A DNA stretch of 54,904 nt from a virus: IMG/VR virus record IMGVR_UViG_3300047172_000041, positions 1-54,904 of that record. One strand, given 5' to 3'. Positions 1 to 54,904 of this stretch are shown one piece after another. The translations under genes and the position numbers were made by a program. How positions within the stretch are numbered: the stretch's first letter is position 1; the number at the start of each line of letters is the position of its first letter. The notes under the pieces were generated by a model. It ran no database searches, had not been told where the DNA came from, and worked only from the letters and a program-made list of their open reading frames with translations.

Positions 1-179
1 TCGGCCTGCGCCGAGGCTGGCAGTGTCTTGCACGCGGCCCATTCCCAATCGAATGCGGATGCGTGTTCAATCAGATCAGGCTTAATATCGACGCTATCGC
101 CAAAAAGTTCGCGGAACTTTTCGCGCTGGTCGGCGCAGGCGCGCAAGGCAATCAATTGCTGATAGGTAATGGCGCTCAT
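1..179 (-). CDS. Hendecad-repeat family protein, N-terminal part (cut by window start)
   Basis: This is the first 59 codons of one member of the repeat-protein family that fills both window ends. It starts MSAITYQQLIALRACADQ and has the family N-terminal domain (ACADQ..KFRELFGDS, then FDWEW and KTLPASAQAE). The ATG overlaps the TGA of the upstream copy as ATGA, so translation is probably coupled. The reading frame continues exactly into the partial copy at the right edge (54587-54904), which carries the repeat tail. The two pieces are therefore probably one gene. Function is unknown. Confidence 0.75.
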   Translation of the reverse strand, partial: MSAITYQQLIALRACADQREKFRELFGDSVDIKPDLIEHASAFDWEWAACKTLPASAQA

Positions 180-676
180 TTGCAGTGCTCCATATGAAGC
201 CGAAGGAACGCCTCAGCGCATACGCGCTCGAACTCGGCCAGCGCCGCGCTGCGCACGCGCTCGAACTCGGCCCATGCCAGGGCGCGCACGCGCTTGAACT
301 CGGCCTGCGCCGGGGCGATCACGCGCTCGTACTCGGCCCCTGCCAGGGCGCGCACGCGCTTGGACCCGGCCCGCGCCGGGGCAATCACGCGCTCGGACTC
401 GGCCCATTCCGGGGCGATCACGCGCTCGTACTCGGCCTGCGCCGCGCTGCGCACGCGCTCGTACTCGGCCTGCGCCGGGGCGCGCACGCGCTCGAACTCG
501 GCTCGCGCCGCGCTGCGCACGCGCTCGTACTCGGCCCGCGCCTCAGCGCATACGCGCTTGAACTCGGCCAGCCCCGGCGCGATTTCCACGCTATCGCCAA
601 AAAGTTCGCGGAACTTTTCGAGCTGATCGGCGCAAGCGCCCATATCAACTATCTGCTGGTAGGTAATAACGCTCAT
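176..676 (-). CDS. Hendecad-repeat family protein (copy 2)
   Basis: This 166-residue protein has a conserved N-terminal domain of about 35 residues (ITYQQIVDMGACADQLEKF, then FRELFGDSVEIAPGL). About ten 11-residue units follow, of the form AEYERVRSAAQ, AEFERVRAPAQ or AEYERVIAPEW, and it ends with the family tail CAEAFLRLHMEHCK. The 11-residue period and the alternation of Glu/Arg with Ala suggest a long hendecad helix or coiled coil. This copy lacks the FDWxW stretch seen in most of its sisters. It overlaps its neighbours by ATGA on both sides. Similar small proteins of unknown function occur in other phages; no role is assigned here. Confidence 0.8.
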   Translation of the reverse strand: MSVITYQQIVDMGACADQLEKFRELFGDSVEIAPGLAEFKRVCAEARAEYERVRSAARAEFERVRAPAQAEYERVRSAAQAEYERVIAPEWAESERVIAPARAGSKRVRALAGAEYERVIAPAQAEFKRVRALAWAEFERVRSAALAEFERVCAEAFLRLHMEHCK

Positions 677-1206
677 TTGCAGTGCTCCATATGAAGTCGC
701 AGAAACGCCTCAGCGCATACGCGCTTGAACTCGGCCAGCGCCGCATCACGCACGCGGTCGAACTCGGCCAGCGCCAGGGCAATCACGCGCTCGGACTCGG
801 CCAGCGCCGCATCACGCACGCGGTCGAACTCGGCCAGCGCCAGGGCAATCACGCGCTCGGACTCGGCCAGCGCCGCATCACGCACGCGATCGAACTCGGC
901 CTGCGCCGCGTCATACACGCGCTTGAACTCGGCCCACGCCGCGTCACGCACGCGATCGGCTCGCGCCAGCGCCGGGGCAATCACGCGCTCGGACTCGGCC
1001 AGCGCCGCATCACGCACGCGGTCGAACTCGGCCAGCGCCGGGGCTGGCAGTGTCTTGTGCGCGATCCATTCCCAGTCGAATGTGGATGCGTGTTCGATCA
1101 GCTCAGGCTTAATATCGGTGCTATCGCCGAACAGATCGCGAAACTTTTCGCGCTGGTCGCGGCAGGCGCGCAAGGCAACCAATTGCTGGTAGGTAATGGT
1201 GCTCAC
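673..1206 (-). CDS. Hendecad-repeat family protein (copy 1, first gene of the leftward operon)
   Basis: This is a 177-residue member of the family and the first gene after the promoter at 1250-1277. It starts at GTG with an AGGAG about 8 bases upstream. The N-terminal domain is complete (ACRDQREKFRDLFGDSTDI, then FDWEWIAHKTLPAPA). About ten 11-residue units follow, such as AEFDRVRDAAL and AESERVIALAL, then the tail FLRLHMEHCK. A 66-bp block (two units) is repeated in tandem within it. It overlaps copy 2 by ATGA. Function is unknown. Confidence 0.8.
   Translation of the reverse strand: MSTITYQQLVALRACRDQREKFRDLFGDSTDIKPELIEHASTFDWEWIAHKTLPAPALAEFDRVRDAALAESERVIAPALARADRVRDAAWAEFKRVYDAAQAEFDRVRDAALAESERVIALALAEFDRVRDAALAESERVIALALAEFDRVRDAALAEFKRVCAEAFLRLHMEHCK
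733..890. repeat. 66-bp tandem repeat inside copy 1
   Basis: The block that includes cgcggtcgaactcgg (753) and ctcggactcgg recurs 66 bp later (819). It encodes two 11-residue units, so the duplication keeps the reading frame. It shows how these genes grow by whole 33-bp units. Confidence 0.8.
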
Positions 1207-1249
1207 GGTTCGCTGCTCCTATGTGCGCTCAGTTGAGTGCCTGGCGGGT

Positions 1250-1277
1250 ATTCTACCGGGGGGTGCAAACCTGTCAA
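1250..1277 (-). promoter_or_regulatory. Strong sigma70-type promoter for the leftward repeat-gene operon
   Basis: Read on the minus strand there is TTGACA (1277-1272), a 16-base spacer and TAGAAT (1255-1250). This is a perfect -35 box and a 5/6 -10 box. Transcription would start near 1243 and run into the GTG at 1206. All following genes through the window junction and down to about 49212 lie on the same strand with overlapping starts and stops, so this promoter may serve the whole operon. Confidence 0.75.
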
Positions 1278-1408
1278 GTGATTACTTGCGGCAGCATTCA
1301 AAAGTGCGAACTGCGACACAATATCCGCCTAGCGCCGATCCGCAACCAAGCCCATCCCGATAGGCAGCCAAAAGCGCCCGATTGGCAACCAAGCAGCCCC
1401 TCACGCCC

Positions 1409-1510
1409 GGCCAGGGCCGCGCCCAGGCAGTCCACGCACACAGTATGCATACCGCATACGGCCAGGGCCGCGCCCAGGCAGTCCACGCACACAGTATGCA
1501 TACCGCATAC
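1409..1510. repeat. 51-bp direct repeat, two perfect tandem copies
   Basis: Copies lie at 1409-1459 and 1460-1510 and begin ggccagggccgcgcccaggc. Each carries the 10-base palindrome gtatgcatac followed by cgcatac. A few matching bases continue after the second copy. The spacing and internal palindrome resemble iterons or operator arrays, but no binding protein can be named. Confidence 0.85.
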
Positions 1511-1551
1511 GGCCAATCCCGCACCGGGGCAGCTCGCGATGCTATGCTGCA

Positions 1552-1574
1552 GCGCACACGCATTATGTGTGCGC
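1552..1574. other. GC-rich hairpin
   Basis: Perfect 8-bp arms gcgcacac and gtgtgcgc enclose the loop gcattat. On the plus strand the hairpin is followed by a broken T-rich stretch (gttgttacttattatt). It could be a weak terminator or a protein-binding site. No plus-strand gene lies just upstream to terminate. Confidence 0.5.
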
Positions 1575-1625
1575 GTTGTTACTTATTATTAACGCGTGGG
1601 TGAGGTTCTGACGATCTCACGGATA

Positions 1626-1646
1626 GTAGGAGGGGCAGGATTTGAG
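1626..1646 (-). other. tRNA 3'-end-like fragment, possible attP core
   Basis: The minus strand reads tcaaatcctgcccctccta. This has the form of the second half of a tRNA T-loop and T-stem followed by the acceptor strand. The 5' half of the T-stem does not pair well and no complete tRNA is present. Integrases often use the 3' end of a host tRNA gene as attachment core, so this could be attP. It lies far from the integrase gene (33.5 kb), which weakens the case. Confidence 0.3.
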
Positions 1647-1700
1647 CCCCGTAGCCGTTATCTATTTAACGATATTAATCGTATTTCGGTGTAAACGTAT

Positions 1701-1749
1701 CCCGGACCCACGGGCCCATTTGGGCCCATTTGGGCCCGAATGGGTCCGG
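1701..1749. repeat. Large palindrome 1
   Basis: The outer arms ccggaccca and tgggtccgg enclose inner arms cgggccc and gggcccg, with another gggccc in the middle. The result is a near-perfect two-tier hairpin of about 49 bases. The GGACCCA word is shared with palindrome 2. Confidence 0.8.
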
Positions 1750-1759
1750 CAAATGCCCA

Positions 1760-1813
1760 TCCCGGACCCATCCGGACCCATCACCCTTTAGGGATGGGTC
1801 CGATGGGTCCGGA
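1760..1813. repeat. Large palindrome 2
   Basis: The left arm carries two ggacccat words (cggacccatccggacccat). The right arm gggatgggtccgatgggtccgga is complementary apart from single bulges, around a loop of about 4 bases (ttta). The stem is about 23 bp. With palindrome 1 it forms a tandem structure that could serve as an origin, a packaging signal, a recombination site or a two-way terminator. Confidence 0.8.
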
Positions 1814-1974
1814 GATGCACAAACCCGGTTAGTTGGAAGCACAGAGGGGCATCACGCTGCCATCCCGGCAAGTGTTAAATGAGCGGCCAGGGCGCGGGCT
1901 AATTCCAGCTCGAATCGCCGGAACTCCCGCAACGGGAGGGTAGCGGGCGCCGTAACACATTGATAGTCATCACG

Positions 1975-2133
1975 ATGCGCGCCACGGAGTGGATAACCCG
2001 CCCCGTCGGGCTATCCACAAAGACCATCCAAGAGGACATAATCGAGCGCTTGTTGGGGCGTTTGCGGTCCTGCGAGCCGCGAAAAACCGCTTCCCGAAAT
2101 CGCGTTTGGCCCGGCGCAGTAAGCCACACGTAG
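1975..2133 (+). CDS. Possible small protein, 52 residues
   Basis: An open frame begins MRATEWITRPVGLSTKTIQE and continues DIIERLLGRLRS before a basic tail. The middle could form a helix-turn-helix, but no Shine-Dalgarno is visible. The opposite strand is also open here. I do not recognise the protein and give it little weight. Confidence 0.25.
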   Translation: MRATEWITRPVGLSTKTIQEDIIERLLGRLRSCEPRKTASRNRVWPGAVSHT

Positions 2134-2600
2134 AGTTTTCGTAAAAATTTTAAATGAATTCATACGGTTAAACGGTTACACGTTGGAACCGGAAAAAAAA
2201 TTCAAAACTACCCTGTTAAAAAATTCAAAAGTCGGTAACTATGCTAGGACAGGACCCGAAAAGTCCTTGCACAGCCTCTGCCCCGTACTGAGGGCAAGCC
2301 AGAACGCCGCTGCACCGTCACACGGTCTCGCGGCACCACTACCCCCGGCACCGACTCGTCGATGCCGCCATCCCTCGTGATGGTGCCGCCGCTGGGCGGC
2401 TAGCAGCCGCGCGCCCCCACTGATCCGGCAAGGCGCAACGCACCAGCATCCCTCGGGCGCCCCGCGCCGACACGCCAGACCAGTCCATCGTTTCCGCCCC
2501 GCCGGGCGCTGTCTTCTCCCGGCGCACCGGCGCGGATTCGCGGCGAGCACTACTGGCACACGCACGGGGCGCCTGACCTCATCTGCAACGGGAGAAGTTC
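2134..2600. other. Gene-free leader of the rightward late operon, with AT-rich patch
   Basis: The first ~110 bases (to about 2245) are strikingly AT-rich for this genome and contain repeated aaattcaaaa words. The remaining ~350 bases are GC-rich with several short hairpins, for example ccatccctcgtgatgg near 2368. I see no convincing gene. The region leads into the first rightward gene at 2601 and may hold the late promoter, a leader RNA or a packaging site. Confidence 0.5.
2216..2245 (+). promoter_or_regulatory. Candidate rightward promoter
   Basis: TTAAAA (2216-2221), an 18-base spacer and TATGCT (2240-2245) lie at the end of the AT-rich patch, followed by a short hairpin aggac/gtcct. The match to consensus is modest. 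If the phage sigma-like factor (47296-47940) drives late genes, the true late promoter may not look like sigma70. Confidence 0.35.
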
Positions 2601-2951
2601 ATGAAACGATTTGCGATTGCCCTGGCGGCCAGTGTGCTCGTGTTGCTCGCGACGGTCACGTTCTTCAGCCGCTGCGCTTCTGCCGCGGCCGCGGCCGCGG
2701 AGCAAGCTCCCTCGGTGACGGCGAAAGCGACCGATCCGTACGACGCCGACTACAAGCTCATGTCCGGCGTGCTCCTGTTCGCGATCAACGACAAGGCCGT
2801 CGCGGTCGTGTTCGTATCGACCGGCGGCAAGACCGCGGCGTTCTCGGCGAAGGAATGCCAGAGCGACGATGAATGCAACGCGCTCGTGCAGCGTGCGATC
2901 AAGGACCACAAGGTCGAAGTGCTGAACGTGCCGTACGGGCAAGCGGTGTGA
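2601..2951 (+). CDS. Small exported protein at head of lysis block
   Basis: This 116-residue protein has an N-terminal signal segment (KRFAIALAASVLVLLATVTF, then a likely cleavage after an Ala-rich stretch near residue 35). A soluble domain of about 75 residues with two cysteines (AKECQSDDEC) follows. A Shine-Dalgarno (cgggagaagttc) precedes the ATG. It overlaps the next gene by GTGA. It is probably periplasmic or membrane-attached. I do not recognise the family; the position beside spanin genes suggests an envelope role. Confidence 0.7.
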   Translation: MKRFAIALAASVLVLLATVTFFSRCASAAAAAAEQAPSVTAKATDPYDADYKLMSGVLLFAINDKAVAVVFVSTGGKTAAFSAKECQSDDECNALVQRAIKDHKVEVLNVPYGQAV

Positions 2952-3235
2952 ACTCGCTGAAGTGGCGCGACGTCCTTTGCGAAAGGGACGGCGTCACGCC
3001 CTGCTTCGTGCGGGTGCTGACGATCGTCGGCGTGCTCGCGTACGTGGCGCTGACCGGGTACGCGATCGTGCGCGGCCAGACGATCGGATACAGCGAGTGG
3101 GCGGTGGGGTTCACGACGATCCTCGTGGGCGGCGCGGGCGGCGCGCGGCTGAAGCTGCAGACCGAGAACGGCGAGCCGGACGAGGACGTCGGCGATAACC
3201 ACAGCGGCGCGGATCGGGATTGGAGAAGCCAGTGA
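2948..3235 (+). CDS. Two-helix membrane protein, holin-like
   Basis: A GTG start overlaps the previous stop by GTGA and gives a 95-residue protein. Two hydrophobic segments are visible (FVRVLTIVGVLAYVALTGYA near residues 20-40, and WAVGFTTILVGGAGGA near 50-65). A charged C-terminal tail follows (ENGEPDEDVG). Size and topology fit a class II-type holin or another small phage membrane protein. It is directly followed by the i-spanin gene, supporting a lysis role. A second holin candidate lies beside the endolysin at 32140, so which one forms the lethal hole is open. Confidence 0.6.
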   Translation: MNSLKWRDVLCERDGVTPCFVRVLTIVGVLAYVALTGYAIVRGQTIGYSEWAVGFTTILVGGAGGARLKLQTENGEPDEDVGDNHSGADRDWRSQ

Positions 3236-3762
3236 TCAGCATCATCGAAGCGTTGTTCGGGTCTAAGGTCGGGCGTGTGCTCGCCGAGATCCTGTTCGGC
3301 CTGATCCTCGCGGCGGCGCTCGTGCTGCACTTCGAGCACGAGGGCGCGAAGCAGGCGCTGGCTAAGATGCAGGCATCGAGTGCCGAGCTGGTGCAGACGG
3401 TCACACGTCAGAACGCCCAGACGACCGCACAGTACGAGGCGGCAGTCGCCGCTAACCAGGAGAAGACCCATGAAGCCCAAGCCAGCGTTGCTACTTTGCA
3501 GTCTCGGCTTGCTGACAGCGTGCGCCAGTACGACGCCTATCGCAGTGCGCACCCCGACGTGGCAGGTGCCGCCGGTGCCGGCGGCGCAGCGCAGCCAGGA
3601 GAATGCGGACCTGAGGACTGCGGCGCGCTCGTTGAACGACTGGCAGTGCGCGGTAACGAGCTTGCCGGGAGCGTCGGCGACCTCAGCGCCGATCTGCAGT
3701 CCTGCCAGCGCGACCGCGACGCCCTGACCGGGCAGCCTCGGCTGACCACGGCACCCGAGTAA
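3232..3762 (+). CDS. i-spanin (Rz-like)
   Basis: This 176-residue protein has one N-terminal membrane segment (EILFGLILAAALVLHF, about residues 18-33). A long helical periplasmic domain rich in Ala, Gln and Glu follows, as in Rz-type inner-membrane spanins. The GTG at 3232 overlaps the previous stop and has GGAGAAG just upstream. An o-spanin lipoprotein gene is nested in another frame inside it (3470-3727), the classical Rz/Rz1 arrangement. The pair would fuse inner and outer membranes in the last step of lysis. Confidence 0.85.
   Translation: MISIIEALFGSKVGRVLAEILFGLILAAALVLHFEHEGAKQALAKMQASSAELVQTVTRQNAQTTAQYEAAVAANQEKTHEAQASVATLQSRLADSVRQYDAYRSAHPDVAGAAGAGGAAQPGECGPEDCGALVERLAVRGNELAGSVGDLSADLQSCQRDRDALTGQPRLTTAPE
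3470..3727 (+). CDS. o-spanin lipoprotein (Rz1-like), nested in the i-spanin gene
   Basis: The ATG at 3470 is preceded by aggagaag and gives 85 residues: MKPKPALLLCSLGLLTACAS. The lipobox LTAC places the lipidated Cys at residue 18. The mature part is rich in Pro, Ala and Thr (TPTWQVPPVPAAQ), as expected for Rz1-type outer-membrane lipoproteins. The gene lies wholly inside the i-spanin gene in the +1 frame, an arrangement known from lambda and many other phages. It would span the periplasm together with the i-spanin. Confidence 0.88.
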   Translation: MKPKPALLLCSLGLLTACASTTPIAVRTPTWQVPPVPAAQRSQENADLRTAARSLNDWQCAVTSLPGASATSAPICSPASATATP

Positions 3763-3766
3763 CAAC

Positions 3767-3806
3767 ACCCCCGACGGACCGAAAGGCCGCACCAGCGGGG
3801 GTTTTC
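3767..3806 (+). terminator. Intrinsic terminator after the spanin genes
   Basis: The arms acccccg and cgggggt are separated by an inner cggacc-gaaa-ggccg hairpin and followed by tttt. The next gene has its own Shine-Dalgarno just downstream (ccaggagaagatc), so this probably reduces rather than ends transcription. Confidence 0.65.
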
Positions 3807-3821
3807 AACCAGGAGAAGATC

Positions 3822-4148
3822 ATGACAGACACCAACCCGGTACTCGTGCCCGCGCAGGGCGAAGAGCCGCAGATCGTCAAGCTCGGCACGGTGGCCGCGG
3901 GTAACATCGCCATGGCGCTGAACCTCGGGCGGGAGCACGTCTCCACCATCGAGCGCGCCATCAGCGACGAGATCAACGCGATGAGTTCGCACTTCACGCT
4001 CGCGTTCGCGGACATCCGCGACCAGTACGAGGTGGAGCTGGCGAAGGTCAAGTCGGCCTTCACGTTCGTTGCGGCTAACAAGCTGGCCGTGATCGGCGCG
4101 AGCGTCGCGCTGTTCGTTGCCGGGGCGGTCGTTGGCCATCTCGCGTAA
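3822..4148 (+). CDS. Small protein with C-terminal membrane anchor
   Basis: The protein has 108 residues. A soluble, partly coiled-coil region (EHVSTIERAISDEINAMSSH) is followed by a C-terminal hydrophobic segment (LAVIGASVALFVAGAVVGHL, about residues 88-107). It has a good Shine-Dalgarno (aggagaagatc). Between the spanins and the packaging genes, it may belong to either block. I do not recognise the family. Confidence 0.65.
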   Translation: MTDTNPVLVPAQGEEPQIVKLGTVAAGNIAMALNLGREHVSTIERAISDEINAMSSHFTLAFADIRDQYEVELAKVKSAFTFVAANKLAVIGASVALFVAGAVVGHLA

Positions 4149-4831
4149 TGAGCACCGGCGACGACTGGCTGGACGTCGGGCCTGCGACGGCTACGAAGGC
4201 TTCTGACGACGACTGGCTGAACATCGAGGACGGCAACGCGCACAAGATCGCACAGCCGTTCCAGGCACTGATCGATGCGTGCATGCGCGGTACCGACCGT
4301 GTGATGGCATGCGACGGCCAGTACCTTGCGTACCGCCCGTTCAACCGCGCGTTCGACAAAGAGACGAACCCGCGGACGAAAGAGCGCTTCAACATGTTCC
4401 TCGAGAGCGGCTTCTACAAGCACCTCGGGACGTTCGATGAAGTGCAGGTGTACGAGCTGACGCCGGGCAATCCGTACCGGCACGAGGCGAAGCAGTACGT
4501 CATCGGCCAGGACTACTGGAAGGACATCCGCAAGGCGGCGACCGCCGCGGTGCATCGGGCGTGGTCGGACTACCACGACATCCTCGGTGCGATGGCGACG
4601 GCGCTGAAGTCCGGCCGCGATCCTCTGTTCGCGAAAACCATGTGGGACGATACGTTGAACCAGGTCGCGATCATGATCAAGCAGCTCGGCGGCAAGGACG
4701 GCCCGAGCGAGAAGGAAGTGAACGAAGGCTTCGTCGGCGTGCGGCGTGCGCGCGGCATCACGGGGCGTACGGGCGTGGTCGTGCTTAACTCGGACTCACT
4801 TCCGAAAGTCGGATTCGATGGCAAGCGATGA
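4148..4831 (+). CDS. Conserved-looking phage protein upstream of terminase
   Basis: This 227-residue soluble protein carries two short acidic-tryptophan motifs near its N-terminus (DDWLDV and DDWLNIE). The same motif occurs in the small terminase and in the protein after the portal. The body has no motif I can name. It overlaps both neighbours by a few bases, so it belongs to the packaging operon. A role in packaging or head assembly is inferred from position only. Confidence 0.65.
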   Translation: MSTGDDWLDVGPATATKASDDDWLNIEDGNAHKIAQPFQALIDACMRGTDRVMACDGQYLAYRPFNRAFDKETNPRTKERFNMFLESGFYKHLGTFDEVQVYELTPGNPYRHEAKQYVIGQDYWKDIRKAATAAVHRAWSDYHDILGAMATALKSGRDPLFAKTMWDDTLNQVAIMIKQLGGKDGPSEKEVNEGFVGVRRARGITGRTGVVVLNSDSLPKVGFDGKR

Positions 4832-5501
4832 TTGGCTGGACACGTCGCCTACGCCGGAACCGATAGCGTTTCCAGCCGACAGCGAGACGCCAGCGGACGC
4901 GACGCTTCCGGCGTTGCCGCTCGGACCGCAGGCGATCGCGGCCGCGAGTGATGCGGCCGACAAGCGCGCCCGATTCATCGTGGCGTGGGAGTCGCTGGCC
5001 GAGAGACAGCGCGTGTTCCTGAACACCTGGCGTGAGTGCCGGTTCAACGCCCGTCGCGCCCTGCGCGTATTGGGGGGCACCACGCACCGTGTGGGGAAGT
5101 CGACGATCCACAACTGGATGGCCGACCCTCATTTCGAGTACGCGCGCACGCTGCTGCGTAGCGCGAGCATCGAAGAGATTCTGTCGCGGGACAACCTCGT
5201 CGCGCGGCACGATGACGTTGTCGAGACGCTGCTGACGCCCAAGCCGATACTGCACCAGGGCTTCGCGACCGGCCACTACGAAGTGGACGCCGCCGCCGCC
5301 GGCAAGGCGAACGAGGTGTTGCTGCGGCTCGGCGGCCACCTGAAGGACAAGGACATCGACGTGAACGTCGGCATCGTCGGTCCGTCACTCGTGATCCAGG
5401 TCGTGCAGCCCAGCGGCGACGTGATTGATGTGACGCCGCAGCACGTTACTGTCGAGCTGCCCGAACCTGAAGCGTCGGGCAAGGAATGGCTCGATGTCTA
5501 A
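4821..5501 (+). CDS. terS: Terminase small subunit (probable)
   Basis: The start at ATG 4821 overlaps the preceding gene and gives 226 residues. It begins MASDDWLDTSP and ends GKEWLDV. A helix-turn-helix-like region lies around residues 60-100 (FLNTWRECRFNARRALRVLG, then KSTIHNWMADPHFEYAR), typical of TerS proteins that count and bind the packaging site. A helical oligomerisation region follows. Its place directly before the large terminase gene supports the call. The subunit would recognise the phage DNA and load the motor. Confidence 0.75.
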   Translation, partial: ASDDWLDTSPTPEPIAFPADSETPADATLPALPLGPQAIAAASDAADKRARFIVAWESLAERQRVFLNTWRECRFNARRALRVLGGTTHRVGKSTIHNWMADPHFEYARTLLRSASIEEILSRDNLVARHDDVVETLLTPKPILHQGFATGHYEVDAAAAGKANEVLLRLGGHLKDKDIDVNVGIVGPSLVIQVVQPSGDVIDVTPQHVTVELPEPEASGKEWLDV

Positions 5502-5542
5502 GACTCCCGCGCGAATGGAAAGCGAGTTGGAGCGCGTGAAAA

Positions 5543-7111
5543 ATGGCGTTTAGCCCTATGGGGCCGATCGCGGGAGCGTTCTGCCTCGATAATCACGAAG
5601 TCGCTGCGATCATGGGTCCGGTGGGCTCCGGTAAGACTTCTGCGTCGATGCTCCGCATCGGCCGGCACGCCTTCGAGCAGTATCCGCATGAAGGTGTCGC
5701 GCGCACCCGTTTCGCTGTAGTGAGAAACACCGGGCCGCAGTTGCACGACACCACACTCAAATCGTGGATGAAAATTTTCCCGACCGACGGGAAGTACAGG
5801 AAGTGGACCTCGACAACGAAAACGCAAGTATGGCGTTTTCAGCCCGCAGGCATGAAGCATCTACTTCATTGCGAAGTGATCTTCAGAGCGCTTGACGACG
5901 AGGACGACGTAGCGAATCTGTTGTCACTCGAAGTCACGGGCTTTTACTTTAACGAGCTGCGCGAGGTCAACACACAAATCCTTGCGCACGCCGGCCGCCG
6001 CGCGGGGCGCTACCCAGGCGCGGACCAGGGCGGATGCCGCTGGCGCGGATGGATCGGCGACACCAATCCCTGGGCGTCGACGAGCGACCTGCACGAGATG
6101 TTCGTGGCGAACAAGCGCGAGGGCTATGCGTTCTTCAAGCAACCGGGCGGCATGGACCCGGACGCCGAGAATCTCGAGAACCTCGAGCAGACCCGCGAGA
6201 CGCTCGCGCTGCCGTGGAACGATCCGCGCCGCCGCGAGCAGGGCCGCACCTACTACATCAACGCGCTGCGAGACTACAGCGTCGATGATGCGAACATGTT
6301 CGTGCACTGCAAATACGGTGCATCGCGCAGCGGCAAACCGGTACACCCGTCATACGATGACAATGTGCACTGCCAGCCGTTCGAGCTGATTCGGGTCAGC
6401 CCCGGTAAGAGCGCGGCGTTCACGCCGATCAAGATCGGCTATGACAACACCGGGCGTAACCCGGCCGCGATTATCGCGCAGCGCACGATGAACGGTCAGT
6501 GGCGCCTGCGGTACGAGTTCATCGGCGAAGGCATGGGCATGAAGGCCCACGCCAAAGCGCTGCACCGGTTCCTCGAAGAGAAAATACCGGACTATCGCAT
6601 CGAGAAGATCACGTGCGATCCGGCGGGCGCCGCGAAAGGCGCCGACGATCTGGACATGCGTATGGTCATTCAGGCGGAGTTCCCCGGCGTGTCCGTGGTG
6701 AACGCCCGGACGAACGACCCCGACACACGCATCGCGGCGGTCGAAGATCCGCTGCGACGCATGGTGAACGGCGCCCCCGCGCTGATCGTGCATCCGGATT
6801 GCAAGATCCTGCGCACGGCGTGGTTGTCGAAGTACCAGTACCGCAAGCTGAAGATCGCGGGCGAAGAGCGGTACACCGAGTCACCGGACAAGGTGACACC
6901 GTACGCGGACATCGCGGACGCCGTGCAGTACCTGATGCTCGGCGGCGGCGAGGGTCGTGTGAACTCGGACGGCGGGGTCAACGACGTGAAGTGGCCGGCG
7001 AAGGGCCAGGCGATCACGCCGAAGCCGCCGAAAGAGCCCACTGGCAAGAAGCGCCACGACGGCCCGACTTTTGACCCACGTAACGGGAGTGTTTTTCGCG
7101 ATGGCTGGTAA
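5543..7111 (+). CDS. terL: Terminase large subunit (packaging ATPase/nuclease)
   Basis: This 522-residue protein has a clear Walker A motif GPVGSGKT at residues 25-32, an ATPase core to about 250 with a Walker B-like stretch near 126-139 (VTGFYFNELRE), and a C-terminal nuclease domain. The nuclease's first acidic residue probably lies in IGYDNTGRNPAAI near residue 300. It pumps DNA into the prohead and cuts it. ATG 5543 was chosen because ttggagcgcg precedes it. It overlaps the phosphatase-like gene downstream. Confidence 0.92.
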   Translation: MAFSPMGPIAGAFCLDNHEVAAIMGPVGSGKTSASMLRIGRHAFEQYPHEGVARTRFAVVRNTGPQLHDTTLKSWMKIFPTDGKYRKWTSTTKTQVWRFQPAGMKHLLHCEVIFRALDDEDDVANLLSLEVTGFYFNELREVNTQILAHAGRRAGRYPGADQGGCRWRGWIGDTNPWASTSDLHEMFVANKREGYAFFKQPGGMDPDAENLENLEQTRETLALPWNDPRRREQGRTYYINALRDYSVDDANMFVHCKYGASRSGKPVHPSYDDNVHCQPFELIRVSPGKSAAFTPIKIGYDNTGRNPAAIIAQRTMNGQWRLRYEFIGEGMGMKAHAKALHRFLEEKIPDYRIEKITCDPAGAAKGADDLDMRMVIQAEFPGVSVVNARTNDPDTRIAAVEDPLRRMVNGAPALIVHPDCKILRTAWLSKYQYRKLKIAGEERYTESPDKVTPYADIADAVQYLMLGGGEGRVNSDGGVNDVKWPAKGQAITPKPPKEPTGKKRHDGPTFDPRNGSVFRDGW

Positions 7112-7763
7112 GAGCCTTGTAGACGAAGCGGACGGCTCAAGCCTGGTCGATCCGCGGCCGAAGACGTCGACGGTGTTCGTGATGCGCCACGGCCGCACGT
7201 CGCTGGATGTGCAAAGCCGTTCGGACGGCTGGCTGGATCTGCCGCTGTCGGACGAGGGTCAGCTCGAGCTGATCGAGTCGCAGCAGATGCTGAAGACCAC
7301 GCCGCTGGCGAAGATCTACGCGCCGGACCTGAAGCGCACGCGGGAGACCGCAGAGCTGGTGCAATCGGGTGTGCTGTCGCAGCCGAAGATCGTGATCGAC
7401 GATGCGGCAAAGACTTGGAATCTCGGCGTACTCGCCGGGACGAAGAAGCGCTACAGCCGCCCCGAAGTGCGCGAGCTGATCGCGGACCCGAACAAGAAGC
7501 CGCTGGGCGGCGAGTCGTACAACTCGTTCCTGACTCGGTTCTTGCCGTGGTTCGAGTCGAAGGTGAAAGAGGCGGCAAAGGCGCCGATTTTGGTCATCTG
7601 CTCGGGATCGAATCTGCGGCTGCTCGGCGACCATTTGCTGGGCAACCAGGACGCGGTGGATCTGACCGAAGGCGGCTTGGCCGTGCTGTATTACTCAGGG
7701 GGAAGTTGGGGTGGAGAAGTGCTTCTCGGACACGAAGACGACGGAGAGAACGAGAGCGCTTAG
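7101..7763 (+). CDS. Histidine-phosphatase-fold protein, second catalytic His replaced
   Basis: This 220-residue protein has the phosphoglycerate-mutase/histidine-phosphatase signature VMRHGRTSLD at residues 28-37, then LSDEGQLEL and a phosphate-pocket-like DLKRTRETAEL. In the usual family the C-terminal catalytic strand ends SHG. Here it reads ILVICSGSNLRLL, with Ser where the second His belongs. It may be an inactive or altered enzyme. It starts inside the end of terL and ends inside the next gene. Its substrate and job in a packaging block are unknown. Confidence 0.8.
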   Translation: MAGKSLVDEADGSSLVDPRPKTSTVFVMRHGRTSLDVQSRSDGWLDLPLSDEGQLELIESQQMLKTTPLAKIYAPDLKRTRETAELVQSGVLSQPKIVIDDAAKTWNLGVLAGTKKRYSRPEVRELIADPNKKPLGGESYNSFLTRFLPWFESKVKEAAKAPILVICSGSNLRLLGDHLLGNQDAVDLTEGGLAVLYYSGGSWGGEVLLGHEDDGENESA

Positions 7764-7782
7764 CCTTCTCGATACTGCGGGC

Positions 7783-8277
7783 ATGAAGGTCCGCGAGTGG
7801 TACGTCACGTACCACGATAGACCGCCCGACAACATGTGGGTGTTCAATCACCTGAAGCCGGGCTTCCGGCATGTCGAGCTTGCGAAGGAACTTCGCTACG
7901 GGCCAGGCGCCAACGACGTGGGCTGGCTCCTGTATCTGCCGACGTACGAGATGCTGGAAGTCGATCTGTGCGTCGATCCGCGCCCGCCATGGGTGCGATG
8001 TCCAAACGCCACCGTCCAGAAAGTTACGACGGTGTGCCCGCTGATGGGAATGCGCAGTTGGTGGGACATGGGTCCGCCGACGTGCGTTGAAGCCGCGAAG
8101 TGGGCACTAGGCATCCGATCATTTTTCACACGTACGCCGTGGCAACTCCACGAGTACATACGGAAACGCAACGGGGTTTTGATTAATGAGCAAAGGCGGT
8201 GGAGGCGCACAAGAGACGCTGCAACAGCAGCAGCTCCAAACCGAACAGTCGCTCACGAATGCGAACCTCAACCTTGA
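7783..8277 (+). CDS. Phage protein of unknown function between terL and portal
   Basis: This 164-residue protein, MKVREWYVTYHDRPPDNMWV, has an aromatic-rich middle (NDVGWLLYLPTYEMLEVDL) and the stretch SWWDMGPPTCVEAAKWALGI. An upstream in-frame start at 7711 would lengthen it but overlaps the phosphatase gene more. The last 92 bases overlap the next gene. It looks like a conserved phage protein of the packaging region, but I cannot name a function. Confidence 0.65.
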   Translation: MKVREWYVTYHDRPPDNMWVFNHLKPGFRHVELAKELRYGPGANDVGWLLYLPTYEMLEVDLCVDPRPPWVRCPNATVQKVTTVCPLMGMRSWWDMGPPTCVEAAKWALGIRSFFTRTPWQLHEYIRKRNGVLINEQRRWRRTRDAATAAAPNRTVAHECEPQP

Positions 8278-8566
8278 GGAAAATCAGCAGCGCAAGTCGA
8301 TCCTCAACGCGATGATGGGTACCCGCGTGTTCCGCGGGTCCGCTCTCTCGCGCGCTGTGGTCGGCAACACCCCCGGCACGGGCGGTGAAGCTGCGGCTCC
8401 GGCGCCCAGCGCAAGCCAACTGAGCCCGCTGGTGTCCCCGATCAACGAGCAGAGTCTGATCGATGTGCGCTCGTCGTCGCGCGGCGCGACCACGGCCGGG
8501 GGTGCCGGCGCGTCCGCCAGCCTCGGTGGCCCTGCCGCTCCCGGCGTTAAGAACGGGCGTAAATAA
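8186..8566 (+). CDS. Small hypothetical protein before the portal
   Basis: This 126-residue protein is Gln-rich at the start (MSKGGGGAQETLQQQQLQTE), has a charged helix, and ends in a flexible Gly/Ala/Ser-rich tail (GGAGASASLGGPAAPG). Its stop overlaps the portal ATG. Low complexity and position suggest a minor head or connector-associated protein. No domain is recognised. Confidence 0.65.
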   Translation: MSKGGGGAQETLQQQQLQTEQSLTNANLNLEENQQRKSILNAMMGTRVFRGSALSRAVVGNTPGTGGEAAAPAPSASQLSPLVSPINEQSLIDVRSSSRGATTAGGAGASASLGGPAAPGVKNGRK

Positions 8567-10218
8567 TGGGCCTGCTTTCGAAATTGCCGAGTGGGCTCGA
8601 GGACGCGGAGGCGCTGCTGCGCCGCCGGCAGTCGGCCAACACGAAGCGCGAACTGTGGCGTGCGCTATACCGCGACGCCTACCTGTACGCGATGCCGTCG
8701 CGCGAGACGTTCACGTGGCACACTGAAGGGCAGTACCGGAACAACCGGCTGTTCGACTCGACGCTGCAGGAAGCGACGTACACCGCGGCGAACACGTTGT
8801 GCGCGCTGCTCTTCCCGAGCTGGGTGGAGTGGGTGCAGCTTGCTCCTGGCGCCTCGCTGACGCCGGACGTGCTCGAGCAGCACCCGGAGATCATTGACGG
8901 CCTGCAGAAGGCGACGAAGACGTTCTTCCACTACCTGAACGCTTCCAACTTCAACACGGTCATCAGCGAAGCTGCACTGGACCTGCAAGTGGGCACAGCC
9001 GCGATCACGTTCGATGAGGGTGACAGCGACAGCCCGTTCATATTCGAGTCAGTGCCGACATCGTGCCTTGAGTTGGAGAACGGTCCGAACGGCATCATCG
9101 AGACAACGTTCATGGAGCGCAAGCCCGAGGCGCGCAATCTGCTGCGCCTGTATCCGGGGCTTGAGCTGTTCGATCTGCCGGAAGCAACGCAGAAGCTCGT
9201 AAAGGATTCGCCGGAGACGAAAGTCTCGGTCATCCAGTGCGAGATCTACGACCCGGAGACGAAAAAGTATTACGGGGTCGTACTGGATCTGAGCGGCCCG
9301 ACGATCATCTGGCGGTACGACTTCGGCGTCAGCAACCCAATGATCGTGGCGCGCGCGTCGAAGACTGCGGGCGAGACCTACGGCCGCGGCCGAGTGCTGC
9401 TGGCGCTGGCCGATGCCCGGACGCTCGATCGTATGCAGGAGTTTGTGCTGTCGCAGGCGGCCCTGTCTATCGCCCCGCCGATGACCGGCGTGAGCGACGG
9501 CGTGCTGAACCCGTACACAGCCAGCCTGACGCCGAACACGATCATCCCGGTGGCCAGCAATGCGGACGGCTCGCCGTCGCTGCGGCCGATCCAGCTGGGG
9601 CAGAACTTTTCGATCACGGAACAGATGATGAAGGATCTGCGCGAGCGCGTACGGCGCACGCTACTGGGTCCCGAGCCGAGCGAAGGCCCGGTGAAGAGCG
9701 CGACCGAGATCAGCATCGCGGATCGCAACCGGCTGTGGGCGATGAACGGCGAGTACACGCGCATCCAGGCGGAGCTGCTCGACAAGATTGTCAAGCGCGG
9801 CGTCTACATCCTCGGCAAGAAGGGGTTGATGCCGAAGCTGAAGATCGATGGCAAGTCAGTGACCGTAAAGTACGTGTCGCCGTTCGCCACGACGCAGAAC
9901 GCGAACGACCTGTTGTCGTTGCAGAAGACGGTACAGACGCTGAACGAGTTCGGCCCGCAGATCGGCCAGTCGATGATTAGTACCGGCTTGAAGGTTAAGG
10001 ACGTACCCGCGTACGTCGCACGGTTGAACGGCGTTCCCGAGAAGCTGGTCATGACCGACGCCGACAAGCAGGAGCTGGTGCAGCAGGGCTTGCAAGCCCA
10101 GCAAATGCAGCAGCAGAACGAAGTGGCGCACACCGGGAACCTCGCCGCGGCGCAAGCCCAGGGCGAAGCAGGGCCGCCACAGCAGCAAGGCGGACCGTCG
10201 CCGGTACCCGCGCAGTGA
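8566..10218 (+). CDS. Portal / head-tail connector protein
   Basis: This 550-residue protein matches T7 gp8-type connectors in length (T7: 536) and style. It has an N-terminal helical region with RESFTWH-like features (PSRETFTWHTEGQYRNNRLF), then TYTAANTLCALLFPSWVEWV and a Gln-rich C-terminus. Twelve copies would form the vertex through which DNA enters and leaves. It follows the terminase genes and precedes the scaffold and capsid. Its TGA overlaps the first base of the tRNA gene. Confidence 0.9.
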   Translation: MGLLSKLPSGLEDAEALLRRRQSANTKRELWRALYRDAYLYAMPSRETFTWHTEGQYRNNRLFDSTLQEATYTAANTLCALLFPSWVEWVQLAPGASLTPDVLEQHPEIIDGLQKATKTFFHYLNASNFNTVISEAALDLQVGTAAITFDEGDSDSPFIFESVPTSCLELENGPNGIIETTFMERKPEARNLLRLYPGLELFDLPEATQKLVKDSPETKVSVIQCEIYDPETKKYYGVVLDLSGPTIIWRYDFGVSNPMIVARASKTAGETYGRGRVLLALADARTLDRMQEFVLSQAALSIAPPMTGVSDGVLNPYTASLTPNTIIPVASNADGSPSLRPIQLGQNFSITEQMMKDLRERVRRTLLGPEPSEGPVKSATEISIADRNRLWAMNGEYTRIQAELLDKIVKRGVYILGKKGLMPKLKIDGKSVTVKYVSPFATTQNANDLLSLQKTVQTLNEFGPQIGQSMISTGLKVKDVPAYVARLNGVPEKLVMTDADKQELVQQGLQAQQMQQQNEVAHTGNLAAAQAQGEAGPPQQQGGPSPVPAQ

Positions 10219-10287
10219 CGCCGTTCGTCTAGCGGCCAGGACCCGACATTGTAGTCGGAAACGCGGGTTCGAGTCCCGCACGGCGTT
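10218..10287 (+). tRNA. tRNA-like gene with a short anticodon loop
   Basis: The acceptor arms acgccgt and acggcgt pair perfectly. The D arm gtct/ggac and the T arm gcggg-ttcgagt-cccgc are normal. The anticodon stem ccgac/gtcgg also pairs perfectly but encloses only six bases (attgta), and base 26 is missing, giving about 70 nt. If the usual U33 rule is applied the anticodon would be TGT (Thr), but TTG or GTA cannot be excluded. No CCA is encoded. It could be a functional odd tRNA, a processing mark between portal and scaffold transcripts, or a decayed gene. Confidence 0.75.
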
Positions 10288-10305
10288 TTCAGGGGGAGAA
10301 GCGGA

Positions 10306-10608
10306 GTGGTTGAAGACAAAGACGATTGGCTGTTTCCCAATGCAGGGAAGCAGCGTGCGGACGCCAAGGAAAAAGGCTTGGTTTTCGCGCAAAAGTATCT
10401 CGTGTTCGCCGGCCCGACGTCGGACCCACGGGCACGCGAGCTGCTCGAGCACTGGACGGCGATTGCGCGGCGAACGCGCATCCCGGTCGGCGCATCGGCG
10501 CAGGAGTACGCGGCGCATAACGCACTGCGTGAGTTGGTGGAAGGCATACACCAGCAGATTGAGTTTGCCATGCAAGGGCAGAACGTGCCCCAACCGAGGA
10601 CGAAATGA
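10306..10608 (+). CDS. Small protein after the portal, DDWL motif
   Basis: A GTG start with gggggagaagcgga upstream gives 100 residues beginning MVEDKDDWLFPNAGKQ. The rest is mostly helical (ARELLEHWTAIARRTRIPVG). It overlaps the scaffold ATG by four bases. The acidic-Trp motif recurs in the small terminase and its neighbour. A head-assembly role is inferred from position. Confidence 0.7.
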   Translation: MVEDKDDWLFPNAGKQRADAKEKGLVFAQKYLVFAGPTSDPRARELLEHWTAIARRTRIPVGASAQEYAAHNALRELVEGIHQQIEFAMQGQNVPQPRTK

Positions 10609-11636
10609 CCGAGACCACACCCGCAGCCGCTCCCGCGGCACCTGCGGCGGCCCCGGCAGCGCCAGCAGCTCCGGCTGCGCCTGCGGCCCCCGCGACTCCC
10701 CCTGCTGCTCCGGCAGTCCCTGCTGCTCCGGCAGTCCCTGCTGCTCCGGCAGCCCCTGCTGCTCCGGCGGCTCCGGAAGCCCCTGCTGCTCCGGCGGCTC
10801 CGCCGCTGGTTGCACAGGCAGCCACCGACTCGCTGATCCCGGCCGACCCGGCAGCACCGGCCGCCGCACCGCAGACCGAAGCGGAGAAGATCGCCGCCGC
10901 CCGTGAGCTGGTAAAGCAAGCGGATGCCGCAGCCGATCCGAACAGCGGCAAGGCGTGGCTGCTGCACGATGGCGTGATGGGCCAGGGCGAAAAGCCCGCA
11001 TGGTTCAAGAACGAAAAGTATCGAACGGTCTCAGCGCAGGCCGAGGCATACACGGCGCTCGAGTCGCGCTTCGGCTCGTTCGTCGGTGCGCCGAAAGACG
11101 GCAAGTACGAAGTTAAGCTGCCCGAGGGCTCGCCCGCCAGCGCGACGGTCGGCGTTGACACGCCGATCTTCAAGGATTTCACGAAGTGGGCGGCGGAGCA
11201 CCAACTGAGCCAGGACGGCTTCAACCAGTTGCTCGGCTTCCTGGCGCAGGACGTTGCCAGCCGCATGCCGAACATGGGCGCGATCAAGGAACGCCTCGGT
11301 GCGGATGCGGACAACCGCATATCGACCGCCTCGGCGTGGGTTAAGGCGAACCTCGGCGCGGACGGTTTCAATACCTTCCGCCAGGCGACGACAGGCGCGA
11401 ACGCCGACGCGGTGTTCAAGCTGGTCGAGCAACTGGTCAATAAGACCGGTCAGGTGCGTATGCCGAAGCCCGGTGCGGATGTTCCCGCAGCGCAGGGTGC
11501 CGGCGGACTCGCCGAGATCCAGAAGGCCCACGGCGCGCGTACGCCCGACGGCAAGCTCAAGACCGATGTTGATCCGGCCTACAAGGCGGAGATCGAGAAG
11601 CGGTACCGCGACTACTACGCGGGATTGGAAGCCTAG
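10605..11636 (+). CDS. Scaffolding (capsid assembly) protein
   Basis: This 343-residue protein starts with about 65 residues of almost pure Ala/Pro (PAAPAVPAAPAVPAAP), encoded by 15-bp repeats such as cctgctgctccggca. It then has an acidic, helical body (KYEVKLPEGSPASATVGVD, FTKWAAEHQLSQDGFNQLLG) typical of short-tailed phage scaffolds placed just before the capsid gene. It would form the temporary core of the prohead. The Ala/Pro tract is longer than I expect in this family and may vary between relatives. Confidence 0.8.
   Translation: MTETTPAAAPAAPAAAPAAPAAPAAPAAPATPPAAPAVPAAPAVPAAPAAPAAPAAPEAPAAPAAPPLVAQAATDSLIPADPAAPAAAPQTEAEKIAAARELVKQADAAADPNSGKAWLLHDGVMGQGEKPAWFKNEKYRTVSAQAEAYTALESRFGSFVGAPKDGKYEVKLPEGSPASATVGVDTPIFKDFTKWAAEHQLSQDGFNQLLGFLAQDVASRMPNMGAIKERLGADADNRISTASAWVKANLGADGFNTFRQATTGANADAVFKLVEQLVNKTGQVRMPKPGADVPAAQGAGGLAEIQKAHGARTPDGKLKTDVDPAYKAEIEKRYRDYYAGLEA
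10611..10805 (+). repeat. Ala/Pro-coding 15-bp repeat tract
   Basis: Imperfect units of the form cctgctgctccggca code for the PAAPA run of the scaffold protein. The opposite strand reads as a long open frame here only because of the repeat composition. Confidence 0.8.
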
Positions 11637-11844
11637 TGCTTTACAGAGCGTCTTAGCGAAAGCTAGGGCGCTCGATAAAGCATGAGCCGCGGGGACCTCG
11701 AAAGAGCCCGCACCAGCGAAATGCCGTAAGTGCTACGAGACAGCGCAAGGCGAGAGAGGGCCGGCAACGGGACCCCGATCAAGCACAAGCCGTGGAAGGC
11801 GGCAGACGACACTCTCCCTTTAACCTCGTTTTAGGAAACAACAC
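11637..11844 (+). ncRNA. Structured 5' leader before the capsid gene
   Basis: These 208 bases carry no gene but fold well. The first 46 (11637-11682) form a two-part hairpin: tgcttta/taaagca outside, a 2x2 internal loop, then 12 bp closed by a gaaa tetraloop. A second hairpin follows (gcggg..ctc-gaaa-gag..cccgc, about 11688-11713), again with a gaaa loop. A third possible stem is gccg/cggc near 11792. The region may be an RNA stabiliser, a processing site, or a control element raising capsid expression. I do not recognise a named RNA family. Confidence 0.6.
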
Positions 11845-12720
11845 ATGTCCATCTATTTGGGCGGTACCTACACGAGCACGACCAACGCCGCGATTGCCGC
11901 TTTCGACACCGAAGTCAAGCTGGCATACCAGGGCGAAGGCGTGCTGCGTTCAAGCGTCCGCGTCAAGTCGGGTGTGGTCGGACAGCAGTTCGCGTTCCGC
12001 AAGATCGGCGCCTCGGTGGCCTATCAGCAGACCGCGAGTGCCGAAGAGATCACCCCGAACGACACCAGCCACACCAAGATTTTCGCGACGCTGACCAACT
12101 GGCGCGTTGGCGACTACACCGACCTGTTCGACCAGGCGGAGACCAATATCGACGAGCGCACCTTCCTCGCGAAGGACAACGCACGGGCGATCGGTCGTGC
12201 CGAGGATCAGCTCATCATCAACGCGCTGGCGGCCGTAAGCGGCCCGGCGGGCACCGTGGCGTCCGGCTATGCCGGTACCAACACCGGCCTGACCGCGGAC
12301 AAGATTCGGCACACCAAGCGCTACCTGGTGCAGCAGCAGGCGTCGGGCGGCGACCACACGATGGTAATCAATGCGATTGCCCTCGAGACGGCGCTGGCCG
12401 AGATCGAAGTGACGAGCGCCGACTATCAGACGATGCGTCTGCTGGTCGATGCCGACATGAACAACAAGAAGGCGTTCGGCTTCACGTTCAAGGTGCTCGA
12501 AAATCGCGTCGAGGGCGGTCTGCCCACCGGTTCGACCAACGTCACGGAGTGCTTCGCGTATGACCGTGCCGCGGTTGGTCTGGCAACGGCGATCGAGCCG
12601 CAGTCCCGTGTCGACTACATCCCGCAGAACAATGCGTGGCTGTCGCAGTCGATCTACATGGGCGGCGCGGCCATCATCGATCCGCTGGGCGTCGTGGTCG
12701 TCAACGTCTACGGCACCTGA
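11845..12720 (+). CDS. Major capsid protein
   Basis: This 291-residue protein, MSIYLGGTYTSTTNAAIAAF, has features of short-tailed phage capsids: GEGVLRSSVRVKSGVVGQQF near the start, and near the end SRVDYIPQNNAWLSQSIYMG followed by AAIIDPLGVVVVNV. It follows the scaffold gene and a structured leader, as expected for the most strongly expressed virion gene. The HK97-like fold is assumed from the family. A Shine-Dalgarno (aggaaac) precedes the ATG. Confidence 0.88.
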   Translation: MSIYLGGTYTSTTNAAIAAFDTEVKLAYQGEGVLRSSVRVKSGVVGQQFAFRKIGASVAYQQTASAEEITPNDTSHTKIFATLTNWRVGDYTDLFDQAETNIDERTFLAKDNARAIGRAEDQLIINALAAVSGPAGTVASGYAGTNTGLTADKIRHTKRYLVQQQASGGDHTMVINAIALETALAEIEVTSADYQTMRLLVDADMNNKKAFGFTFKVLENRVEGGLPTGSTNVTECFAYDRAAVGLATAIEPQSRVDYIPQNNAWLSQSIYMGGAAIIDPLGVVVVNVYGT

Positions 12721-12732
12721 GAGGAATCACAC

Positions 12733-13044
12733 ATGGCCTTTTCAAGCTACAACACGCAGTTCACTCGGATCGGACCCCCGAATGACAACTGCCCGACGAT
12801 CTGGGTCTACAAGGCGACGGAGTCGACTCTCGACACCGTGGCGGCCAGCGGCTACTTCAACGCCGTGGCCAACAAGCTGAAGGTGGGCGATCTGGTGTAC
12901 TTCACCACGGCCGCTTCCCCTTGGCTGGCCGGCCTGGCAGTGGTGAAGAGCAACACGCGCAATCTGACGAGCGTTCCGCCCGTCAGCGGCGTGGTGGATC
13001 TCTTCAACTTCACCGCCATCAACACGAGCATCAACAGCGGCTAA
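12733..13044 (+). CDS. Small virion-type protein after the capsid
   Basis: This 103-residue protein, MAFSSYNTQFTRIGPPNDNC, has beta-rich stretches (KLKVGDLVYFTTAASPWLAG). It has its own Shine-Dalgarno (gaggaatcacac) and is followed by a strong terminator. Size and position fit a head decoration or completion protein. I cannot assign a family. Confidence 0.65.
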   Translation: MAFSSYNTQFTRIGPPNDNCPTIWVYKATESTLDTVAASGYFNAVANKLKVGDLVYFTTAASPWLAGLAVVKSNTRNLTSVPPVSGVVDLFNFTAINTSINSG

Positions 13045-13051
13045 TGCTGCG

Positions 13052-13084
13052 GGGGCCGGACTTCGGTTCGGCCCCTCTTTCTTT
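13052..13084 (+). terminator. Strong intrinsic terminator with UUCG loop
   Basis: The arms ggggccggac and gttcggcccc pair over 10 bp (one G-T) around a ttcg tetraloop. The hairpin is followed by tctttcttt. It sits between the capsid-linked gene and the next small genes, so it would keep capsid transcripts more abundant than the accessory and tail genes downstream. Confidence 0.85.
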
Positions 13085-13093
13085 GAGGACTAC

Positions 13094-13327
13094 ATGGCAA
13101 TAGTTGTCCCGAGCGGCGATCCCGCTTACCCGATTTACGCCCAGATGGTCGCCAACCAGGCGACGATCACGGCAAACAAGAACCCGGCGCTAACCAATCG
13201 GCTGCGTCAGGACCTTCCCGAACTTCAGCGCCAGCTCGTGAACGCCCTGTTCTCGCGCGGCGCCATCACTCCCGCCAACGTCATCAGCGCATGCACGTTC
13301 GGCGGCGGTGACACCAACTCCTACTGA
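13094..13327 (+). CDS. Small paralogous structural-type protein (paralog a)
   Basis: This 77-residue protein, MAIVVPSGDPAYPIYAQMVA, has a helical core ITANKNPALTNRLRQDLPEL followed by QRQLVNALFSRGAITPANVI. The same pattern (A..NP/PL.....L...LQ..LV.....G.I.A..ILS) recurs at 13336, 14474 and 32770. It has a Shine-Dalgarno (tttgaggac). Function is unknown; probably a minor virion component. Confidence 0.65.
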   Translation: MAIVVPSGDPAYPIYAQMVANQATITANKNPALTNRLRQDLPELQRQLVNALFSRGAITPANVISACTFGGGDTNSY

Positions 13328-13335
13328 GGTAGCAC

Positions 13336-13605
13336 ATGACCGCAGTCACCGTCAGTGCGAACGACCTTGCGAACAGCGTTCTGCAGGGCGAGATCACAAA
13401 CCTCGGCACGCAGATCACTGCGGCCAATGCCGCGGGCAACTACCCGCTGGCCGCAGAGCTGACCACGATCCAGACCGCCAAGCAAATCCAGCTCGTGTCG
13501 AGCTTGGTTGCGCAGGGCTCGATCTCGGCCGCCACGATTCTGGCCGGCAGCGCGGCAGTGTACACGGTACCGCCGCAGTTCAGTCAGGGTCCGATCCCGC
13601 TGTAA
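13336..13605 (+). CDS. Small paralogous structural-type protein (paralog b)
   Basis: This 89-residue protein, MTAVTVSANDLANSVLQGEI, carries the shared core LTTIQTAKQIQLVSSLVAQG followed by SISAATILAGS. A beta-type extension (YTVPPQFSQGPIPL) ends it. A weak ribosome site (gaggtagcac) precedes it. It belongs with paralogs at 13094, 14474 and 32770. Confidence 0.65.
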   Translation: MTAVTVSANDLANSVLQGEITNLGTQITAANAAGNYPLAAELTTIQTAKQIQLVSSLVAQGSISAATILAGSAAVYTVPPQFSQGPIPL

Positions 13606-13608
13606 GCC

Positions 13609-13860
13609 GTGTCGTCGTACACCAAGTGGATACCGTTTCAGCTTGCGTGCCGGCTTCGCTGCCTGCAGCAGGGTTCACTGAACGTCGGTAACACGCGCCA
13701 GAACATCGCGAACCTGCAGTCGTTGTGCATCTCGAATGCCAACGGCGCGTGCACTTACGCGAAGTGGGGGGTGCTGCGCACGGCGGGTACGAACCCTGTG
13801 TCGTACCTGCTGGTGTATCCGGCATTGGTTCCTGGGTTCGTCGCTCCGATTCATTCGTGA
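13609..13860 (+). CDS. Small hypothetical protein
   Basis: A GTG start, three bases after the previous stop, gives 83 residues with four cysteines (LACRLRCLQQ, SLCISNANGACTYAKWG). The C-terminus is hydrophobic (SYLLVYPALVPGFVAPI). It overlaps the next gene by GTGA. Not recognised. Confidence 0.55.
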   Translation: MSSYTKWIPFQLACRLRCLQQGSLNVGNTRQNIANLQSLCISNANGACTYAKWGVLRTAGTNPVSYLLVYPALVPGFVAPIHS

Positions 13861-14474
13861 AGACGTTCCTTGTCGTTGGCAGCGCGCCGTGCCTGTTCAG
13901 CGACGTACAGCGAGCGCTGTACATTCGGCCGTTCGCTTCGATCATGCTCGTGAACGGCGCGTGCACCGCGATCGAAAACGCGGAGCATGTGCTGGCCGGG
14001 CACGAAGAGAAAGCCGAGTTCTTTGCCCGCGAGCGGCGTCGGGTCTTCCCGAACGCGCCTCCGTGGCGGCTGCACGCGACGACGTTCCCGCACCGGCAGG
14101 CGGCGTGCAAGGAATTGTTTCCGTCTGTGACGGATTGGCACAACCACGAGAAGGGCGTGGGTGCTACGTCCGCCAGCAAGGCCGCGAAGATTTGCTTCGA
14201 CTTGGGCGCCAAGGAAGTGATCTTGTGCGGATGCCCGCTGAATGAGCCGGGCTACTTTGAGGGCGAGGCGCAGGTGCCGCAGCACATCATGTGCGAGCGC
14301 ATTGGCGATCACGGTATGTCGCGCACTGGTATCCCGGTGCAGCAGATGAGGATCATCAAGGGATACCGCGAGAAGTTCAAGATACTCGCCGAGACGGAGT
14401 TCAAGGGGAAGGTATTCAGTATGTCTGGTTTCACTAAAGATTGTCTGGGCTTGCCCCGAGAGGACTATATCTAA
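13857..14474 (+). CDS. MptE/DUF115-like Rossmann protein of the glycan island
   Basis: A GTG start overlaps the previous stop and gives 205 residues. The N-terminus has a nucleotide-binding-like strand-turn (KTFLVVGSAPCLFSDVQRAL), followed by SIMLVNGACTAI. Later come SASKAAKICFDLGAKEVILC and GCPLNEPGYF. This pattern resembles MptE-like/DUF115 proteins, which in bacteria often sit with surface-sugar genes. Here it opens an island of glycosyltransferases. The exact substrate is unknown and the family call is tentative. Confidence 0.55.
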   Translation: MKTFLVVGSAPCLFSDVQRALYIRPFASIMLVNGACTAIENAEHVLAGHEEKAEFFARERRRVFPNAPPWRLHATTFPHRQAACKELFPSVTDWHNHEKGVGATSASKAAKICFDLGAKEVILCGCPLNEPGYFEGEAQVPQHIMCERIGDHGMSRTGIPVQQMRIIKGYREKFKILAETEFKGKVFSMSGFTKDCLGLPREDYI

Positions 14475-14683
14475 TGACCGTTTCACCGCGAGTCGGCGAC
14501 AACGCCGGCACTCTGCTTCAGAGCAACATCACGGCGCTGACTTCGCAAATCTCTGCGACGTCGAGCCCGCTGCATAAGGCCGCGATGCAGGCACAGCTCG
14601 ATCAGCTTCAGCGTGAGCTGGTCTATCACTACTTGGATGTGAACCGGCTTTCGGCCGCGACCATCCTCTCGACGATGACCTGA
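14474..14683 (+). CDS. Small paralogous structural-type protein (paralog c)
   Basis: The ATG overlaps the preceding TAA (taatg) and gives 69 residues: MTVSPRVGDNAGTLLQSNIT. The shared core is MQAQLDQLQRELVYHYLDVN followed by RLSAATILSTMT. It interrupts the accessory island, suggesting that island genes were inserted between a tandem set of these small genes. Confidence 0.65.
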   Translation: MTVSPRVGDNAGTLLQSNITALTSQISATSSPLHKAAMQAQLDQLQRELVYHYLDVNRLSAATILSTMT

Positions 14684-14693
14684 GGATCAAGCA

Positions 14694-15020
14694 ATGGCAG
14701 TTTGGGTAAATCTGAATCGCGCGGCGAAGTTTCCCGAAGTGGAAAAGGTCTACAAGCGCGCGGGTTGGGGCCAAGGCACCGGGCAGGGCAGCGACGGCGC
14801 GGCCGTGCCGGCCAGTGCGCGCAAGGGCTTTCTGACGTACGTGAAGTACCTCGTGCAGGGCGCCGCCAACGGCACGATCGCGCGCCCAGCATGGATTCGT
14901 CTGTCGCCGAATGCGTCGAACGACTGGCAGGACGTGCAGGTCGATGTGACTGCTATTCCGGGCGTGCGCGTGTTGGGCGCCAACGGCAAGTGGAACAACC
15001 CGGCGAACTATAACGACTGA
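14694..15020 (+). CDS. Hypothetical protein, virion-type
   Basis: This 108-residue protein, MAVWVNLNRAAKFPEVEKVY, has a Gly-rich loop and a beta-like C-terminal half (WQDVQVDVTAIPGVRVLGAN). A Shine-Dalgarno (gaggatcaagca) precedes it. Its stop overlaps the start of the glycosyltransferase gene as tgatg. It is probably a structural protein that the island enzymes might modify; that is a guess. Confidence 0.6.
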   Translation: MAVWVNLNRAAKFPEVEKVYKRAGWGQGTGQGSDGAAVPASARKGFLTYVKYLVQGAANGTIARPAWIRLSPNASNDWQDVQVDVTAIPGVRVLGANGKWNNPANYND

Positions 15021-15709
15021 TGCCGCGAGTTCTCACCGTTCTTCGAAGCGGCGGGGACTTCACGCCTCTGCACGTTCAGGCGATGCAGCGGCAGGTTCAG
15101 CGATGGGCGCCTGCGGGCACTGTGTTCAGTTGTCTGTCGGATATCGACATACCGGGGGTGGAGTGCATACCCCTTCGACATAGTTGGCCGCGCTGGTGGG
15201 CGAAGATGGAAATGTTTCGGCCGGACATACCGGGCGACTTCCTCTACACCGATCTCGACAATGTTCTGCTCGGGCCGATCGATGACTTCTTTCCGGGGAA
15301 GTTCACCGTTAACGGCGAGTTTGGTTCGGGCCTGATGTACGTGCCGGACTCTGTGCGCTCGCTCGCGTGGGATGCATTCACCGCAGACCCGAAGCGCTAC
15401 ATCGAGCATCACGCCGTAGCTCGTCCAAACGTCCAAGGGCGCGCGCAGATCGGCGATGACGCATTCGTTGGAGCGACGCTTGGCCATCTGCGCTCACGCT
15501 GGGAAGACGTTGCACCCGGACAGATCGTACTGGTGACGGAAGCCGTACGCATCCCCGGCACGCATTTCCCACCGAACGCGCGCATTTGCATCTGTTGGGG
15601 CGCGAGGCAGCGACCGTGGGTGCTTTGGAAGTTCAAACATCTGAGGCTCTACGATGCACCTGCTTCCGTCCCGCGGCCGGCCTGCGCAGCTACAGCGCTT
15701 CTTCGATGA
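15020..15709 (+). CDS. Glycosyltransferase, GT-A type with DxD motif (paralog 1)
   Basis: This 229-residue protein starts MPRVLTVLRSGGDFTPLHVQ. It has the metal/nucleotide-sugar motif in DFLYTDLDNVLLGPIDDF (DLD, about residues 75-77) and WWAKMEMFRPDIPGD just before, resembling GT8-like or small GT-A enzymes. It would transfer a sugar from a nucleotide-sugar donor. It is clearly paralogous to the gene at 17401 (same order RVxTVL, WWAKMxMF, DFLYxDLD, GSGLM). The last 56 bases overlap the next glycosyltransferase-like gene. Confidence 0.75.
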   Translation: MPRVLTVLRSGGDFTPLHVQAMQRQVQRWAPAGTVFSCLSDIDIPGVECIPLRHSWPRWWAKMEMFRPDIPGDFLYTDLDNVLLGPIDDFFPGKFTVNGEFGSGLMYVPDSVRSLAWDAFTADPKRYIEHHAVARPNVQGRAQIGDDAFVGATLGHLRSRWEDVAPGQIVLVTEAVRIPGTHFPPNARICICWGARQRPWVLWKFKHLRLYDAPASVPRPACAATALLR

Positions 15710-16346
15710 GGGCAAGCCCGAACAGCCGGGCGTCGTCATAACGGAAGAAGACCAGGCTGACCGTTATTCGCGAATAGCGAAGCCCGAGAACTGGAAGATC
15801 CTTGTGCTGCGCGGCCCGCGCGTCGGGTTCGTCGCGGCAGCGAACGCCGGCTTTGAGGCGTTTCCGGATGAGCCGTGGTACGGCCAGTCAGGCGATGACA
15901 GCGTTGGGCGCACGCCCCATTGGGACACGCTGTTAGGCCAGGCCGCCACTCCGAACAAGATCGTGTGGCCCAACGATCTATTCGGCGGGCGTTGCACCCA
16001 ACCGTTCATCGGCGGCGAGCTGTGCCGCGCGCTCGGTTGGTTTGCATACCCGAAGCTCGGGCATCTCTTCTGCGACACCGTATGGGGTGACATCCAGAAG
16101 CGACTCGGTAACGGCGGCTACATGCCGCACATCGTCTACGAGCATCTGCACTGGTGCTGCGGCAAAGCAGTGATGGATCAGACGGCGCACGAGCGCAAGA
16201 CGAGCGGCGATGACCGCACGTACAAGCAGATTGATTGGAATGCAATTTTGGAGAAGGTGAAGCCATGTCTTACACAGCGCGGCTCGACTGTCGCATCTGC
16301 GAAAAGCCACTCGAGCACGTCGTCGACTTCGGCGTACTTGCTCTGA
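15654..16346 (+). CDS. Glycosyltransferase-like protein (GT2-type fold)
   Basis: This 230-residue protein starts MHLLPSRGRPAQLQRFFDEG. The opening PSRGRP, the stretch GFVAAANAGFEAFPDEPWYG and the acidic GDDSVGRTPHWD resemble phage and bacterial GT-A proteins in which an acidic pair binds metal-sugar nucleotide. Both ends overlap neighbours, the C-terminal end by 82 bases with the methyltransferase gene. The Ser/Thr-rich tail from the overlap looks unlike an enzyme end, so a recent stop shift is possible. Confidence 0.65.
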   Translation: MHLLPSRGRPAQLQRFFDEGKPEQPGVVITEEDQADRYSRIAKPENWKILVLRGPRVGFVAAANAGFEAFPDEPWYGQSGDDSVGRTPHWDTLLGQAATPNKIVWPNDLFGGRCTQPFIGGELCRALGWFAYPKLGHLFCDTVWGDIQKRLGNGGYMPHIVYEHLHWCCGKAVMDQTAHERKTSGDDRTYKQIDWNAILEKVKPCLTQRGSTVASAKSHSSTSSTSAYLL

Positions 16347-17410
16347 CGAGTCAGTTCCCGCGCCCCGGTGCGCAAGCGATGCGTGCGCCGTTGCATCTCA
16401 TGCGGTGCACGCATTGCAAGCTGCTGCAGCTCAAGCACACCGTCGATCCGTCGATCATGTACACGGACGGCTACGGATACGCCAGCGGCGTCAACGAGCA
16501 AATGGTCGCGCACCTGACCGACTTGGTGGACTTCGTGGCAGCGCGCTACGACGTGCAGCCGTTTGACCCCGTGCTCGATATCGCCTGCAACGACGGCACG
16601 CTGCTTCGCGCATGGGAGCCGTACAAAGTCGTACGGTACGGAGTCGACCCGGTGGCTAGTTTCGTAAAAGGCTGCCACATCAACCGCCGCTATTTTGAGG
16701 CGGGCGTCTACCGCAACATGAAGGTCATCACGTCGGTCGCCGTGCTTTACGACCTCGACAACCCGCGCGCGTTCGTCCAGGGCATCGCCGACGCACTGAC
16801 ACCCGACGGTGTGTGGGTTGTGGAAGTGCAGTATGCCGGCGAGATATTCGAGGGCAAGTGGGATCAGATATGCCACGAGCACCTCTGTTACTACGGCCTG
16901 AGCCACCTGCTGCTGCTGGCGCACGCTGCCGGGTTGTTCTTCGACTATGCGGAAGTGAACCCGTCTAACGGCGGCTCGCTTCGCGTGTGCTTCACGAAGA
17001 AGGCGTCGAAGCGGCCGTTGCGCGGGTTCGGAATCATGCGCGACGAGGATCGGTGGGACGTGCGCCGACTGCCGGAAATGATCGGCCGTAGCGCCGACGC
17101 TATCGCGCAGGCTGTGCGCCGCGAGGACCTTGTTTACATCCTTGGCGCCAGCACGAAGGGCAACGTGATCGTGCAGACCGCGCACTTGCGCCACGGCGAC
17201 ATCATGGCCGCGCTCGACAGGAACCCGACGAAGGTCGGCCGGCTGCTGCCAGGGACTGACATCCCGATCGTCAGCGACGTGGGCTTCGCGGCCGAACCCA
17301 ACGCGGCGTTCTTGGTGCTGCCGTACCACTTCCGGCGCTCGATCCTGAAACGGCACGCCCCCGGCAAGTTCCTGTTTCCGCTTCCGACCGTGAGCACCGT
17401 ATGCGTGTAA
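16265..17410 (+). CDS. Sugar C-methyltransferase-like SAM enzyme with zinc-binding N-terminus
   Basis: This 381-residue protein has an N-terminal four-cysteine zinc site (CRICEKPL ... RCTHCKLLQLKHTVDPSIMY), a SAM-binding domain (FDPVLDIACNDGTLLRAWEP, about residues 98-117) and a C-terminal domain with YILGASTKGNVIVQTAHL. This three-part layout matches C-methyltransferases acting on nucleotide-linked sugars (TylC3/NovU-like). In the usual family the motif after the Tyr/His region is catalytic; I see QICHEHLCYYGLSHLLLLA, which fits. With the flanking glycosyltransferases it would make and attach a methylated sugar. Confidence 0.82.
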   Translation: MSYTARLDCRICEKPLEHVVDFGVLALTSQFPRPGAQAMRAPLHLMRCTHCKLLQLKHTVDPSIMYTDGYGYASGVNEQMVAHLTDLVDFVAARYDVQPFDPVLDIACNDGTLLRAWEPYKVVRYGVDPVASFVKGCHINRRYFEAGVYRNMKVITSVAVLYDLDNPRAFVQGIADALTPDGVWVVEVQYAGEIFEGKWDQICHEHLCYYGLSHLLLLAHAAGLFFDYAEVNPSNGGSLRVCFTKKASKRPLRGFGIMRDEDRWDVRRLPEMIGRSADAIAQAVRREDLVYILGASTKGNVIVQTAHLRHGDIMAALDRNPTKVGRLLPGTDIPIVSDVGFAAEPNAAFLVLPYHFRRSILKRHAPGKFLFPLPTVSTVCV

Positions 17411-18048
17411 TTACCGTTTTGCAGACCCGCGCACTTCACGCGCTGCATCCGGGGTCCAGTGAGTTCAAGCCAGCACACGTCCAGGCGCTTGCGCGGCAGA
17501 TCGAGCGGCACGCACCGTTCGCTGACTTCCACGTGCTCAGTGACGTGCGGGTGCCGGGCGTAGAGACGATCCCGCTTACCGAGAAGTGGCCCGGCTGGTG
17601 GGCGAAGATGGCGATGTTCGATCCGGCGATCCGCGGCGACTTCCTGTACGTGGATCTCGACACCGTGATCGTCGGGCCGCTGGACGACTTCAAGAACGTG
17701 ATGCACTTGACGCTGCTGCGCGACTTCTACCGCGACGGCAAGAAGCTCAAGGAAGGGCTCGGCAGCGGCCTGATGTTCCTGCCCGAAGCGGCACGCGCTG
17801 CCGTGTGGGCCGACTTCAGCGCTAACCCGGCGCTCTCCATGCGGCTGTACGCCGGTGGCGGCGACCAGCGGCTGCTCGAGGCGCACTACCTGAACAAGGC
17901 CGCGCGTTGGCAAGACGTGCTTCCCGGCCAAGTCGTTTCATGGAAGGTGCATTGCAAGAGCGGCGTTCCGCCCGGCGCGCGCATCGTGTGCGGCCACGGA
18001 AAGCCCCGGCCTTGGGAAGTGGGCGAGTTCCTACATTTATATCGGTGA
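17401..18048 (+). CDS. Glycosyltransferase, GT-A type with DxD motif (paralog 2)
   Basis: This 215-residue protein is paralogous to the gene at 15020: MRVITVLQTRALHALHPGSS, then WWAKMAMFDPAIRGDF, the motif YVDLDTVIVGPLDD (DLD) and GSGLMFLPEA. A later stretch, GGGDQRLLEAHYLNKAARWQ, is typical of the acceptor side of GT-A enzymes. It overlaps the methyltransferase end by 10 bases. The two paralogs flank the methyltransferase and may add different sugars of one chain. Confidence 0.75.
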   Translation: MRVITVLQTRALHALHPGSSEFKPAHVQALARQIERHAPFADFHVLSDVRVPGVETIPLTEKWPGWWAKMAMFDPAIRGDFLYVDLDTVIVGPLDDFKNVMHLTLLRDFYRDGKKLKEGLGSGLMFLPEAARAAVWADFSANPALSMRLYAGGGDQRLLEAHYLNKAARWQDVLPGQVVSWKVHCKSGVPPGARIVCGHGKPRPWEVGEFLHLYR

Positions 18049-18052
18049 CCGA

Positions 18053-18667
18053 ATGACCGCAGCAGACGCCATTGTGACTCAGACCAAGCTGTCGTGGATT
18101 TCCGCGGCCCTGGTGCTATGCGGAGAGAAGCCGCTGAGCAGTCTGACCGACAATCGCTACGGCGCGGCTGTCGGCGCGGCGCTCTTCGACATGTCCTATG
18201 AGGACGAGCTACAGAGCAACCGCTGGCGCTTCGCCTGCAAGAAGGCGCAGCTCGCACAGTTGAACGTGACCCCGCCCAACGAGTGGATGTATGCGTTCCA
18301 GTTGCCGACCGACATGCTGTTGCCGATCGGTCTGTGGGGCGTTGGCCCGGATCAATCGTACGAGATCTACTCGAACGTCATCTATACGAACCTCACGTCC
18401 AACCCCGGCCCGGTCAACTCGACCACACCGGTACTGACTTTCGACTACATGTTCAAGCCGGACCCGTCGACGGTGCCGTCGTACTTCAGCCTGCTGATGA
18501 CCTACAAGCTGGCACGCGACATGATAAAACCGATCACCGAGTCGGACACCGCGGCGTCCGCGATGGCGACCAAGTACAACATGCAGCGCAACCGCGCGCT
18601 CTACGCAGACGCGCAGGGTCGTCCGAACCGCCCCCTACAGCACAACCCGTTCGTTCAAGTACGGTGA
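18053..18667 (+). CDS. Tail tubular protein A (adaptor)
   Basis: This 204-residue protein is close in length to T7 gp11 (196). It begins MTAADAIVTQTKLSWISAAL and has features of the family: YEDELQSNRWRFACKKAQLA, then PPNEWMYAFQLPTDMLLPIG and YFSLLMTYKLARDMIKPITE. It forms the ring that joins the portal to the nozzle. It directly precedes the tubular B gene. Confidence 0.87.
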   Translation: MTAADAIVTQTKLSWISAALVLCGEKPLSSLTDNRYGAAVGAALFDMSYEDELQSNRWRFACKKAQLAQLNVTPPNEWMYAFQLPTDMLLPIGLWGVGPDQSYEIYSNVIYTNLTSNPGPVNSTTPVLTFDYMFKPDPSTVPSYFSLLMTYKLARDMIKPITESDTAASAMATKYNMQRNRALYADAQGRPNRPLQHNPFVQVR

Positions 18668-18675
18668 CCCTGTAA

Positions 18676-21327
18676 GTGGAGATCAATACCGACAGTATCC
18701 AGAACAACTTCCTCAGTGGAGTTCTGGACCCGCGCGCGCAAGGCCGTGTAGACACCTCTGCCTACATCTCAAGCCTGCTCGTCGGGACTAATGTCGAGAT
18801 GGTGCACCTTGGCGGCGTGCAGCGTCGACGCGGGCTTGTGCAGCGGTTCGTCATGCCGAACAAGCTGACACTGCTGACGGCCAGCGCCAACAATCCGACG
18901 TACACCGTGCCGAACGGCCCGGCGGGCGCCAGCAACCTAGGGAACAACAACTCCCAGAACAACAGCGGCAACGGCTGGACTACCACTACCGCCCCGAGCA
19001 CCACGAATCCGTGGGTACTGGTTGAAGTGGATCTAGGCACGCCGCAGAACGTGCTTTTCGCGGACGTGCTGTCCATCACTCTAGCGAGTGGTAGCAGCAC
19101 CCAGTTCTGCATCCAACACAGCAACGACGGTTCGACGTGGACGACGCTCGGCACGGCGTTCCCGCAGCTAGACAGCACAGCGCTGTACACGTACCGACGG
19201 TGTGGCGGCACGGGCGGCGGCGTCACGTACCCGGCCACATACACCAGCGCGCGCTACTGGCGTGTCGCGAAGATCGGCGGCACGGCCCTGGCGTCTGAAG
19301 TGACGTTCAGCGACTTTGTGCTGTGGGGCGACACGGGCACGGTAAGCGAAGGTCGATTGGTGCCGTTCGAAGTGTCGACCGGCGAGCAGTACATGGTGGC
19401 GATATCCGACCACTCAGGCATCGTGTATTGCGTCAGCACGAACGAGATTGTCGACTACGTCGCACTCCCGTATGCAAGCGTCGATCTGCCGCTGCTCGAT
19501 GCGCAGTCGAGCGCCGAGTCGATGATGATCGTGCAGAAGCTGTACCCGCCGCAGTTCCTCGTGCGCGTGTCCTCGCCGCTGGCGACCGGCGAGGCGTATC
19601 AGACGTTCTACAACTTCCAGACGTTCTACGCCGAGTTTTCATACATCCCAAAGATCGACTACGCGGACTCGTTGAGCCCGACGCCGACGTCGGATCTGCA
19701 GACGCTGACGTTCAACAGCGGGTGGAACGTCGGCGATACGTTCACCATAACGATCCAAACGGACACCACGGGGCCGATCACATACGCCGGTGACAACCAG
19801 ACCACGGCGAACGCCATCGCGACAGCCGTGCAAGCGTTGTGGGTTGTCAACGGCTTTACCGGTGTGAGCTGCACCAGCAACGGCAGCTATGGGTACACGC
19901 TGACGTTCGCCGAGGACGCGGCAGCCCCCATCGGCGCGATTGCCATCACGTCACTTAGCTCGAGTGCGACCGCGACCGCGGCCGAGACACAGGTCGGCGT
20001 CTCCCGGCAGGAAAACGCATGGAGCGAGACCCGCGGCTATCCGTCCGTGGTCACCTACTTCCAGGGCCGGCTGTACATGGGCGGCTTGCAGTCGCAGCAG
20101 GAAACGCTGGTCGGAAGCTGGGTCAACGATGTACTGAACTTCGATACCGCGCAGGGGTTGGATGACCAGGCGATCTACGCGACGCTGAACGGCGTTGCGT
20201 TGAACGCTGTGACCGCCCTGTTCCCCGGTCGGTCGCTGTGCGTGTTCACGACCGGCGGCGAGTTCCGCTTCGACAACGACAACGGCCAGGCCGTCACGCC
20301 GACCAGCTTTCCGGCGAACCAGACGCAGTACGGCACCGCGCAGATCAAGCCCGTGATGATCGACGGGAACATCGTGTTCGTGCAGCGCAACCGGAATTCG
20401 ATTCGCGACTTCCAGTTCGACTACACGCAGGACCAGTTCAACTCGCTCGGTCTGTCGTCCTTCGCCGGGAATCTGGTGTACGACGTGCAGGACATGGCGG
20501 GCTGGAACGGCTCGGCGGATGAAGAGATCAACCTCATTTTCGTGGTCAACGGCACGAACCCGAACACGAATTCGGTCGTGAACCCGAATTCACTGCCGGA
20601 TGGATCTTGCGCGGTTTACAACACACGCAAGGAAGCGAACGTGCAGGGCTGGACGTTCTGGGAGACGACCGGGACATTTGAGAACGTAGGGACGATTCTC
20701 GACAGCGTGTGCTTCCTGGTGCAGCGCGAGCTGACGGCAGGGGCGGCACTGGTGTTCGAACAGGCCGTCGAAGGCACGTTCACCGACTGCGGCACCGGCT
20801 CGGTGACGCTCGAGAACGCATCCAGCAGCATCACGGGCCTGAACTGGCTGGCGGGGTTGTCGGTGCGCGCGATTGCCGATGGTTACGTGCTCGACACGAC
20901 CACTGTGTCCAGCGGCGGGGTTGTCACGTTGACGCGCGACGGCTATCCGTACGCGGCCACGACGTACGAGATCGGGCTGAACTTCAACCCGACCATATCG
21001 CCGATGCCTCTGCAGAAGGAGCGCTGGCCGAACGGGTCGAACCTTGCAAAGAAGAAACGCATTAAGCACGCCTCTGTGCGCGTGCAGAACACCCTCGGCC
21101 TGTTGTACACGAGCACCGACGGCACGACGCAAGCGCTGATCCCGACGCAGCAGATAGACACCTTCGATTTCGATACGGCACCCGTGCCGTTCAGCGGCAT
21201 CCTCGATCTTGAGGATGCTTCGGTGTGGGATAGGAACGTGGACAAGGCCGTGTCGTTCACGCAGGTGGACCCGGTACCACTGTATCTCATGTACATCGAC
21301 ATGGAACTTTCGAGCGAGCAGACGTAA
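18676..21327 (+). CDS. Tail tubular protein B (nozzle) with discoidin-like insert
   Basis: The gene starts at GTG 18676 and gives 883 residues, longer than T7 gp12 (794). The family opening is present (IQNNFLSGVLDPRAQGRVDT). At about residues 90-215 there is a beta-sandwich insert of discoidin (F5/8 type C) type: VLVEVDLGTPQNVLFADVLS, HSNDGSTWTTLGTAF, ARYWRVAKIGG. Such domains often bind carbohydrates. The rest matches nozzle proteins (PSVVTYFQGRLYMGGLQSQQ). It forms the tail tip and probably contacts the host surface. Confidence 0.87.
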   Translation: MEINTDSIQNNFLSGVLDPRAQGRVDTSAYISSLLVGTNVEMVHLGGVQRRRGLVQRFVMPNKLTLLTASANNPTYTVPNGPAGASNLGNNNSQNNSGNGWTTTTAPSTTNPWVLVEVDLGTPQNVLFADVLSITLASGSSTQFCIQHSNDGSTWTTLGTAFPQLDSTALYTYRRCGGTGGGVTYPATYTSARYWRVAKIGGTALASEVTFSDFVLWGDTGTVSEGRLVPFEVSTGEQYMVAISDHSGIVYCVSTNEIVDYVALPYASVDLPLLDAQSSAESMMIVQKLYPPQFLVRVSSPLATGEAYQTFYNFQTFYAEFSYIPKIDYADSLSPTPTSDLQTLTFNSGWNVGDTFTITIQTDTTGPITYAGDNQTTANAIATAVQALWVVNGFTGVSCTSNGSYGYTLTFAEDAAAPIGAIAITSLSSSATATAAETQVGVSRQENAWSETRGYPSVVTYFQGRLYMGGLQSQQETLVGSWVNDVLNFDTAQGLDDQAIYATLNGVALNAVTALFPGRSLCVFTTGGEFRFDNDNGQAVTPTSFPANQTQYGTAQIKPVMIDGNIVFVQRNRNSIRDFQFDYTQDQFNSLGLSSFAGNLVYDVQDMAGWNGSADEEINLIFVVNGTNPNTNSVVNPNSLPDGSCAVYNTRKEANVQGWTFWETTGTFENVGTILDSVCFLVQRELTAGAALVFEQAVEGTFTDCGTGSVTLENASSSITGLNWLAGLSVRAIADGYVLDTTTVSSGGVVTLTRDGYPYAATTYEIGLNFNPTISPMPLQKERWPNGSNLAKKKRIKHASVRVQNTLGLLYTSTDGTTQALIPTQQIDTFDFDTAPVPFSGILDLEDASVWDRNVDKAVSFTQVDPVPLYLMYIDMELSSEQT

Positions 21328-21740
21328 TGGCAATAGCTCTTCCTGCACTGACAATGCTTTCAGCGGTCGGCGCCGCTTACTCGTCGCGGGAGCAGGGGAT
21401 CGCTACTGCCGACGCCGACAAGCGAAAGGCGACGACCGAGGCGCTTAACGCCCAACAGCAGCAGATTAACATGCGCCAGAAAATGATGTCGTCGTTGGCG
21501 GCGCAGAACGCCGGAACGCTGGGCGCGGTGGGCACAGGCCGCGGCACGGGCTTCGGGGCGAACGCCATGCGTCAGATCACGCAGAACCAGAACGACTTGA
21601 TGATCACGCAAGCGAACGAGTCGTCGCAAGTGTCGCTGCTCGACCAGGCGGCGTCGAACGCGGAGGCGGCCGGCACCACCGGCGCGGTGACTTCGATCGT
21701 CGAGGGCGGCGCGAAGGTAGCCGGTATCAAGGATATTTAA
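21327..21740 (+). CDS. Internal virion protein, T7 gp14-like
   Basis: This 137-residue protein, MAIALPALTMLSAVGAAYSS, has an N-terminal hydrophobic stretch followed by a long Gln/Asn/Ala-rich helix (TEALNAQQQQINMRQKMMSS) and a Gly-rich hinge. Size, order and composition fit the first ejected internal protein of podoviruses, which is placed in the outer membrane. The ATG overlaps the previous stop. Confidence 0.75.
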   Translation: MAIALPALTMLSAVGAAYSSREQGIATADADKRKATTEALNAQQQQINMRQKMMSSLAAQNAGTLGAVGTGRGTGFGANAMRQITQNQNDLMITQANESSQVSLLDQAASNAEAAGTTGAVTSIVEGGAKVAGIKDI

Positions 21741-23432
21741 GTGGCTAACGATCTCGCCCCGACACAAGTAGCGAATGGCGGCGGTGGCACCGTCGACGTC
21801 GGCAACGTGCGCGCACCGGACTACCGGCAGGTGCAGTCGCCTGTTGAGGTGCGCACGGATTTGCCGAACAACGAGGCAGCAGTGCGCGCGGCTGCTCTTG
21901 GCAGCTTGTTCAAAGAGTTCGAGGGGGTAAGCGCAGATGAGTATAACCAGGTCCAGACCAAACGCGGGGCTCTCGCGGGGGCAGCCTCCGGTGCGACAGG
22001 TCACCCGCAGTACCGTGAGGGACTCAAGCAGTTCACAACGTTCGGTCGAGCATTCAATATCGCCGCCACCGGCGCGTACGCGGTCGAAGCAGAGGCGCAG
22101 GCTGACGACACTGCGGCACGGCTTCGGGTGCAGGCAAACAACAACCCCGACACATTCCGAACCACATACTCCGCAGTCCGCGACTCCGTCCTGAAGAACG
22201 CGCCCGCTGAAGCGGTGCCTATGCTGACCGAGTTGTACAACAAGCGGCTCGCGGCAGGGCTTGCGGCGATCTCAGGCGACCAGGCGCAGCAGCAGCAGCA
22301 GTTGCACCGCCAGACGTACGATGAGGGCGTTGCACGATTGACCAGCCGCGTAGCCATCCTGCAGGGCTCGCAGAACCCGCAGGACCAGCTCGAGGCGATG
22401 GACGAGCACACGAAGCTCTCCGCGCTGATCGACGGCGGGGTCAACTCGGGACTGTACAGCGTGGCTGAAGCGAAGGCGATGAACATCAACGCCATGCGTA
22501 CCATCACGGCGCAGGTGTTCCAGACGCAAGTCGACCGCGAATTGTCGAAGCCCGACGGCGATGTCATCACGCTACTCGACAACTTCCGCAAGGCGCACGA
22601 AGACAACCTCTCCGACCCCACCCAGACACCGATCCTGTCGGAGCCCGAATACCAGAAGCTGATGGCCGATGCCACGACGAAGATCCGTGAGCAGAACCTG
22701 CTGGTCTCGATGAACCGGCGTGATGGCAAGACGGCGGAGCAGTTGAAGTTCGAGGCTGGCGACCAGATGTACACCAGCCAGTTGTTCCAAGGTGTGCTGA
22801 CTGACCGCAAGCTCGATGTTGCAGTTCGCAACGGCGACCTGAAGCCCGAGACCGCGCGCTCTTTGCACAACATGCTGAACTCCGGCATGGGTCCCACGAA
22901 GAGTGACCCGGCCGCGTACGCGCGCGCGATCCACGACCCGAACTTCCTCGATATGGACGGGCAGGATATCGCCAATCTGCCGGGCATCAGCACCGCCGAC
23001 AAGCTCGGTCTGTTGAAAGAGCAGGAGCGCCGGAACGCAAGCTGGGAGAACACCCAGAGCGTCAAGCAGGCCAAGGGCTCCATCAGCGCCGCACTGAAGA
23101 TCCTGCCGGGCACACCAACGGCTGCGCTGTCCGACGATCAGCGGCGCGGGCTGACGGACGCCACGCAGGAGTTCCTGCAGATAATGAACGACACCGATCC
23201 TGCGAAGCGCGACGGCTATGCGGCCACGGCTGCACAGACCGCGATCAAGCACGTTCGGATAAAGGACCTTCAGGAGCAGATCAATTCGCTGGCGATACGC
23301 CGGCAGAGTGCAATGGCGAACCACGGCCCCGGCACTTCCGACCAGTGGGACGACGCCAAGATGCAGAAGTACCTGAAACAACAGGATGACGCCGCCGCGG
23401 CGCTGCGCAACCAACTGAAGGATCTGCAGTAG
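21741..23432 (+). CDS. Internal virion protein, T7 gp15-like
   Basis: The gene starts at GTG directly after the previous stop and gives 563 residues, mostly helical and Gln/Asp-rich with no membrane segment. Its N-terminus resembles other podoviral internal core proteins (TQVANGGGGTVDVGNVRAPD, VQSPVEVRTDLPNN). It would form part of the periplasmic tunnel after ejection. It is shorter than T7 gp15 (747). Confidence 0.75.
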   Translation: MANDLAPTQVANGGGGTVDVGNVRAPDYRQVQSPVEVRTDLPNNEAAVRAAALGSLFKEFEGVSADEYNQVQTKRGALAGAASGATGHPQYREGLKQFTTFGRAFNIAATGAYAVEAEAQADDTAARLRVQANNNPDTFRTTYSAVRDSVLKNAPAEAVPMLTELYNKRLAAGLAAISGDQAQQQQQLHRQTYDEGVARLTSRVAILQGSQNPQDQLEAMDEHTKLSALIDGGVNSGLYSVAEAKAMNINAMRTITAQVFQTQVDRELSKPDGDVITLLDNFRKAHEDNLSDPTQTPILSEPEYQKLMADATTKIREQNLLVSMNRRDGKTAEQLKFEAGDQMYTSQLFQGVLTDRKLDVAVRNGDLKPETARSLHNMLNSGMGPTKSDPAAYARAIHDPNFLDMDGQDIANLPGISTADKLGLLKEQERRNASWENTQSVKQAKGSISAALKILPGTPTAALSDDQRRGLTDATQEFLQIMNDTDPAKRDGYAATAAQTAIKHVRIKDLQEQINSLAIRRQSAMANHGPGTSDQWDDAKMQKYLKQQDDAAAALRNQLKDLQ

Positions 23433-24379
23433 TGGCTACTCCGCAGGAACTGCAGGCCGCCGAGGCGGCGTGGTCGAAGCAGTACGACGACCAGATGGCC
23501 GCCCAGAAGCAGCAGGAAGAGCAGGCCAAGCAACCGCCGTCGTTACTTCAGCAGTGGACCGCCCCCGTCAGCCGCATAACCACGCAGATGCTTGACGGCG
23601 CGGTGTCGGCGGCTGATCGCATGTACAACACTGAGGGCATGCGCAAAGCCCGCGACGTCGCCGCGGGCGCGACAACCCTCGCGACGAACATTGCCGACAC
23701 GGGCATGTCCTTGGCCGACGCGGCGAAGCAGAACTTTTCGGATCTCGCGAATCCGGACTTCCACGCGGGCACTGGACAACCGGCGCCTGTTATGAACGCC
23801 GAGCACCCTATATGGGATCACGCTAAGGCGCACATCCTTGATTTCCGCGACGCGGTGGCCGTGCAGGACCCGACGCTGGCCGACTACCTGACGCAAGCTG
23901 TCGCGCAGTTGGCGATCCCGTTCGCCGGCTATAGCCGTGCGTTGGGTGGGCTGGGCGCCTTCGCGAAGATGGTCACGGCCAACGCCCTGACGGATGCGAC
24001 CGCGCTGCAGCCGCACGATGCGCGCACGGCCGATATATTCGCGCTTGGCCGCCACACTGAGGGCAAGCTCGGCGAGGCGCTGCGCGCGCTTGCGCCGGAT
24101 GGTAGTGCGCAGAACGCAGTCATCAACTTCCTGGCGGACCGCAGCAACGAGACTGAAGCCGAAGGGCGGCTCAAGAACGTGCTCGACGGCTTCGGCGTAA
24201 ACCTGGTCGCCACCCCACTGATTCACGGCGCTGCGGTCGTGTTGAAGCAGGGCCAGGGCGCGCTGCGGTACATGATCGATAACGGTGTGCGCAACACGAT
24301 CAGCGACCTGATGCCTATGGGTCCCGCGCCTGGCAGTATGAAGGCGCAGGCCGGGAAGATCGTACGGAAGGAGAAGTAA
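23432..24379 (+). CDS. Internal virion protein, middle core component
   Basis: The gene starts at GTG overlapping the previous stop and gives 315 residues. It opens with a charged helix (ELQAAEAAWSKQYDDQMAAQ) and contains amphipathic stretches (GATTLATNIADTGMSLADAA; QAVAQLAIPFAGYSRALGGL). It lies between gp15- and gp16-type genes and might be a piece split from the large core protein. No enzymatic motif is seen. Confidence 0.65.
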   Translation: MATPQELQAAEAAWSKQYDDQMAAQKQQEEQAKQPPSLLQQWTAPVSRITTQMLDGAVSAADRMYNTEGMRKARDVAAGATTLATNIADTGMSLADAAKQNFSDLANPDFHAGTGQPAPVMNAEHPIWDHAKAHILDFRDAVAVQDPTLADYLTQAVAQLAIPFAGYSRALGGLGAFAKMVTANALTDATALQPHDARTADIFALGRHTEGKLGEALRALAPDGSAQNAVINFLADRSNETEAEGRLKNVLDGFGVNLVATPLIHGAAVVLKQGQGALRYMIDNGVRNTISDLMPMGPAPGSMKAQAGKIVRKEK

Positions 24380-24382
24380 CCA

Positions 24383-27300
24383 GTGCCTGATTTCGGTCTA
24401 ACAGAAGCGCTTGCTGCTGCGCTGAAGGCGAGCAGGGGTGTGCGGGTCATGCGGCCGGCCGAGACGAAGCTCGCGGCGCAGGCGGCTAAAGTAGCCCCTG
24501 AGGCTGCAGCGCCGTCCGTGCCGGTCGCGCGTGCCCCGTCCGTGCAGGCACCTCCGGCCGCGCCGGAGCCCGGTGCTGTCCAGGCGCCGCCTATCGACCC
24601 CAGTGTGCAGCCAGGGGACCGGCCGCCGCCCGACCCGCAGGCCGTGGCCGGATCGCCCGCAGCCGCGCCCGCGACGCCCGACGTCGCCACGTCCAATGAC
24701 GGCGCACCGCCCATGCCCGTGTCCCCGGAGCCGCCCGTGGCGCCGAAGAGCGAACCCGTGGACACGAGCGTCGTCGCCCCGGCCAACAAGATACCGCCCC
24801 CGGCGGACCCGCCGGCGGACCCGCCGGCTGCGCCCGTCAATGACGTACAGGCTGCTGCCACCCGGTTCGTGACGGCGAACATTGGCGATTTCGCCGACAA
24901 GCTCAACACGACCCACATGCCGAACGTGGATGTCATGTCGACGCCCGACGGCGTGAAGGCGGCCATCCTGCAAGTGGCCGATGACAACAAGGATGCAATC
25001 GACGTTGCGCGCCGCGGCACGATCTCCGACGAGCAGTTGACCGGCCTGGCGGAGGACCTGTGCCTTAACGGCGATGTCGTAAAGCAGGTGTTGAGCCGGG
25101 AGTTCGGTACGACGCTGCAGCGCCCAGAAGCGGTGCTGGCGGCGCGGATGATAGAGCAGCAGCAGATGGGCACCCTACTGTCGCTCTCCGACAAGGTCGC
25201 CTCCGGCTCGGCCACAAGCGCGGAGATCGCGCAGTGGAGTCAGACGGCGCAGCTTGTGCAGCAATACCGCACGCAGCTTTCGGGCGCGCAGGCGGAGTGG
25301 GGCCGCGCGGGGCGCGGGTTGCAGATCCCGGTCGGTCTGCCTGCCGAAGTGATGGATCACATCGCGAACGTGCTCAAGCAGAACAACCCTGACATGCAGG
25401 CGATGGCGCAGGCCATCAAGATCGCCGGCACACCGTCGGGCATTGCCAGCATCGTGCAGGGATCGTTCGCCTATCGTGCGCTGGTCAAAGCGCCGGCGAA
25501 CATGCTGCAGCGCATATTTATCAACGGCATTCTGTCCGGGCCGCCGACGTGGGCCAAGATCTTTCTCGGCAACAACCTGAACCTGGCGCTCAACACGTTC
25601 GATATCGCTGCGGCCGGCGTCGGTCGCGGCATGGTCGGGCTGGCGGCGCGCGCTGGCGGATGGCTGACCGCTTCGGAAGGGGCCACCGTCAGCGACGCGA
25701 TGGCGCACATCCACGGGGTGATCTCCGGCGGCGTCGACGCTCTGCGTGTCGCAGGGCACGTGCTCAAGACCGGCCAGTCGATGGATGAGATCGCATCGCG
25801 CGCGGCCGAGGACTTTGGCAAGGGCAAGATCGCCACCGGGCCGGGCGCCATCCTGCCCGAGGTGCGCGACTCGTACTTCGGCGGCATTGCACGCACTGTG
25901 GGGTCGGCCGTCGATATGCCCGGCCGCATCATCGGCTCGATCGACGACTTCACGAAGACGCTGGGGTATCGCGGATATCTCAACATGATGTCGTTGAAAG
26001 ACATTCGCGCGCGCATCACGAACGGCACTCTGCGCCCCGGCGACGCCGCGCAGACGATGGTCGACATGCTGCGGAACCCGAGCGAGGAAATGGCCCAAGC
26101 AGCCGAGACATGGGCACACCGTATGACGTTCCAGTCGCCCTGGCCGGAAGGCGGCCCCGGCGAGGCGTTTCAGAACTGGCTAAACAAGGTACCGGCCGCG
26201 CGGTTCATTTTCCCGTTCATGCGCACTGCGACGAATATCTTCAAGCAGAGTCTAATCGAGCGCACTCCGCTGGCGCTGTTCTCGGCGCAGATCCGGGCGC
26301 AGCTCGCGGCCGGAGGCTTTGAGGCGGACGTCGCCAAGGGTCGTATCGCGACCGGTACGGCCATCGGAAGCATGCTTGCATGGATGGCGATTCACGATCG
26401 CATCACGGGCGATGCGCCGAAGGACCCCAAGGCACGCGCCGAGTGGGAGCTGGACGGCCGCACGCCGTATTCGGTTCGCATCCCCAGCCGGGGCACCGGC
26501 AAGGATACTTGGCGCGCGTACACCTGGGCCGAGCCGATGGCGACACTTGCGGGTGCGGTGGCGGATGTCGTGCAGGTGCAGTCGTACATCTACCACACCG
26601 ATGACGCCTACTCGATGATGCCGGAGCAGCAGCGCACGCAAGATGCCATTGCGCACATCATGGCGTCGATCATCCAGAACACCGGCAACAAGACGTTCAT
26701 GCAGGGCGCCGCCCAGTTCGCCGAAATGTACAACGACCCGATGCGCGCGTTCGCGATGTGGGGCGATCAGATGGGCGCGGCAATGCAGCCGTTCAGCGGT
26801 GCGACCCGCTTCATGCGTAACGAGCAGGACCCGTACTTGCGCCAGGCGTTCACGTTGCTCGACAAGCTCAAGGACCAGATCCCCACGTTCGGCCCGCTGA
26901 AGGGATCGAAGACTCTGCCGCCCCGGCTGGACGTGTTCGGCGAGTCCCGCAAGACCGCCAGCGGCAACTCTATCCTCGGCCCGCTGAATCCGCTCCCCGG
27001 ATCGGAGTCCAAGAAAGACGACGTGACGGACGAGATTCAGTCCGTGATGGAGCAGACCCGCACGGTGCCGATCACGATGCCGTCGAAGCAGCTCGCGCTG
27101 CTCGGCAACGGTAAGGGCCTGCAGGACGGCCAAGGCATGCGCCTGACGCCGTCGGAGTACTACGACTACGTCACCATGTCCCGGCGCGATCCGATCTTCG
27201 ATGGCAACACCAAGACGTTCCACCAGAAGCTCGCCGACACGATCGCAACCCCGGTGTACCAGCAGGCGACACCCGCGACCCGTGCTGTGATGCTCGAAGC

Positions 27301-27418
27301 AGTGCAGAACCAGGCGGACAAGATCGGCCGGCAGCGTCTCTTTAACGAGAACAGCGACTTCGCTGAGCGTATGCAGGCTTGGACGGCGGAAGCGAACCGC
27401 CTCAAATACGGAAATTAA
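24383..27418 (+). CDS. Large internal virion protein, T7 gp16-like position
   Basis: The gene starts at GTG with gaaggagaag upstream and gives 1011 residues. Residues about 30-140 are a Pro/Ala-rich flexible stretch (APPAAPEPGAVQAPPIDPSV). The rest is a long helical protein with hydrophobic patches (ILSGPPTWAKIFLGNNLNLA; GTAIGSMLAWMAIHDRIT). It is the last and largest of the internal proteins before the fibres, as with T7 gp16 (1318). I see no lytic transglycosylase motif, so the cell-wall activity of gp16 may be missing or elsewhere. Confidence 0.75.
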   Translation: MPDFGLTEALAAALKASRGVRVMRPAETKLAAQAAKVAPEAAAPSVPVARAPSVQAPPAAPEPGAVQAPPIDPSVQPGDRPPPDPQAVAGSPAAAPATPDVATSNDGAPPMPVSPEPPVAPKSEPVDTSVVAPANKIPPPADPPADPPAAPVNDVQAAATRFVTANIGDFADKLNTTHMPNVDVMSTPDGVKAAILQVADDNKDAIDVARRGTISDEQLTGLAEDLCLNGDVVKQVLSREFGTTLQRPEAVLAARMIEQQQMGTLLSLSDKVASGSATSAEIAQWSQTAQLVQQYRTQLSGAQAEWGRAGRGLQIPVGLPAEVMDHIANVLKQNNPDMQAMAQAIKIAGTPSGIASIVQGSFAYRALVKAPANMLQRIFINGILSGPPTWAKIFLGNNLNLALNTFDIAAAGVGRGMVGLAARAGGWLTASEGATVSDAMAHIHGVISGGVDALRVAGHVLKTGQSMDEIASRAAEDFGKGKIATGPGAILPEVRDSYFGGIARTVGSAVDMPGRIIGSIDDFTKTLGYRGYLNMMSLKDIRARITNGTLRPGDAAQTMVDMLRNPSEEMAQAAETWAHRMTFQSPWPEGGPGEAFQNWLNKVPAARFIFPFMRTATNIFKQSLIERTPLALFSAQIRAQLAAGGFEADVAKGRIATGTAIGSMLAWMAIHDRITGDAPKDPKARAEWELDGRTPYSVRIPSRGTGKDTWRAYTWAEPMATLAGAVADVVQVQSYIYHTDDAYSMMPEQQRTQDAIAHIMASIIQNTGNKTFMQGAAQFAEMYNDPMRAFAMWGDQMGAAMQPFSGATRFMRNEQDPYLRQAFTLLDKLKDQIPTFGPLKGSKTLPPRLDVFGESRKTASGNSILGPLNPLPGSESKKDDVTDEIQSVMEQTRTVPITMPSKQLALLGNGKGLQDGQGMRLTPSEYYDYVTMSRRDPIFDGNTKTFHQKLADTIATPVYQQATPATRAVMLEAVQNQADKIGRQRLFNENSDFAERMQAWTAEANRLKYGN

Positions 27419-27429
27419 GGTAACGACAC

Positions 27430-29676
27430 ATGGCAGTTCCCGCAACTCTTAGCTCTGTTCCCGACGTCACGCCGGTTATCCAATACACCGCGACGGGCGG
27501 CCAGACCGTCTTCCCGTACCCGTTCCCGATCACGGAAGACGCCGACCTTGTCGTTGTCATCAACGGCGCAACGCAGGCCACCGACTCGACGTATTCGGTA
27601 TCCGGCGTCGGCAACTCCACGGGCGGCAACTGCACGCTCAACTCCGGGGCGAACGCCGGTGACATCGTCACACTGTATCGCGATATCGCGATCGAGCGTA
27701 TCTCCCAGATCGCGCAGAACTCGGGCTTCTCGAGCACCGTGTTCAACAACGAGTTCAACAACTTCTATCTGATAGCACAGCAGCTCGAGGCGTCGATCAG
27801 CCTGTGCCTGCAGATTCCGAGCACGAACAACCCCGCGCCGACCACGCTTATTACGCCGGCCAATTACGCGAACAAGGTACAAGCGTATGACGGCAATGGC
27901 AATCCGATCCCCGGCCCGTCGACGATTATACCGACGAGCGTGTCGACGCAAGCCAATGACGTGCGCAACTACGGCGCGAAGCTGGACGGTTCGACGGATG
28001 ACACTACAGCGGTAGCGAATTGCCTAGCCGCGAACGGCTCGGCGTTCGTGCCTTACACCGCGTCCGGCATCGTACTGAACAATCTGACCGTCTCCGGACA
28101 GCAGACGCTCAACGGCGCTGGCCGCGTGCAGATGTACGCAAAGCCCGGCGCGAACTACGCCGTGCGGATGTGCGGCTACGGGCCAAGCATAAGCGGTTTC
28201 ATGGTTCAAGATACCGGCACGACGACTGCGCAATCGACATGCAACGGCGGCGCGAGTGCGGGCAATACAAGCATTGTCGTCAGCAACGCGAGTCCAGGGC
28301 CTGCATTCCAAGCCGGGCAGCGCATTGCAATCGAATTGGCAAGTGGCCTTTGGCATTGCACTTACATCTCTTCGATGTCCGGCACGACCGTAAATCTGGT
28401 AAGCGCGATTCCCACCGGGCAGAGCGTTCCCAACGGCGCCCGTGTGTGGGCGAGCTTCGGGTTCATCTACGTCACCACAAACAATGCAAATACGCAGATG
28501 GTGACGATCAAGGACTTCATCTGGAATACGACGTACGCCGGTATCCTTATGGATTCGCCGAACAACTCGTACGAGATAGCGGACTGCTACATTGATAATG
28601 CGCAGTGGCCCGGCTCGGGTCGCATGTTCATGATTGTGTGCGGCCGCAACGCGAACAACAACAACTTCGCGAACAGCGGCGGCTTCGGTGGGTGGAACAC
28701 CAGCGCGTCGTTCACGGGTAACGCTTCGACGACGCAATTCAGCTTTCCGGATAACATCTTTTTGACCCGAGAAGCGACTGTAACAGTCAACGGGGTAGCT
28801 CAGACTCTCGGCGTTGGTTATTCGTGGGCCAGCAACTCGAACCGTACCGTTACGCTGACGAGTGCCCCCGGCGCCGGCGTGGTTGTTGCGTTGTCAGGGT
28901 ACACGTACGGTTGCGAAGGGTTCGTGAATGATCCTACAGGGTCGTCGCAACCCACGGGTGGAAACAACTGGATCAACTGCACGTCATTGCAGTTCCAGCG
29001 CGGGTGGAATTTCCGGAACGCTCAACTATGGTCATTCTCGAACACTATCGGTGACACGTGCTCGGATGCAGCCTATTGCTTTGATGCTTCTTCCGGCTCG
29101 AACGCGGCATTTAACGGTGCGTTTATAGGCTGGGCTGCTAGTGGCATAAAGCTAATCAATAGCGCTCAGGTAGTACTGGGTGTTCAGACTTGGAGCGCTT
29201 TCCCGGCGGGCACGCAGGTATATAACAGCGGTTCGGGCGGTACTTCCGGTGCTGTCGAAAATCTGATGTCGGTTGATGCTACGTCCGATCTTCAGTTCGG
29301 GCGCTCAACGTGGTTGTTGTCTTGTAGCACAGCAACAGTCGCCTCAAGCTCGACTGTGTACTTTGGCCCGAGCGGACAGCAGTCCGTGGTGAACGCAGGA
29401 CAATGGCTAGTTCCGTATGCCTGCTTCCCGGTGAAGTTGGACGTTCAATGCGCATCCGCGCCGGGTTCCGGGCAGACCTATACCTACACGGTTTTAGACA
29501 TCAACCTGAACGTTTTGGCGACTGCGACCATATCTGGCGCCAGCACATACGGGGCGCAAGTGTACATCCCTGCTCAATCCTTGACTGAAACTTCAGCGGT
29601 CACGGTTAAGCTCGTTACTTCTTCGGGTGCAACGGCCGGCTATCACCGAGTCGGGTTGGCGATAGAGCCGCAGTGA
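27430..29676 (+). CDS. Tailspike with T7-fibre-type N-terminus and beta-helix
   Basis: This 748-residue protein's N-terminal ~130 residues are of the T7 gp17 attachment type (VIQYTATGGQTVFPYPFPIT; GDIVTLYRDIAIERISQIAQ). A tailspike entry follows (VRNYGAKLDGSTDDTTAVAN, near residue 178), usual for pectate-lyase-like beta-helices. Around residues 425-495 a second copy of the attachment-type beta domain appears (ASTTQFSFPDNIFLTREATV; VNGVAQTLGVGY). It probably binds and may cut capsule or LPS sugars. Confidence 0.82.
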   Translation: MAVPATLSSVPDVTPVIQYTATGGQTVFPYPFPITEDADLVVVINGATQATDSTYSVSGVGNSTGGNCTLNSGANAGDIVTLYRDIAIERISQIAQNSGFSSTVFNNEFNNFYLIAQQLEASISLCLQIPSTNNPAPTTLITPANYANKVQAYDGNGNPIPGPSTIIPTSVSTQANDVRNYGAKLDGSTDDTTAVANCLAANGSAFVPYTASGIVLNNLTVSGQQTLNGAGRVQMYAKPGANYAVRMCGYGPSISGFMVQDTGTTTAQSTCNGGASAGNTSIVVSNASPGPAFQAGQRIAIELASGLWHCTYISSMSGTTVNLVSAIPTGQSVPNGARVWASFGFIYVTTNNANTQMVTIKDFIWNTTYAGILMDSPNNSYEIADCYIDNAQWPGSGRMFMIVCGRNANNNNFANSGGFGGWNTSASFTGNASTTQFSFPDNIFLTREATVTVNGVAQTLGVGYSWASNSNRTVTLTSAPGAGVVVALSGYTYGCEGFVNDPTGSSQPTGGNNWINCTSLQFQRGWNFRNAQLWSFSNTIGDTCSDAAYCFDASSGSNAAFNGAFIGWAASGIKLINSAQVVLGVQTWSAFPAGTQVYNSGSGGTSGAVENLMSVDATSDLQFGRSTWLLSCSTATVASSSTVYFGPSGQQSVVNAGQWLVPYACFPVKLDVQCASAPGSGQTYTYTVLDINLNVLATATISGASTYGAQVYIPAQSLTETSAVTVKLVTSSGATAGYHRVGLAIEPQ

Positions 29677-31283
29677 GCTTCTCTCTTACCGGTAACTTCC
29701 TAGCCAACGCCCGGGCGGTCACGTTCGAGGACGGTGGGGGAATTAGCTGGTCGTTCAACAAGAACAGCAACCAGATCACCGCGACGGGGAGTGGCGGCGG
29801 GGTGCTGTCCTCGGTCGGGCTGGCCGACGACAGTACTGCGCCGATCTACGCGATTGGCAGCTCGCCGCTGACGGCGAACGGCACGCTGACCATCACGTTG
29901 AACACCCAGACGGCCAACAAGGTGTTCGCCGGCCCGACCACCGGGTCCGCCGCGCAGCCGGGCTTCCGCTTGCTTGCGGCCGCCGACATGCCCACCGGTA
30001 TACCGATCGCGAACCTGACGTATGACAGTGTGACCGTCACGGCGGGGACAGGTTTGTCGGGCGGCGGCGCAGTCACGCTGGGCGGATCGGTGACGCTGTC
30101 GAATGCCGGCGTGACGTCCCTAGCCGGGACGGTCAACCAGATAACGGTGTCAGGGTCCACCGGTGCGGTGACTCTTTCGCTGCCGCAGAACATCAACTCG
30201 GGGGCTTCCCCGACGTTCAGCGGGGCGAACTTCAGCGCCATACCGAACGGGGCGTTAACGAACAGCGCCGTAACCGTGACGGCGGGCTCCGGTATGTCCG
30301 GCGGCGGATCAGTGAGCTTGGGCGGATCGGTCACACTGACGAACGCGGGCGTGACATCGGCGGTAGCGGGTACGGGTATCACGGTCTCGGGTGCCACCGG
30401 TGCCGTGACTATAACGAATAGCGGTGTAACGTCTGCCGTTGCTGGCACAGGTGTCACCGTCTCCGGGGCGACCGGTGCTGTGACGTTCAGCATTGGGCAG
30501 GCGGTGGCCGCCTCGTCCTCGCCGACGTTCGCCGCACTGGCCCTGACGGCGCCGCTGACGGGTGCCAACGGCGGGACGGGCGTCAACAACGGAACGTCGA
30601 CGATCACGATCGGCGGGAACGTTACGTTCTCTGGTGCGCACACGTTCACGGGCACACTGACAGCGAACACGTCGGTTACCTTCCCGACGAGCGGCACGCT
30701 GGCTACGACTAGCCAGATCCCGGCGAGCGCGAATCCGTCTGCATCGGTCGGCCTGTCGGCGGTCGACGGCACAGCGTCGACGTTCATGACGAGCGACAGC
30801 GCGCCGGCTCTGAGCCAGGCGATCACGCCGACGTGGACCGGCAACCATAACTTTAAGAGTTCAAGCGGCGTCAACGTCACCATCACGTACAACGGTGGCA
30901 CTGACATGCTGGACCTGAACGGAAGCACCGGCACCGTCCAGTTCAATGGCGCCGGTACGCAGATCGTATTCACGTACAACGGCTACAACTACATCGCGGC
31001 GACGGGTGGCAGCTCGACGTTGCAGATCCAGGCGAACTCGCTGGCGCTGGTGACGAACGGGTCGAACGCGATCCTTATCAATTCGTCGCAGGCCGTTACC
31101 GTGGAACAGGCGCTCGGTGTTCACGGTAACTCGCCGCCGGCGCAGTCGACCGGGTGGGGCACCCCGACGGGCGGGTCGGTGCAGAACAATTTCGCGGGCG
31201 GCTCGGCGTCGTTGACCACATGCACGGCGGCCGTAGCACAGATCATTTCAGTTCTTAAAGCAGTTGGGTTCCTTGGAACCTAG
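29673..31283 (+). CDS. Repetitive tail fibre protein
   Basis: The gene starts at GTG overlapping the tailspike stop and gives 536 residues. It is rich in Gly, Thr, Ser and Val with repeated beta units: VTVTAGTGLSGGGAVTLGGS, VTVTAGSGMSGGGSVSLGGS, AVAGTGITVSGATGAVTI and AVAGTGVTVSGATGAVTF. These fit triple-stranded fibre shafts. The C-terminal ~100 residues are less repetitive and may form the tip. It has no chaperone motif that I can see. Confidence 0.78.
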   Translation: MSFSLTGNFLANARAVTFEDGGGISWSFNKNSNQITATGSGGGVLSSVGLADDSTAPIYAIGSSPLTANGTLTITLNTQTANKVFAGPTTGSAAQPGFRLLAAADMPTGIPIANLTYDSVTVTAGTGLSGGGAVTLGGSVTLSNAGVTSLAGTVNQITVSGSTGAVTLSLPQNINSGASPTFSGANFSAIPNGALTNSAVTVTAGSGMSGGGSVSLGGSVTLTNAGVTSAVAGTGITVSGATGAVTITNSGVTSAVAGTGVTVSGATGAVTFSIGQAVAASSSPTFAALALTAPLTGANGGTGVNNGTSTITIGGNVTFSGAHTFTGTLTANTSVTFPTSGTLATTSQIPASANPSASVGLSAVDGTASTFMTSDSAPALSQAITPTWTGNHNFKSSSGVNVTITYNGGTDMLDLNGSTGTVQFNGAGTQIVFTYNGYNYIAATGGSSTLQIQANSLALVTNGSNAILINSSQAVTVEQALGVHGNSPPAQSTGWGTPTGGSVQNNFAGGSASLTTCTAAVAQIISVLKAVGFLGT

Positions 31284-31292
31284 GAGGGGCGA

Positions 31293-31496
31293 ATGCTAAG
31301 TCGTGAAAAGTTGGTAAACATTCTGGTGTTCATGGAGCGGGTGCCGTGCACCGGCAAGGAAGCGTTCGGCTGGGCGCAGACGTACGAAGCTGTCCAGGGG
31401 GAGATTTTCGCGCTTGACGCGCAGCCGCCGGTCGATAACGATCACGTGGCTCCTGGATGCGAGCTGTTCGGCCTGAAGCCTTTGGCGGAAGCATGA
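31293..31496 (+). CDS. Small protein between fibre and endolysin
   Basis: This 67-residue protein, MLSREKLVNILVFMERVPCT, is soluble with mixed charge. A good Shine-Dalgarno (ctaggaggggcga) precedes it. It overlaps the endolysin ATG by four bases. Not recognised; similar small genes are common in this spot. Confidence 0.65.
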   Translation: MLSREKLVNILVFMERVPCTGKEAFGWAQTYEAVQGEIFALDAQPPVDNDHVAPGCELFGLKPLAEA

Positions 31497-32143
31497 TTAC
31501 TCCCGCACAACTGCGCGCGGCGCAGCTCGACGCCAAGCAGGCGCAGACCCGCAACCCCGGCGTATGGTGCCGTGCTTTCAGCCAGATGGTTGACGAGTTC
31601 GATCTCGCGCCGCCGCACCGTCTGGCCATGTGGCTGGCCCAGTGCAGCTACGAGTCTTCGGGCTTCAACATGCTGCGCGAGGGTCTGAGTTACCGCACCG
31701 TCGAGCAACTGCGCAAGGTGTTCCCGCACGAGTTCCCGACCGACGACTCCGCCCAGCGGTACGTGATGAACCCGAACGGACTTGGGAACTTCATCTACGC
31801 GAACAAGCTCGGTAACGGGGACGTCGCGTCTAACGACGGTTTCAAGTACCGCGGCGGCGGGCTGATCCAGATCACCGGGCGGGCGAACTACGAAGCGGCG
31901 GGCAAGGCGATCGGGCGAGACCTAGTTAATCGGCCGAACGACATCATCATCGAGATAGTGGCAGCGCGCACCGCTGGCTACTTCTGGACGCTGAAGGACC
32001 TGAACGCCGCGGCGGACGCCGGTGACTTCGATCACACGACGCGGGCGATCAACGGGGCGGGGATGAAAGGTGCGCAAGAGCGGAGACAATTATGGCTGGC
32101 GTTCAAGGCGCAGCTTGGTGTAACAGAGGCGGTAGCAGCGTGA
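31493..32143 (+). CDS. Endolysin, GH19 chitinase-like
   Basis: This 216-residue protein starts MITPAQLRAAQLDAKQAQTR. The glycoside-hydrolase 19 pattern is clear: RLAMWLAQCSYESSGFNMLR (catalytic Glu of the first motif), then FKYRGGGLIQITGRANYEAA and TAGYFWTLKDLNAAADAGDF. GH19 proteins of phages cut peptidoglycan glycan strands. No signal peptide or membrane segment is visible, so export needs a holin. The start ATG overlaps the previous stop; the holin-like gene follows with a GTGA overlap. Confidence 0.88.
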   Translation: MITPAQLRAAQLDAKQAQTRNPGVWCRAFSQMVDEFDLAPPHRLAMWLAQCSYESSGFNMLREGLSYRTVEQLRKVFPHEFPTDDSAQRYVMNPNGLGNFIYANKLGNGDVASNDGFKYRGGGLIQITGRANYEAAGKAIGRDLVNRPNDIIIEIVAARTAGYFWTLKDLNAAADAGDFDHTTRAINGAGMKGAQERRQLWLAFKAQLGVTEAVAA

Positions 32144-32340
32144 TTCTGGATAATGTCAAGGGCACAGTGCCCGGCGTAGTCGGGGGCGGTGTCACAAGCG
32201 GTGGCTTCTTCATGACGTGGATGACCGCCGACGGCTTGCCGATCGTGCACTTCCTGGCAGGAGCCGGTACGGCCGTGGCGGGTTTCGCCACCGGCATTTA
32301 CTACTTCTCGAAGTGGTTGAAGCTGCGCAAGGCCCCCTGA
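32140..32340 (+). CDS. Holin-like small membrane protein
   Basis: The GTG overlaps the endolysin stop and gives 66 residues, with two hydrophobic segments (VGGGVTSGGFFMTWMT and VHFLAGAGTAVAGFATGIYY) and a basic tail (KWLKLRKAP). Size, topology and position next to the endolysin fit a holin. Another two-helix protein is at 2948. Confidence 0.72.
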   Translation: MILDNVKGTVPGVVGGGVTSGGFFMTWMTADGLPIVHFLAGAGTAVAGFATGIYYFSKWLKLRKAP

Positions 32341-32795
32341 TGGCCCACGGCGACGACCCGCAGAAGCACGACCTGTATCAGTTCGAAGAGGACTGGCCGG
32401 GGTGGACGCGCAACCAGCTCACGCTGGCGCAGTGCCGTATGGTCATACGCAGCGCGTGCGAGCACTACAAGGTACATCACCCGCGGGTGCGACAGCACAA
32501 GCGCCGGTCGATGTCGTGGTGCCTGCCCCAAAGCGGGATCATCTCGCTGCAGGCATCCGGGCCGGACAACCGCGGCGGGAAGAACACGGCGACGGCGCTG
32601 CACGAGGCGGCGCACCACATCGCCTACCACCGGCACGGGGAGCGGATCGAGGACCACGGCCCTACGTTCGTGGGTATTTTCCTAGACCTGCTGGTACGGG
32701 CAAACGTCGCCCCCCAACCTGCGCTCGAGGCGCAACTGCGGTACCGCGGTGTGAAATGGAGGAAACGCAATGGCCGTCACAGCACCAAGCGCTGA
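32340..32795 (+). CDS. SprT-like HExxH metalloprotein
   Basis: This 151-residue protein has the zinc motif ALHEAAHHIAYHRHG (HEAAH, about residues 89-93) and a following HGPTFVGIFLDLL, in the arrangement of SprT/Zn-peptidase-like proteins. The rest is basic (VHHPRVRQHKRRSMSW). It overlaps the holin stop. Its role between lysis and structural genes is unknown; a peptidase or nuclease-free DNA-protein repair role is possible only by analogy. A second HExxH protein is encoded at 45699. Confidence 0.7.
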   Translation: MAHGDDPQKHDLYQFEEDWPGWTRNQLTLAQCRMVIRSACEHYKVHHPRVRQHKRRSMSWCLPQSGIISLQASGPDNRGGKNTATALHEAAHHIAYHRHGERIEDHGPTFVGIFLDLLVRANVAPQPALEAQLRYRGVKWRKRNGRHSTKR

Positions 32796-33303
32796 TACGT
32801 ACGGGGCGCAGATCGACGCCCAGATCGCCGTGCTGCAGGCGCTCGTCAATGCGAACAAGAACCCGGCGATCGAGTACCGGCTGCAGCAGGAACTGAACCG
32901 CTGGCAGGTGCTGGCGGTTGACCACTATATGGTAACTGGCTGGTTGAACGCCGGCAGCAACATCCTGGCCGCTTACTCAGCGCCCAAGTGGGACGCCGTA
33001 GGGCAGGCGCTGACGGCGCGCGTGGCCTACCTACAGAACCTGTACAACAACGCCCCCGCGCCGCTCCCAGGCAACGCCAATGGCTATGGGAGCAGCGGGT
33101 GGGTGACGGTGGCACAGAACTATCTGCAGCAGCTATACGCCGCTCAGGTGTCGCTGGTAGAGCACATCATGGACTTGCCTGGCGGTACGTCCGCCGCCAC
33201 CATGCTGGCGAACCTGACGGGAGCCCAGACGGACCCGGCCGGGATTCCGTACGCCTACGCCTTCAGTAGCGTGGGCTTCACCGATATGGATGAGGACGAC
33301 TAG
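32770..33303 (+). CDS. Structural-type protein with the small-paralog core (paralog d)
   Basis: This 177-residue protein, MAVTAPSADTYGAQIDAQIA, begins with the same core as the genes at 13094, 13336 and 14474: LVNANKNPAIEYRLQQELNR, then WQVLAVDHYMVTGWLNAGSN. It adds a C-terminal part containing Gly/Asn loops. It overlaps the HExxH gene by 26 bases and is the last gene before the late terminator. Probably a virion component. Confidence 0.65.
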   Translation: MAVTAPSADTYGAQIDAQIAVLQALVNANKNPAIEYRLQQELNRWQVLAVDHYMVTGWLNAGSNILAAYSAPKWDAVGQALTARVAYLQNLYNNAPAPLPGNANGYGSSGWVTVAQNYLQQLYAAQVSLVEHIMDLPGGTSAATMLANLTGAQTDPAGIPYAYAFSSVGFTDMDEDD

Positions 33304-33547
33304 GGATAGAGTTCCCTATCCACTTATCCCCAGCAGTCACTTAACTACTTGACCCAAAAAGAATAAGAGCTGTTAAGCTCACTCCGGCCGGGGGCGCCAA
33401 TCGCCCTCCTAGCACTCCCAAGTGGATAACATATCCTCGGCAGTTTTCAGTAATTGCCGAGGATTTTTCACATTTACGGCTTGCTACCGAGGACCGGAAT
33501 GGATAGAGTGAGTGGATAATCGATGGAACACGCAGGAGCCCTATCCA
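33304..33547. promoter_or_regulatory. Cluster of TGGATA boxes around the integrase start
   Basis: The word tggata, or its complement or a close variant, occurs about seven times in 244 bases: near 33304, 33316, 33323, 33423, 33500, 33513 and 33541. Such repeated short boxes beside an integrase gene resemble arm-type sites for the recombinase or for a directionality factor. It could also be an operator cluster. No attP core is evident here. Confidence 0.5.
33434..33468 (+). terminator. Intrinsic terminator at the end of the late operon
   Basis: Perfect 9-bp arms tcctcggca and tgccgagga enclose a 12-base loop and are followed by ttttt. It lies between the last late gene (ends 33303) and the integrase gene, so integrase is probably transcribed separately. 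Confidence 0.85.
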
Positions 33548-34827
33548 TGAAACGCGGAGATAAACCGGGAGCCCTGACCGAGCAGGATGCTATATCAGCG
33601 CCGCTCGCTAATTTAGGTAAGACTCGCAAGCTCAACGACGGCGGCGGGCTCTTCCTGCTGATTACCGACTCGGCCAAGGGGTGGCGCTTCCGGTACAAGC
33701 GGGCCGGGAAAGACGCCATGCTGTCGCTCGGCGTGTTCCCTTCGGTGGGGCTTGTGGAGGCGCGGCGGCTGGCGCAGGAGCAGCGGGATCTTCTCGCCAG
33801 AGGCACAGACCCGGTCGCGTCGCGATCGGCGGAAAAGGTGACCAACCTTCTTCTGGCAGCCACCTTCGGGTCGGTGGCCCGCCGCTACAACGACGGAGTG
33901 GCCGCGCGCGTCGCGGCCGGCGTGCAGTCAGTCAAGACCCTCGAGCGTTGCGAGCGCATGTACCGGTTCAGTGCAAAGCTGCACGGCCGGTCGTTCGACC
34001 AGATCCGGCGGGCGGACATGCTCGAGCTTTGCGAGACAGTGGCCAAGTCCGGCCGGCGGGAATCCGCCCACCGGCTCGGCATCTGGCTTCGTGCCGTGTG
34101 GCTGTACGCCATCGACAAGGAACACTGCAAGCCGGAGAACGACCCCACCGCGCGCGGCTTCAGCCGCTCCCTGACACGGGACGGGCTAGGTGTTGAAACC
34201 GCCAACCGTCCGGCGCTGACGGACCCGGCCGCGGTCGGTGCCCTGATGCGCGTTATCGACGGGTCTGAGTGGCTACTCGAGGACGGTAGGGGGGTCACAG
34301 GTCCCACGGTGGGCCGCGCCCTGCAACTGCTCGCACGCACCGTCGTACGGCCGGGGGAGCTTGCGGCGGCCGAGTGGTACGAGTTCAAGCTCAAGGGCGA
34401 TGAACCGGAGTGGACCATCCCGTTGGCCCGCATGAAAATGAAAGACGGCAACCGGACCGACCATGTTGTGCCGCTCAGTCGCCAGGCGGTTGCTCTGCTT
34501 GAAGCGCAGAAGGAACTGACGGGAGAACTACAGTACGTCTTTCCTCACCACCGCAGTAACGATCGGCCGATGACGGGTGCTGCTATGCCCGCGGCCATGC
34601 TCGCCTTGGGCTACCGCGACCAGCACTGCCCGCACGGGTTCCGTTCCACCTTCTCGACACTTTCGCGTGACGTGCTCAAGGCAGAGTCAGAGATCATCGA
34701 ACGTCAGCTTGCCCACCGGGTGGGCTCCGAAGTGCAGGGGGCGTATGACCGTTCGCAACGTCTTGGCGAGCGACGGGTGCTGATGCAGCAGTACAGTGAC
34801 TTGCTGGATAGGCTTCGAGACGGTTAG
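33523..34827 (+). CDS. int: Tyrosine integrase, P4-type
   Basis: This 434-residue protein (or 426 from the ATG at 33547) has an N-terminal DUF4102-type DNA-binding domain (TRKLNDGGGLFLLITDSAKG, RFRYKRAGKDAMLSLGVFP). A core-binding domain and a catalytic domain follow, with Arg in TVVRPGELAAAEW, HxxR in CPHGFRSTFSTLSR, His in RQLAHRVG and the Tyr in VQGAYDRSQRLG. It would integrate phage DNA at a host site and marks the phage as temperate. The gene ends against the converging replication operon with a 4-base overlap. Confidence 0.9.
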   Translation: MEHAGALSMKRGDKPGALTEQDAISAPLANLGKTRKLNDGGGLFLLITDSAKGWRFRYKRAGKDAMLSLGVFPSVGLVEARRLAQEQRDLLARGTDPVASRSAEKVTNLLLAATFGSVARRYNDGVAARVAAGVQSVKTLERCERMYRFSAKLHGRSFDQIRRADMLELCETVAKSGRRESAHRLGIWLRAVWLYAIDKEHCKPENDPTARGFSRSLTRDGLGVETANRPALTDPAAVGALMRVIDGSEWLLEDGRGVTGPTVGRALQLLARTVVRPGELAAAEWYEFKLKGDEPEWTIPLARMKMKDGNRTDHVVPLSRQAVALLEAQKELTGELQYVFPHHRSNDRPMTGAAMPAAMLALGYRDQHCPHGFRSTFSTLSRDVLKAESEIIERQLAHRVGSEVQGAYDRSQRLGERRVLMQQYSDLLDRLRDG

Positions 34828-35066
34828 GGTCCTTTTTGAGGAACAATAGCCCAACCGGGCACCTTGCACATGCTTTGCCCTGGCTCCCTGCCGATATGCA
34901 GCGCCACCTGCGCCCGCAACCGTGACACCTCTTCACGCAGGTACTTGTTGTCGGTCAGCAGCTTGATGTCCGTGCGCTTTGCCAGCCAGTCACGGATCGT
35001 GTAGGAGAACGCCAGGCCGAGCACGAAGCCCAGCGCGAGCGTGGTCGTGAGCAACTCGCGAATCAT
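34824..35066 (-). CDS. Small membrane protein, last gene of the replication operon
   Basis: This 80-residue protein has one N-terminal hydrophobic segment (ELLTTTLALGFVLGLAFSYT), a basic helix (RDWLAKRTDIKLLTDNKYLR) of coiled-coil character, and a Cys/Pro tail. It overlaps the previous gene by ATGA and the integrase stop by four bases. Function is not known. Confidence 0.65.
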   Translation of the reverse strand: MIRELLTTTLALGFVLGLAFSYTIRDWLAKRTDIKLLTDNKYLREEVSRLRAQVALHIGREPGQSMCKVPGWAIVPQKGP

Positions 35067-35221
35067 ACCGGCACCTCGCTTGTGAATTCCCTGCCGCCTG
35101 ACCGCAAGGTCACCCGGTACGTCCGGCTCGTGACCGTGAACTCGCCGCCCGTGTCGACGTAGTACCCGTCGAGCACCAGAACGATGCGCAGTCCTGCGGA
35201 GTCGTAGACCGTGTACTTCAT
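35063..35221 (-). CDS. Small hypothetical protein, 52 residues
   Basis: An ATG overlaps the helicase stop (ATGA), and its own stop overlaps the next ATG (ATGA). The product reads MKYTVYDSAGLRIVLVLDGY and continues with a beta-rich pattern to FTSEVPV. The double overlap in a tightly packed operon is the main evidence that it is real. Confidence 0.65.
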   Translation of the reverse strand: MKYTVYDSAGLRIVLVLDGYYVDTGGEFTVTSRTYRVTLRSGGREFTSEVPV

Positions 35222-36618
35222 GCCGCGATCCTCATCGCCAACGCTTCCATCGCGCCGCGCTCGGTCAGCTTCTTACCCTTGAGCAGACGCACGTAGTCAT
35301 CGTCGCGCGTGCCGTCCGCCACGATGTAGTGGAACCGGATGTTGCGCCCGGCGCGGCGGTGGCCGCCTTCCAGCCGTGCCCGTGCCTGCGTGTGCCACTC
35401 GTGGTTGTTGGTCAGACCGAACCAGATCATGTCGTCGCAACCCGCCTTGTACACGTCGTTCAGCCCGTGTCCCGCCGAGGCTGGGTGCATCACTCCCCAA
35501 TCAATGTGGCCTTCAGACCAGTCCTGGAAATCACGATCTGAATCGAGCACACGCCATACTCGTCCAGTCTCTGCTGAAAGCCTGCCCAGAAGTTTGGCGA
35601 TGCGTGCTGTATCATGTTTGAAGTTAACGCAGATAAGAGCCTTGCCGCTGATCGACTCAAGCGTCTCTTCGAGGGCTTCGAGCTTGGCGTCGTGGAAGGG
35701 CACCCACTTGCGGTCTTCGTAGTAGCAGGCTCCGTTGGCGAGCTGCAGCAGCTTGCCGTCGAGCACTCCGGTATTGACGGCTGTGAGCTTCTTGCCGGCG
35801 ACGTCCGCGATATACTCCCGCTCGAACTTTCGGTAGGTCGCCATCGCGCCTCCGGATAGCTCGCACCGGACGAAATTGTCAACGACCGGCGGCAGAGACA
35901 AGTAGTCCTCTTCGCGGAGCACGAGCACGATGTCTCGGAGTCGGTCATGGATTTCCCTCGGTGCCGTTGGCCTCAAATTCCACTTCGCAAACATGCCGAT
36001 CGGCGGGGTGAACCACCGGTCGCGCATCGCCTTCTCGGTCGCACCCAATCGCTTGCCTCGATCGAGCAACCACATTTGGCTCCACAGCTTCGCGTATCCG
36101 TTGGGGATCGGCGTCCCGGTCAGCTCGACCAACCGGGGGAATCGAGTCCTAACCCGCAGGTCGGCAAGGGCCTTGAACCGTTGGCTTGACTGGGAAGCGA
36201 AGCTCTGTGACTCATCCAGCACCACGGTATCGAACGGCCACTCGACTACCTGCTTGCCGTCTTGGACGAACTGGGCGTGCAGCCAGGGGACCCTGTCACG
36301 CCCGACGGTGTAGACGTCGGCGTCGGTGCGCAGCGCCTGAAAACACTCGTCAACGTTGCCAACGATACGGCTACACCTAAGTCCTCGCAGATACGCCCAC
36401 GCTTCAATCTCATCAGACCATACCTTCCGAGCAACGCGCTTCGGGGCAATGACGAGCATCTTGTTGGCATCGAAGCTATCCTTCAGGTCACGGAAAGCCG
36501 TGAGCGTTGAGATTGTCTTGCCAAGACCCATGTCTACCCAAAGCGCGCAGTTGCGCTTCGACTTGATGAAGTCGACCGCGTGCTGCTGGTAGGGATACAG
36601 GTCGGCGCGAGTAAGCAT
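35218..36618 (-). CDS. SNF2-family DEAD-like helicase
   Basis: This 466-residue protein has Walker A GLGKT at residues 31-35, motif Ia-like LVIAPKRVARKVW, Walker B VVLDESQSFASQ near 135, motif III LTGTPIPNGYAKLWSQ, and late motifs VMHPASAGHGLNDV and TQARARLEGGHRRAG. This is the compact SNF2-like helicase that many phages carry next to a VRR-NUC nuclease. It probably remodels DNA or branches during replication or recombination. Confidence 0.87.
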   Translation of the reverse strand: MLTRADLYPYQQHAVDFIKSKRNCALWVDMGLGKTISTLTAFRDLKDSFDANKMLVIAPKRVARKVWSDEIEAWAYLRGLRCSRIVGNVDECFQALRTDADVYTVGRDRVPWLHAQFVQDGKQVVEWPFDTVVLDESQSFASQSSQRFKALADLRVRTRFPRLVELTGTPIPNGYAKLWSQMWLLDRGKRLGATEKAMRDRWFTPPIGMFAKWNLRPTAPREIHDRLRDIVLVLREEDYLSLPPVVDNFVRCELSGGAMATYRKFEREYIADVAGKKLTAVNTGVLDGKLLQLANGACYYEDRKWVPFHDAKLEALEETLESISGKALICVNFKHDTARIAKLLGRLSAETGRVWRVLDSDRDFQDWSEGHIDWGVMHPASAGHGLNDVYKAGCDDMIWFGLTNNHEWHTQARARLEGGHRRAGRNIRFHYIVADGTRDDDYVRLLKGKKLTERGAMEALAMRIAA

Positions 36619-36621
36619 TGG

Positions 36622-36807
36622 CTACAGGCACACCACGTACACTGGCGGCGTCATGTCGAAGTCCAGCAGCGGTGCGCCGCCACGGGCCACACAGCTCACG
36701 GCGTTGTCGGTCCGTGCGTGCAGTTCCTGGGCGTTGCCCAGCGAGTCGATCGGCCGTGGCGCCGTGCAGCCGGCCAGCAGGCCGATCAGCAGAAGTCGCT
36801 TGAACAC
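36622..36807 (-). CDS. Small lipoprotein
   Basis: The GTG start lies just after the VRR-NUC stop and gives 61 residues: MFKRLLLIGLLAGCTAPRPI. The lipobox LAGC sets the lipidated Cys near residue 14. The mature part is about 48 residues with two more Cys (VSCVARGG and VVCL). A lipoprotein inside a replication operon could be a superinfection-exclusion or envelope-modifying factor made early; this is inference. Confidence 0.65.
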   Translation of the reverse strand: MFKRLLLIGLLAGCTAPRPIDSLGNAQELHARTDNAVSCVARGGAPLLDFDMTPPVYVVCL

Positions 36808-36808
36808 G

Positions 36809-37183
36809 CTAACCCCACTTCCGCATAGCGGTCTCGTACGCCAGCACGTCCCGCTGGAACTTCTTGACGTCGCTGACGTCGGCGAGCACAAACCACCCGG
36901 CTTGCCGCATGGCTTCCTGCTCGTCGCGCTGCGCGTCGGTGCTGGACTTTCCGGGGGCTTTGAACTCCACGGCCAGCTTGATGTCCTGGTACGTGTAGTC
37001 GGCTGCGCGGGCGAACAGATAGTCGGGCACCGACCGCTGGGTCATGCTGCTGAACTTCCTGGCCCAGTACCCGCGTCCACGCATCCACTCCACGCACTTC
37101 GACTGCACGTCCTTCTCGAGCAGCTTCTTCGTGGCTTGTGCAGGTGCCGCACACTCGGCAAGAGTTTTCATACTACTTTCCAT
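36809..37183 (-). CDS. VRR-NUC nuclease
   Basis: This 124-residue protein (or 120 from the ATG at 37171) has the PD-(D/E)xK pattern of VRR-NUC enzymes: RKFSSMTQRSVPDYLFARAA (PD) and KLAVEFKAPGKSSTDAQRDE (ExK), then a helix and WFVLADVSD. Such nucleases act on branched or flap DNA. It overlaps the DNA polymerase stop and lies two genes from the SNF2-type helicase, a pairing common in phages. Confidence 0.85.
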   Translation of the reverse strand: MESSMKTLAECAAPAQATKKLLEKDVQSKCVEWMRGRGYWARKFSSMTQRSVPDYLFARAADYTYQDIKLAVEFKAPGKSSTDAQRDEQEAMRQAGWFVLADVSDVKKFQRDVLAYETAMRKWG

Positions 37184-39386
37184 AACGCTTCACCGCCTTA
37201 CCGTCACACGCTAACGGGAGCCCAGCGCAATAGTCGGGCTGCTTGAGCATGAGTCTACGGATGTCCTGTACGGCCGTCAAGCGACTGATGGACGGCACTT
37301 CCACAATAGCTTTGTCATGCTCGCTACCGACGATCGCGTAACCAGCCTCGTCGAGGCTCAGCAGCGCGTTGCACAGAATGTCACGGCTGAACCCCTGATC
37401 GGCGTTCTCGTCTAGCTTGCCGCCGTACGTCTGCTGGCGCAGCCACTGCCGGGTGTACGTGTCGGTACCCATGTAGTCGAAGAAGCCGGGGATGGTGTAC
37501 GGCACCAGCTCGTTGTTGATCCACCGTTCCGACTCGCGCGGCGGCGTCCACTTCGGATCGTAGTACCGTATCTTCCGCCCGCTCGGCAGCCGCATGCACA
37601 GCCACTTGCGGCCCCGGTACTCTTCCACCTTGAAGCCGATCTTCTTGTTCGGTATGAAGAACGCCTGGCCCTCGAACTCCACAGCCTTCTCGGCCGCTTC
37701 CTTCAGTAGCTTCCAGCCCTGCGCTACCCCCGGCGAGTTCTTGCGGTAGAGGTACTTGAGCCCGTTGCACGCGGTCTCGACATCAGCACTGATATCCGAC
37801 GCCGGATGGTTCTCGTGCATCCAGCGCGCATGGTCGAGCGCATCGTCGGGCAGCAACGGGAGCACCGTCTTGGCCATCTCTTCGAGATCAATGCCATACG
37901 TTTCGACCATGGTAGTGAAGGCACCGACTCCGCCCTCGTACCCAAGGGCGAGACGCATGACCTTGCCCCACTGCCGGCGCGGGTCTTCGTCGCTGAACTT
38001 CGACAGGTCCAACCCGAAGGCGTCGCACACCGTCACGGAGTACGGATGTCGGCCCCCGCCGCGGTCATACGCGCGGTACACCTCGAGCATCTTCTGCTCG
38101 TCGAAGAACCACAAGTTGACGCGGTCTTCGATACCGGAGTAGTCCGGGAACACCAGGTCGTGTCCTTCGGAGCCGACCAGCAACCCGCGCACGCAGGAGC
38201 CGGCTACCTTCATAGGGTCCACGTCGGGCCACAGGAACCGTATGGCATCCAGGCTACGCTCCGCGAAGGCGGCGATCGCCGTGTTGGGGTCCCTGATTAG
38301 CGGACGCAGAATGTTCTGAAGCTGTACGATGGTGCTCGACCACCGGCCGGTCGCCGCGCCGTAGAACATGAACATGCCGTGCAGCCGGCCGTCTGCGCAC
38401 ACGGAGTTGAGCATCGCCTGCAACTTCGAGACAGACTTCGCGTTGTAGGTCGAATATATTTTGAGTACCGTCTTGATGTTGTCCGGCACGTCGTCACGCT
38501 TGACCGCGTGCTTGATCGTCTCCGCTGTCATGTCGGGCAAGCCGGTAAACCCGTTGGCCCGCACCCAGTCGGATATCTTCTCGCGCTGCGTGGGCTGCAG
38601 GCCCTCGCCAGTCATCCAGTCTGTCGTGAGCCTGACGCACTCGGCCGCGAGCTGCGCCTTGTACTCTTCCACCACGGCCAGGATGTCATGCACAGCCTTC
38701 AGGTCAACGGCCCAGCCGCGGTCGTTGATCTTCTGGTCAAGATGGTAGAGGCGTTGCTCGCGTGCATCCAGATCGGGCAGCGCCCAGTCGACGCCTCGCT
38801 CCGCGGGAGTGTCCGCGATGCTATAGCAGAACATGGAGATCCATTTATCCGGTGCATTCTGCATCGTGTAACGTGTAGCCGGGTCCGCCTTTGTGGGCCG
38901 CTTCGGCTTCGTGACTTGCAGCATGGCGATACGGCCGCCGTCGTCCTTGCCGGGCAGCCCGAGCGCCTGCGTTGCACCGTCCAGGTTTCGCGGTAGGCCC
39001 ATTTCGGCGGCTTTGACCGCGGTGCACACCGTCTGCTCGATGCTGATCGGCGGGATACCCAGCTTCTTGCCGGCGACACCGTTCGTCACCACCCGCTCGA
39101 ACTGCGCGTTGTGTGCCCGAACCTGGCCGCCAGCGGTAATGTGGGCTGCGATCTCCGCCGGCACCTTCGCCCCGGTGTGGAGCACTACGTCGGGGAAGCG
39201 CGCCTTCACACCCGCCGTGATCTCGGCCGGCACCTCGTCATACGGTATCCACAGATGCACCGGACCGTCGTCGAACGCGAAGCTGGCGGAGATGATCTCG
39301 GTTGACGGGTGCTCGGCGTACCGGTACACGCCTGCCGCTGGCAGGTCGCACTCCGAGAAAACCTCATAGTCCAGATGCAGGTTCAT
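37173..39386 (-). CDS. DNA polymerase, family A, with 3'-5' exonuclease domain
   Basis: This 737-residue protein has an N-terminal exonuclease part (LHLDYEVFSECDLPAAGVYR; SISRxx-type motifs are less clear). The polymerase motif A is DYSGIEDRVNLWFFDE (near 415), motif B RRQWGKVMRLALGYEGG (near 470-486), and motif C GSEHDKAIVEV (near 686). In most family A enzymes motif C reads HDE; here the acidic residue after HD is Lys, with the next acidic residue at EV. It copies the phage genome. It overlaps its neighbours on both sides. Confidence 0.9.
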   Translation of the reverse strand: MNLHLDYEVFSECDLPAAGVYRYAEHPSTEIISASFAFDDGPVHLWIPYDEVPAEITAGVKARFPDVVLHTGAKVPAEIAAHITAGGQVRAHNAQFERVVTNGVAGKKLGIPPISIEQTVCTAVKAAEMGLPRNLDGATQALGLPGKDDGGRIAMLQVTKPKRPTKADPATRYTMQNAPDKWISMFCYSIADTPAERGVDWALPDLDAREQRLYHLDQKINDRGWAVDLKAVHDILAVVEEYKAQLAAECVRLTTDWMTGEGLQPTQREKISDWVRANGFTGLPDMTAETIKHAVKRDDVPDNIKTVLKIYSTYNAKSVSKLQAMLNSVCADGRLHGMFMFYGAATGRWSSTIVQLQNILRPLIRDPNTAIAAFAERSLDAIRFLWPDVDPMKVAGSCVRGLLVGSEGHDLVFPDYSGIEDRVNLWFFDEQKMLEVYRAYDRGGGRHPYSVTVCDAFGLDLSKFSDEDPRRQWGKVMRLALGYEGGVGAFTTMVETYGIDLEEMAKTVLPLLPDDALDHARWMHENHPASDISADVETACNGLKYLYRKNSPGVAQGWKLLKEAAEKAVEFEGQAFFIPNKKIGFKVEEYRGRKWLCMRLPSGRKIRYYDPKWTPPRESERWINNELVPYTIPGFFDYMGTDTYTRQWLRQQTYGGKLDENADQGFSRDILCNALLSLDEAGYAIVGSEHDKAIVEVPSISRLTAVQDIRRLMLKQPDYCAGLPLACDGKAVKRYGK

Positions 39387-39673
39387 TTAACGTCCAGGTC
39401 GTCAAGGCCGCCGGGCATTCGCGGTCGGTCCAGTTCCGATTTCACCTTGGCGGCGAACTCGGTGTTGCGCCGTTCCTCCGGCGTCATCTGGATCTTCGGC
39501 TTCTCCTGCTTCACCGGTTCGATGTAGTCCTCGGCCGTGATCGATACTATCTTCACGCTGCCGAAAGGAAGCTGGCCGAGGATGCGCATCGCCAGCATTT
39601 GCGCCATCGTCATGCTGTCGGCCTGCACTTCCACTTCGAACTCACGCAGGAACTTGGCTGTGTACTTCTTCAT
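39383..39673 (-). CDS. Hypothetical protein between polymerase and SSB
   Basis: This 96-residue protein, MKKYTAKFLREFEVEVQADS, has a beta-alpha start followed by a charged, flexible C-terminal half (KPKIQMTPEERRNTEFAAKV). Its ATG is preceded by aggagggcacc and by a hairpin terminator. It overlaps the polymerase start by ATGA. Not recognised; possibly a polymerase-linked factor. Confidence 0.65.
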   Translation of the reverse strand: MKKYTAKFLREFEVEVQADSMTMAQMLAMRILGQLPFGSVKIVSITAEDYIEPVKQEKPKIQMTPEERRNTEFAAKVKSELDRPRMPGGLDDLDVK

Positions 39674-39683
39674 GGTGCCCTCC

Positions 39684-39717
39684 TAAGAAAGTCCCCGGCC
39701 TTCTCCCGGCCGGGGAC
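39684..39717 (-). terminator. Hairpin/attenuator between SSB and polymerase
   Basis: On the minus strand perfect 10-bp arms gtccccggcc and ggccggggac enclose gggagaa and are followed by tttctta. This should lower the amount of polymerase and downstream transcripts relative to SSB and the genes before it. Confidence 0.8.
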
Positions 39718-39742
39718 AACCGCACTCCGTACGGAGCCGGGG

Positions 39743-40408
39743 CTAGAACGGAATGTCGTCCTCCGCTACAGCCGTCGAGCCGTGGGGTGCATCACCCAGC
39801 GCCTCGAACTCTTCCTCGGCCGAGCGGCTGCCGCCGCCGCCGCCGAACGCCGGACCGTCCTCCATGAACTGCACACTGCGGATGTTCATGTTCAACCCGT
39901 TGGCGCTCTGCGGGCGCTTCGCGCTCGGGAAGTACACCCACGGCGAGATGCGTGCACGCACGTAGCAGCCGCTGTACGGACACTGCGGATCACCTTCCAC
40001 CACCGGCTCGCCCTTGCGGTTACCCAGTAGCGGCCGGTTCGTGTCGGCGCACTTGATGTAGAACATGTCCTTGTAGCCGTCGTACACCTTGGGCAGGTCG
40101 TTCCCGTTGCCGAAGCACAGGATCAGTCCACCCATCCCCGTTGCAGGGTTGGCCTTCGGCCAGTTCGCACGGTCCCCCCACTTGGCCGTGACGGCCTTCG
40201 CTGCGGCTGCCTTCACAATGGCAATCTGCTTCTGATGCTCGACGTTCGACGGGTCGAGCAGCAGCGTGCAGCTAAACTTCGCGGTGCCCTGCGGAACACC
40301 CTGCGCGTTGCGACTCTGCTCGGCCCTGTGCAGGCGGGCGAACGCCAGCCGTGCACGGGTTATCACGATGATCTCTGCTTGCGGTTTTGCCTGTTCAGTC
40401 ACAATCAA
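39743..40408 (-). CDS. Single-stranded DNA-binding protein (DUF2815 type)
   Basis: This 221-residue protein, with IIVITRARLAFARLHRAEQS and FSCTLLLDPSNVEHQKQIAI, has an OB-fold-like region (KVYDGYKDMFYIKCADTNRP; CYVRARISPWVYFPSAKRPQ). A Gly-rich hinge follows, then an acidic tail ending EDDIPF, as in SSB proteins that recruit partners through the C-terminus. It coats single strands during phage replication. It overlaps the nuclease gene by ATGA. Confidence 0.88.
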   Translation of the reverse strand: MIVTEQAKPQAEIIVITRARLAFARLHRAEQSRNAQGVPQGTAKFSCTLLLDPSNVEHQKQIAIVKAAAAKAVTAKWGDRANWPKANPATGMGGLILCFGNGNDLPKVYDGYKDMFYIKCADTNRPLLGNRKGEPVVEGDPQCPYSGCYVRARISPWVYFPSAKRPQSANGLNMNIRSVQFMEDGPAFGGGGGSRSAEEEFEALGDAPHGSTAVAEDDIPF

Positions 40409-41187
40409 TTCACTCCGTCGTTCAGATTGATAAACGCTTCTTCGGGTCGGTCCGGCGCCCGTTCGTATTGCGCTTTATATGCAGCCCGGACGCTGCAGCT
40501 ATCCTTTTTTCCGCAGAACCGACACCACGGTCCGGCGGTCAATTGATTGGTTAACTCGCCGGCCAAGAGCTTCTCGGCTCGGGGGCGCACGACGTCGTAG
40601 CCCCATTGCAGCAGGTGGCCTACCGAGACTTCTTCGCACTCCACCTCAGCGGCAACCCCGCGCCGGGGCTGGCTGATACGGTTGATGAACTTCTTGAACT
40701 TGTATATCCAGTCGTACTTGAAGAACACGCCAAGGTCGTACAGCTTCAACTGCGGGTTGTCCTTCGCGGACACCTGCACACCTTTGCCGCCCTTGAAGTC
40801 CGTGACGACACACGCATCAAGGTGCGGCCGTGCATCGTCCAACGTCCCGAAGCCGCCCGGCACCAGCTCGTCGTAGTGCACCCGCTCTTCGACCAGCGCC
40901 GGGCCTGGCAGACATTTCACCGAATCGACAAATGTGTCGACTGCCTGCAACATGGCTTTGCCGACCTTAAACTGGAACGCGCCGGACTGCAGGATTTTGC
41001 CCTTCCAGTGTGATGCCGGCTTGCCGGTGTTGCGCACCCACTCGGACAGCGTGTGCATGCACGTGCCCTCGGCCGCATACTCGGTCTGTCCCTGACCTAT
41101 GCCACCCCCGCAGTGCAGCCAGCGCTCAGCACTGGATGGCCCCAGTACGGAGTGAGCGCCTTCCGGTATCACTATAACGTCGCTCAT
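40405..41187 (-). CDS. DUF2800 nuclease (Cas4/RecB-like)
   Basis: The ATG at 41187 overlaps the preceding stop (ATGA) and gives 260 residues: MSDVIVIPEGAHSVLGPSSA. The DUF2800 pattern is clear: ERWLHCGGG, YAAEGTCMHTLSEW, GGFGTLDDARPHLDACVVTD, FKGGKGVQVSAKDNPQLKLY, and a C-terminal Cys cluster WCRFCGKKDSC. The D...DxK core and the cysteines suggest a Cas4-like, possibly iron-sulphur, exonuclease. It is typically paired with the DUF2815 SSB, as here. Confidence 0.86.
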   Translation of the reverse strand: MSDVIVIPEGAHSVLGPSSAERWLHCGGGIGQGQTEYAAEGTCMHTLSEWVRNTGKPASHWKGKILQSGAFQFKVGKAMLQAVDTFVDSVKCLPGPALVEERVHYDELVPGGFGTLDDARPHLDACVVTDFKGGKGVQVSAKDNPQLKLYDLGVFFKYDWIYKFKKFINRISQPRRGVAAEVECEEVSVGHLLQWGYDVVRPRAEKLLAGELTNQLTAGPWCRFCGKKDSCSVRAAYKAQYERAPDRPEEAFINLNDGVN

Positions 41188-41612
41188 CCGCAACCCCTCC
41201 CCACGAGTCCCTGATCCCGGCTGTCGGTGTAGTCGCGCCAGTGCTTCCACCCTTTGGGACACCAGAATCCCCAGTCACGCCAGGGCTTGAACCGTACCCA
41301 CAGTGTCCAGATCGGGCCGGACGTCAGCTCCACCCTGTGCGGTGTATCCGCCTTGCGGTAGTACGGAACGAACGGCACGCGCAGCTTTGCCCGCCGCGGC
41401 TCCCATCCGTGGGAGAACACTTCGTGGTAGCACCCGGTCAGCAGGATCGATATGTTCCCTGCCGAATGATCGTGGAGCGCCCGGTCAGAGTCCGAGCGCA
41501 CCCAGCGGTGCAGTGCAATCTGCATCCCGCGCCACTTGAAGAGATGCCACCGCAGCGTCTGCGGGGCATCCCTCGGGCCGATCACTAGGTCAGGCGGTCT
41601 GGTCTTCGGCAT
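41184..41612 (-). CDS. Cupin-like protein
   Basis: The likely ATG at 41612 gives 142 residues: MPKTRPPDLVIGPRDAPQTL. A cupin-type metal site may be formed by HDHSAGNISILLTGCYHEVF and later ADTPHRVELTSGPIWTLWV. It is Trp-rich throughout. Such proteins recur in phage replication operons but the substrate is unknown. An upstream start at 41705 would add residues that overlap the neighbour. Confidence 0.6.
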   Translation of the reverse strand: MPKTRPPDLVIGPRDAPQTLRWHLFKWRGMQIALHRWVRSDSDRALHDHSAGNISILLTGCYHEVFSHGWEPRRAKLRVPFVPYYRKADTPHRVELTSGPIWTLWVRFKPWRDWGFWCPKGWKHWRDYTDSRDQGLVGRGCG

Positions 41613-41802
41613 ACGTTGCGCGGCCACGGAATACCTGACCTGTTCCGGCCAACACGTAGCGCGCCACCGTCGGGTCAAGCTTCTCCCGGTCACCCACGAT
41701 CTCATCGAGAACGTCGGCGACAGACGGCCCTACCAGTAGGTACTCATCTACGGTGCGAGGGTTGACGGTACGAACGAACAATTCGACTGGATACACACTC
41801 AT
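41590..41802 (-). CDS. Small hypothetical protein
   Basis: This 70-residue protein, MSVYPVELFVRTVNPRTVDE, is soluble and mixed alpha/beta. A Shine-Dalgarno (aggagaatccg) precedes it. It overlaps the cupin-like gene. Not recognised. Confidence 0.6.
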   Translation of the reverse strand: MSVYPVELFVRTVNPRTVDEYLLVGPSVADVLDEIVGDREKLDPTVARYVLAGTGQVFRGRATYAEDQTA

Positions 41803-41811
41803 CGGATTCTC

Positions 41812-42009
41812 CTATGCAGCGGTGACTGCTTCAGCCAGCAAGTAAGCGATGACCGATGCCTTGTGGAGCCTCAACGACTGGCGCAGCTTGTACTGCGGGT
41901 CGCGCGTCGGCGTGAAGCACATGAGCTTCCCGTTGGTATCTACGTACAGGAATACGCCGCGCTTATTCGCGTACCGGACGAGCAGCGCGCCAATCGATGG
42001 GGTAACCAT
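41812..42009 (-). CDS. TubC docking-domain-like small protein
   Basis: This 65-residue protein, MVTPSIGALLVRYANKRGVF, continues YVDTNGKLMCF and LRLHKASVIAYLLAEA. The pattern (helix, GVxLxVD, NGKL, then a helix with LRxHKxxxxxxL) resembles TubC N-terminal docking domains known from peptide/polyketide synthetases. Similar stand-alone pieces occur in phages. A protein-protein adaptor role is inferred. Confidence 0.6.
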   Translation of the reverse strand: MVTPSIGALLVRYANKRGVFLYVDTNGKLMCFTPTRDPQYKLRQSLRLHKASVIAYLLAEAVTAA

Positions 42010-42669
42010 CTACTTAGTCGTCGGCAGCGCCTTGAGGGCCGCAGCCACCTTGCCGTAGTTCTCCGGCGGCAGCGCCTTTAGGGACGGACCCTCGATGCCG
42101 GTCTCGGCGTTCTTGGCCTTACCGCCCAACGCCATGACCGCCTTCTGCACGGTGTCCTGCCCGGTGCGCCGCTGCGTCTCGACGACCAGCGCCTTGATGT
42201 CCTCGAGGGTCAGGGCCTTCTCCGGCTCGGCTGCCGGGGTGGCGAACGGGTCATCGTCGACCGGCGCCTGCGTGGTCGGCAGTGCCGCCTTGGCGGCGGC
42301 CACCACCAGGCCGTACTGCTCGACCTTCAGGCTGGTCAAGTTGTCCGCGCCGCTGACCTTCTTCAGCACGGCCAGGGCGTTGTCCTGCGTCGTGGCGGCC
42401 TTCAGCGCCGTCAGTGCCCCCCGGACTTCCTCGAGGGTGGCCACGGGTGCCGCCGGAGCTGCCGGAGCGGCGAACGGATCGGGCTCCACGGCCGCCGGAG
42501 ACGGCGCAGGAGCGGCAGCAGTCGCTTGAGCCACGGCCCCCTGGACAGGACGGCCGCGCCCGCGCTTGGCCGGTGCCGCTGCGACAGGTGCCTCGCTGGC
42601 GGCCGGGTGGCTGCCGGCAGCGGCGAGTTCCTCGCGCACAATGGCGCGGACGATGTCTTCCAGACTCAT
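42010..42669 (-). CDS. DNA-binding-like protein with AT-hook motif and two related helical domains
   Basis: The ATG at 42669 gives 219 residues: MSLEDIVRAIVREELAAAGS. An AT-hook-like PAKRGRGRPVQ lies near residue 40. Two helical domains of about 55 residues follow, each starting LEEVRGALTALKAA or LEDIKALVVETQRR and ending Y...VAAAKAAL or YGKVAAALKALP. Ala/Pro linkers join them. The duplicated domain is seen in other phage proteins, but its role is unknown. It is probably nucleoid- or replication-linked. Confidence 0.65.
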   Translation of the reverse strand: MSLEDIVRAIVREELAAAGSHPAASEAPVAAAPAKRGRGRPVQGAVAQATAAAPAPSPAAVEPDPFAAPAAPAAPVATLEEVRGALTALKAATTQDNALAVLKKVSGADNLTSLKVEQYGLVVAAAKAALPTTQAPVDDDPFATPAAEPEKALTLEDIKALVVETQRRTGQDTVQKAVMALGGKAKNAETGIEGPSLKALPPENYGKVAAALKALPTTK

Positions 42670-42673
42670 ACTG

Positions 42674-43021
42674 TTAAATCCTCTTGTCGGTTTGGAAAAT
42701 GGATGCCCGGCCGGGCGTGCCCCCGGCTTCCTCAAGTTCGGTCTGCAGCAGCGCCAGCGCCCGCCAGGCCAGCTTGGCGCTGTGCCGGATGCCGTCGGTG
42801 TCAAGGGCGCCCCGGTCGGTCAGGTGCTTCATGATCTTGTCGGCGTGCGCGGTCGACTTGCCGCGCGCCCAGTGCATGGGCTCGCCGGGGTTGTGCTGTT
42901 CGTTGGCGACAAGGCTGCACGTCGCCACCGCGGCCAGCGCCAGCGGGAAGTAATCCAGACAGCCGGTGCACAACGGGATACGGTTGCGCGCCTCCGCGTC
43001 GGTTGGGAGTACGATTGTCAT
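42674..43021 (-). CDS. DUF5664-type protein (dATP/dGTP diphosphohydrolase-like N-terminal domain)
   Basis: The ATG at 43021 overlaps the previous stop and gives 115 residues. The core reads NEQHNPGEPMHWARGKSTAH, then ADKIMKHLTDRGALDTDG and HSAKLAWRALALLQTELEE, matching DUF5664, which is found alone in phages and next to nucleotide-pyrophosphatase domains. CTGCLDYFPL may bind metal. A nucleotide-pool role during replication is plausible. Confidence 0.75.
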   Translation of the reverse strand: MTIVLPTDAEARNRIPLCTGCLDYFPLALAAVATCSLVANEQHNPGEPMHWARGKSTAHADKIMKHLTDRGALDTDGIRHSAKLAWRALALLQTELEEAGGTPGRASIFQTDKRI

Positions 43022-43785
43022 GAGAACGTCCTCTGCAAGTAGTTGTAGCTCAGCGGCATGAGATCGTAGTCCCCCTCGTTGCGCGTCTCGTTCAGAACGA
43101 CGATGCCGTTCCATTCCATGTCCTGCACATCGCTCGGTCGGTACCGCTCGTGGTGCGAATAGAATCGTCCGCACACCAGTCCGTGGGCGACCTTGTCGGG
43201 GTACTGCTTGCAGCCGTACTGGAAGCCCTGCTGGTGGCCCTGTACGAACGAGCCGCCGATGTGGTTCAACCGGTTCGGTATCGTGCCGCCGATCGGACGG
43301 CCGCTCAGCGGATTCGGGAAGTAGTGACAAAAGCGGATGCCCTCGATCGTCACTATCTTCAGGAACTCATGGCGGGTGAAGCCCGGTGTCTTCATTGCGT
43401 CCAGCGTCAGCAGCCCTTCAAACTTCGGATCGTTCGATACTGCGCGCGTCAGCCGGTGCTCGTGGTTACCGAACAGGAAGTGGCATTGCGGCTTCCACCG
43501 TGTGCGGTGCTGCGACCGGCGGCGCTCGATCTCTTTGTTCATCGGACCGACCAACAGCTCAAACGCTGCGTTGCCGGCTTCGATATCTTCCAGCACGTTA
43601 CGCCCGACGGTCTCGATCGAGCCCGCCTGGTCGTGCGTCGATAGCGACGGCATGTCCCAGTGATCGCCAATGTGCACGACGAAGTCAGGCTTGTACTCGG
43701 CGATCGCCTCGCCGGCCCACTTCAAGTGCTCGGTGCCGACGCCTGGCTTTACCTGCGTGTCCGGAATGATGACTATACGACTCAC
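43018..43785 (-). CDS. Calcineurin-like metallophosphoesterase
   Basis: The GTG start overlaps the previous stop (GTGA) and gives 255 residues. The motifs are RIVIIPDTQVKPG (D..), FVVHIGDHWDMPS (GDxxD-type), FLFGNHEHRL (GNHE), and later SFVQGHQQGFQYG (GHxH-like). This is a two-metal phosphoesterase. In phages such enzymes may act as phosphatases, phosphodiesterases or nucleases; the substrate cannot be told. Confidence 0.85.
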   Translation of the reverse strand: MSRIVIIPDTQVKPGVGTEHLKWAGEAIAEYKPDFVVHIGDHWDMPSLSTHDQAGSIETVGRNVLEDIEAGNAAFELLVGPMNKEIERRRSQHRTRWKPQCHFLFGNHEHRLTRAVSNDPKFEGLLTLDAMKTPGFTRHEFLKIVTIEGIRFCHYFPNPLSGRPIGGTIPNRLNHIGGSFVQGHQQGFQYGCKQYPDKVAHGLVCGRFYSHHERYRPSDVQDMEWNGIVVLNETRNEGDYDLMPLSYNYLQRTFS

Positions 43786-44018
43786 TGCAAGCCCTCGCGT
43801 TGGTTCAGCCAATCGACGAATGTCATGATGTCATCGCGTGTCCACACATCCAGCTCCCCTGGCCGGGGCAGCCATGTGCCGAGGTATATGCCTCCGACCG
43901 TTGAGGCGTGTATGCACACTGCGCCGACGCCGAATGTCCAGATGACACGGCCGCTGCGCTCGGCGATCCGACGCAACGGGTCGAACTGCGTGTGTGTAAC
44001 CGGGGCGAACAGTTTCAC
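43782..44018 (-). CDS. Small hypothetical protein
   Basis: The GTG start overlaps the previous stop and gives 78 residues: MKLFAPVTHTQFDPLRRIAE. It contains beta-like GRVIWTFGVGAVCIHASTVG and ends WTRDDIMTFVDWLNQREGLQ. It overlaps the next gene by GTGA. Not recognised. Confidence 0.6.
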   Translation of the reverse strand: MKLFAPVTHTQFDPLRRIAERSGRVIWTFGVGAVCIHASTVGGIYLGTWLPRPGELDVWTRDDIMTFVDWLNQREGLQ

Positions 44019-44323
44019 TCGCGTCTCCCAAGTTGTGTGCCCTTCACCCACTCCCAACAGCAAACGTTGTACCAGCAGCGCCAGCGTGGCCGGCGCTCGG
44101 CGGCGTAGTTCAGCGCGGAGATCCACGCCAGCAGAACGTCCTTGCCCTTTTTAATCTGTCCGTGCAAGGCCCACATGCGCTCAATGGCATCTGCCAGTAG
44201 CATGTCCTTGTCGTTGCGCTCGAGCCGCTCCACGTAGCGCCCCGCGTGCTCGATCATCCGTGCGGCGTGCGGCGGCTTCGACAGCGCGGCCTCGAACTGT
44301 TCCCGTTCGGTCATTGCAGCCAT
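44015..44323 (-). CDS. Hypothetical protein
   Basis: This 102-residue protein (or 99 from the ATG at 44314) is helical at the start (REQFEAALSKPPHAARMIEH). Its C-terminus is Trp/Cys-rich (RPRWRCWYNVCCWEWVKG). It overlaps the helicase stop. Not recognised. Confidence 0.55.
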   Translation of the reverse strand: MAAMTEREQFEAALSKPPHAARMIEHAGRYVERLERNDKDMLLADAIERMWALHGQIKKGKDVLLAWISALNYAAERRPRWRCWYNVCCWEWVKGTQLGRRE

Positions 44324-45696
44324 GCTGATGCGTCTCCTGGGGTAACCAGCGATGTGAGCGAGACGCGGTCCTCGCCGTGCATGTGCGCGATGCGCTTTGC
44401 GATCAAGCCTTCCAGCGCCCGGCGTGCGTCGCGATTGCGGCGGTCCTTCGTGTCGCCCGACGGTGGCATCTTGGCCGTGTAGCCCGCCACCAGGTCGTCA
44501 ATGTGCACAGTGCCGGACGGCGCCATGGTCTTGAGTACGTCGTACATCAACTGCTGGTGCCGGCCGCTCGGTCGCTCTTTCCCCCCGGTCGGTGCATCCG
44601 GCTGGGCTTCGACGTGCTCGACGACGCAACTGCTCTCCGGCTCGCCGTCCGCATCCACGCCCAGCTCAACCGCCCTGAGCTTGAACGAGAAGGTCGCGCC
44701 GTCTGTGCCGTCCTTCATCTTGGTGACGTTGGCGGCTCGGTAGTCGCCGTTCCGTACGATTTCGATCTCGGCGTCGGCTGCCGCGCGCAACCCCGACCAA
44801 CCTCGAGCACCTCGAGTGGCGTCTTTCCCGGAGTGATGAATGAGCACGACTAGCGCCCCGGTCTGCTGGTGGATGAACTTGCAGTGCGAAAGGACAAGAC
44901 CCATGTCTTCACCGCTGTTCTCGTTGCCGCCAGGCGTCGTCGCGCTAAGAGTATCGATGACCACCACATCGACTTTACCTTGCGACTTGACCCACTCGAC
45001 GATAGCTTTTGCGAGCGCTGCCGCGTCCTTCGGTTCGCGTAGATTCGGCGCGTCAGCGATGACTGCCGGAAGTTTATCCAGCTCCACCGTGTGCGCATGA
45101 GCATACGCCCGGAGTCGCGCCTTAAATCCGCGAGCACCTTCCGCACAAACGTAGACCACTCCGCCTCGTACTGTACGGTTCTCCCGCCACTGCGTGCCGC
45201 GTGTAATCGCTGCGCATAGGTCGAGAGCAAAGAAGCTTTTACCGCTCCCAGATTCTCCAAAGACAACAGCCAGTTCAGCGCGAGGCAGCACGTTACGCAC
45301 AAGCCATTCCAGCGGCGCTCCGCTTGAGAACTCGCTTGCTGGATAGACTGTGAAACGTGCTGGCTTACCTGGTTCATTGCTTACTCCGGCTTCGACTGGT
45401 AGGTCGCCAAGATCTTGAAACTCAACTCCCGCTCGCTGTGCGCGGACCTCTGGAATTTCGTTAGCCCATCCCACCATTGCCTTATAGCTAGGTCGATCAG
45501 TGATCGGAGTACCGGCGGGCACGCCTGCATCAAGGTGACCGAATCTGTGGCATCGTACGAGATCGAAAGCGCTGCTTTGGCCCCGTGCCGGATCAGAGTC
45601 ATGGTGACTGTGGAACTTGGTGTCGTCGTCATAAATCACGCACCCCTCGGGTCGTGAGCCGAGCGTATAAGTCCACCTGCTGTTCTCCTTGCCCAC
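44311..45696 (-). CDS. Primase-helicase, C-terminal half: RepA/AAA-type helicase (gene split)
   Basis: A GTG two bases after the previous TAG gives 461 residues. The first 60 residues (RWTYTLGSRPEGCVIYDDDT, then SSAFDLVRCHRFGHL) are normally the middle of phage primase-helicases. The ATPase has Walker A GESGSGKSFFALDL (near 150), Walker B VDVVVIDTLSATTPG, and HHSGKDATRGARGWSGLRAA. The AEP primase part is a separate gene at 46345-47061. An AAGGAG inside the first codons has no start behind it, another sign of a gene cut in two. Confidence 0.85.
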   Translation of the reverse strand: MGKENSRWTYTLGSRPEGCVIYDDDTKFHSHHDSDPARGQSSAFDLVRCHRFGHLDAGVPAGTPITDRPSYKAMVGWANEIPEVRAQRAGVEFQDLGDLPVEAGVSNEPGKPARFTVYPASEFSSGAPLEWLVRNVLPRAELAVVFGESGSGKSFFALDLCAAITRGTQWRENRTVRGGVVYVCAEGARGFKARLRAYAHAHTVELDKLPAVIADAPNLREPKDAAALAKAIVEWVKSQGKVDVVVIDTLSATTPGGNENSGEDMGLVLSHCKFIHQQTGALVVLIHHSGKDATRGARGWSGLRAAADAEIEIVRNGDYRAANVTKMKDGTDGATFSFKLRAVELGVDADGEPESSCVVEHVEAQPDAPTGGKERPSGRHQQLMYDVLKTMAPSGTVHIDDLVAGYTAKMPPSGDTKDRRNRDARRALEGLIAKRIAHMHGEDRVSLTSLVTPGDASAWLQ

Positions 45697-45698
45697 GG

Positions 45699-46106
45699 CT
45701 AGATGAGATTGCTAAGTTGTGCCATCGCCTGCTTGTACGAGCGGCGCGGCACATAGTTATAGAGATCCGATACGAGACGGAACGCCACGCTGCTCAGGGC
45801 GCGGTAGCGGGCGTTGCGATCACGCAGCGTACTCATGTGCACTTTCAGTTCCTCCGCATGGCCGAGCAGTTCCTCTTCGTAGCGGAACTCGGGGTCGGCG
45901 ATGTACCTGTCCCACCAGGCATCCGCGCGCTGGAACTGGCGGGCGCAATGCTTGGCCTCGTGGACGTGCAGCGCCTGCGTGACGTACACGTCCGAAGGGT
46001 TGTAGATGTCCTCGCCGTGGGCGAACAGCACGCCCTTGCGCGTCGCGGCCTGCGGGAACGCGGCAACGATCTGATCCCAGTTCGGCGGGCGCGCGACGAT
46101 TATCAC
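45699..46106 (-). CDS. HExxH-containing protein set between primase and helicase
   Basis: This 135-residue protein, MIIVARPPNWDQIVAAFPQA, has a zinc-type motif in ALHVHEAKHCARQFQRA (HEAKH, near residues 49-53). It also has WWDRYIADPEFRYEEELLGH, in which a later Glu/His may complete a metal site. Similar proteins occur in phages without known function. It lies exactly in the gap between the two halves of the primase-helicase and overlaps its upstream neighbour by ATGA. Confidence 0.68.
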   Translation of the reverse strand: MIIVARPPNWDQIVAAFPQAATRKGVLFAHGEDIYNPSDVYVTQALHVHEAKHCARQFQRADAWWDRYIADPEFRYEEELLGHAEELKVHMSTLRDRNARYRALSSVAFRLVSDLYNYVPRRSYKQAMAQLSNLI

Positions 46107-46348
46107 GCAGCACCTCGTGTCGCCTTCCGTTTACGGCCCGCGTCGCGCGCGGACTTGTCCATCGCTCGCGCAATCTCGTTAAGCCGGTCGTAAACCTTAT
46201 TCCAGTATGAGCGGCCCTCCTGAGCCGTATCCCAGACAAAGCCCACGAGGATTAAGCTAGCGGCGCGACGTGCTGGGTCCCCCGGCAGTTTCCATTCACG
46301 TGCTGGCTTATCGTAGTCGCTAAACTTGTCGGTCTTGCGCCGTGTCAT
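46103..46348 (-). CDS. Small basic protein set between primase and helicase
   Basis: This 81-residue protein starts MTRRKTDKFSDYDKPAREWK. It has a helical middle (RRAASLILVGFVWDTAQEGR) and a basic tail (RDAGRKRKATRGAA). Its ATG overlaps the stop of the primase part (ATGA). No homing-endonuclease motif is visible. Not recognised. Confidence 0.6.
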   Translation of the reverse strand: MTRRKTDKFSDYDKPAREWKLPGDPARRAASLILVGFVWDTAQEGRSYWNKVYDRLNEIARAMDKSARDAGRKRKATRGAA

Positions 46349-47061
46349 CCGACTCTCCTGTACGGCAGTTCGAACCGCTCGATCGCCTGGCTGACCGTGA
46401 ACGCCCGGTTGAACTCGCCGATGATCCCCGGCTTGTCGCGCGGGTCGATCTTCTCGGCAGACGCCGCGTGGACCGCATCGCCGTCCGCCCGCTTAGGCCA
46501 GCTCGTCACATCGGTCCAGTCCTTGTACTCAGACAGAACGGCGTCCACGTCCAACCAGTCGCCGTCGTTCACGTGCGAGGCGTGCAATCCGCCGAGCGTT
46601 CGGGTGGGGCTATACATGAACTGAGACGGGACAAATGACTCTCGAGCGAAGAGTTCGATTCCAACGTCAACTGCGACCTTTCGAGATACCGCTTGAAACT
46701 CATCAAACCCTGCAGGACGAGAGAGCGGTAGTACAACTCGGAAACGAGGCTGTTCCGGTCTGTGAGAAAACGTTGTGTAAATGGCGAATGCGAGTCCACT
46801 CCACACACTGCACACATGCCCGTAGGTGTCGATGTTGACCTTATCGAAATCGTACGTGATGGCGTGTCGTGCAACGAAGTTCTCCGAGTCACGGTATGGC
46901 GGATCAAACTCGGCCGGGATGTACCAGCCGCGCGCAGCCTTGTCGTTCGCTTCGGGCGGCGTTGCGGTCAACCACTTCGCAAAGTCCTGCCAGTTCACCG
47001 ACCGGGACTTTTGAATGATCGCCGGGTGGCTTCCACCCATTGAGACGTGTAACGGTCTCAA
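46345..47061 (-). CDS. Primase-polymerase (AEP), N-terminal half of the split primase-helicase
   Basis: This 238-residue protein starts at TTG 47061 (AGGAG nine bases upstream; an ATG follows at 47040). The AEP motifs are ITYDFDKVNIDTYG (DhD, first metal site) and TFSHRPEQPRFRVVLPLSRP, then SPTRTLGGLHASHVNDGDWL. It ends AFTVSQAIERFELPYRRVG, the point at which full-length homologs continue into the helicase part found at 45696. It would prime and perhaps extend DNA at the origin. Confidence 0.83.
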   Translation of the reverse strand: MRPLHVSMGGSHPAIIQKSRSVNWQDFAKWLTATPPEANDKAARGWYIPAEFDPPYRDSENFVARHAITYDFDKVNIDTYGHVCSVWSGLAFAIYTTFSHRPEQPRFRVVLPLSRPAGFDEFQAVSRKVAVDVGIELFARESFVPSQFMYSPTRTLGGLHASHVNDGDWLDVDAVLSEYKDWTDVTSWPKRADGDAVHAASAEKIDPRDKPGIIGEFNRAFTVSQAIERFELPYRRVG

Positions 47062-47258
47062 GTCATCTCACTCCTGTCGTTGTACTGGTTGTCGTACCGC
47101 ACAATGGCGTCCAGGGTCCAGTTCCCGGCCGGGTCCTTGTCGTCGGCCGGCGCCTGAATCAAGTTCGCCTTTCGGCGCTCCCGACGCAGTTCCGCCCCGG
47201 TCGGCCAGTTACGGACCGGCTCGCCGGTCTCGGGGTCGATCGGTGGGGGCTTTGGCAT
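47058..47258 (-). CDS. Small hypothetical protein
   Basis: This 66-residue protein, MPKPPPIDPETGEPVRNWPT, is Pro-rich at first, then charged and helical (LRRERRKANLIQAPADDKDP). Its stop overlaps the TTG start of the primase. Not recognised. Confidence 0.55.
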   Translation of the reverse strand: MPKPPPIDPETGEPVRNWPTGAELRRERRKANLIQAPADDKDPAGNWTLDAIVRYDNQYNDRSEMT

Positions 47259-47295
47259 GTCAAGGACTCCGTAGACAACTGGACTCTCTTACCGC

Positions 47296-47940
47296 TTAGT
47301 TACCGACTTTTGCTTTTTTTAACAGGGCTCGTTGCAATGTTTTTACGCGGTCTGCAACAGATTGCTGCCGTATACCCTCTAGGACGGCATACCCGGCCTG
47401 CGTCTCCTGGGGTACCCCGATCCCGGCCAGCCGCCTGACCATGTCCCGGTACTTAGGGGGGATGGCTGCCAGGTCCTGCTCGCCGTAGAGCCGCTCGTCG
47501 GCCGGATCCCACAACCCCTCGGGCGGGTCCTCGTAAGCGAGCGATGCCTCGATCGAGTCCGACAGCTCCTGTTCGTCGTTGCTGCCGACATGGTCCGCTT
47601 CCGGGGTGTCGCCGTGCATACTGACGACCACGACATGCGCGTCGCGTCCGCCGACCATGCCGGAGGCTTCGCGCGCGTTGGCTTTCAATATGGCACCGCA
47701 CACGTTCTCTTCAAGCCAGCGCATCAAGCCGCCTTCAAAGGCGTTCCAGCTCGGCAACGCTTTCCAGGCCGCAAGATAGGCTTCCTGCATCAGGTCCTCG
47801 CGAACGAAATGGGGATCAAAGCCTTCCCGCATACAGCGCCGCACGGCGTGCTTAATCATCGGCGTCATGATCTTCCACAGCGCCGCCCAGTCCTTCTTGT
47901 CGTAGAGCTGCGCCAGCTCGCTGTTCGTGTACTTACGCAT
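47296..47940 (-). CDS. Sigma-70-like factor
   Basis: The ATG at 47940 gives 214 residues: MRKYTNSELAQLYDKKDWAA. A region-2-like segment lies around residues 35-95 (HFVREDLMQEAYLAAWKALP, then GGLMRWLEENVCGAILKANA). A region-4-like C-terminal HTH follows after an acidic spacer (IPPKYRDMVRRLAGIGVPQE, then QQSVADRVKTLQRALLKKAK). It resembles ECF-type sigma factors, though the -35 helix is divergent. It could redirect host RNA polymerase to late phage promoters. Alternatively it is an unrelated HTH protein. Confidence 0.72.
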   Translation of the reverse strand: MRKYTNSELAQLYDKKDWAALWKIMTPMIKHAVRRCMREGFDPHFVREDLMQEAYLAAWKALPSWNAFEGGLMRWLEENVCGAILKANAREASGMVGGRDAHVVVVSMHGDTPEADHVGSNDEQELSDSIEASLAYEDPPEGLWDPADERLYGEQDLAAIPPKYRDMVRRLAGIGVPQETQAGYAVLEGIRQQSVADRVKTLQRALLKKAKVGN

Positions 47941-47952
47941 ATGTGCCACCTG

Positions 47953-48141
47953 TCAATCGACCGATGGACCCGCAGCCCAATGCAAGCCGGGGCGCCACAT
48001 GAACCTCCCGTGCTGGACGCGACGGGCCGCGGCTGCCGGCAGCAGATGCCCGCGCATACGCCGAACCATCGCAGCCTCGCCGAACCGGCGCAGCAGCCGC
48101 ATATAGATCCGAAGCAAGATAGCCTGTTCAAGTGAATTCAT
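47953..48141 (-). CDS. Small basic hypothetical protein
   Basis: The ATG at 48141 (ggggtggggtca upstream) gives 62 residues: MNSLEQAILLRIYMRLLRRF. It is Arg-rich and helical, continuing MVRRMRGHLL. The gene precedes the sigma-like factor. Not recognised; may bind nucleic acid. Confidence 0.5.
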   Translation of the reverse strand: MNSLEQAILLRIYMRLLRRFGEAAMVRRMRGHLLPAAAARRVQHGRFMWRPGLHWAAGPSVD

Positions 48142-48172
48142 TGACCCCACCCCATAACGTTTAGTGGGTCAA
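48139..48172. promoter_or_regulatory. Inverted repeat near the small basic gene
   Basis: Arms ttgaccccac and gtgggtcaa (one extra C in the first) flank ccataacgttta. The word ataacgttt occurs again near 48996, after the HTH gene. The repeat straddles the start of the 48141 gene and could be an operator. Confidence 0.4.
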
Positions 48173-48262
48173 CCTTACGCCTAACAGCGCGCGCGCACTA
48201 GACTGCTTGACAGCGCAGCGTGCGAAATGCGTCACATAATCTGAATGCAAGTAGCCGCAGTG

Positions 48263-48493
48263 TTATTCGGGTAGACCGACCTCGACACCCGACGGCCGAT
48301 GCCGTTCCAATGCTTCGAGCAGTACAGCCCTGGCATAGCTGATTGCCTCGCGTCGCGGGTCATCCAGCGGCACGTGCTTCAGTACTTGGTATGCCTCGTA
48401 CACAGCCAGCCTCAGCTTGGCCGAGCGTTCGGTTATCGCTTTCATTTCGTCCACCAGCCCCTCGAATGCGTTCTTTACTTCTATGGTATCCAC
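48263..48493 (-). CDS. First gene of the leftward replication operon, small helical protein
   Basis: A GTG start with aggag seven bases upstream gives 76 residues: MDTIEVKNAFEGLVDEMKAI. It is mainly helical and acidic, continuing LRLAVYEAYQVLKHVPLDDP. It is transcribed away from the HTH gene, in the position of an early regulator or a Cro/CII-like factor. No HTH is visible. Function is unknown. Confidence 0.6.
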   Translation of the reverse strand: MDTIEVKNAFEGLVDEMKAITERSAKLRLAVYEAYQVLKHVPLDDPRREAISYARAVLLEALERHRPSGVEVGLPE

Positions 48494-48536
48494 TAACCTT
48501 CTCCTGGTTGGTTTGTCTGTTCGTTACCGCACATAG

Positions 48537-48564
48537 ATTAAATTCTCTACATAGGTGATTCCAA
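48537..48564 (-). promoter_or_regulatory. Candidate promoter for the replication operon
   Basis: On the minus strand TTGGAA (48564-48559), a 16-base spacer and TTTAAT (48542-48537) precede the GTG at 48493 by about 45 bases. The match is 4/6 and 4/6, so it may need an activator or be weak by design. Confidence 0.5.
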
Positions 48565-48584
48565 CTACATACAACCGCTTGAGC

Positions 48585-48637
48585 AGTTGCTAGGATGTCA
48601 AAAGTTGAACACGCGATACACCGACTGCTAGACAACT
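48585..48637. promoter_or_regulatory. Putative operator in the divergent switch region
   Basis: The words agttgctag (48585-48593) and ctagacaact (48628-48637) form an inverted repeat (one base inserted). The right arm lies on the -35 box of the HTH gene promoter. Spacing would let a dimer or tetramer of the HTH protein loop or repress its own promoter. Confidence 0.45.
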
Positions 48638-48658
48638 TTACCACGGACCCCCTATAAT
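48629..48658 (+). promoter_or_regulatory. Strong promoter for the HTH regulator
   Basis: TAGACA (48629-48634), an 18-base spacer and a perfect TATAAT (48653-48658) lead to a start near 48665. The GTG of the HTH gene is 24 bases further. This is the best rightward sigma70 promoter in the region. Confidence 0.75.
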
Positions 48659-48688
48659 GCGAACTACGTCACGCTCAGAGCAACGCTT

Positions 48689-48988
48689 GTGAAGATATAT
48701 ACACAACGGCAATTACTTGAGAAAGCCATTGAACGCACCGAAGGCACCTACACCGACTTGGCCAGGCAGCTAGGCGTGACGCGCCAAGCGATTAGCCAGT
48801 TCAAGTACGGAACACCGATGTCGGTTGAACTGGCGGTAAAATTCTCGAAGCTGCTGCCTGACTACAGTCCGGAGTTTATCGTGGCCTGCATTCAATACCA
48901 CGCGGCTGCGCGACTGGAACAACCGGAGGCTGTGCGCGTATGGGAGAAGATCGTCAGATTGGTGTCGAAAGAAGCGAAGGCCGCCTGA
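48689..48988 (+). CDS. HTH regulator (Cro/CI or YdaS-like)
   Basis: The gene starts at GTG and gives 99 residues. The HTH is clear at about residues 23-44: LARQLGVTRQAISQFKYGTP. A helical C-terminal half follows (VELAVKFSKLLPDYSPEFIV) and a charged tail. It resembles YdaS/Cro-type one-domain regulators. It is the only plus-strand gene in a leftward region and lies opposite the replication operon, the classic layout for the lysogeny repressor or Cro. Confidence 0.78.
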   Translation: MKIYTQRQLLEKAIERTEGTYTDLARQLGVTRQAISQFKYGTPMSVELAVKFSKLLPDYSPEFIVACIQYHAAARLEQPEAVRVWEKIVRLVSKEAKAA

Positions 48989-49036
48989 CGCACGATAACG
49001 TTTGACGTGTTACCGTGTGCCCGGCGGTTATGGCCC

Positions 49037-49260
49037 AACGGCCGGGTATAGCTACCCGAGGAAACGCCCGTAGCTTTTGGCCACGGAAGCCAGCCAATAA
49101 AACGCCGCTCTACTCGTCTAGCCAGTCGCCATTGCCCGAACGGCCGGGTATAGCTACCCGAGGAAACGCCCGTAGCTTTTGGCCACGGAAGCCAGCCAAT
49201 AAAACGCCGCTCTACTCGTCTAGCCAGTCGCCATTGCCCGAACGGCCGGGTATAGCTACC
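49037..49260. repeat. 102-bp direct repeat, two copies plus a 20-bp third
   Basis: Copies start at 49037 and 49139 (aacggccgggtatagctacc), and a third short match starts at 49241. The repeat carries the last codons of the gene at 49212 (IPGRSGNGDWLDE), so the first two copies look like duplicated 3' ends of that gene. The 49003-49211 stretch holds no other gene. Confidence 0.85.
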
Positions 49261-49433
49261 GGCCGGGCGTCGGCCAGGACATGCGTGAGCTGTGCGTGAC
49301 ACGTGGCCGACAGCATCGCGAACTCGCGCTGCAGCTGTTCATCCGTGGCACTTTCAGCGGCTTGTATCGTGAGGCGCTCTAGCGCATCGACCGCCTTGGC
49401 CGATAGCTGAAAATTGAAATCAACGTATCTCAT
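49212..49433 (-). CDS. Small protein ending in a PGRS-DWLDE tag
   Basis: This 73-residue protein, MRYVDFNFQLSAKAVDALER, is helical and acidic, then ends PVAIPGRSGNGDWLDE. The last part is encoded by the 102-bp repeat unit. The DWLDE end recalls the DDWLD motif of the packaging proteins. It overlaps the next upstream gene by ATGA. Function is unknown. Confidence 0.6.
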   Translation of the reverse strand: MRYVDFNFQLSAKAVDALERLTIQAAESATDEQLQREFAMLSATCHAQLTHVLADARPVAIPGRSGNGDWLDE

Positions 49434-49606
49434 TCGGGCCAGTCCTCCGCGATAGGCGAACGGCCGGGTACGGCTACCGGTTCATCCGCTGAACGGCCGG
49501 GTACAGCTACATCATGCGCTCGACAGTGCCCGTGAGGCACGCACAACGCCAGCCATTGCCTGTCATCGTGGCAGCAGCCGCACGGCAGGTATTGCTTAGC
49601 GCTCAC
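49430..49606 (-). CDS. Small Cys/His protein with two PGRS tags
   Basis: The GTG at 49606 (GGAGG eight bases upstream) is preferred over 49615. It gives 58 residues: MSAKQYLPCGCCHDDRQWLA. A zinc-ribbon-like cluster CGCCHD...CVPHGHCRAH is followed by two copies of VAVPGRS, each encoded by the gaacggccgggta element also found in the neighbouring repeat. Ends AEDWPE. Not recognised. Confidence 0.58.
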   Translation of the reverse strand: MSAKQYLPCGCCHDDRQWLALCVPHGHCRAHDVAVPGRSADEPVAVPGRSPIAEDWPE

Positions 49607-49691
49607 GATCGCCACCCTCCGTGGCTACCAGAAAACCTAGCACCACGATGATGCACAGCAGCACCAGAATGATCTTAACGAAAGCGCCCAT
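49596..49691 (-). CDS. Tiny membrane protein, 31 residues
   Basis: The product reads MGAFVKIILVLLCIIVVLGF and then a short acidic/basic tail (LVATEGGDRER). It is one membrane helix, preceded by aaggagaggcatcgtt. It overlaps its downstream neighbour slightly. Such tiny membrane proteins are common in phage early regions; function unknown. Confidence 0.5.
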   Translation of the reverse strand: MGAFVKIILVLLCIIVVLGFLVATEGGDRER

Positions 49692-49779
49692 AACGATGCC
49701 TCTCCTTAGCCAGTAATGCTCCCACCGCCACGGCAACGCTCCACAAGACTGCGTGAGCGGCGCATATACAGACAGTCAT
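49675..49779 (-). CDS. Tiny membrane protein, 34 residues
   Basis: The ATG overlaps the previous TGA (ATGA). The product reads MTVCICAAHAVLWSVAVAVG followed by a basic tail (ALLAKERHRYGRFR). It has one membrane helix. Coupling and a shared gene pattern support reality, but the size limits certainty. Confidence 0.45.
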   Translation of the reverse strand: MTVCICAAHAVLWSVAVAVGALLAKERHRYGRFR

Positions 49780-49901
49780 TGCCGCACCGTGTGGTAGCGC
49801 GGCCGGCGCCTGGCTCGTTTACGCTTGATTGGCTTGGCCAGTAGCCAGCGGTCGCCTAGCCATTGCTTCGCGGCGGTAATTTTTTGGTCAATGTCAGTCA
49901 T
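49776..49901 (-). CDS. Tiny basic protein, 41 residues
   Basis: The product reads MTDIDQKITAAKQWLGDRWL and ends in a very basic stretch (KPIKRKRARRRPRYHTVRQ). It overlaps neighbours by ATGA on both sides. The basic tail suggests nucleic-acid binding. Not recognised. Confidence 0.5.
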   Translation of the reverse strand: MTDIDQKITAAKQWLGDRWLLAKPIKRKRARRRPRYHTVRQ

Positions 49902-50203
49902 GGCTGCGGAGCCTCCACTGTGTAGTAACCGATGCGCGCGCCGTAGCGGCGCGGAAAGAAGGCACGGCGCGGGATGACGTGCTGTGTCCCTGAATCGAAC
50001 TCCGTGCCGCGTGGCCAGCCATTACGCACGGCAGTAGTCTTTATACGAGCGCTGCTGGCGCTCCCCGGAGCCCCGGATTCACCGCGTATCGAGAGCACGC
50101 GGCACGGAATGACGCCAGTGCCGGAATCGTAATAAGCGAGGCATCCAACACGTAGAACGGGCCGCGCGGCGTCGCTTGACGCTGTTTTGTCCGCGAGCGT
50201 CAT
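49898..50203 (-). CDS. Hypothetical protein
   Basis: This 101-residue protein, MTLADKTASSDAARPVLRVG, has beta-rich CLAYYDSGTGVIPCRVLSIR and a basic C-terminal half (PRRAFFPRRYGARIGYYTVE). The SH3-like pattern is only suggestive. It overlaps neighbours by ATGA. Not recognised. Confidence 0.55.
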   Translation of the reverse strand: MTLADKTASSDAARPVLRVGCLAYYDSGTGVIPCRVLSIRGESGAPGSASSARIKTTAVRNGWPRGTEFDSGTQHVIPRRAFFPRRYGARIGYYTVEAPQP

Positions 50204-50535
50204 GGTTGGTTCTCCTCAATGTTATCGCGTATGTCGCCGCAAGCAATCCAAAGCAGTCGGCTTAAGTTTGCCTCGTGATCCGCACGCTCTAAATCGTCCC
50301 AAGCGCCGTACTCTTTTAGCTCATCAGAAACTAGCGCTTCATCTAGCGCATCTAACTGTGCCTGGATGTAGGGAGCCCGCCGAAGCCACTCAATATCATC
50401 ATCGCAAGCGCCCGAATGGCAGCCGCTCAAGGCATCGGCGCGACCAATTTGCAATTCGATAAGGCCGCTGGAAGTACCCCACCATTCAGAATCCGCAGGC
50501 AAAGACAGCGGTGGTAGCGTTAATTCGTGGTTCAT
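50200..50535 (-). CDS. Acidic hypothetical protein
   Basis: This 111-residue protein, MNHELTLPPLSLPADSEWWG, has an acidic, helical second half (YIQAQLDALDEALVSDELKE; WIACGDIRDNIEENQP). Strong acidity recalls DNA-mimic or anti-host proteins, but no family is recognised. It overlaps the next gene. Confidence 0.55.
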   Translation of the reverse strand: MNHELTLPPLSLPADSEWWGTSSGLIELQIGRADALSGCHSGACDDDIEWLRRAPYIQAQLDALDEALVSDELKEYGAWDDLERADHEANLSRLLWIACGDIRDNIEENQP

Positions 50536-50705
50536 TACTGAGATACCTCTACGTAGTATTCATCGGTCTTTTCGTCGTACTCGGCGCCGCACTCAATTAG
50601 CCAGCAATCGCCGTCCCAGCGTTTCCTAGCGTTCGGGCATCCGGTTTCGTGGCAGAAAATGCCGTTAATCATCGCCGCTTCGCATTGGTCGCATTTGATG
50701 TTCAT
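50535..50705 (-). CDS. Zinc-ribbon small protein
   Basis: The ATG at 50705 overlaps the previous stop and gives 56 residues: MNIKCDQCEAAMINGIFCHE. The cysteine pattern CDQC...FCHETGCPNAR and a later Cys (DCWLIECGAEYDE) suggest one or two zinc knuckles. Small proteins with CxxC..CHExGCPN are seen in other phages. Function is unknown. Confidence 0.62.
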   Translation of the reverse strand: MNIKCDQCEAAMINGIFCHETGCPNARKRWDGDCWLIECGAEYDEKTDEYYVEVSQ

Positions 50706-51061
50706 GCGTGCACCCAATACGCCACGCCGTCAAAATCGACGAGCATATAATCGTGCTGCAATTCGCGTGCAGCCTGATCCCAGTCGATGCATGTGTAAGG
50801 CCAGCAAGCATCGGCTTTAATAAGGCCGGTATCCTCCGCGAGCTGCGCGGCGTACTCTTTAAAGTAAGAGCCTCGAATTAGCACCTCGCCGTAGCGCCAA
50901 TCTGGGGAGCCTGATGCTTCTTCCGCAAGCGCTTCGAGCGCTGCCAGCTCGTGCGCATCTTCTGCGGATAGGCTGTCGCGGTTCGCGCGCAATTCGGCGA
51001 TACGTGCTATCACGTCCCGCGAATCGATGATGGCGTCGAAGTTACCGATAGTATTTGACAT
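50702..51061 (-). CDS. Phage/plasmid early-region protein
   Basis: This 119-residue protein, MSNTIGNFDAIIDSRDVIAR, continues DSLSAEDAHELAALEALAEE and then WRYGEVLIRGSYFKEYAAQL, CWPYTCIDWDQAARELQHDY, MLVDFDGVAYWVHA. The family pattern (IIDSRDVIxRIxxL, then CIDWxxAAxxLxxDYxxVDFDG) is one I associate with phages and plasmids of proteobacteria. No activity is known to me. Confidence 0.68.
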   Translation of the reverse strand: MSNTIGNFDAIIDSRDVIARIAELRANRDSLSAEDAHELAALEALAEEASGSPDWRYGEVLIRGSYFKEYAAQLAEDTGLIKADACWPYTCIDWDQAARELQHDYMLVDFDGVAYWVHA

Positions 51062-51087
51062 GGCTAAATCCTCCTATGGCCGAATGA

Positions 51088-51300
51088 TTAGCGGTGACGC
51101 CAGCCCTTGACGCTGGCGTAGAGCCCGCTGATGTAATCCTGCACAGCGTGCCCGTCGATGTATTCGATGACGCGCGGTGCTGCGAGCTGGCGCGCGCGTG
51201 CAAACGCGCGGGCACTTTCAACGGTCGGAAAATACAGCACACCGTCGCGCACTTTGACGTCCTGGCTCGCGTTCCAGTTCTCAAACGTATGGGCATTCAT
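51088..51300 (-). CDS. Small hypothetical protein
   Basis: This 70-residue protein, MNAHTFENWNASQDVKVRDG, continues VLYFPTVESARAFARARQLA and PRVIEYIDGHAVQDYISGLY. The beta-alpha-beta pattern with an AFARAR helix is regular. It overlaps the next upstream gene by ATGA. Not recognised. Confidence 0.55.
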   Translation of the reverse strand: MNAHTFENWNASQDVKVRDGVLYFPTVESARAFARARQLAAPRVIEYIDGHAVQDYISGLYASVKGWRHR

Positions 51301-51485
51301 TTGTTCACCTCGCGGTTCCAGCGTTCAATCTGTGCGATAGCGGCACGCTTGATGCTGTCATCATCCCGGCGCTGTTGCGCGCGCCGTAGCGCAGCCTGTG
51401 TTTCCGTTTCACCGTTGCCCGAATCGAATGCGAGAAAAAACGGAATCGAAAGCACAAGCGCGCCGATGACTTGTAGGAAAATCAT
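51297..51485 (-). CDS. Small membrane-anchored protein
   Basis: The ATG at 51485 overlaps the previous copy's stop and gives 62 residues: MIFLQVIGALVLSIPFFLAF. One N-terminal helix is followed by a charged helical domain (TETQAALRRAQQRRDDDSIK). Not recognised. Confidence 0.55.
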   Translation of the reverse strand: MIFLQVIGALVLSIPFFLAFDSGNGETETQAALRRAQQRRDDDSIKRAAIAQIERWNREVNK

Positions 51486-51949
51486 TTGCAATACTCCATG
51501 TGAAGCCGAAGAAACGCCTCAGCGCATGCGCGCTTGAACTCGGCTCGCGCCGCGCACTTCACGCGGTTGAATTCGGCCAGCGCCGCGCGGCGCACGCGCT
51601 CGTACTCGGCCAGCGCCAGGGCAATCACGCGGTTGAACTCGGCTCGCGCCGCGCACTTCACGCGGTTGAATTCGGCCAGCGCCGCGTAACGCGCGCGCTC
51701 GTACTCGGCCAGCGCCAAGGCAATCACGCGCTCGTACTCGGCCCGCGCCGCGCGGCGCACGCGGTTGAACTCGGCCAGCGCCGGGGCTGGCAGTGTCTTG
51801 TACGCGACCCATTCCCAGTCGAATGTGGATGCGTGCCGGGCCAGCTCAGGCTTAATATCGGTGCTCTCACCGGCCAGCTTGCGAAATTTTTCGCGCTGTC
51901 TGCGGCAGGCGCCCATATCAACTAACTGCTGGTAGGTGATGGCTCTCAT
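51482..51949 (-). CDS. Hendecad-repeat family protein (copy 8, last of the chain)
   Basis: The ATG at 51949 gives 155 residues. The N-terminal domain is ITYQQLVDMGACRRQREKFR, then KLAGESTDI and FDWEWVAYKTLPAPA. Eight or nine 11-residue units follow (AEYERVIALAL; AEFNRVKCAAR), then the tail FLRLHMEYCK. Here the usual FGDS reads AGES. Cys residues occur in some repeat units, unlike other copies. It overlaps copy 7 by ATGA. Confidence 0.78.
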   Translation of the reverse strand: MRAITYQQLVDMGACRRQREKFRKLAGESTDIKPELARHASTFDWEWVAYKTLPAPALAEFNRVRRAARAEYERVIALALAEYERARYAALAEFNRVKCAARAEFNRVIALALAEYERVRRAALAEFNRVKCAARAEFKRACAEAFLRLHMEYCK

Positions 51950-52644
51950 TTGCAATACTCCATGTGAAGCCGAAGAATCGCCTCAGCGCATTCGCGCTCG
52001 TACTCGGCCTGCGCCGCATCACGCTCGCGCTCGTACTCGGCTCGCGCCGGGGCAATCACGCGCTCGTACTCGGCCTGCGCCGCGCGGCGCACGCGGTTGA
52101 ACTCGGCCCATGCCGGGGCGCGCACGCGCTCGTACTCGGCCTGCGCCGAGTCACGCACGCGCTTGAACTCGGCCCATGCCGGGGCGGTCACGCGCTTGAA
52201 CTCGACCCGTGCCAGGGCGCGCACGTGCTCGAACTCGGCCAGCGCCGCGCCACGCACGCGCATGAACTCGGCCAGCGCCGAGTCACGCGCGCGCTTGAAC
52301 TCGGCCTGCGCCGGGGCAATCACGCGCTCGTACTCGGCCTGCGCCGAGTCACGCACGCGCTTGAACTCGGCCCATGCCGGGGCGGTCACGCGCTTGAACT
52401 CGACCCATGCCAGGGCGCGCACGTGCTCGAACTCGGCCAGCGCCGCGCCACGCACGCGCATGAACTCGGCCCGTGCCGGGGCTGGCAGTGTCTTACGCGC
52501 GATCCAGTCCCAGTCGAATGTGGATGCGTGCCGGGCCAGCCCCGGCGCGATTTCCACGCTATCGCCAAAAAGTTCGCGAAATTTTTCGCGCTGTCTGCGG
52601 CAGGCGCGCGAGGCAACCAATTGCTGATAGGTAATGGTGCTCAT
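51946..52644 (-). CDS. Hendecad-repeat family protein (copy 7, longest)
   Basis: This is the longest copy at 232 residues: MSTITYQQLVASRACRRQRE, FRELFGDSVEIAPGL, FDWDWIARKTLPAPA. About fifteen 11-residue units follow. A 198-bp segment (six units) is present twice in near-identical form (52127-52270 and 52325-52468), which explains its length. The tail reads ILRLHMEYCK. ATGA overlaps on both sides. Confidence 0.8.
   Translation of the reverse strand: MSTITYQQLVASRACRRQREKFRELFGDSVEIAPGLARHASTFDWDWIARKTLPAPARAEFMRVRGAALAEFEHVRALAWVEFKRVTAPAWAEFKRVRDSAQAEYERVIAPAQAEFKRARDSALAEFMRVRGAALAEFEHVRALARVEFKRVTAPAWAEFKRVRDSAQAEYERVRAPAWAEFNRVRRAAQAEYERVIAPARAEYERERDAAQAEYERECAEAILRLHMEYCK
52127..52468. 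repeat. 198-bp internal duplication in copy 7
   Basis: The segment with ctgcgccgagtcacgcacgc starts at 52141 and again at 52339, 198 bp later, which is six 33-bp units. Over about 140 bases the two copies differ by a single visible change (cccgtgcc versus cccatgcc). This points to a recent in-frame duplication. Confidence 0.85.
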
Positions 52645-53141
52645 TTGCAATACTCCATGTGAAGCCGAAGAAACGCCTCAGCGCATACGCGCTCGTACTC
52701 GGCCTGCGCCGCATCACGCTCGCGCTCGTACTCGGCTCGCGCCGGGGCAATCACGCGCTCGTACTCGGCCCATGCCGGGGCGCGCACGCGCTCGTACTCG
52801 GCCCATGCCGGGGCGCGCACGCGCTTGAACTCGGCCTGCGCCGCGTCATACACGCGCTTGAACTCGGCCCATTCCGGGGCGATCACGCGCTTGAACTCGG
52901 CCCATGCCAGGGCAATCACGCGCTCGGACTCGGCCTGCGCCGAGCCACGCACGCGCTTGAACTCGGCCAGCCCCGGCGCTGGCAGTGTCTTGCGCGCGAT
53001 CCAGGCCCAGTCGAATGTGGATGCGTGTTCGATCAGCTCAGGCTTAATATCGGTGCTATCGCCGAACAGATCGCGAAACTTTTCGAGCTGATCGGCGCAA
53101 GCGCCCAAGGCAACTAACTGCCGGTAGGTAATGGTGCTCAT
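52641..53141 (-). CDS. Hendecad-repeat family protein (copy 6)
   Basis: The ATG at 53141 overlaps the stop of a tiny upstream ORF and gives 166 residues: MSTITYRQLVALGACADQLE, FRDLFGDSTDI, FDWAWIARKTLPAPG. Nine to ten units follow (AEFKRVYDAAQ; AEYERVRAPAW), then FLRLHMEYCK. Function is unknown, as for its sisters. Confidence 0.8.
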   Translation of the reverse strand: MSTITYRQLVALGACADQLEKFRDLFGDSTDIKPELIEHASTFDWAWIARKTLPAPGLAEFKRVRGSAQAESERVIALAWAEFKRVIAPEWAEFKRVYDAAQAEFKRVRAPAWAEYERVRAPAWAEYERVIAPARAEYERERDAAQAEYERVCAEAFLRLHMEYCK

Positions 53142-53266
53142 TTGAAATCTCCCGGCCATGCGCCTAGATGAATCACGCACTGATACCGAATGCGTGAGCG
53201 CAGGCAGCGCACGGCTATGCGGATGCTACGTTTGACGACTGATTCGAACATGTGCGAGCGCTCCAT
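53138..53266 (-). CDS. Possible tiny basic protein, 42 residues
   Basis: The frame reads MERSHMFESVVKRSIRIAVR and then CLRSRIRYQCVIHLGAWPGD. Its TGA overlaps the ATG of copy 6, the same coupling seen along the operon. No clear Shine-Dalgarno is visible. It may serve only to bring ribosomes to copy 6. Confidence 0.4.
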   Translation of the reverse strand: MERSHMFESVVKRSIRIAVRCLRSRIRYQCVIHLGAWPGDFK

Positions 53267-53285
53267 TAATCAAAGGAATGGTGGA

Positions 53286-53501
53286 CTACAGGGCAACATC
53301 GAACGGCTCAAGCGTGATCATCAGATAATCCGGATGAGTGACTACCATGCGCTCAGACTGCTCCAACGCATCTGCGTGCGAACCCGCAACGATGACCTGG
53401 GAGAATGTCCGGCCGTTCAAACGTGTAACCGTCAATTTGTAAGATTTGAGCATGATCGGCGCCTGTACCGGCAGTTCGGTTCGCTTATCAACGTACAACA
53501 T
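53286..53501 (-). CDS. Unrelated small protein inside the repeat-gene chain
   Basis: This 71-residue protein, MLYVDKRTELPVQAPIMLKS, has a beta-alpha pattern (YKLTVTRLNGRTFSQVIVAG, then HADALEQSERM). An aggagcgaacc precedes the ATG. It is the only gene in the chain that lacks the repeat family domain and may be an older resident of the operon. Not recognised. Confidence 0.62.
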   Translation of the reverse strand: MLYVDKRTELPVQAPIMLKSYKLTVTRLNGRTFSQVIVAGSHADALEQSERMVVTHPDYLMITLEPFDVAL

Positions 53502-54126
53502 GGTTCGCTCCTAAGTGCGTGTTGCCTGAGCAATACTCCGTATGAAGCCGCAGAAACGCCTCCGCGCATACGCGCTCGAACTCGGCCCACGCCGCATCAC
53601 GCTCGCGCTCGAACTTGGCCCACGCCGCATTACGCACGCGCATGAACTCGGCCCGTGCCGGGGCTGGCAGTGTCTTGCGCGCGATCCAATCCCAGTCGAA
53701 CGCGGACGCGTATTCGATCAGCTCAGGCTTAATATCGGTGCTATCGCCAAAAAGTTCGCGGAACTTTTCGAGCTGATCGGCGCAAGCGCCCATATCAGCT
53801 AGCTGCTGGTAGGTAATGGTGCTCACGGTTCGCTGCTCCATATGAAGCCGCAGAAATGTCCCGGCCCATACGCGCTCGAACTCGGCCCATTCCGGGGCGA
53901 TCACGCGCTCGTACTCGGCCTGCGCCGCGCTGCGCACGCGCTCGAACTCGGCCTGCGCCGAGGCTGGCAGTGTCTTGCGCGCGATCCAATCCCAATCGAA
54001 TGTGGATGCGTATTCGGCCAGCTCAGGCTTAATATCGGTGCTATCGCCAAAAAGTTCGCGGAACTTTTCGAGCTGATCGGCGCAAGCGCCTAAGGCAACC
54101 AATTGCTGATAGGTAATGTCGCTCAT
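53488..54126 (-). CDS. Hendecad-repeat family protein, two copies fused (copies 4 and 5)
   Basis: The ATG at 54126 gives 212 residues with two N-terminal domains in one frame. The first (MSDITYQQLVALGACADQLE; FDWDWIARKTLPASA) has three units and ends FLRLHMEQRT. With no stop it runs straight into VSTITYQQLADMGACADQLE and a second domain with three units. The junction still carries a GTG with ggagcagcgaacc upstream, so the second half may also be made alone. The C-terminus is altered (HTEYCSGNTHLGANHVVR). Confidence 0.78.
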   Translation of the reverse strand: MSDITYQQLVALGACADQLEKFRELFGDSTDIKPELAEYASTFDWDWIARKTLPASAQAEFERVRSAAQAEYERVIAPEWAEFERVWAGTFLRLHMEQRTVSTITYQQLADMGACADQLEKFRELFGDSTDIKPELIEYASAFDWDWIARKTLPAPARAEFMRVRNAAWAKFERERDAAWAEFERVCAEAFLRLHTEYCSGNTHLGANHVVR

Positions 54127-54590
54127 TTGCAATACTCCATATGAAGCCGAAGGAACGCCTCAGCGCATACGCGTTCGAACTCGGCCAGCGCCGCATCACG
54201 CTCGCGCTCGTACTCGGCCCATGCCAGGGCGCGCACGCGTTCGAACTTGGCCAGCGCCGGGGCGATCACGCGCTCGTACTCGGCCCCTGCCGGGGCGATC
54301 ACGCGCTCGTACTCGGCCTCTGCCGGGGCGATCACGCGCTCGAACTCGGCTCGCGCCGCGCTGCGCACGCGCTCGTACTCGGCCCATGCCGGGGCGGTCG
54401 CGCGCATGAACTCGGCCAGCCCCGGCGCTGGCAGTGCCTTGCGCGCGAGCCGATCCCAATCGAACGCGGATGCGTATTCGGCCAGCCCCGGCGCGATTTC
54501 CACGCTATCGCCAAAAAGTTCGCGGAACTTTTCGAGCTGATCGGCGCAAGCGCCCATGTCCGCCAATTGCTGATAGGTAATGTCGCTCAT
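54123..54590 (-). CDS. Hendecad-repeat family protein (copy 3)
   Basis: This 155-residue protein, MSDITYQQLADMGACADQLE, continues FRELFGDSVEIAPGL and FDWDRLARKALPAPG (Arg replaces the second Trp). About nine units follow (AEYERVIAPAG; AKFERVRALAW), then FLRLHMEYCK. It overlaps its neighbours by ATGA. Confidence 0.8.
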   Translation of the reverse strand: MSDITYQQLADMGACADQLEKFRELFGDSVEIAPGLAEYASAFDWDRLARKALPAPGLAEFMRATAPAWAEYERVRSAARAEFERVIAPAEAEYERVIAPAGAEYERVIAPALAKFERVRALAWAEYERERDAALAEFERVCAEAFLRLHMEYCK

Positions 54591-54904
54591 TTGCAGTGCT
54601 CCATATGAAGTCGCAGAAACGCCTCAGCGCATACGCGCTTGAACTCGGCCAGCGCCGGGGCGCGCACGCGCACGTACTCGGCCCATGCCGCGTCGCGCAC
54701 GCGCACGAACTCGGCCAGCGCCACATCATACACGCGCTCGGACTCGGCCCATGCCGGGGCGCGCACGCGCTTGAACTCGGCCAGCGCCGGGGCGATCACG
54801 CGCTCGTACTCGGCCCATTCCGGGGCGATCACGCGCTCGTACTCGGCCTGCGCCGCGCTGCGCACGCGCTCGAACTCGGCCTGCGCCGAGGCTGGCAGGG
54901 GCTT
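54587..54904 (-). CDS. Hendecad-repeat family protein, C-terminal part (cut by window end)
   Basis: An open frame of 106 codons to the window edge reads KPLPASAQAEFERV, eight to nine 11-residue units (AEYERVIAPEW; AEFVRVRDAAW) and the tail FLRLHMEHCK. The edge lies in the same place as the left-edge partial copy, so 1-179 plus this part would make one gene of about 160 residues in a circular molecule. Confidence 0.75.
   Translation of the reverse strand, partial: KPLPASAQAEFERVRSAAQAEYERVIAPEWAEYERVIAPALAEFKRVRAPAWAESERVYDVALAEFVRVRDAAWAEYVRVRAPALAEFKRVCAEAFLRLHMEHCK

Follow-up and report, generated by a model that had tools for sequence, protein, structure and literature searches.

TALE and PPR proteins display hypervariable residues at fixed repeat positions of an otherwise invariant scaffold, which is built from helix pairs, and diversity-generating retroelements, which have a reverse transcriptase, vary the first two bases of codons and leave the third bases fixed. 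Both features recur in a family of proteins encoded by a gene array in an uncultivated phage (IMG/VR record IMGVR_UViG_3300047172_000041; the whole stretch of 54,904 nt that was analyzed is hereafter called the window). However, the repeat of this family is a single helix of 11 residues, and its variation is spread over all repeat units, with no reverse transcriptase found in the 12 contigs searched. An 11-residue helical periodicity is shared with the hendecad coiled coil of Scy of Streptomyces, but neither the head nor the genomic context is in common, and the weak profile matches to Scy, which fall far below the cut-off, were treated as composition, as were the DEDDh and FloT library matches. 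Searches of Pfam, PHROGs, PADLOC, and NCBIfam produced only weak matches of helical composition, none of which reached a curated cut-off where one exists; the family is described in none of Pfam, PHROGs, and NCBIfam, and no published description of it was found in the open-licence literature. Judging by sequence similarity, phrog_13026, which overlaps the head at E 1e-4 in one copy and weakly in others, may be a distant relative of this domain.

By profile comparison, the head is a member of a broad, putative superfamily of uncharacterized phage proteins, the AC-head superfamily (L...AC......F/W ... DW), for which a characterized member was sought and none was found, nor was a PDB relative. 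Hypothetical proteins with AC heads, such as that of Methanosarcina virus MetMV (AZF89938.1), combine a related head with a helical tail that is low in complexity and varies in length; these tails are of the Ala/Tyr-rich AAYAA type, in contrast to the hendecads of the window family, and no array was noticed among such proteins, with copies left uncounted. In hhalign comparisons, the window head matched the heads of the AAYAA-tailed phage hypotheticals with a probability of 92% and a second hendecad-bearing type (L139, L146, and L155) with one of 98%; column-shuffled controls, 150 in all, never approached these values. Hendecads also occur on a third head type, RGDWLEWLL (L134, L137, L144, L147, and L156), which scored 90% against the AAYAA heads versus 9% against the window type and is linked to the latter only by way of the AAYAA group. 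Proteins of the second and third types share the 11-residue rod but differ in head sequence, and because hendecads occur on several head types, the rod appears to be a module grafted onto several heads of one superfamily. Two heads lie in one stretch in L155, whereas most other such loci have one or none by the window-type profile. The Pfam family Imm5_like (PF21805) had no match among the window proteins, and the AAYAA relatives reached ~16 of 25 bits against it, under the cut-off.

The 177-residue copy was modeled by AlphaFold2 as a monomer with a mean pLDDT of 96, consisting of a small β-α head and two long antiparallel helices. The modeled hairpin may be a monomer artifact, repetitive helices being easily predicted with too much confidence. 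The head modeled alone (pLDDT 80) had no PDB counterpart among the chains compared, and its weak viral matches are uncharacterized proteins. The PDB matches of the rod were rejected as homologs, given that many unrelated helical hairpins match.

Organization of the array

The source virus has podovirus genes, with those for a head-tail connector, a T7-type tail fibre match, and an internal virion protein on the plus strand of the window, and genes for DNA polymerase and helicase or primase on the minus strand. The array sits at the point where the plus- and minus-strand operons diverge and runs leftward from its first gene, across the contig ends, to position 51482, beyond which small genes and then replication genes follow. 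The analysis confirmed that the array is genuine, a nine-copy chain of one protein family in this phage. As originally predicted, nine N-terminal domains are distributed over eight frames, all on the minus strand, if the one broken at the contig ends is included, and the head profile matches all nine copies (E between 1e-15 and 7e-27); the claim that all copies have the same head holds for eight of them, the second head half being absent from copy 2. The 11-residue units are strict 33-nt repeats and rod length varies between copies, with six of the eight listed protein lengths in the window equal to 1 modulo 11.

All copies are on the minus strand. Copy 1 (positions 673 to 1206, 177 aa) has a GTG start and its own AGGAG leader, and copy 2 (176 to 676, 166 aa) is the one in which the FDWxW part of the head has been deleted. 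Copy 3 consists of a 5' part (1 to 179) and a 3' part (54587 to 54904), at which it goes on if the contig ends join, the joined product being in phase and 155 aa long; since the contig ends match over 27 of 29 nt only (23 exact, two mismatches), this junction-spanning copy, and with it the continuation of the chain across the window junction, is plausible but not proven. Copy 4 (54123 to 54590, 155 aa) is followed by an in-frame fusion of copies 5 and 6 (53488 to 54126, 212 aa), which includes an internal GTG at 53826 preceded by GGAGCAGCGAACC, the leader of copy 1. An unrelated ORF of 71 aa (53286 to 53501, minus strand), with no family match, breaks the chain between the fused gene and copy 7 (52641 to 53141, 166 aa). 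Next come copy 8 (51946 to 52644, 232 aa), which has the longest single rod with ~15 hendecads, and copy 9 (51482 to 51949, 155 aa). The tail of copy 9, the last of the array, starts an unrelated gene, a 62-aa ORF with a hydrophobic N terminus and no family match (51297 to 51485, minus strand). Thus, the proposed chaining by ATGA overlaps is seen in the overlapping starts but is interrupted by the 71-aa ORF and altered by the fusion. The true starts are likely the ATGs within the ATGA overlaps (51949, 52644, and 54126) plus 53141, slightly downstream of the mechanical ORF starts.

A single strong promoter had been predicted to serve the array, and one promoter-like site, TTGACA-16-TAGAAT (1250 to 1277, minus strand, 11 of 12 matches), is indeed the only strong one ahead of it, ~44 nt upstream of the first array start; no strong promoter-like site was found at 50000 to 54904. 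Promoter-like sites with at least 9 of 12 matches number 3 in 2.7 kb, compared with 0.9 expected.

Putative coupling tails and recombination among copies

The common tail LRLHMEYCK noted in the original prediction is present but is largely a coding shadow of the Shine-Dalgarno site of the next gene. It is encoded by CTTCGGCTTCATATGGAGTATTGCAAATGA, in which GGAG lies eight bases ahead of an ATG that overlaps the gene's own stop. Tails of different sequence, each from another phage, namely, STENQS (acGGAGaaccaatcATGA), AEGGK (gcGGAGggtgggaaGTGA), and KRGASA (agaGGAGcaagcgcGTGA), likewise contain GGAG and an overlapping start. Across the family, GGAG is found at 27 of 41 gene ends versus 46 of the 213 ends of other ORFs (p 6e-8), the mechanically called ORFs being a rough control. 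As read from the sequence, each array gene would be a self-chaining cassette bearing the start signal for whatever comes next. Because the tail carries the start signals of the next gene, copies could be gained or lost without breaking translation of the operon, and a tail that contains the ribosome-binding site of its neighbor would explain the growth of an array inside an intact operon. The fused gene at 53488 to 54126 shows one recombination event between copies directly: its normal tail, CATATGGAG, runs on as CAGCGAACCGTGAGCACC, which corresponds to the leader and start of the first array gene, and the fusion point is the shared GGAG.

Over 174 nt, the biallelic sites of the heads cannot be reconciled with fewer than 12 incompatible intervals, and compatibility between neighboring sites exceeds that after shuffling (permutation p 0.0005), which supports statistically that the heads are mosaic and that the copies recombine among themselves. 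The annotated frame of the nine heads has a dN/dS of 0.45, compared with 0.57 to 1.38 for the remaining five frames, and the head domain is, with statistical support, under purifying selection. The lowest dN/dS being in the sense frame, the minus-strand frames are the genes; the long plus-strand ORFs opposite the array genes were rejected as coding on the same measure and are by-products of the GC-rich repeats.

With tandem recombination so easy and a tail that makes duplication harmless, the array could be the outcome of neutral or dosage amplification, in which extra copies at most raise the dose, and the 33-nt units, block duplications, mosaic heads, fusion at GGAG, and self-coupling tails all permit growth without selection for variety. 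We consider this explanation unlikely, given that the reading frames and heads are retained at a dN/dS of 0.45, that separate expansions are seen in several phages, and that drift cannot yield an excess of amino acid over silent polymorphism such as that found in the rods (see below).

Distribution and genomic position of the family

Relatives were found with a codon pattern for AC..Q...F...FG, which was run against IMG/VR and revealed the family in ~35 other uncultivated-phage contigs of that database; the window branch being divergent, queries with its own heads matched nothing in either the viral or the genome contigs, and the looser codon pattern succeeded. The number of heads per contig is 10 in G034, 9 in the window, 8 in G020, 4 in G030, 3 in each of G021, G029, and G044, 2 in several contigs, and 1 in most, these counts being approximate because heads cut by contig ends or split inside a single frame count as matches and many contigs break within the array. 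Rod length across the family ranges from ~2 to 25 hendecads. The copies of the window, G034, G020, G030, and G029 form one well-supported group per phage, which implies either separate expansion or copies kept alike by gene conversion, and the separate origin of arrays in several phage lineages is supported statistically. One relative, G002 (head-tail connector 83% identical to that of the window), ends within a family member, and in another, G007 (78% identity), the syntenic interval is fully spanned and contains zero family members, indicating that the array is accessory; nor is it essential, because many contigs have a single copy. The gene-family expansion that had been predicted is, thus, borne out by the within-phage clades, the range from 1 to 10 copies, and the lack of any copy in G007, a close relative with the full interval, and comparison of array size among related phages showed variation in place of single copies of constant length. 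In compact phage genomes, a nine-copy family that heads an early operon and has expanded separately in several lineages is unusual.

The window, G002, G020, G021, G046, and other contigs break inside the array, making copy number and order near the junction uncertain. An assembly artifact, in which the copies would be incorrect joins of just one or two true genes, is nevertheless extremely improbable: the DNA of the heads differs by 8 to 29% between window copies, and the architecture recurs in separate assemblies with frames and overlaps intact.

A scan with the head pattern detected no family member in 84,980 bacterial and archaeal genomes, two matches in Bacteroidota MAGs being attributed to chance, and none was found in plasmids. 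Among 50,697 phage records, the only members are a distant trio in cyanophage MinM2, a match that was first at noise level and was later shown to be a distant relative with three copies.

In five phages (the window, G029, G030, G034, and G046), the array opens an operon divergent from the terminase. PHROGs identified this terminase in the window, L060, and L062, and the terminases of L066 and L079 were recognized by their protein similarity to those three. Elsewhere, family members are located near genes for DNA polymerase, primase, or exonuclease (L056, L058, L069, L083, and L089). Phage genes that are transcribed first often act on the host. The position of the array genes as the first ones divergent from the terminase in these five phages would suit anti-defence or host-takeover proteins and fits a putative early, host-facing role.

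The variable rod surface and its candidate partners

The rod repeat has the consensus AxAxAEYxRVx (positions 1 to 11), and its 11-residue period, with an apolar core of Y7, V10, and A3 in 3-4-4 spacing, is that of a hendecad coiled coil. On a helical wheel calculated at 98° per residue, the core residues V10, A3, and Y7 lie at 164°, 196°, and 229°, positions 11, 4, and 8 form one stripe at 262°, 295°, and 327°, and position 2 is at 98°. In ten phages, 52 of the 80 first- and second-base sites of codons 2, 4, 8, and 11 are commonly polymorphic, that is, with a minor fraction of 0.2 or more, compared with 12 of 140 sites in the other codons and 3 of 51 fourfold sites. As these four codons were picked after part of the data had been seen, they were tested on loci fetched later by a repeat-only pattern. 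In this hold-out set, in which L139 and L143 carry identical protein, 27 of 64 sites are commonly polymorphic at codons 2, 4, 8, and 11 versus 3 of 49 fourfold sites (p 1e-5). Taken over all codons, the contrast had a p value of 2e-4 for the initial set, 0.07 for the hold-out set, and 2e-5 for the two combined. All these p values are guides only because the units of any one phage are duplicates of each other and the phages are related. The 28 units of G029 occur in 24 forms with almost zero synonymous variation, and the window alone displays a milder contrast at codons 2, 4, 8, and 11 (πN of 0.44 versus πS of 0.27). Relaxed constraint alone does not yield more amino acid than silent variation, which points to diversifying selection or a directed mutational process. 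The possible diversifying selection of the original prediction is accordingly upheld for the rod surface, but not for the head, where selection is purifying.

A targeted mutagenesis system, such as a diversity-generating retroelement, would create variable codons whatever the function of the protein, and the confinement of variation to codon bases 1 and 2, with third bases fixed, resembles the action of such systems. However, a reverse transcriptase (PF00078) is absent from the window and the 11 other contigs searched, some of them short fragments, with control genomes positive; the variation extends across all units of all copies; and the palettes are restricted, the first base of codon 4 being, for instance, T or C in G020, G029, and G044. 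We regard this explanation as very unlikely.

The reading we favor, with a probability of roughly 45%, is that the array encodes early rods with a common head and a fast-diversifying recognition stripe directed against a host or rival protein that itself changes. Each gene would provide a conserved head of ~50 residues, a run of hendecads that changes in whole units, and a tail that starts the next gene. The heads would have a single effector or anchor function in common, and pairing of the helices would produce multivalent rods. The variable stripe would recognize a partner that also varies, most probably either a host target related to defence or takeover or a protein of a rival phage, with many variants made early spreading the bet over partner variants. 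The conserved head, the diversifying rod, the early position, the recurrent expansion, and the repeats together fit early arms-race recognition proteins; a conserved head combined with a rod surface that varies beyond silent sites is expected of such a protein and indicates where its partner might be sought. Decoys or multivalent inhibitors of host defence, as originally put forward, are one candidate form that such proteins might take.

The rods also have a feature of modular recognition proteins, a constant repeat in which set positions are hypervariable. It seems doubtful that they are modular recognition proteins in the full sense, with chains of units that present hypervariable positions 2, 4, 8, and 11 on an invariant scaffold being built, shuffled, and lengthened in self-coupling cassettes to track a polymorphic target; to our knowledge, no phage counterpart of such modular rod recognition proteins has been described.

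Alternatively, the variable residues beside the core might constitute a partner code that sets the pairing of rods, so that the copies would form a defined hetero-oligomeric scaffold and not a set of binders. Position 11, often R or K, flanks the core opposite the invariant E6, and the copies in one phage span pI values from 4.8 to 9.8 and net charges from -11 to +11, as would be the case for complementary partners. Nonetheless, positions 4, 8, and 2 are further from the core and equally variable, copy number varies among phages, and single-copy phages exist, all of which renders a partner code rather unlikely. For the early recognition rods that we favor, the candidate partners are host defence, another host protein, a rival phage, and sibling rods. 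Variation in the rod could also serve pairing among paralogs.

Relatives of the head domain and rod

Among cultured phages, the sole trace of the family was found in Synechococcus phage MinM2, in which distant relatives of the head domain are encoded by three small genes in a row (L010:1133-2159), flanked by DUF3150 and VWA-like genes. In the viral loci L133, L134, L135, L137, L144, L147, L153 and L156, the same hendecad rod as in the window is joined to different head domains, one of which reads ...GACRESLKWQ...RGDWLEWLL. This recurrence on several heads marks the rod as a probable portable module among uncultivated phages.

Other repeats in the window

Upstream of the putative array promoter, window positions 1408-1532 hold a 51-bp unit containing CATACCGCATA, present as two exact repeats and a partial third copy. 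At 48892-49615, VAIPGRS, SYTRPFGQWRLARR and similar short stretches recur across several overlapping ORFs, suggesting a further dispersed repeat within the early region.

Accessory and tRNA-like genes

The close relative without the array, G007, carries a serine-recombinase-like gene (MKVIGYVRVSTQDQ...; L047:3436-4098) within the syntenic accessory interval. In the window, ARAGORN reported one tRNA-like gene (10217-10288), leaving its anticodon undetermined, immediately after the head-tail connector gene.
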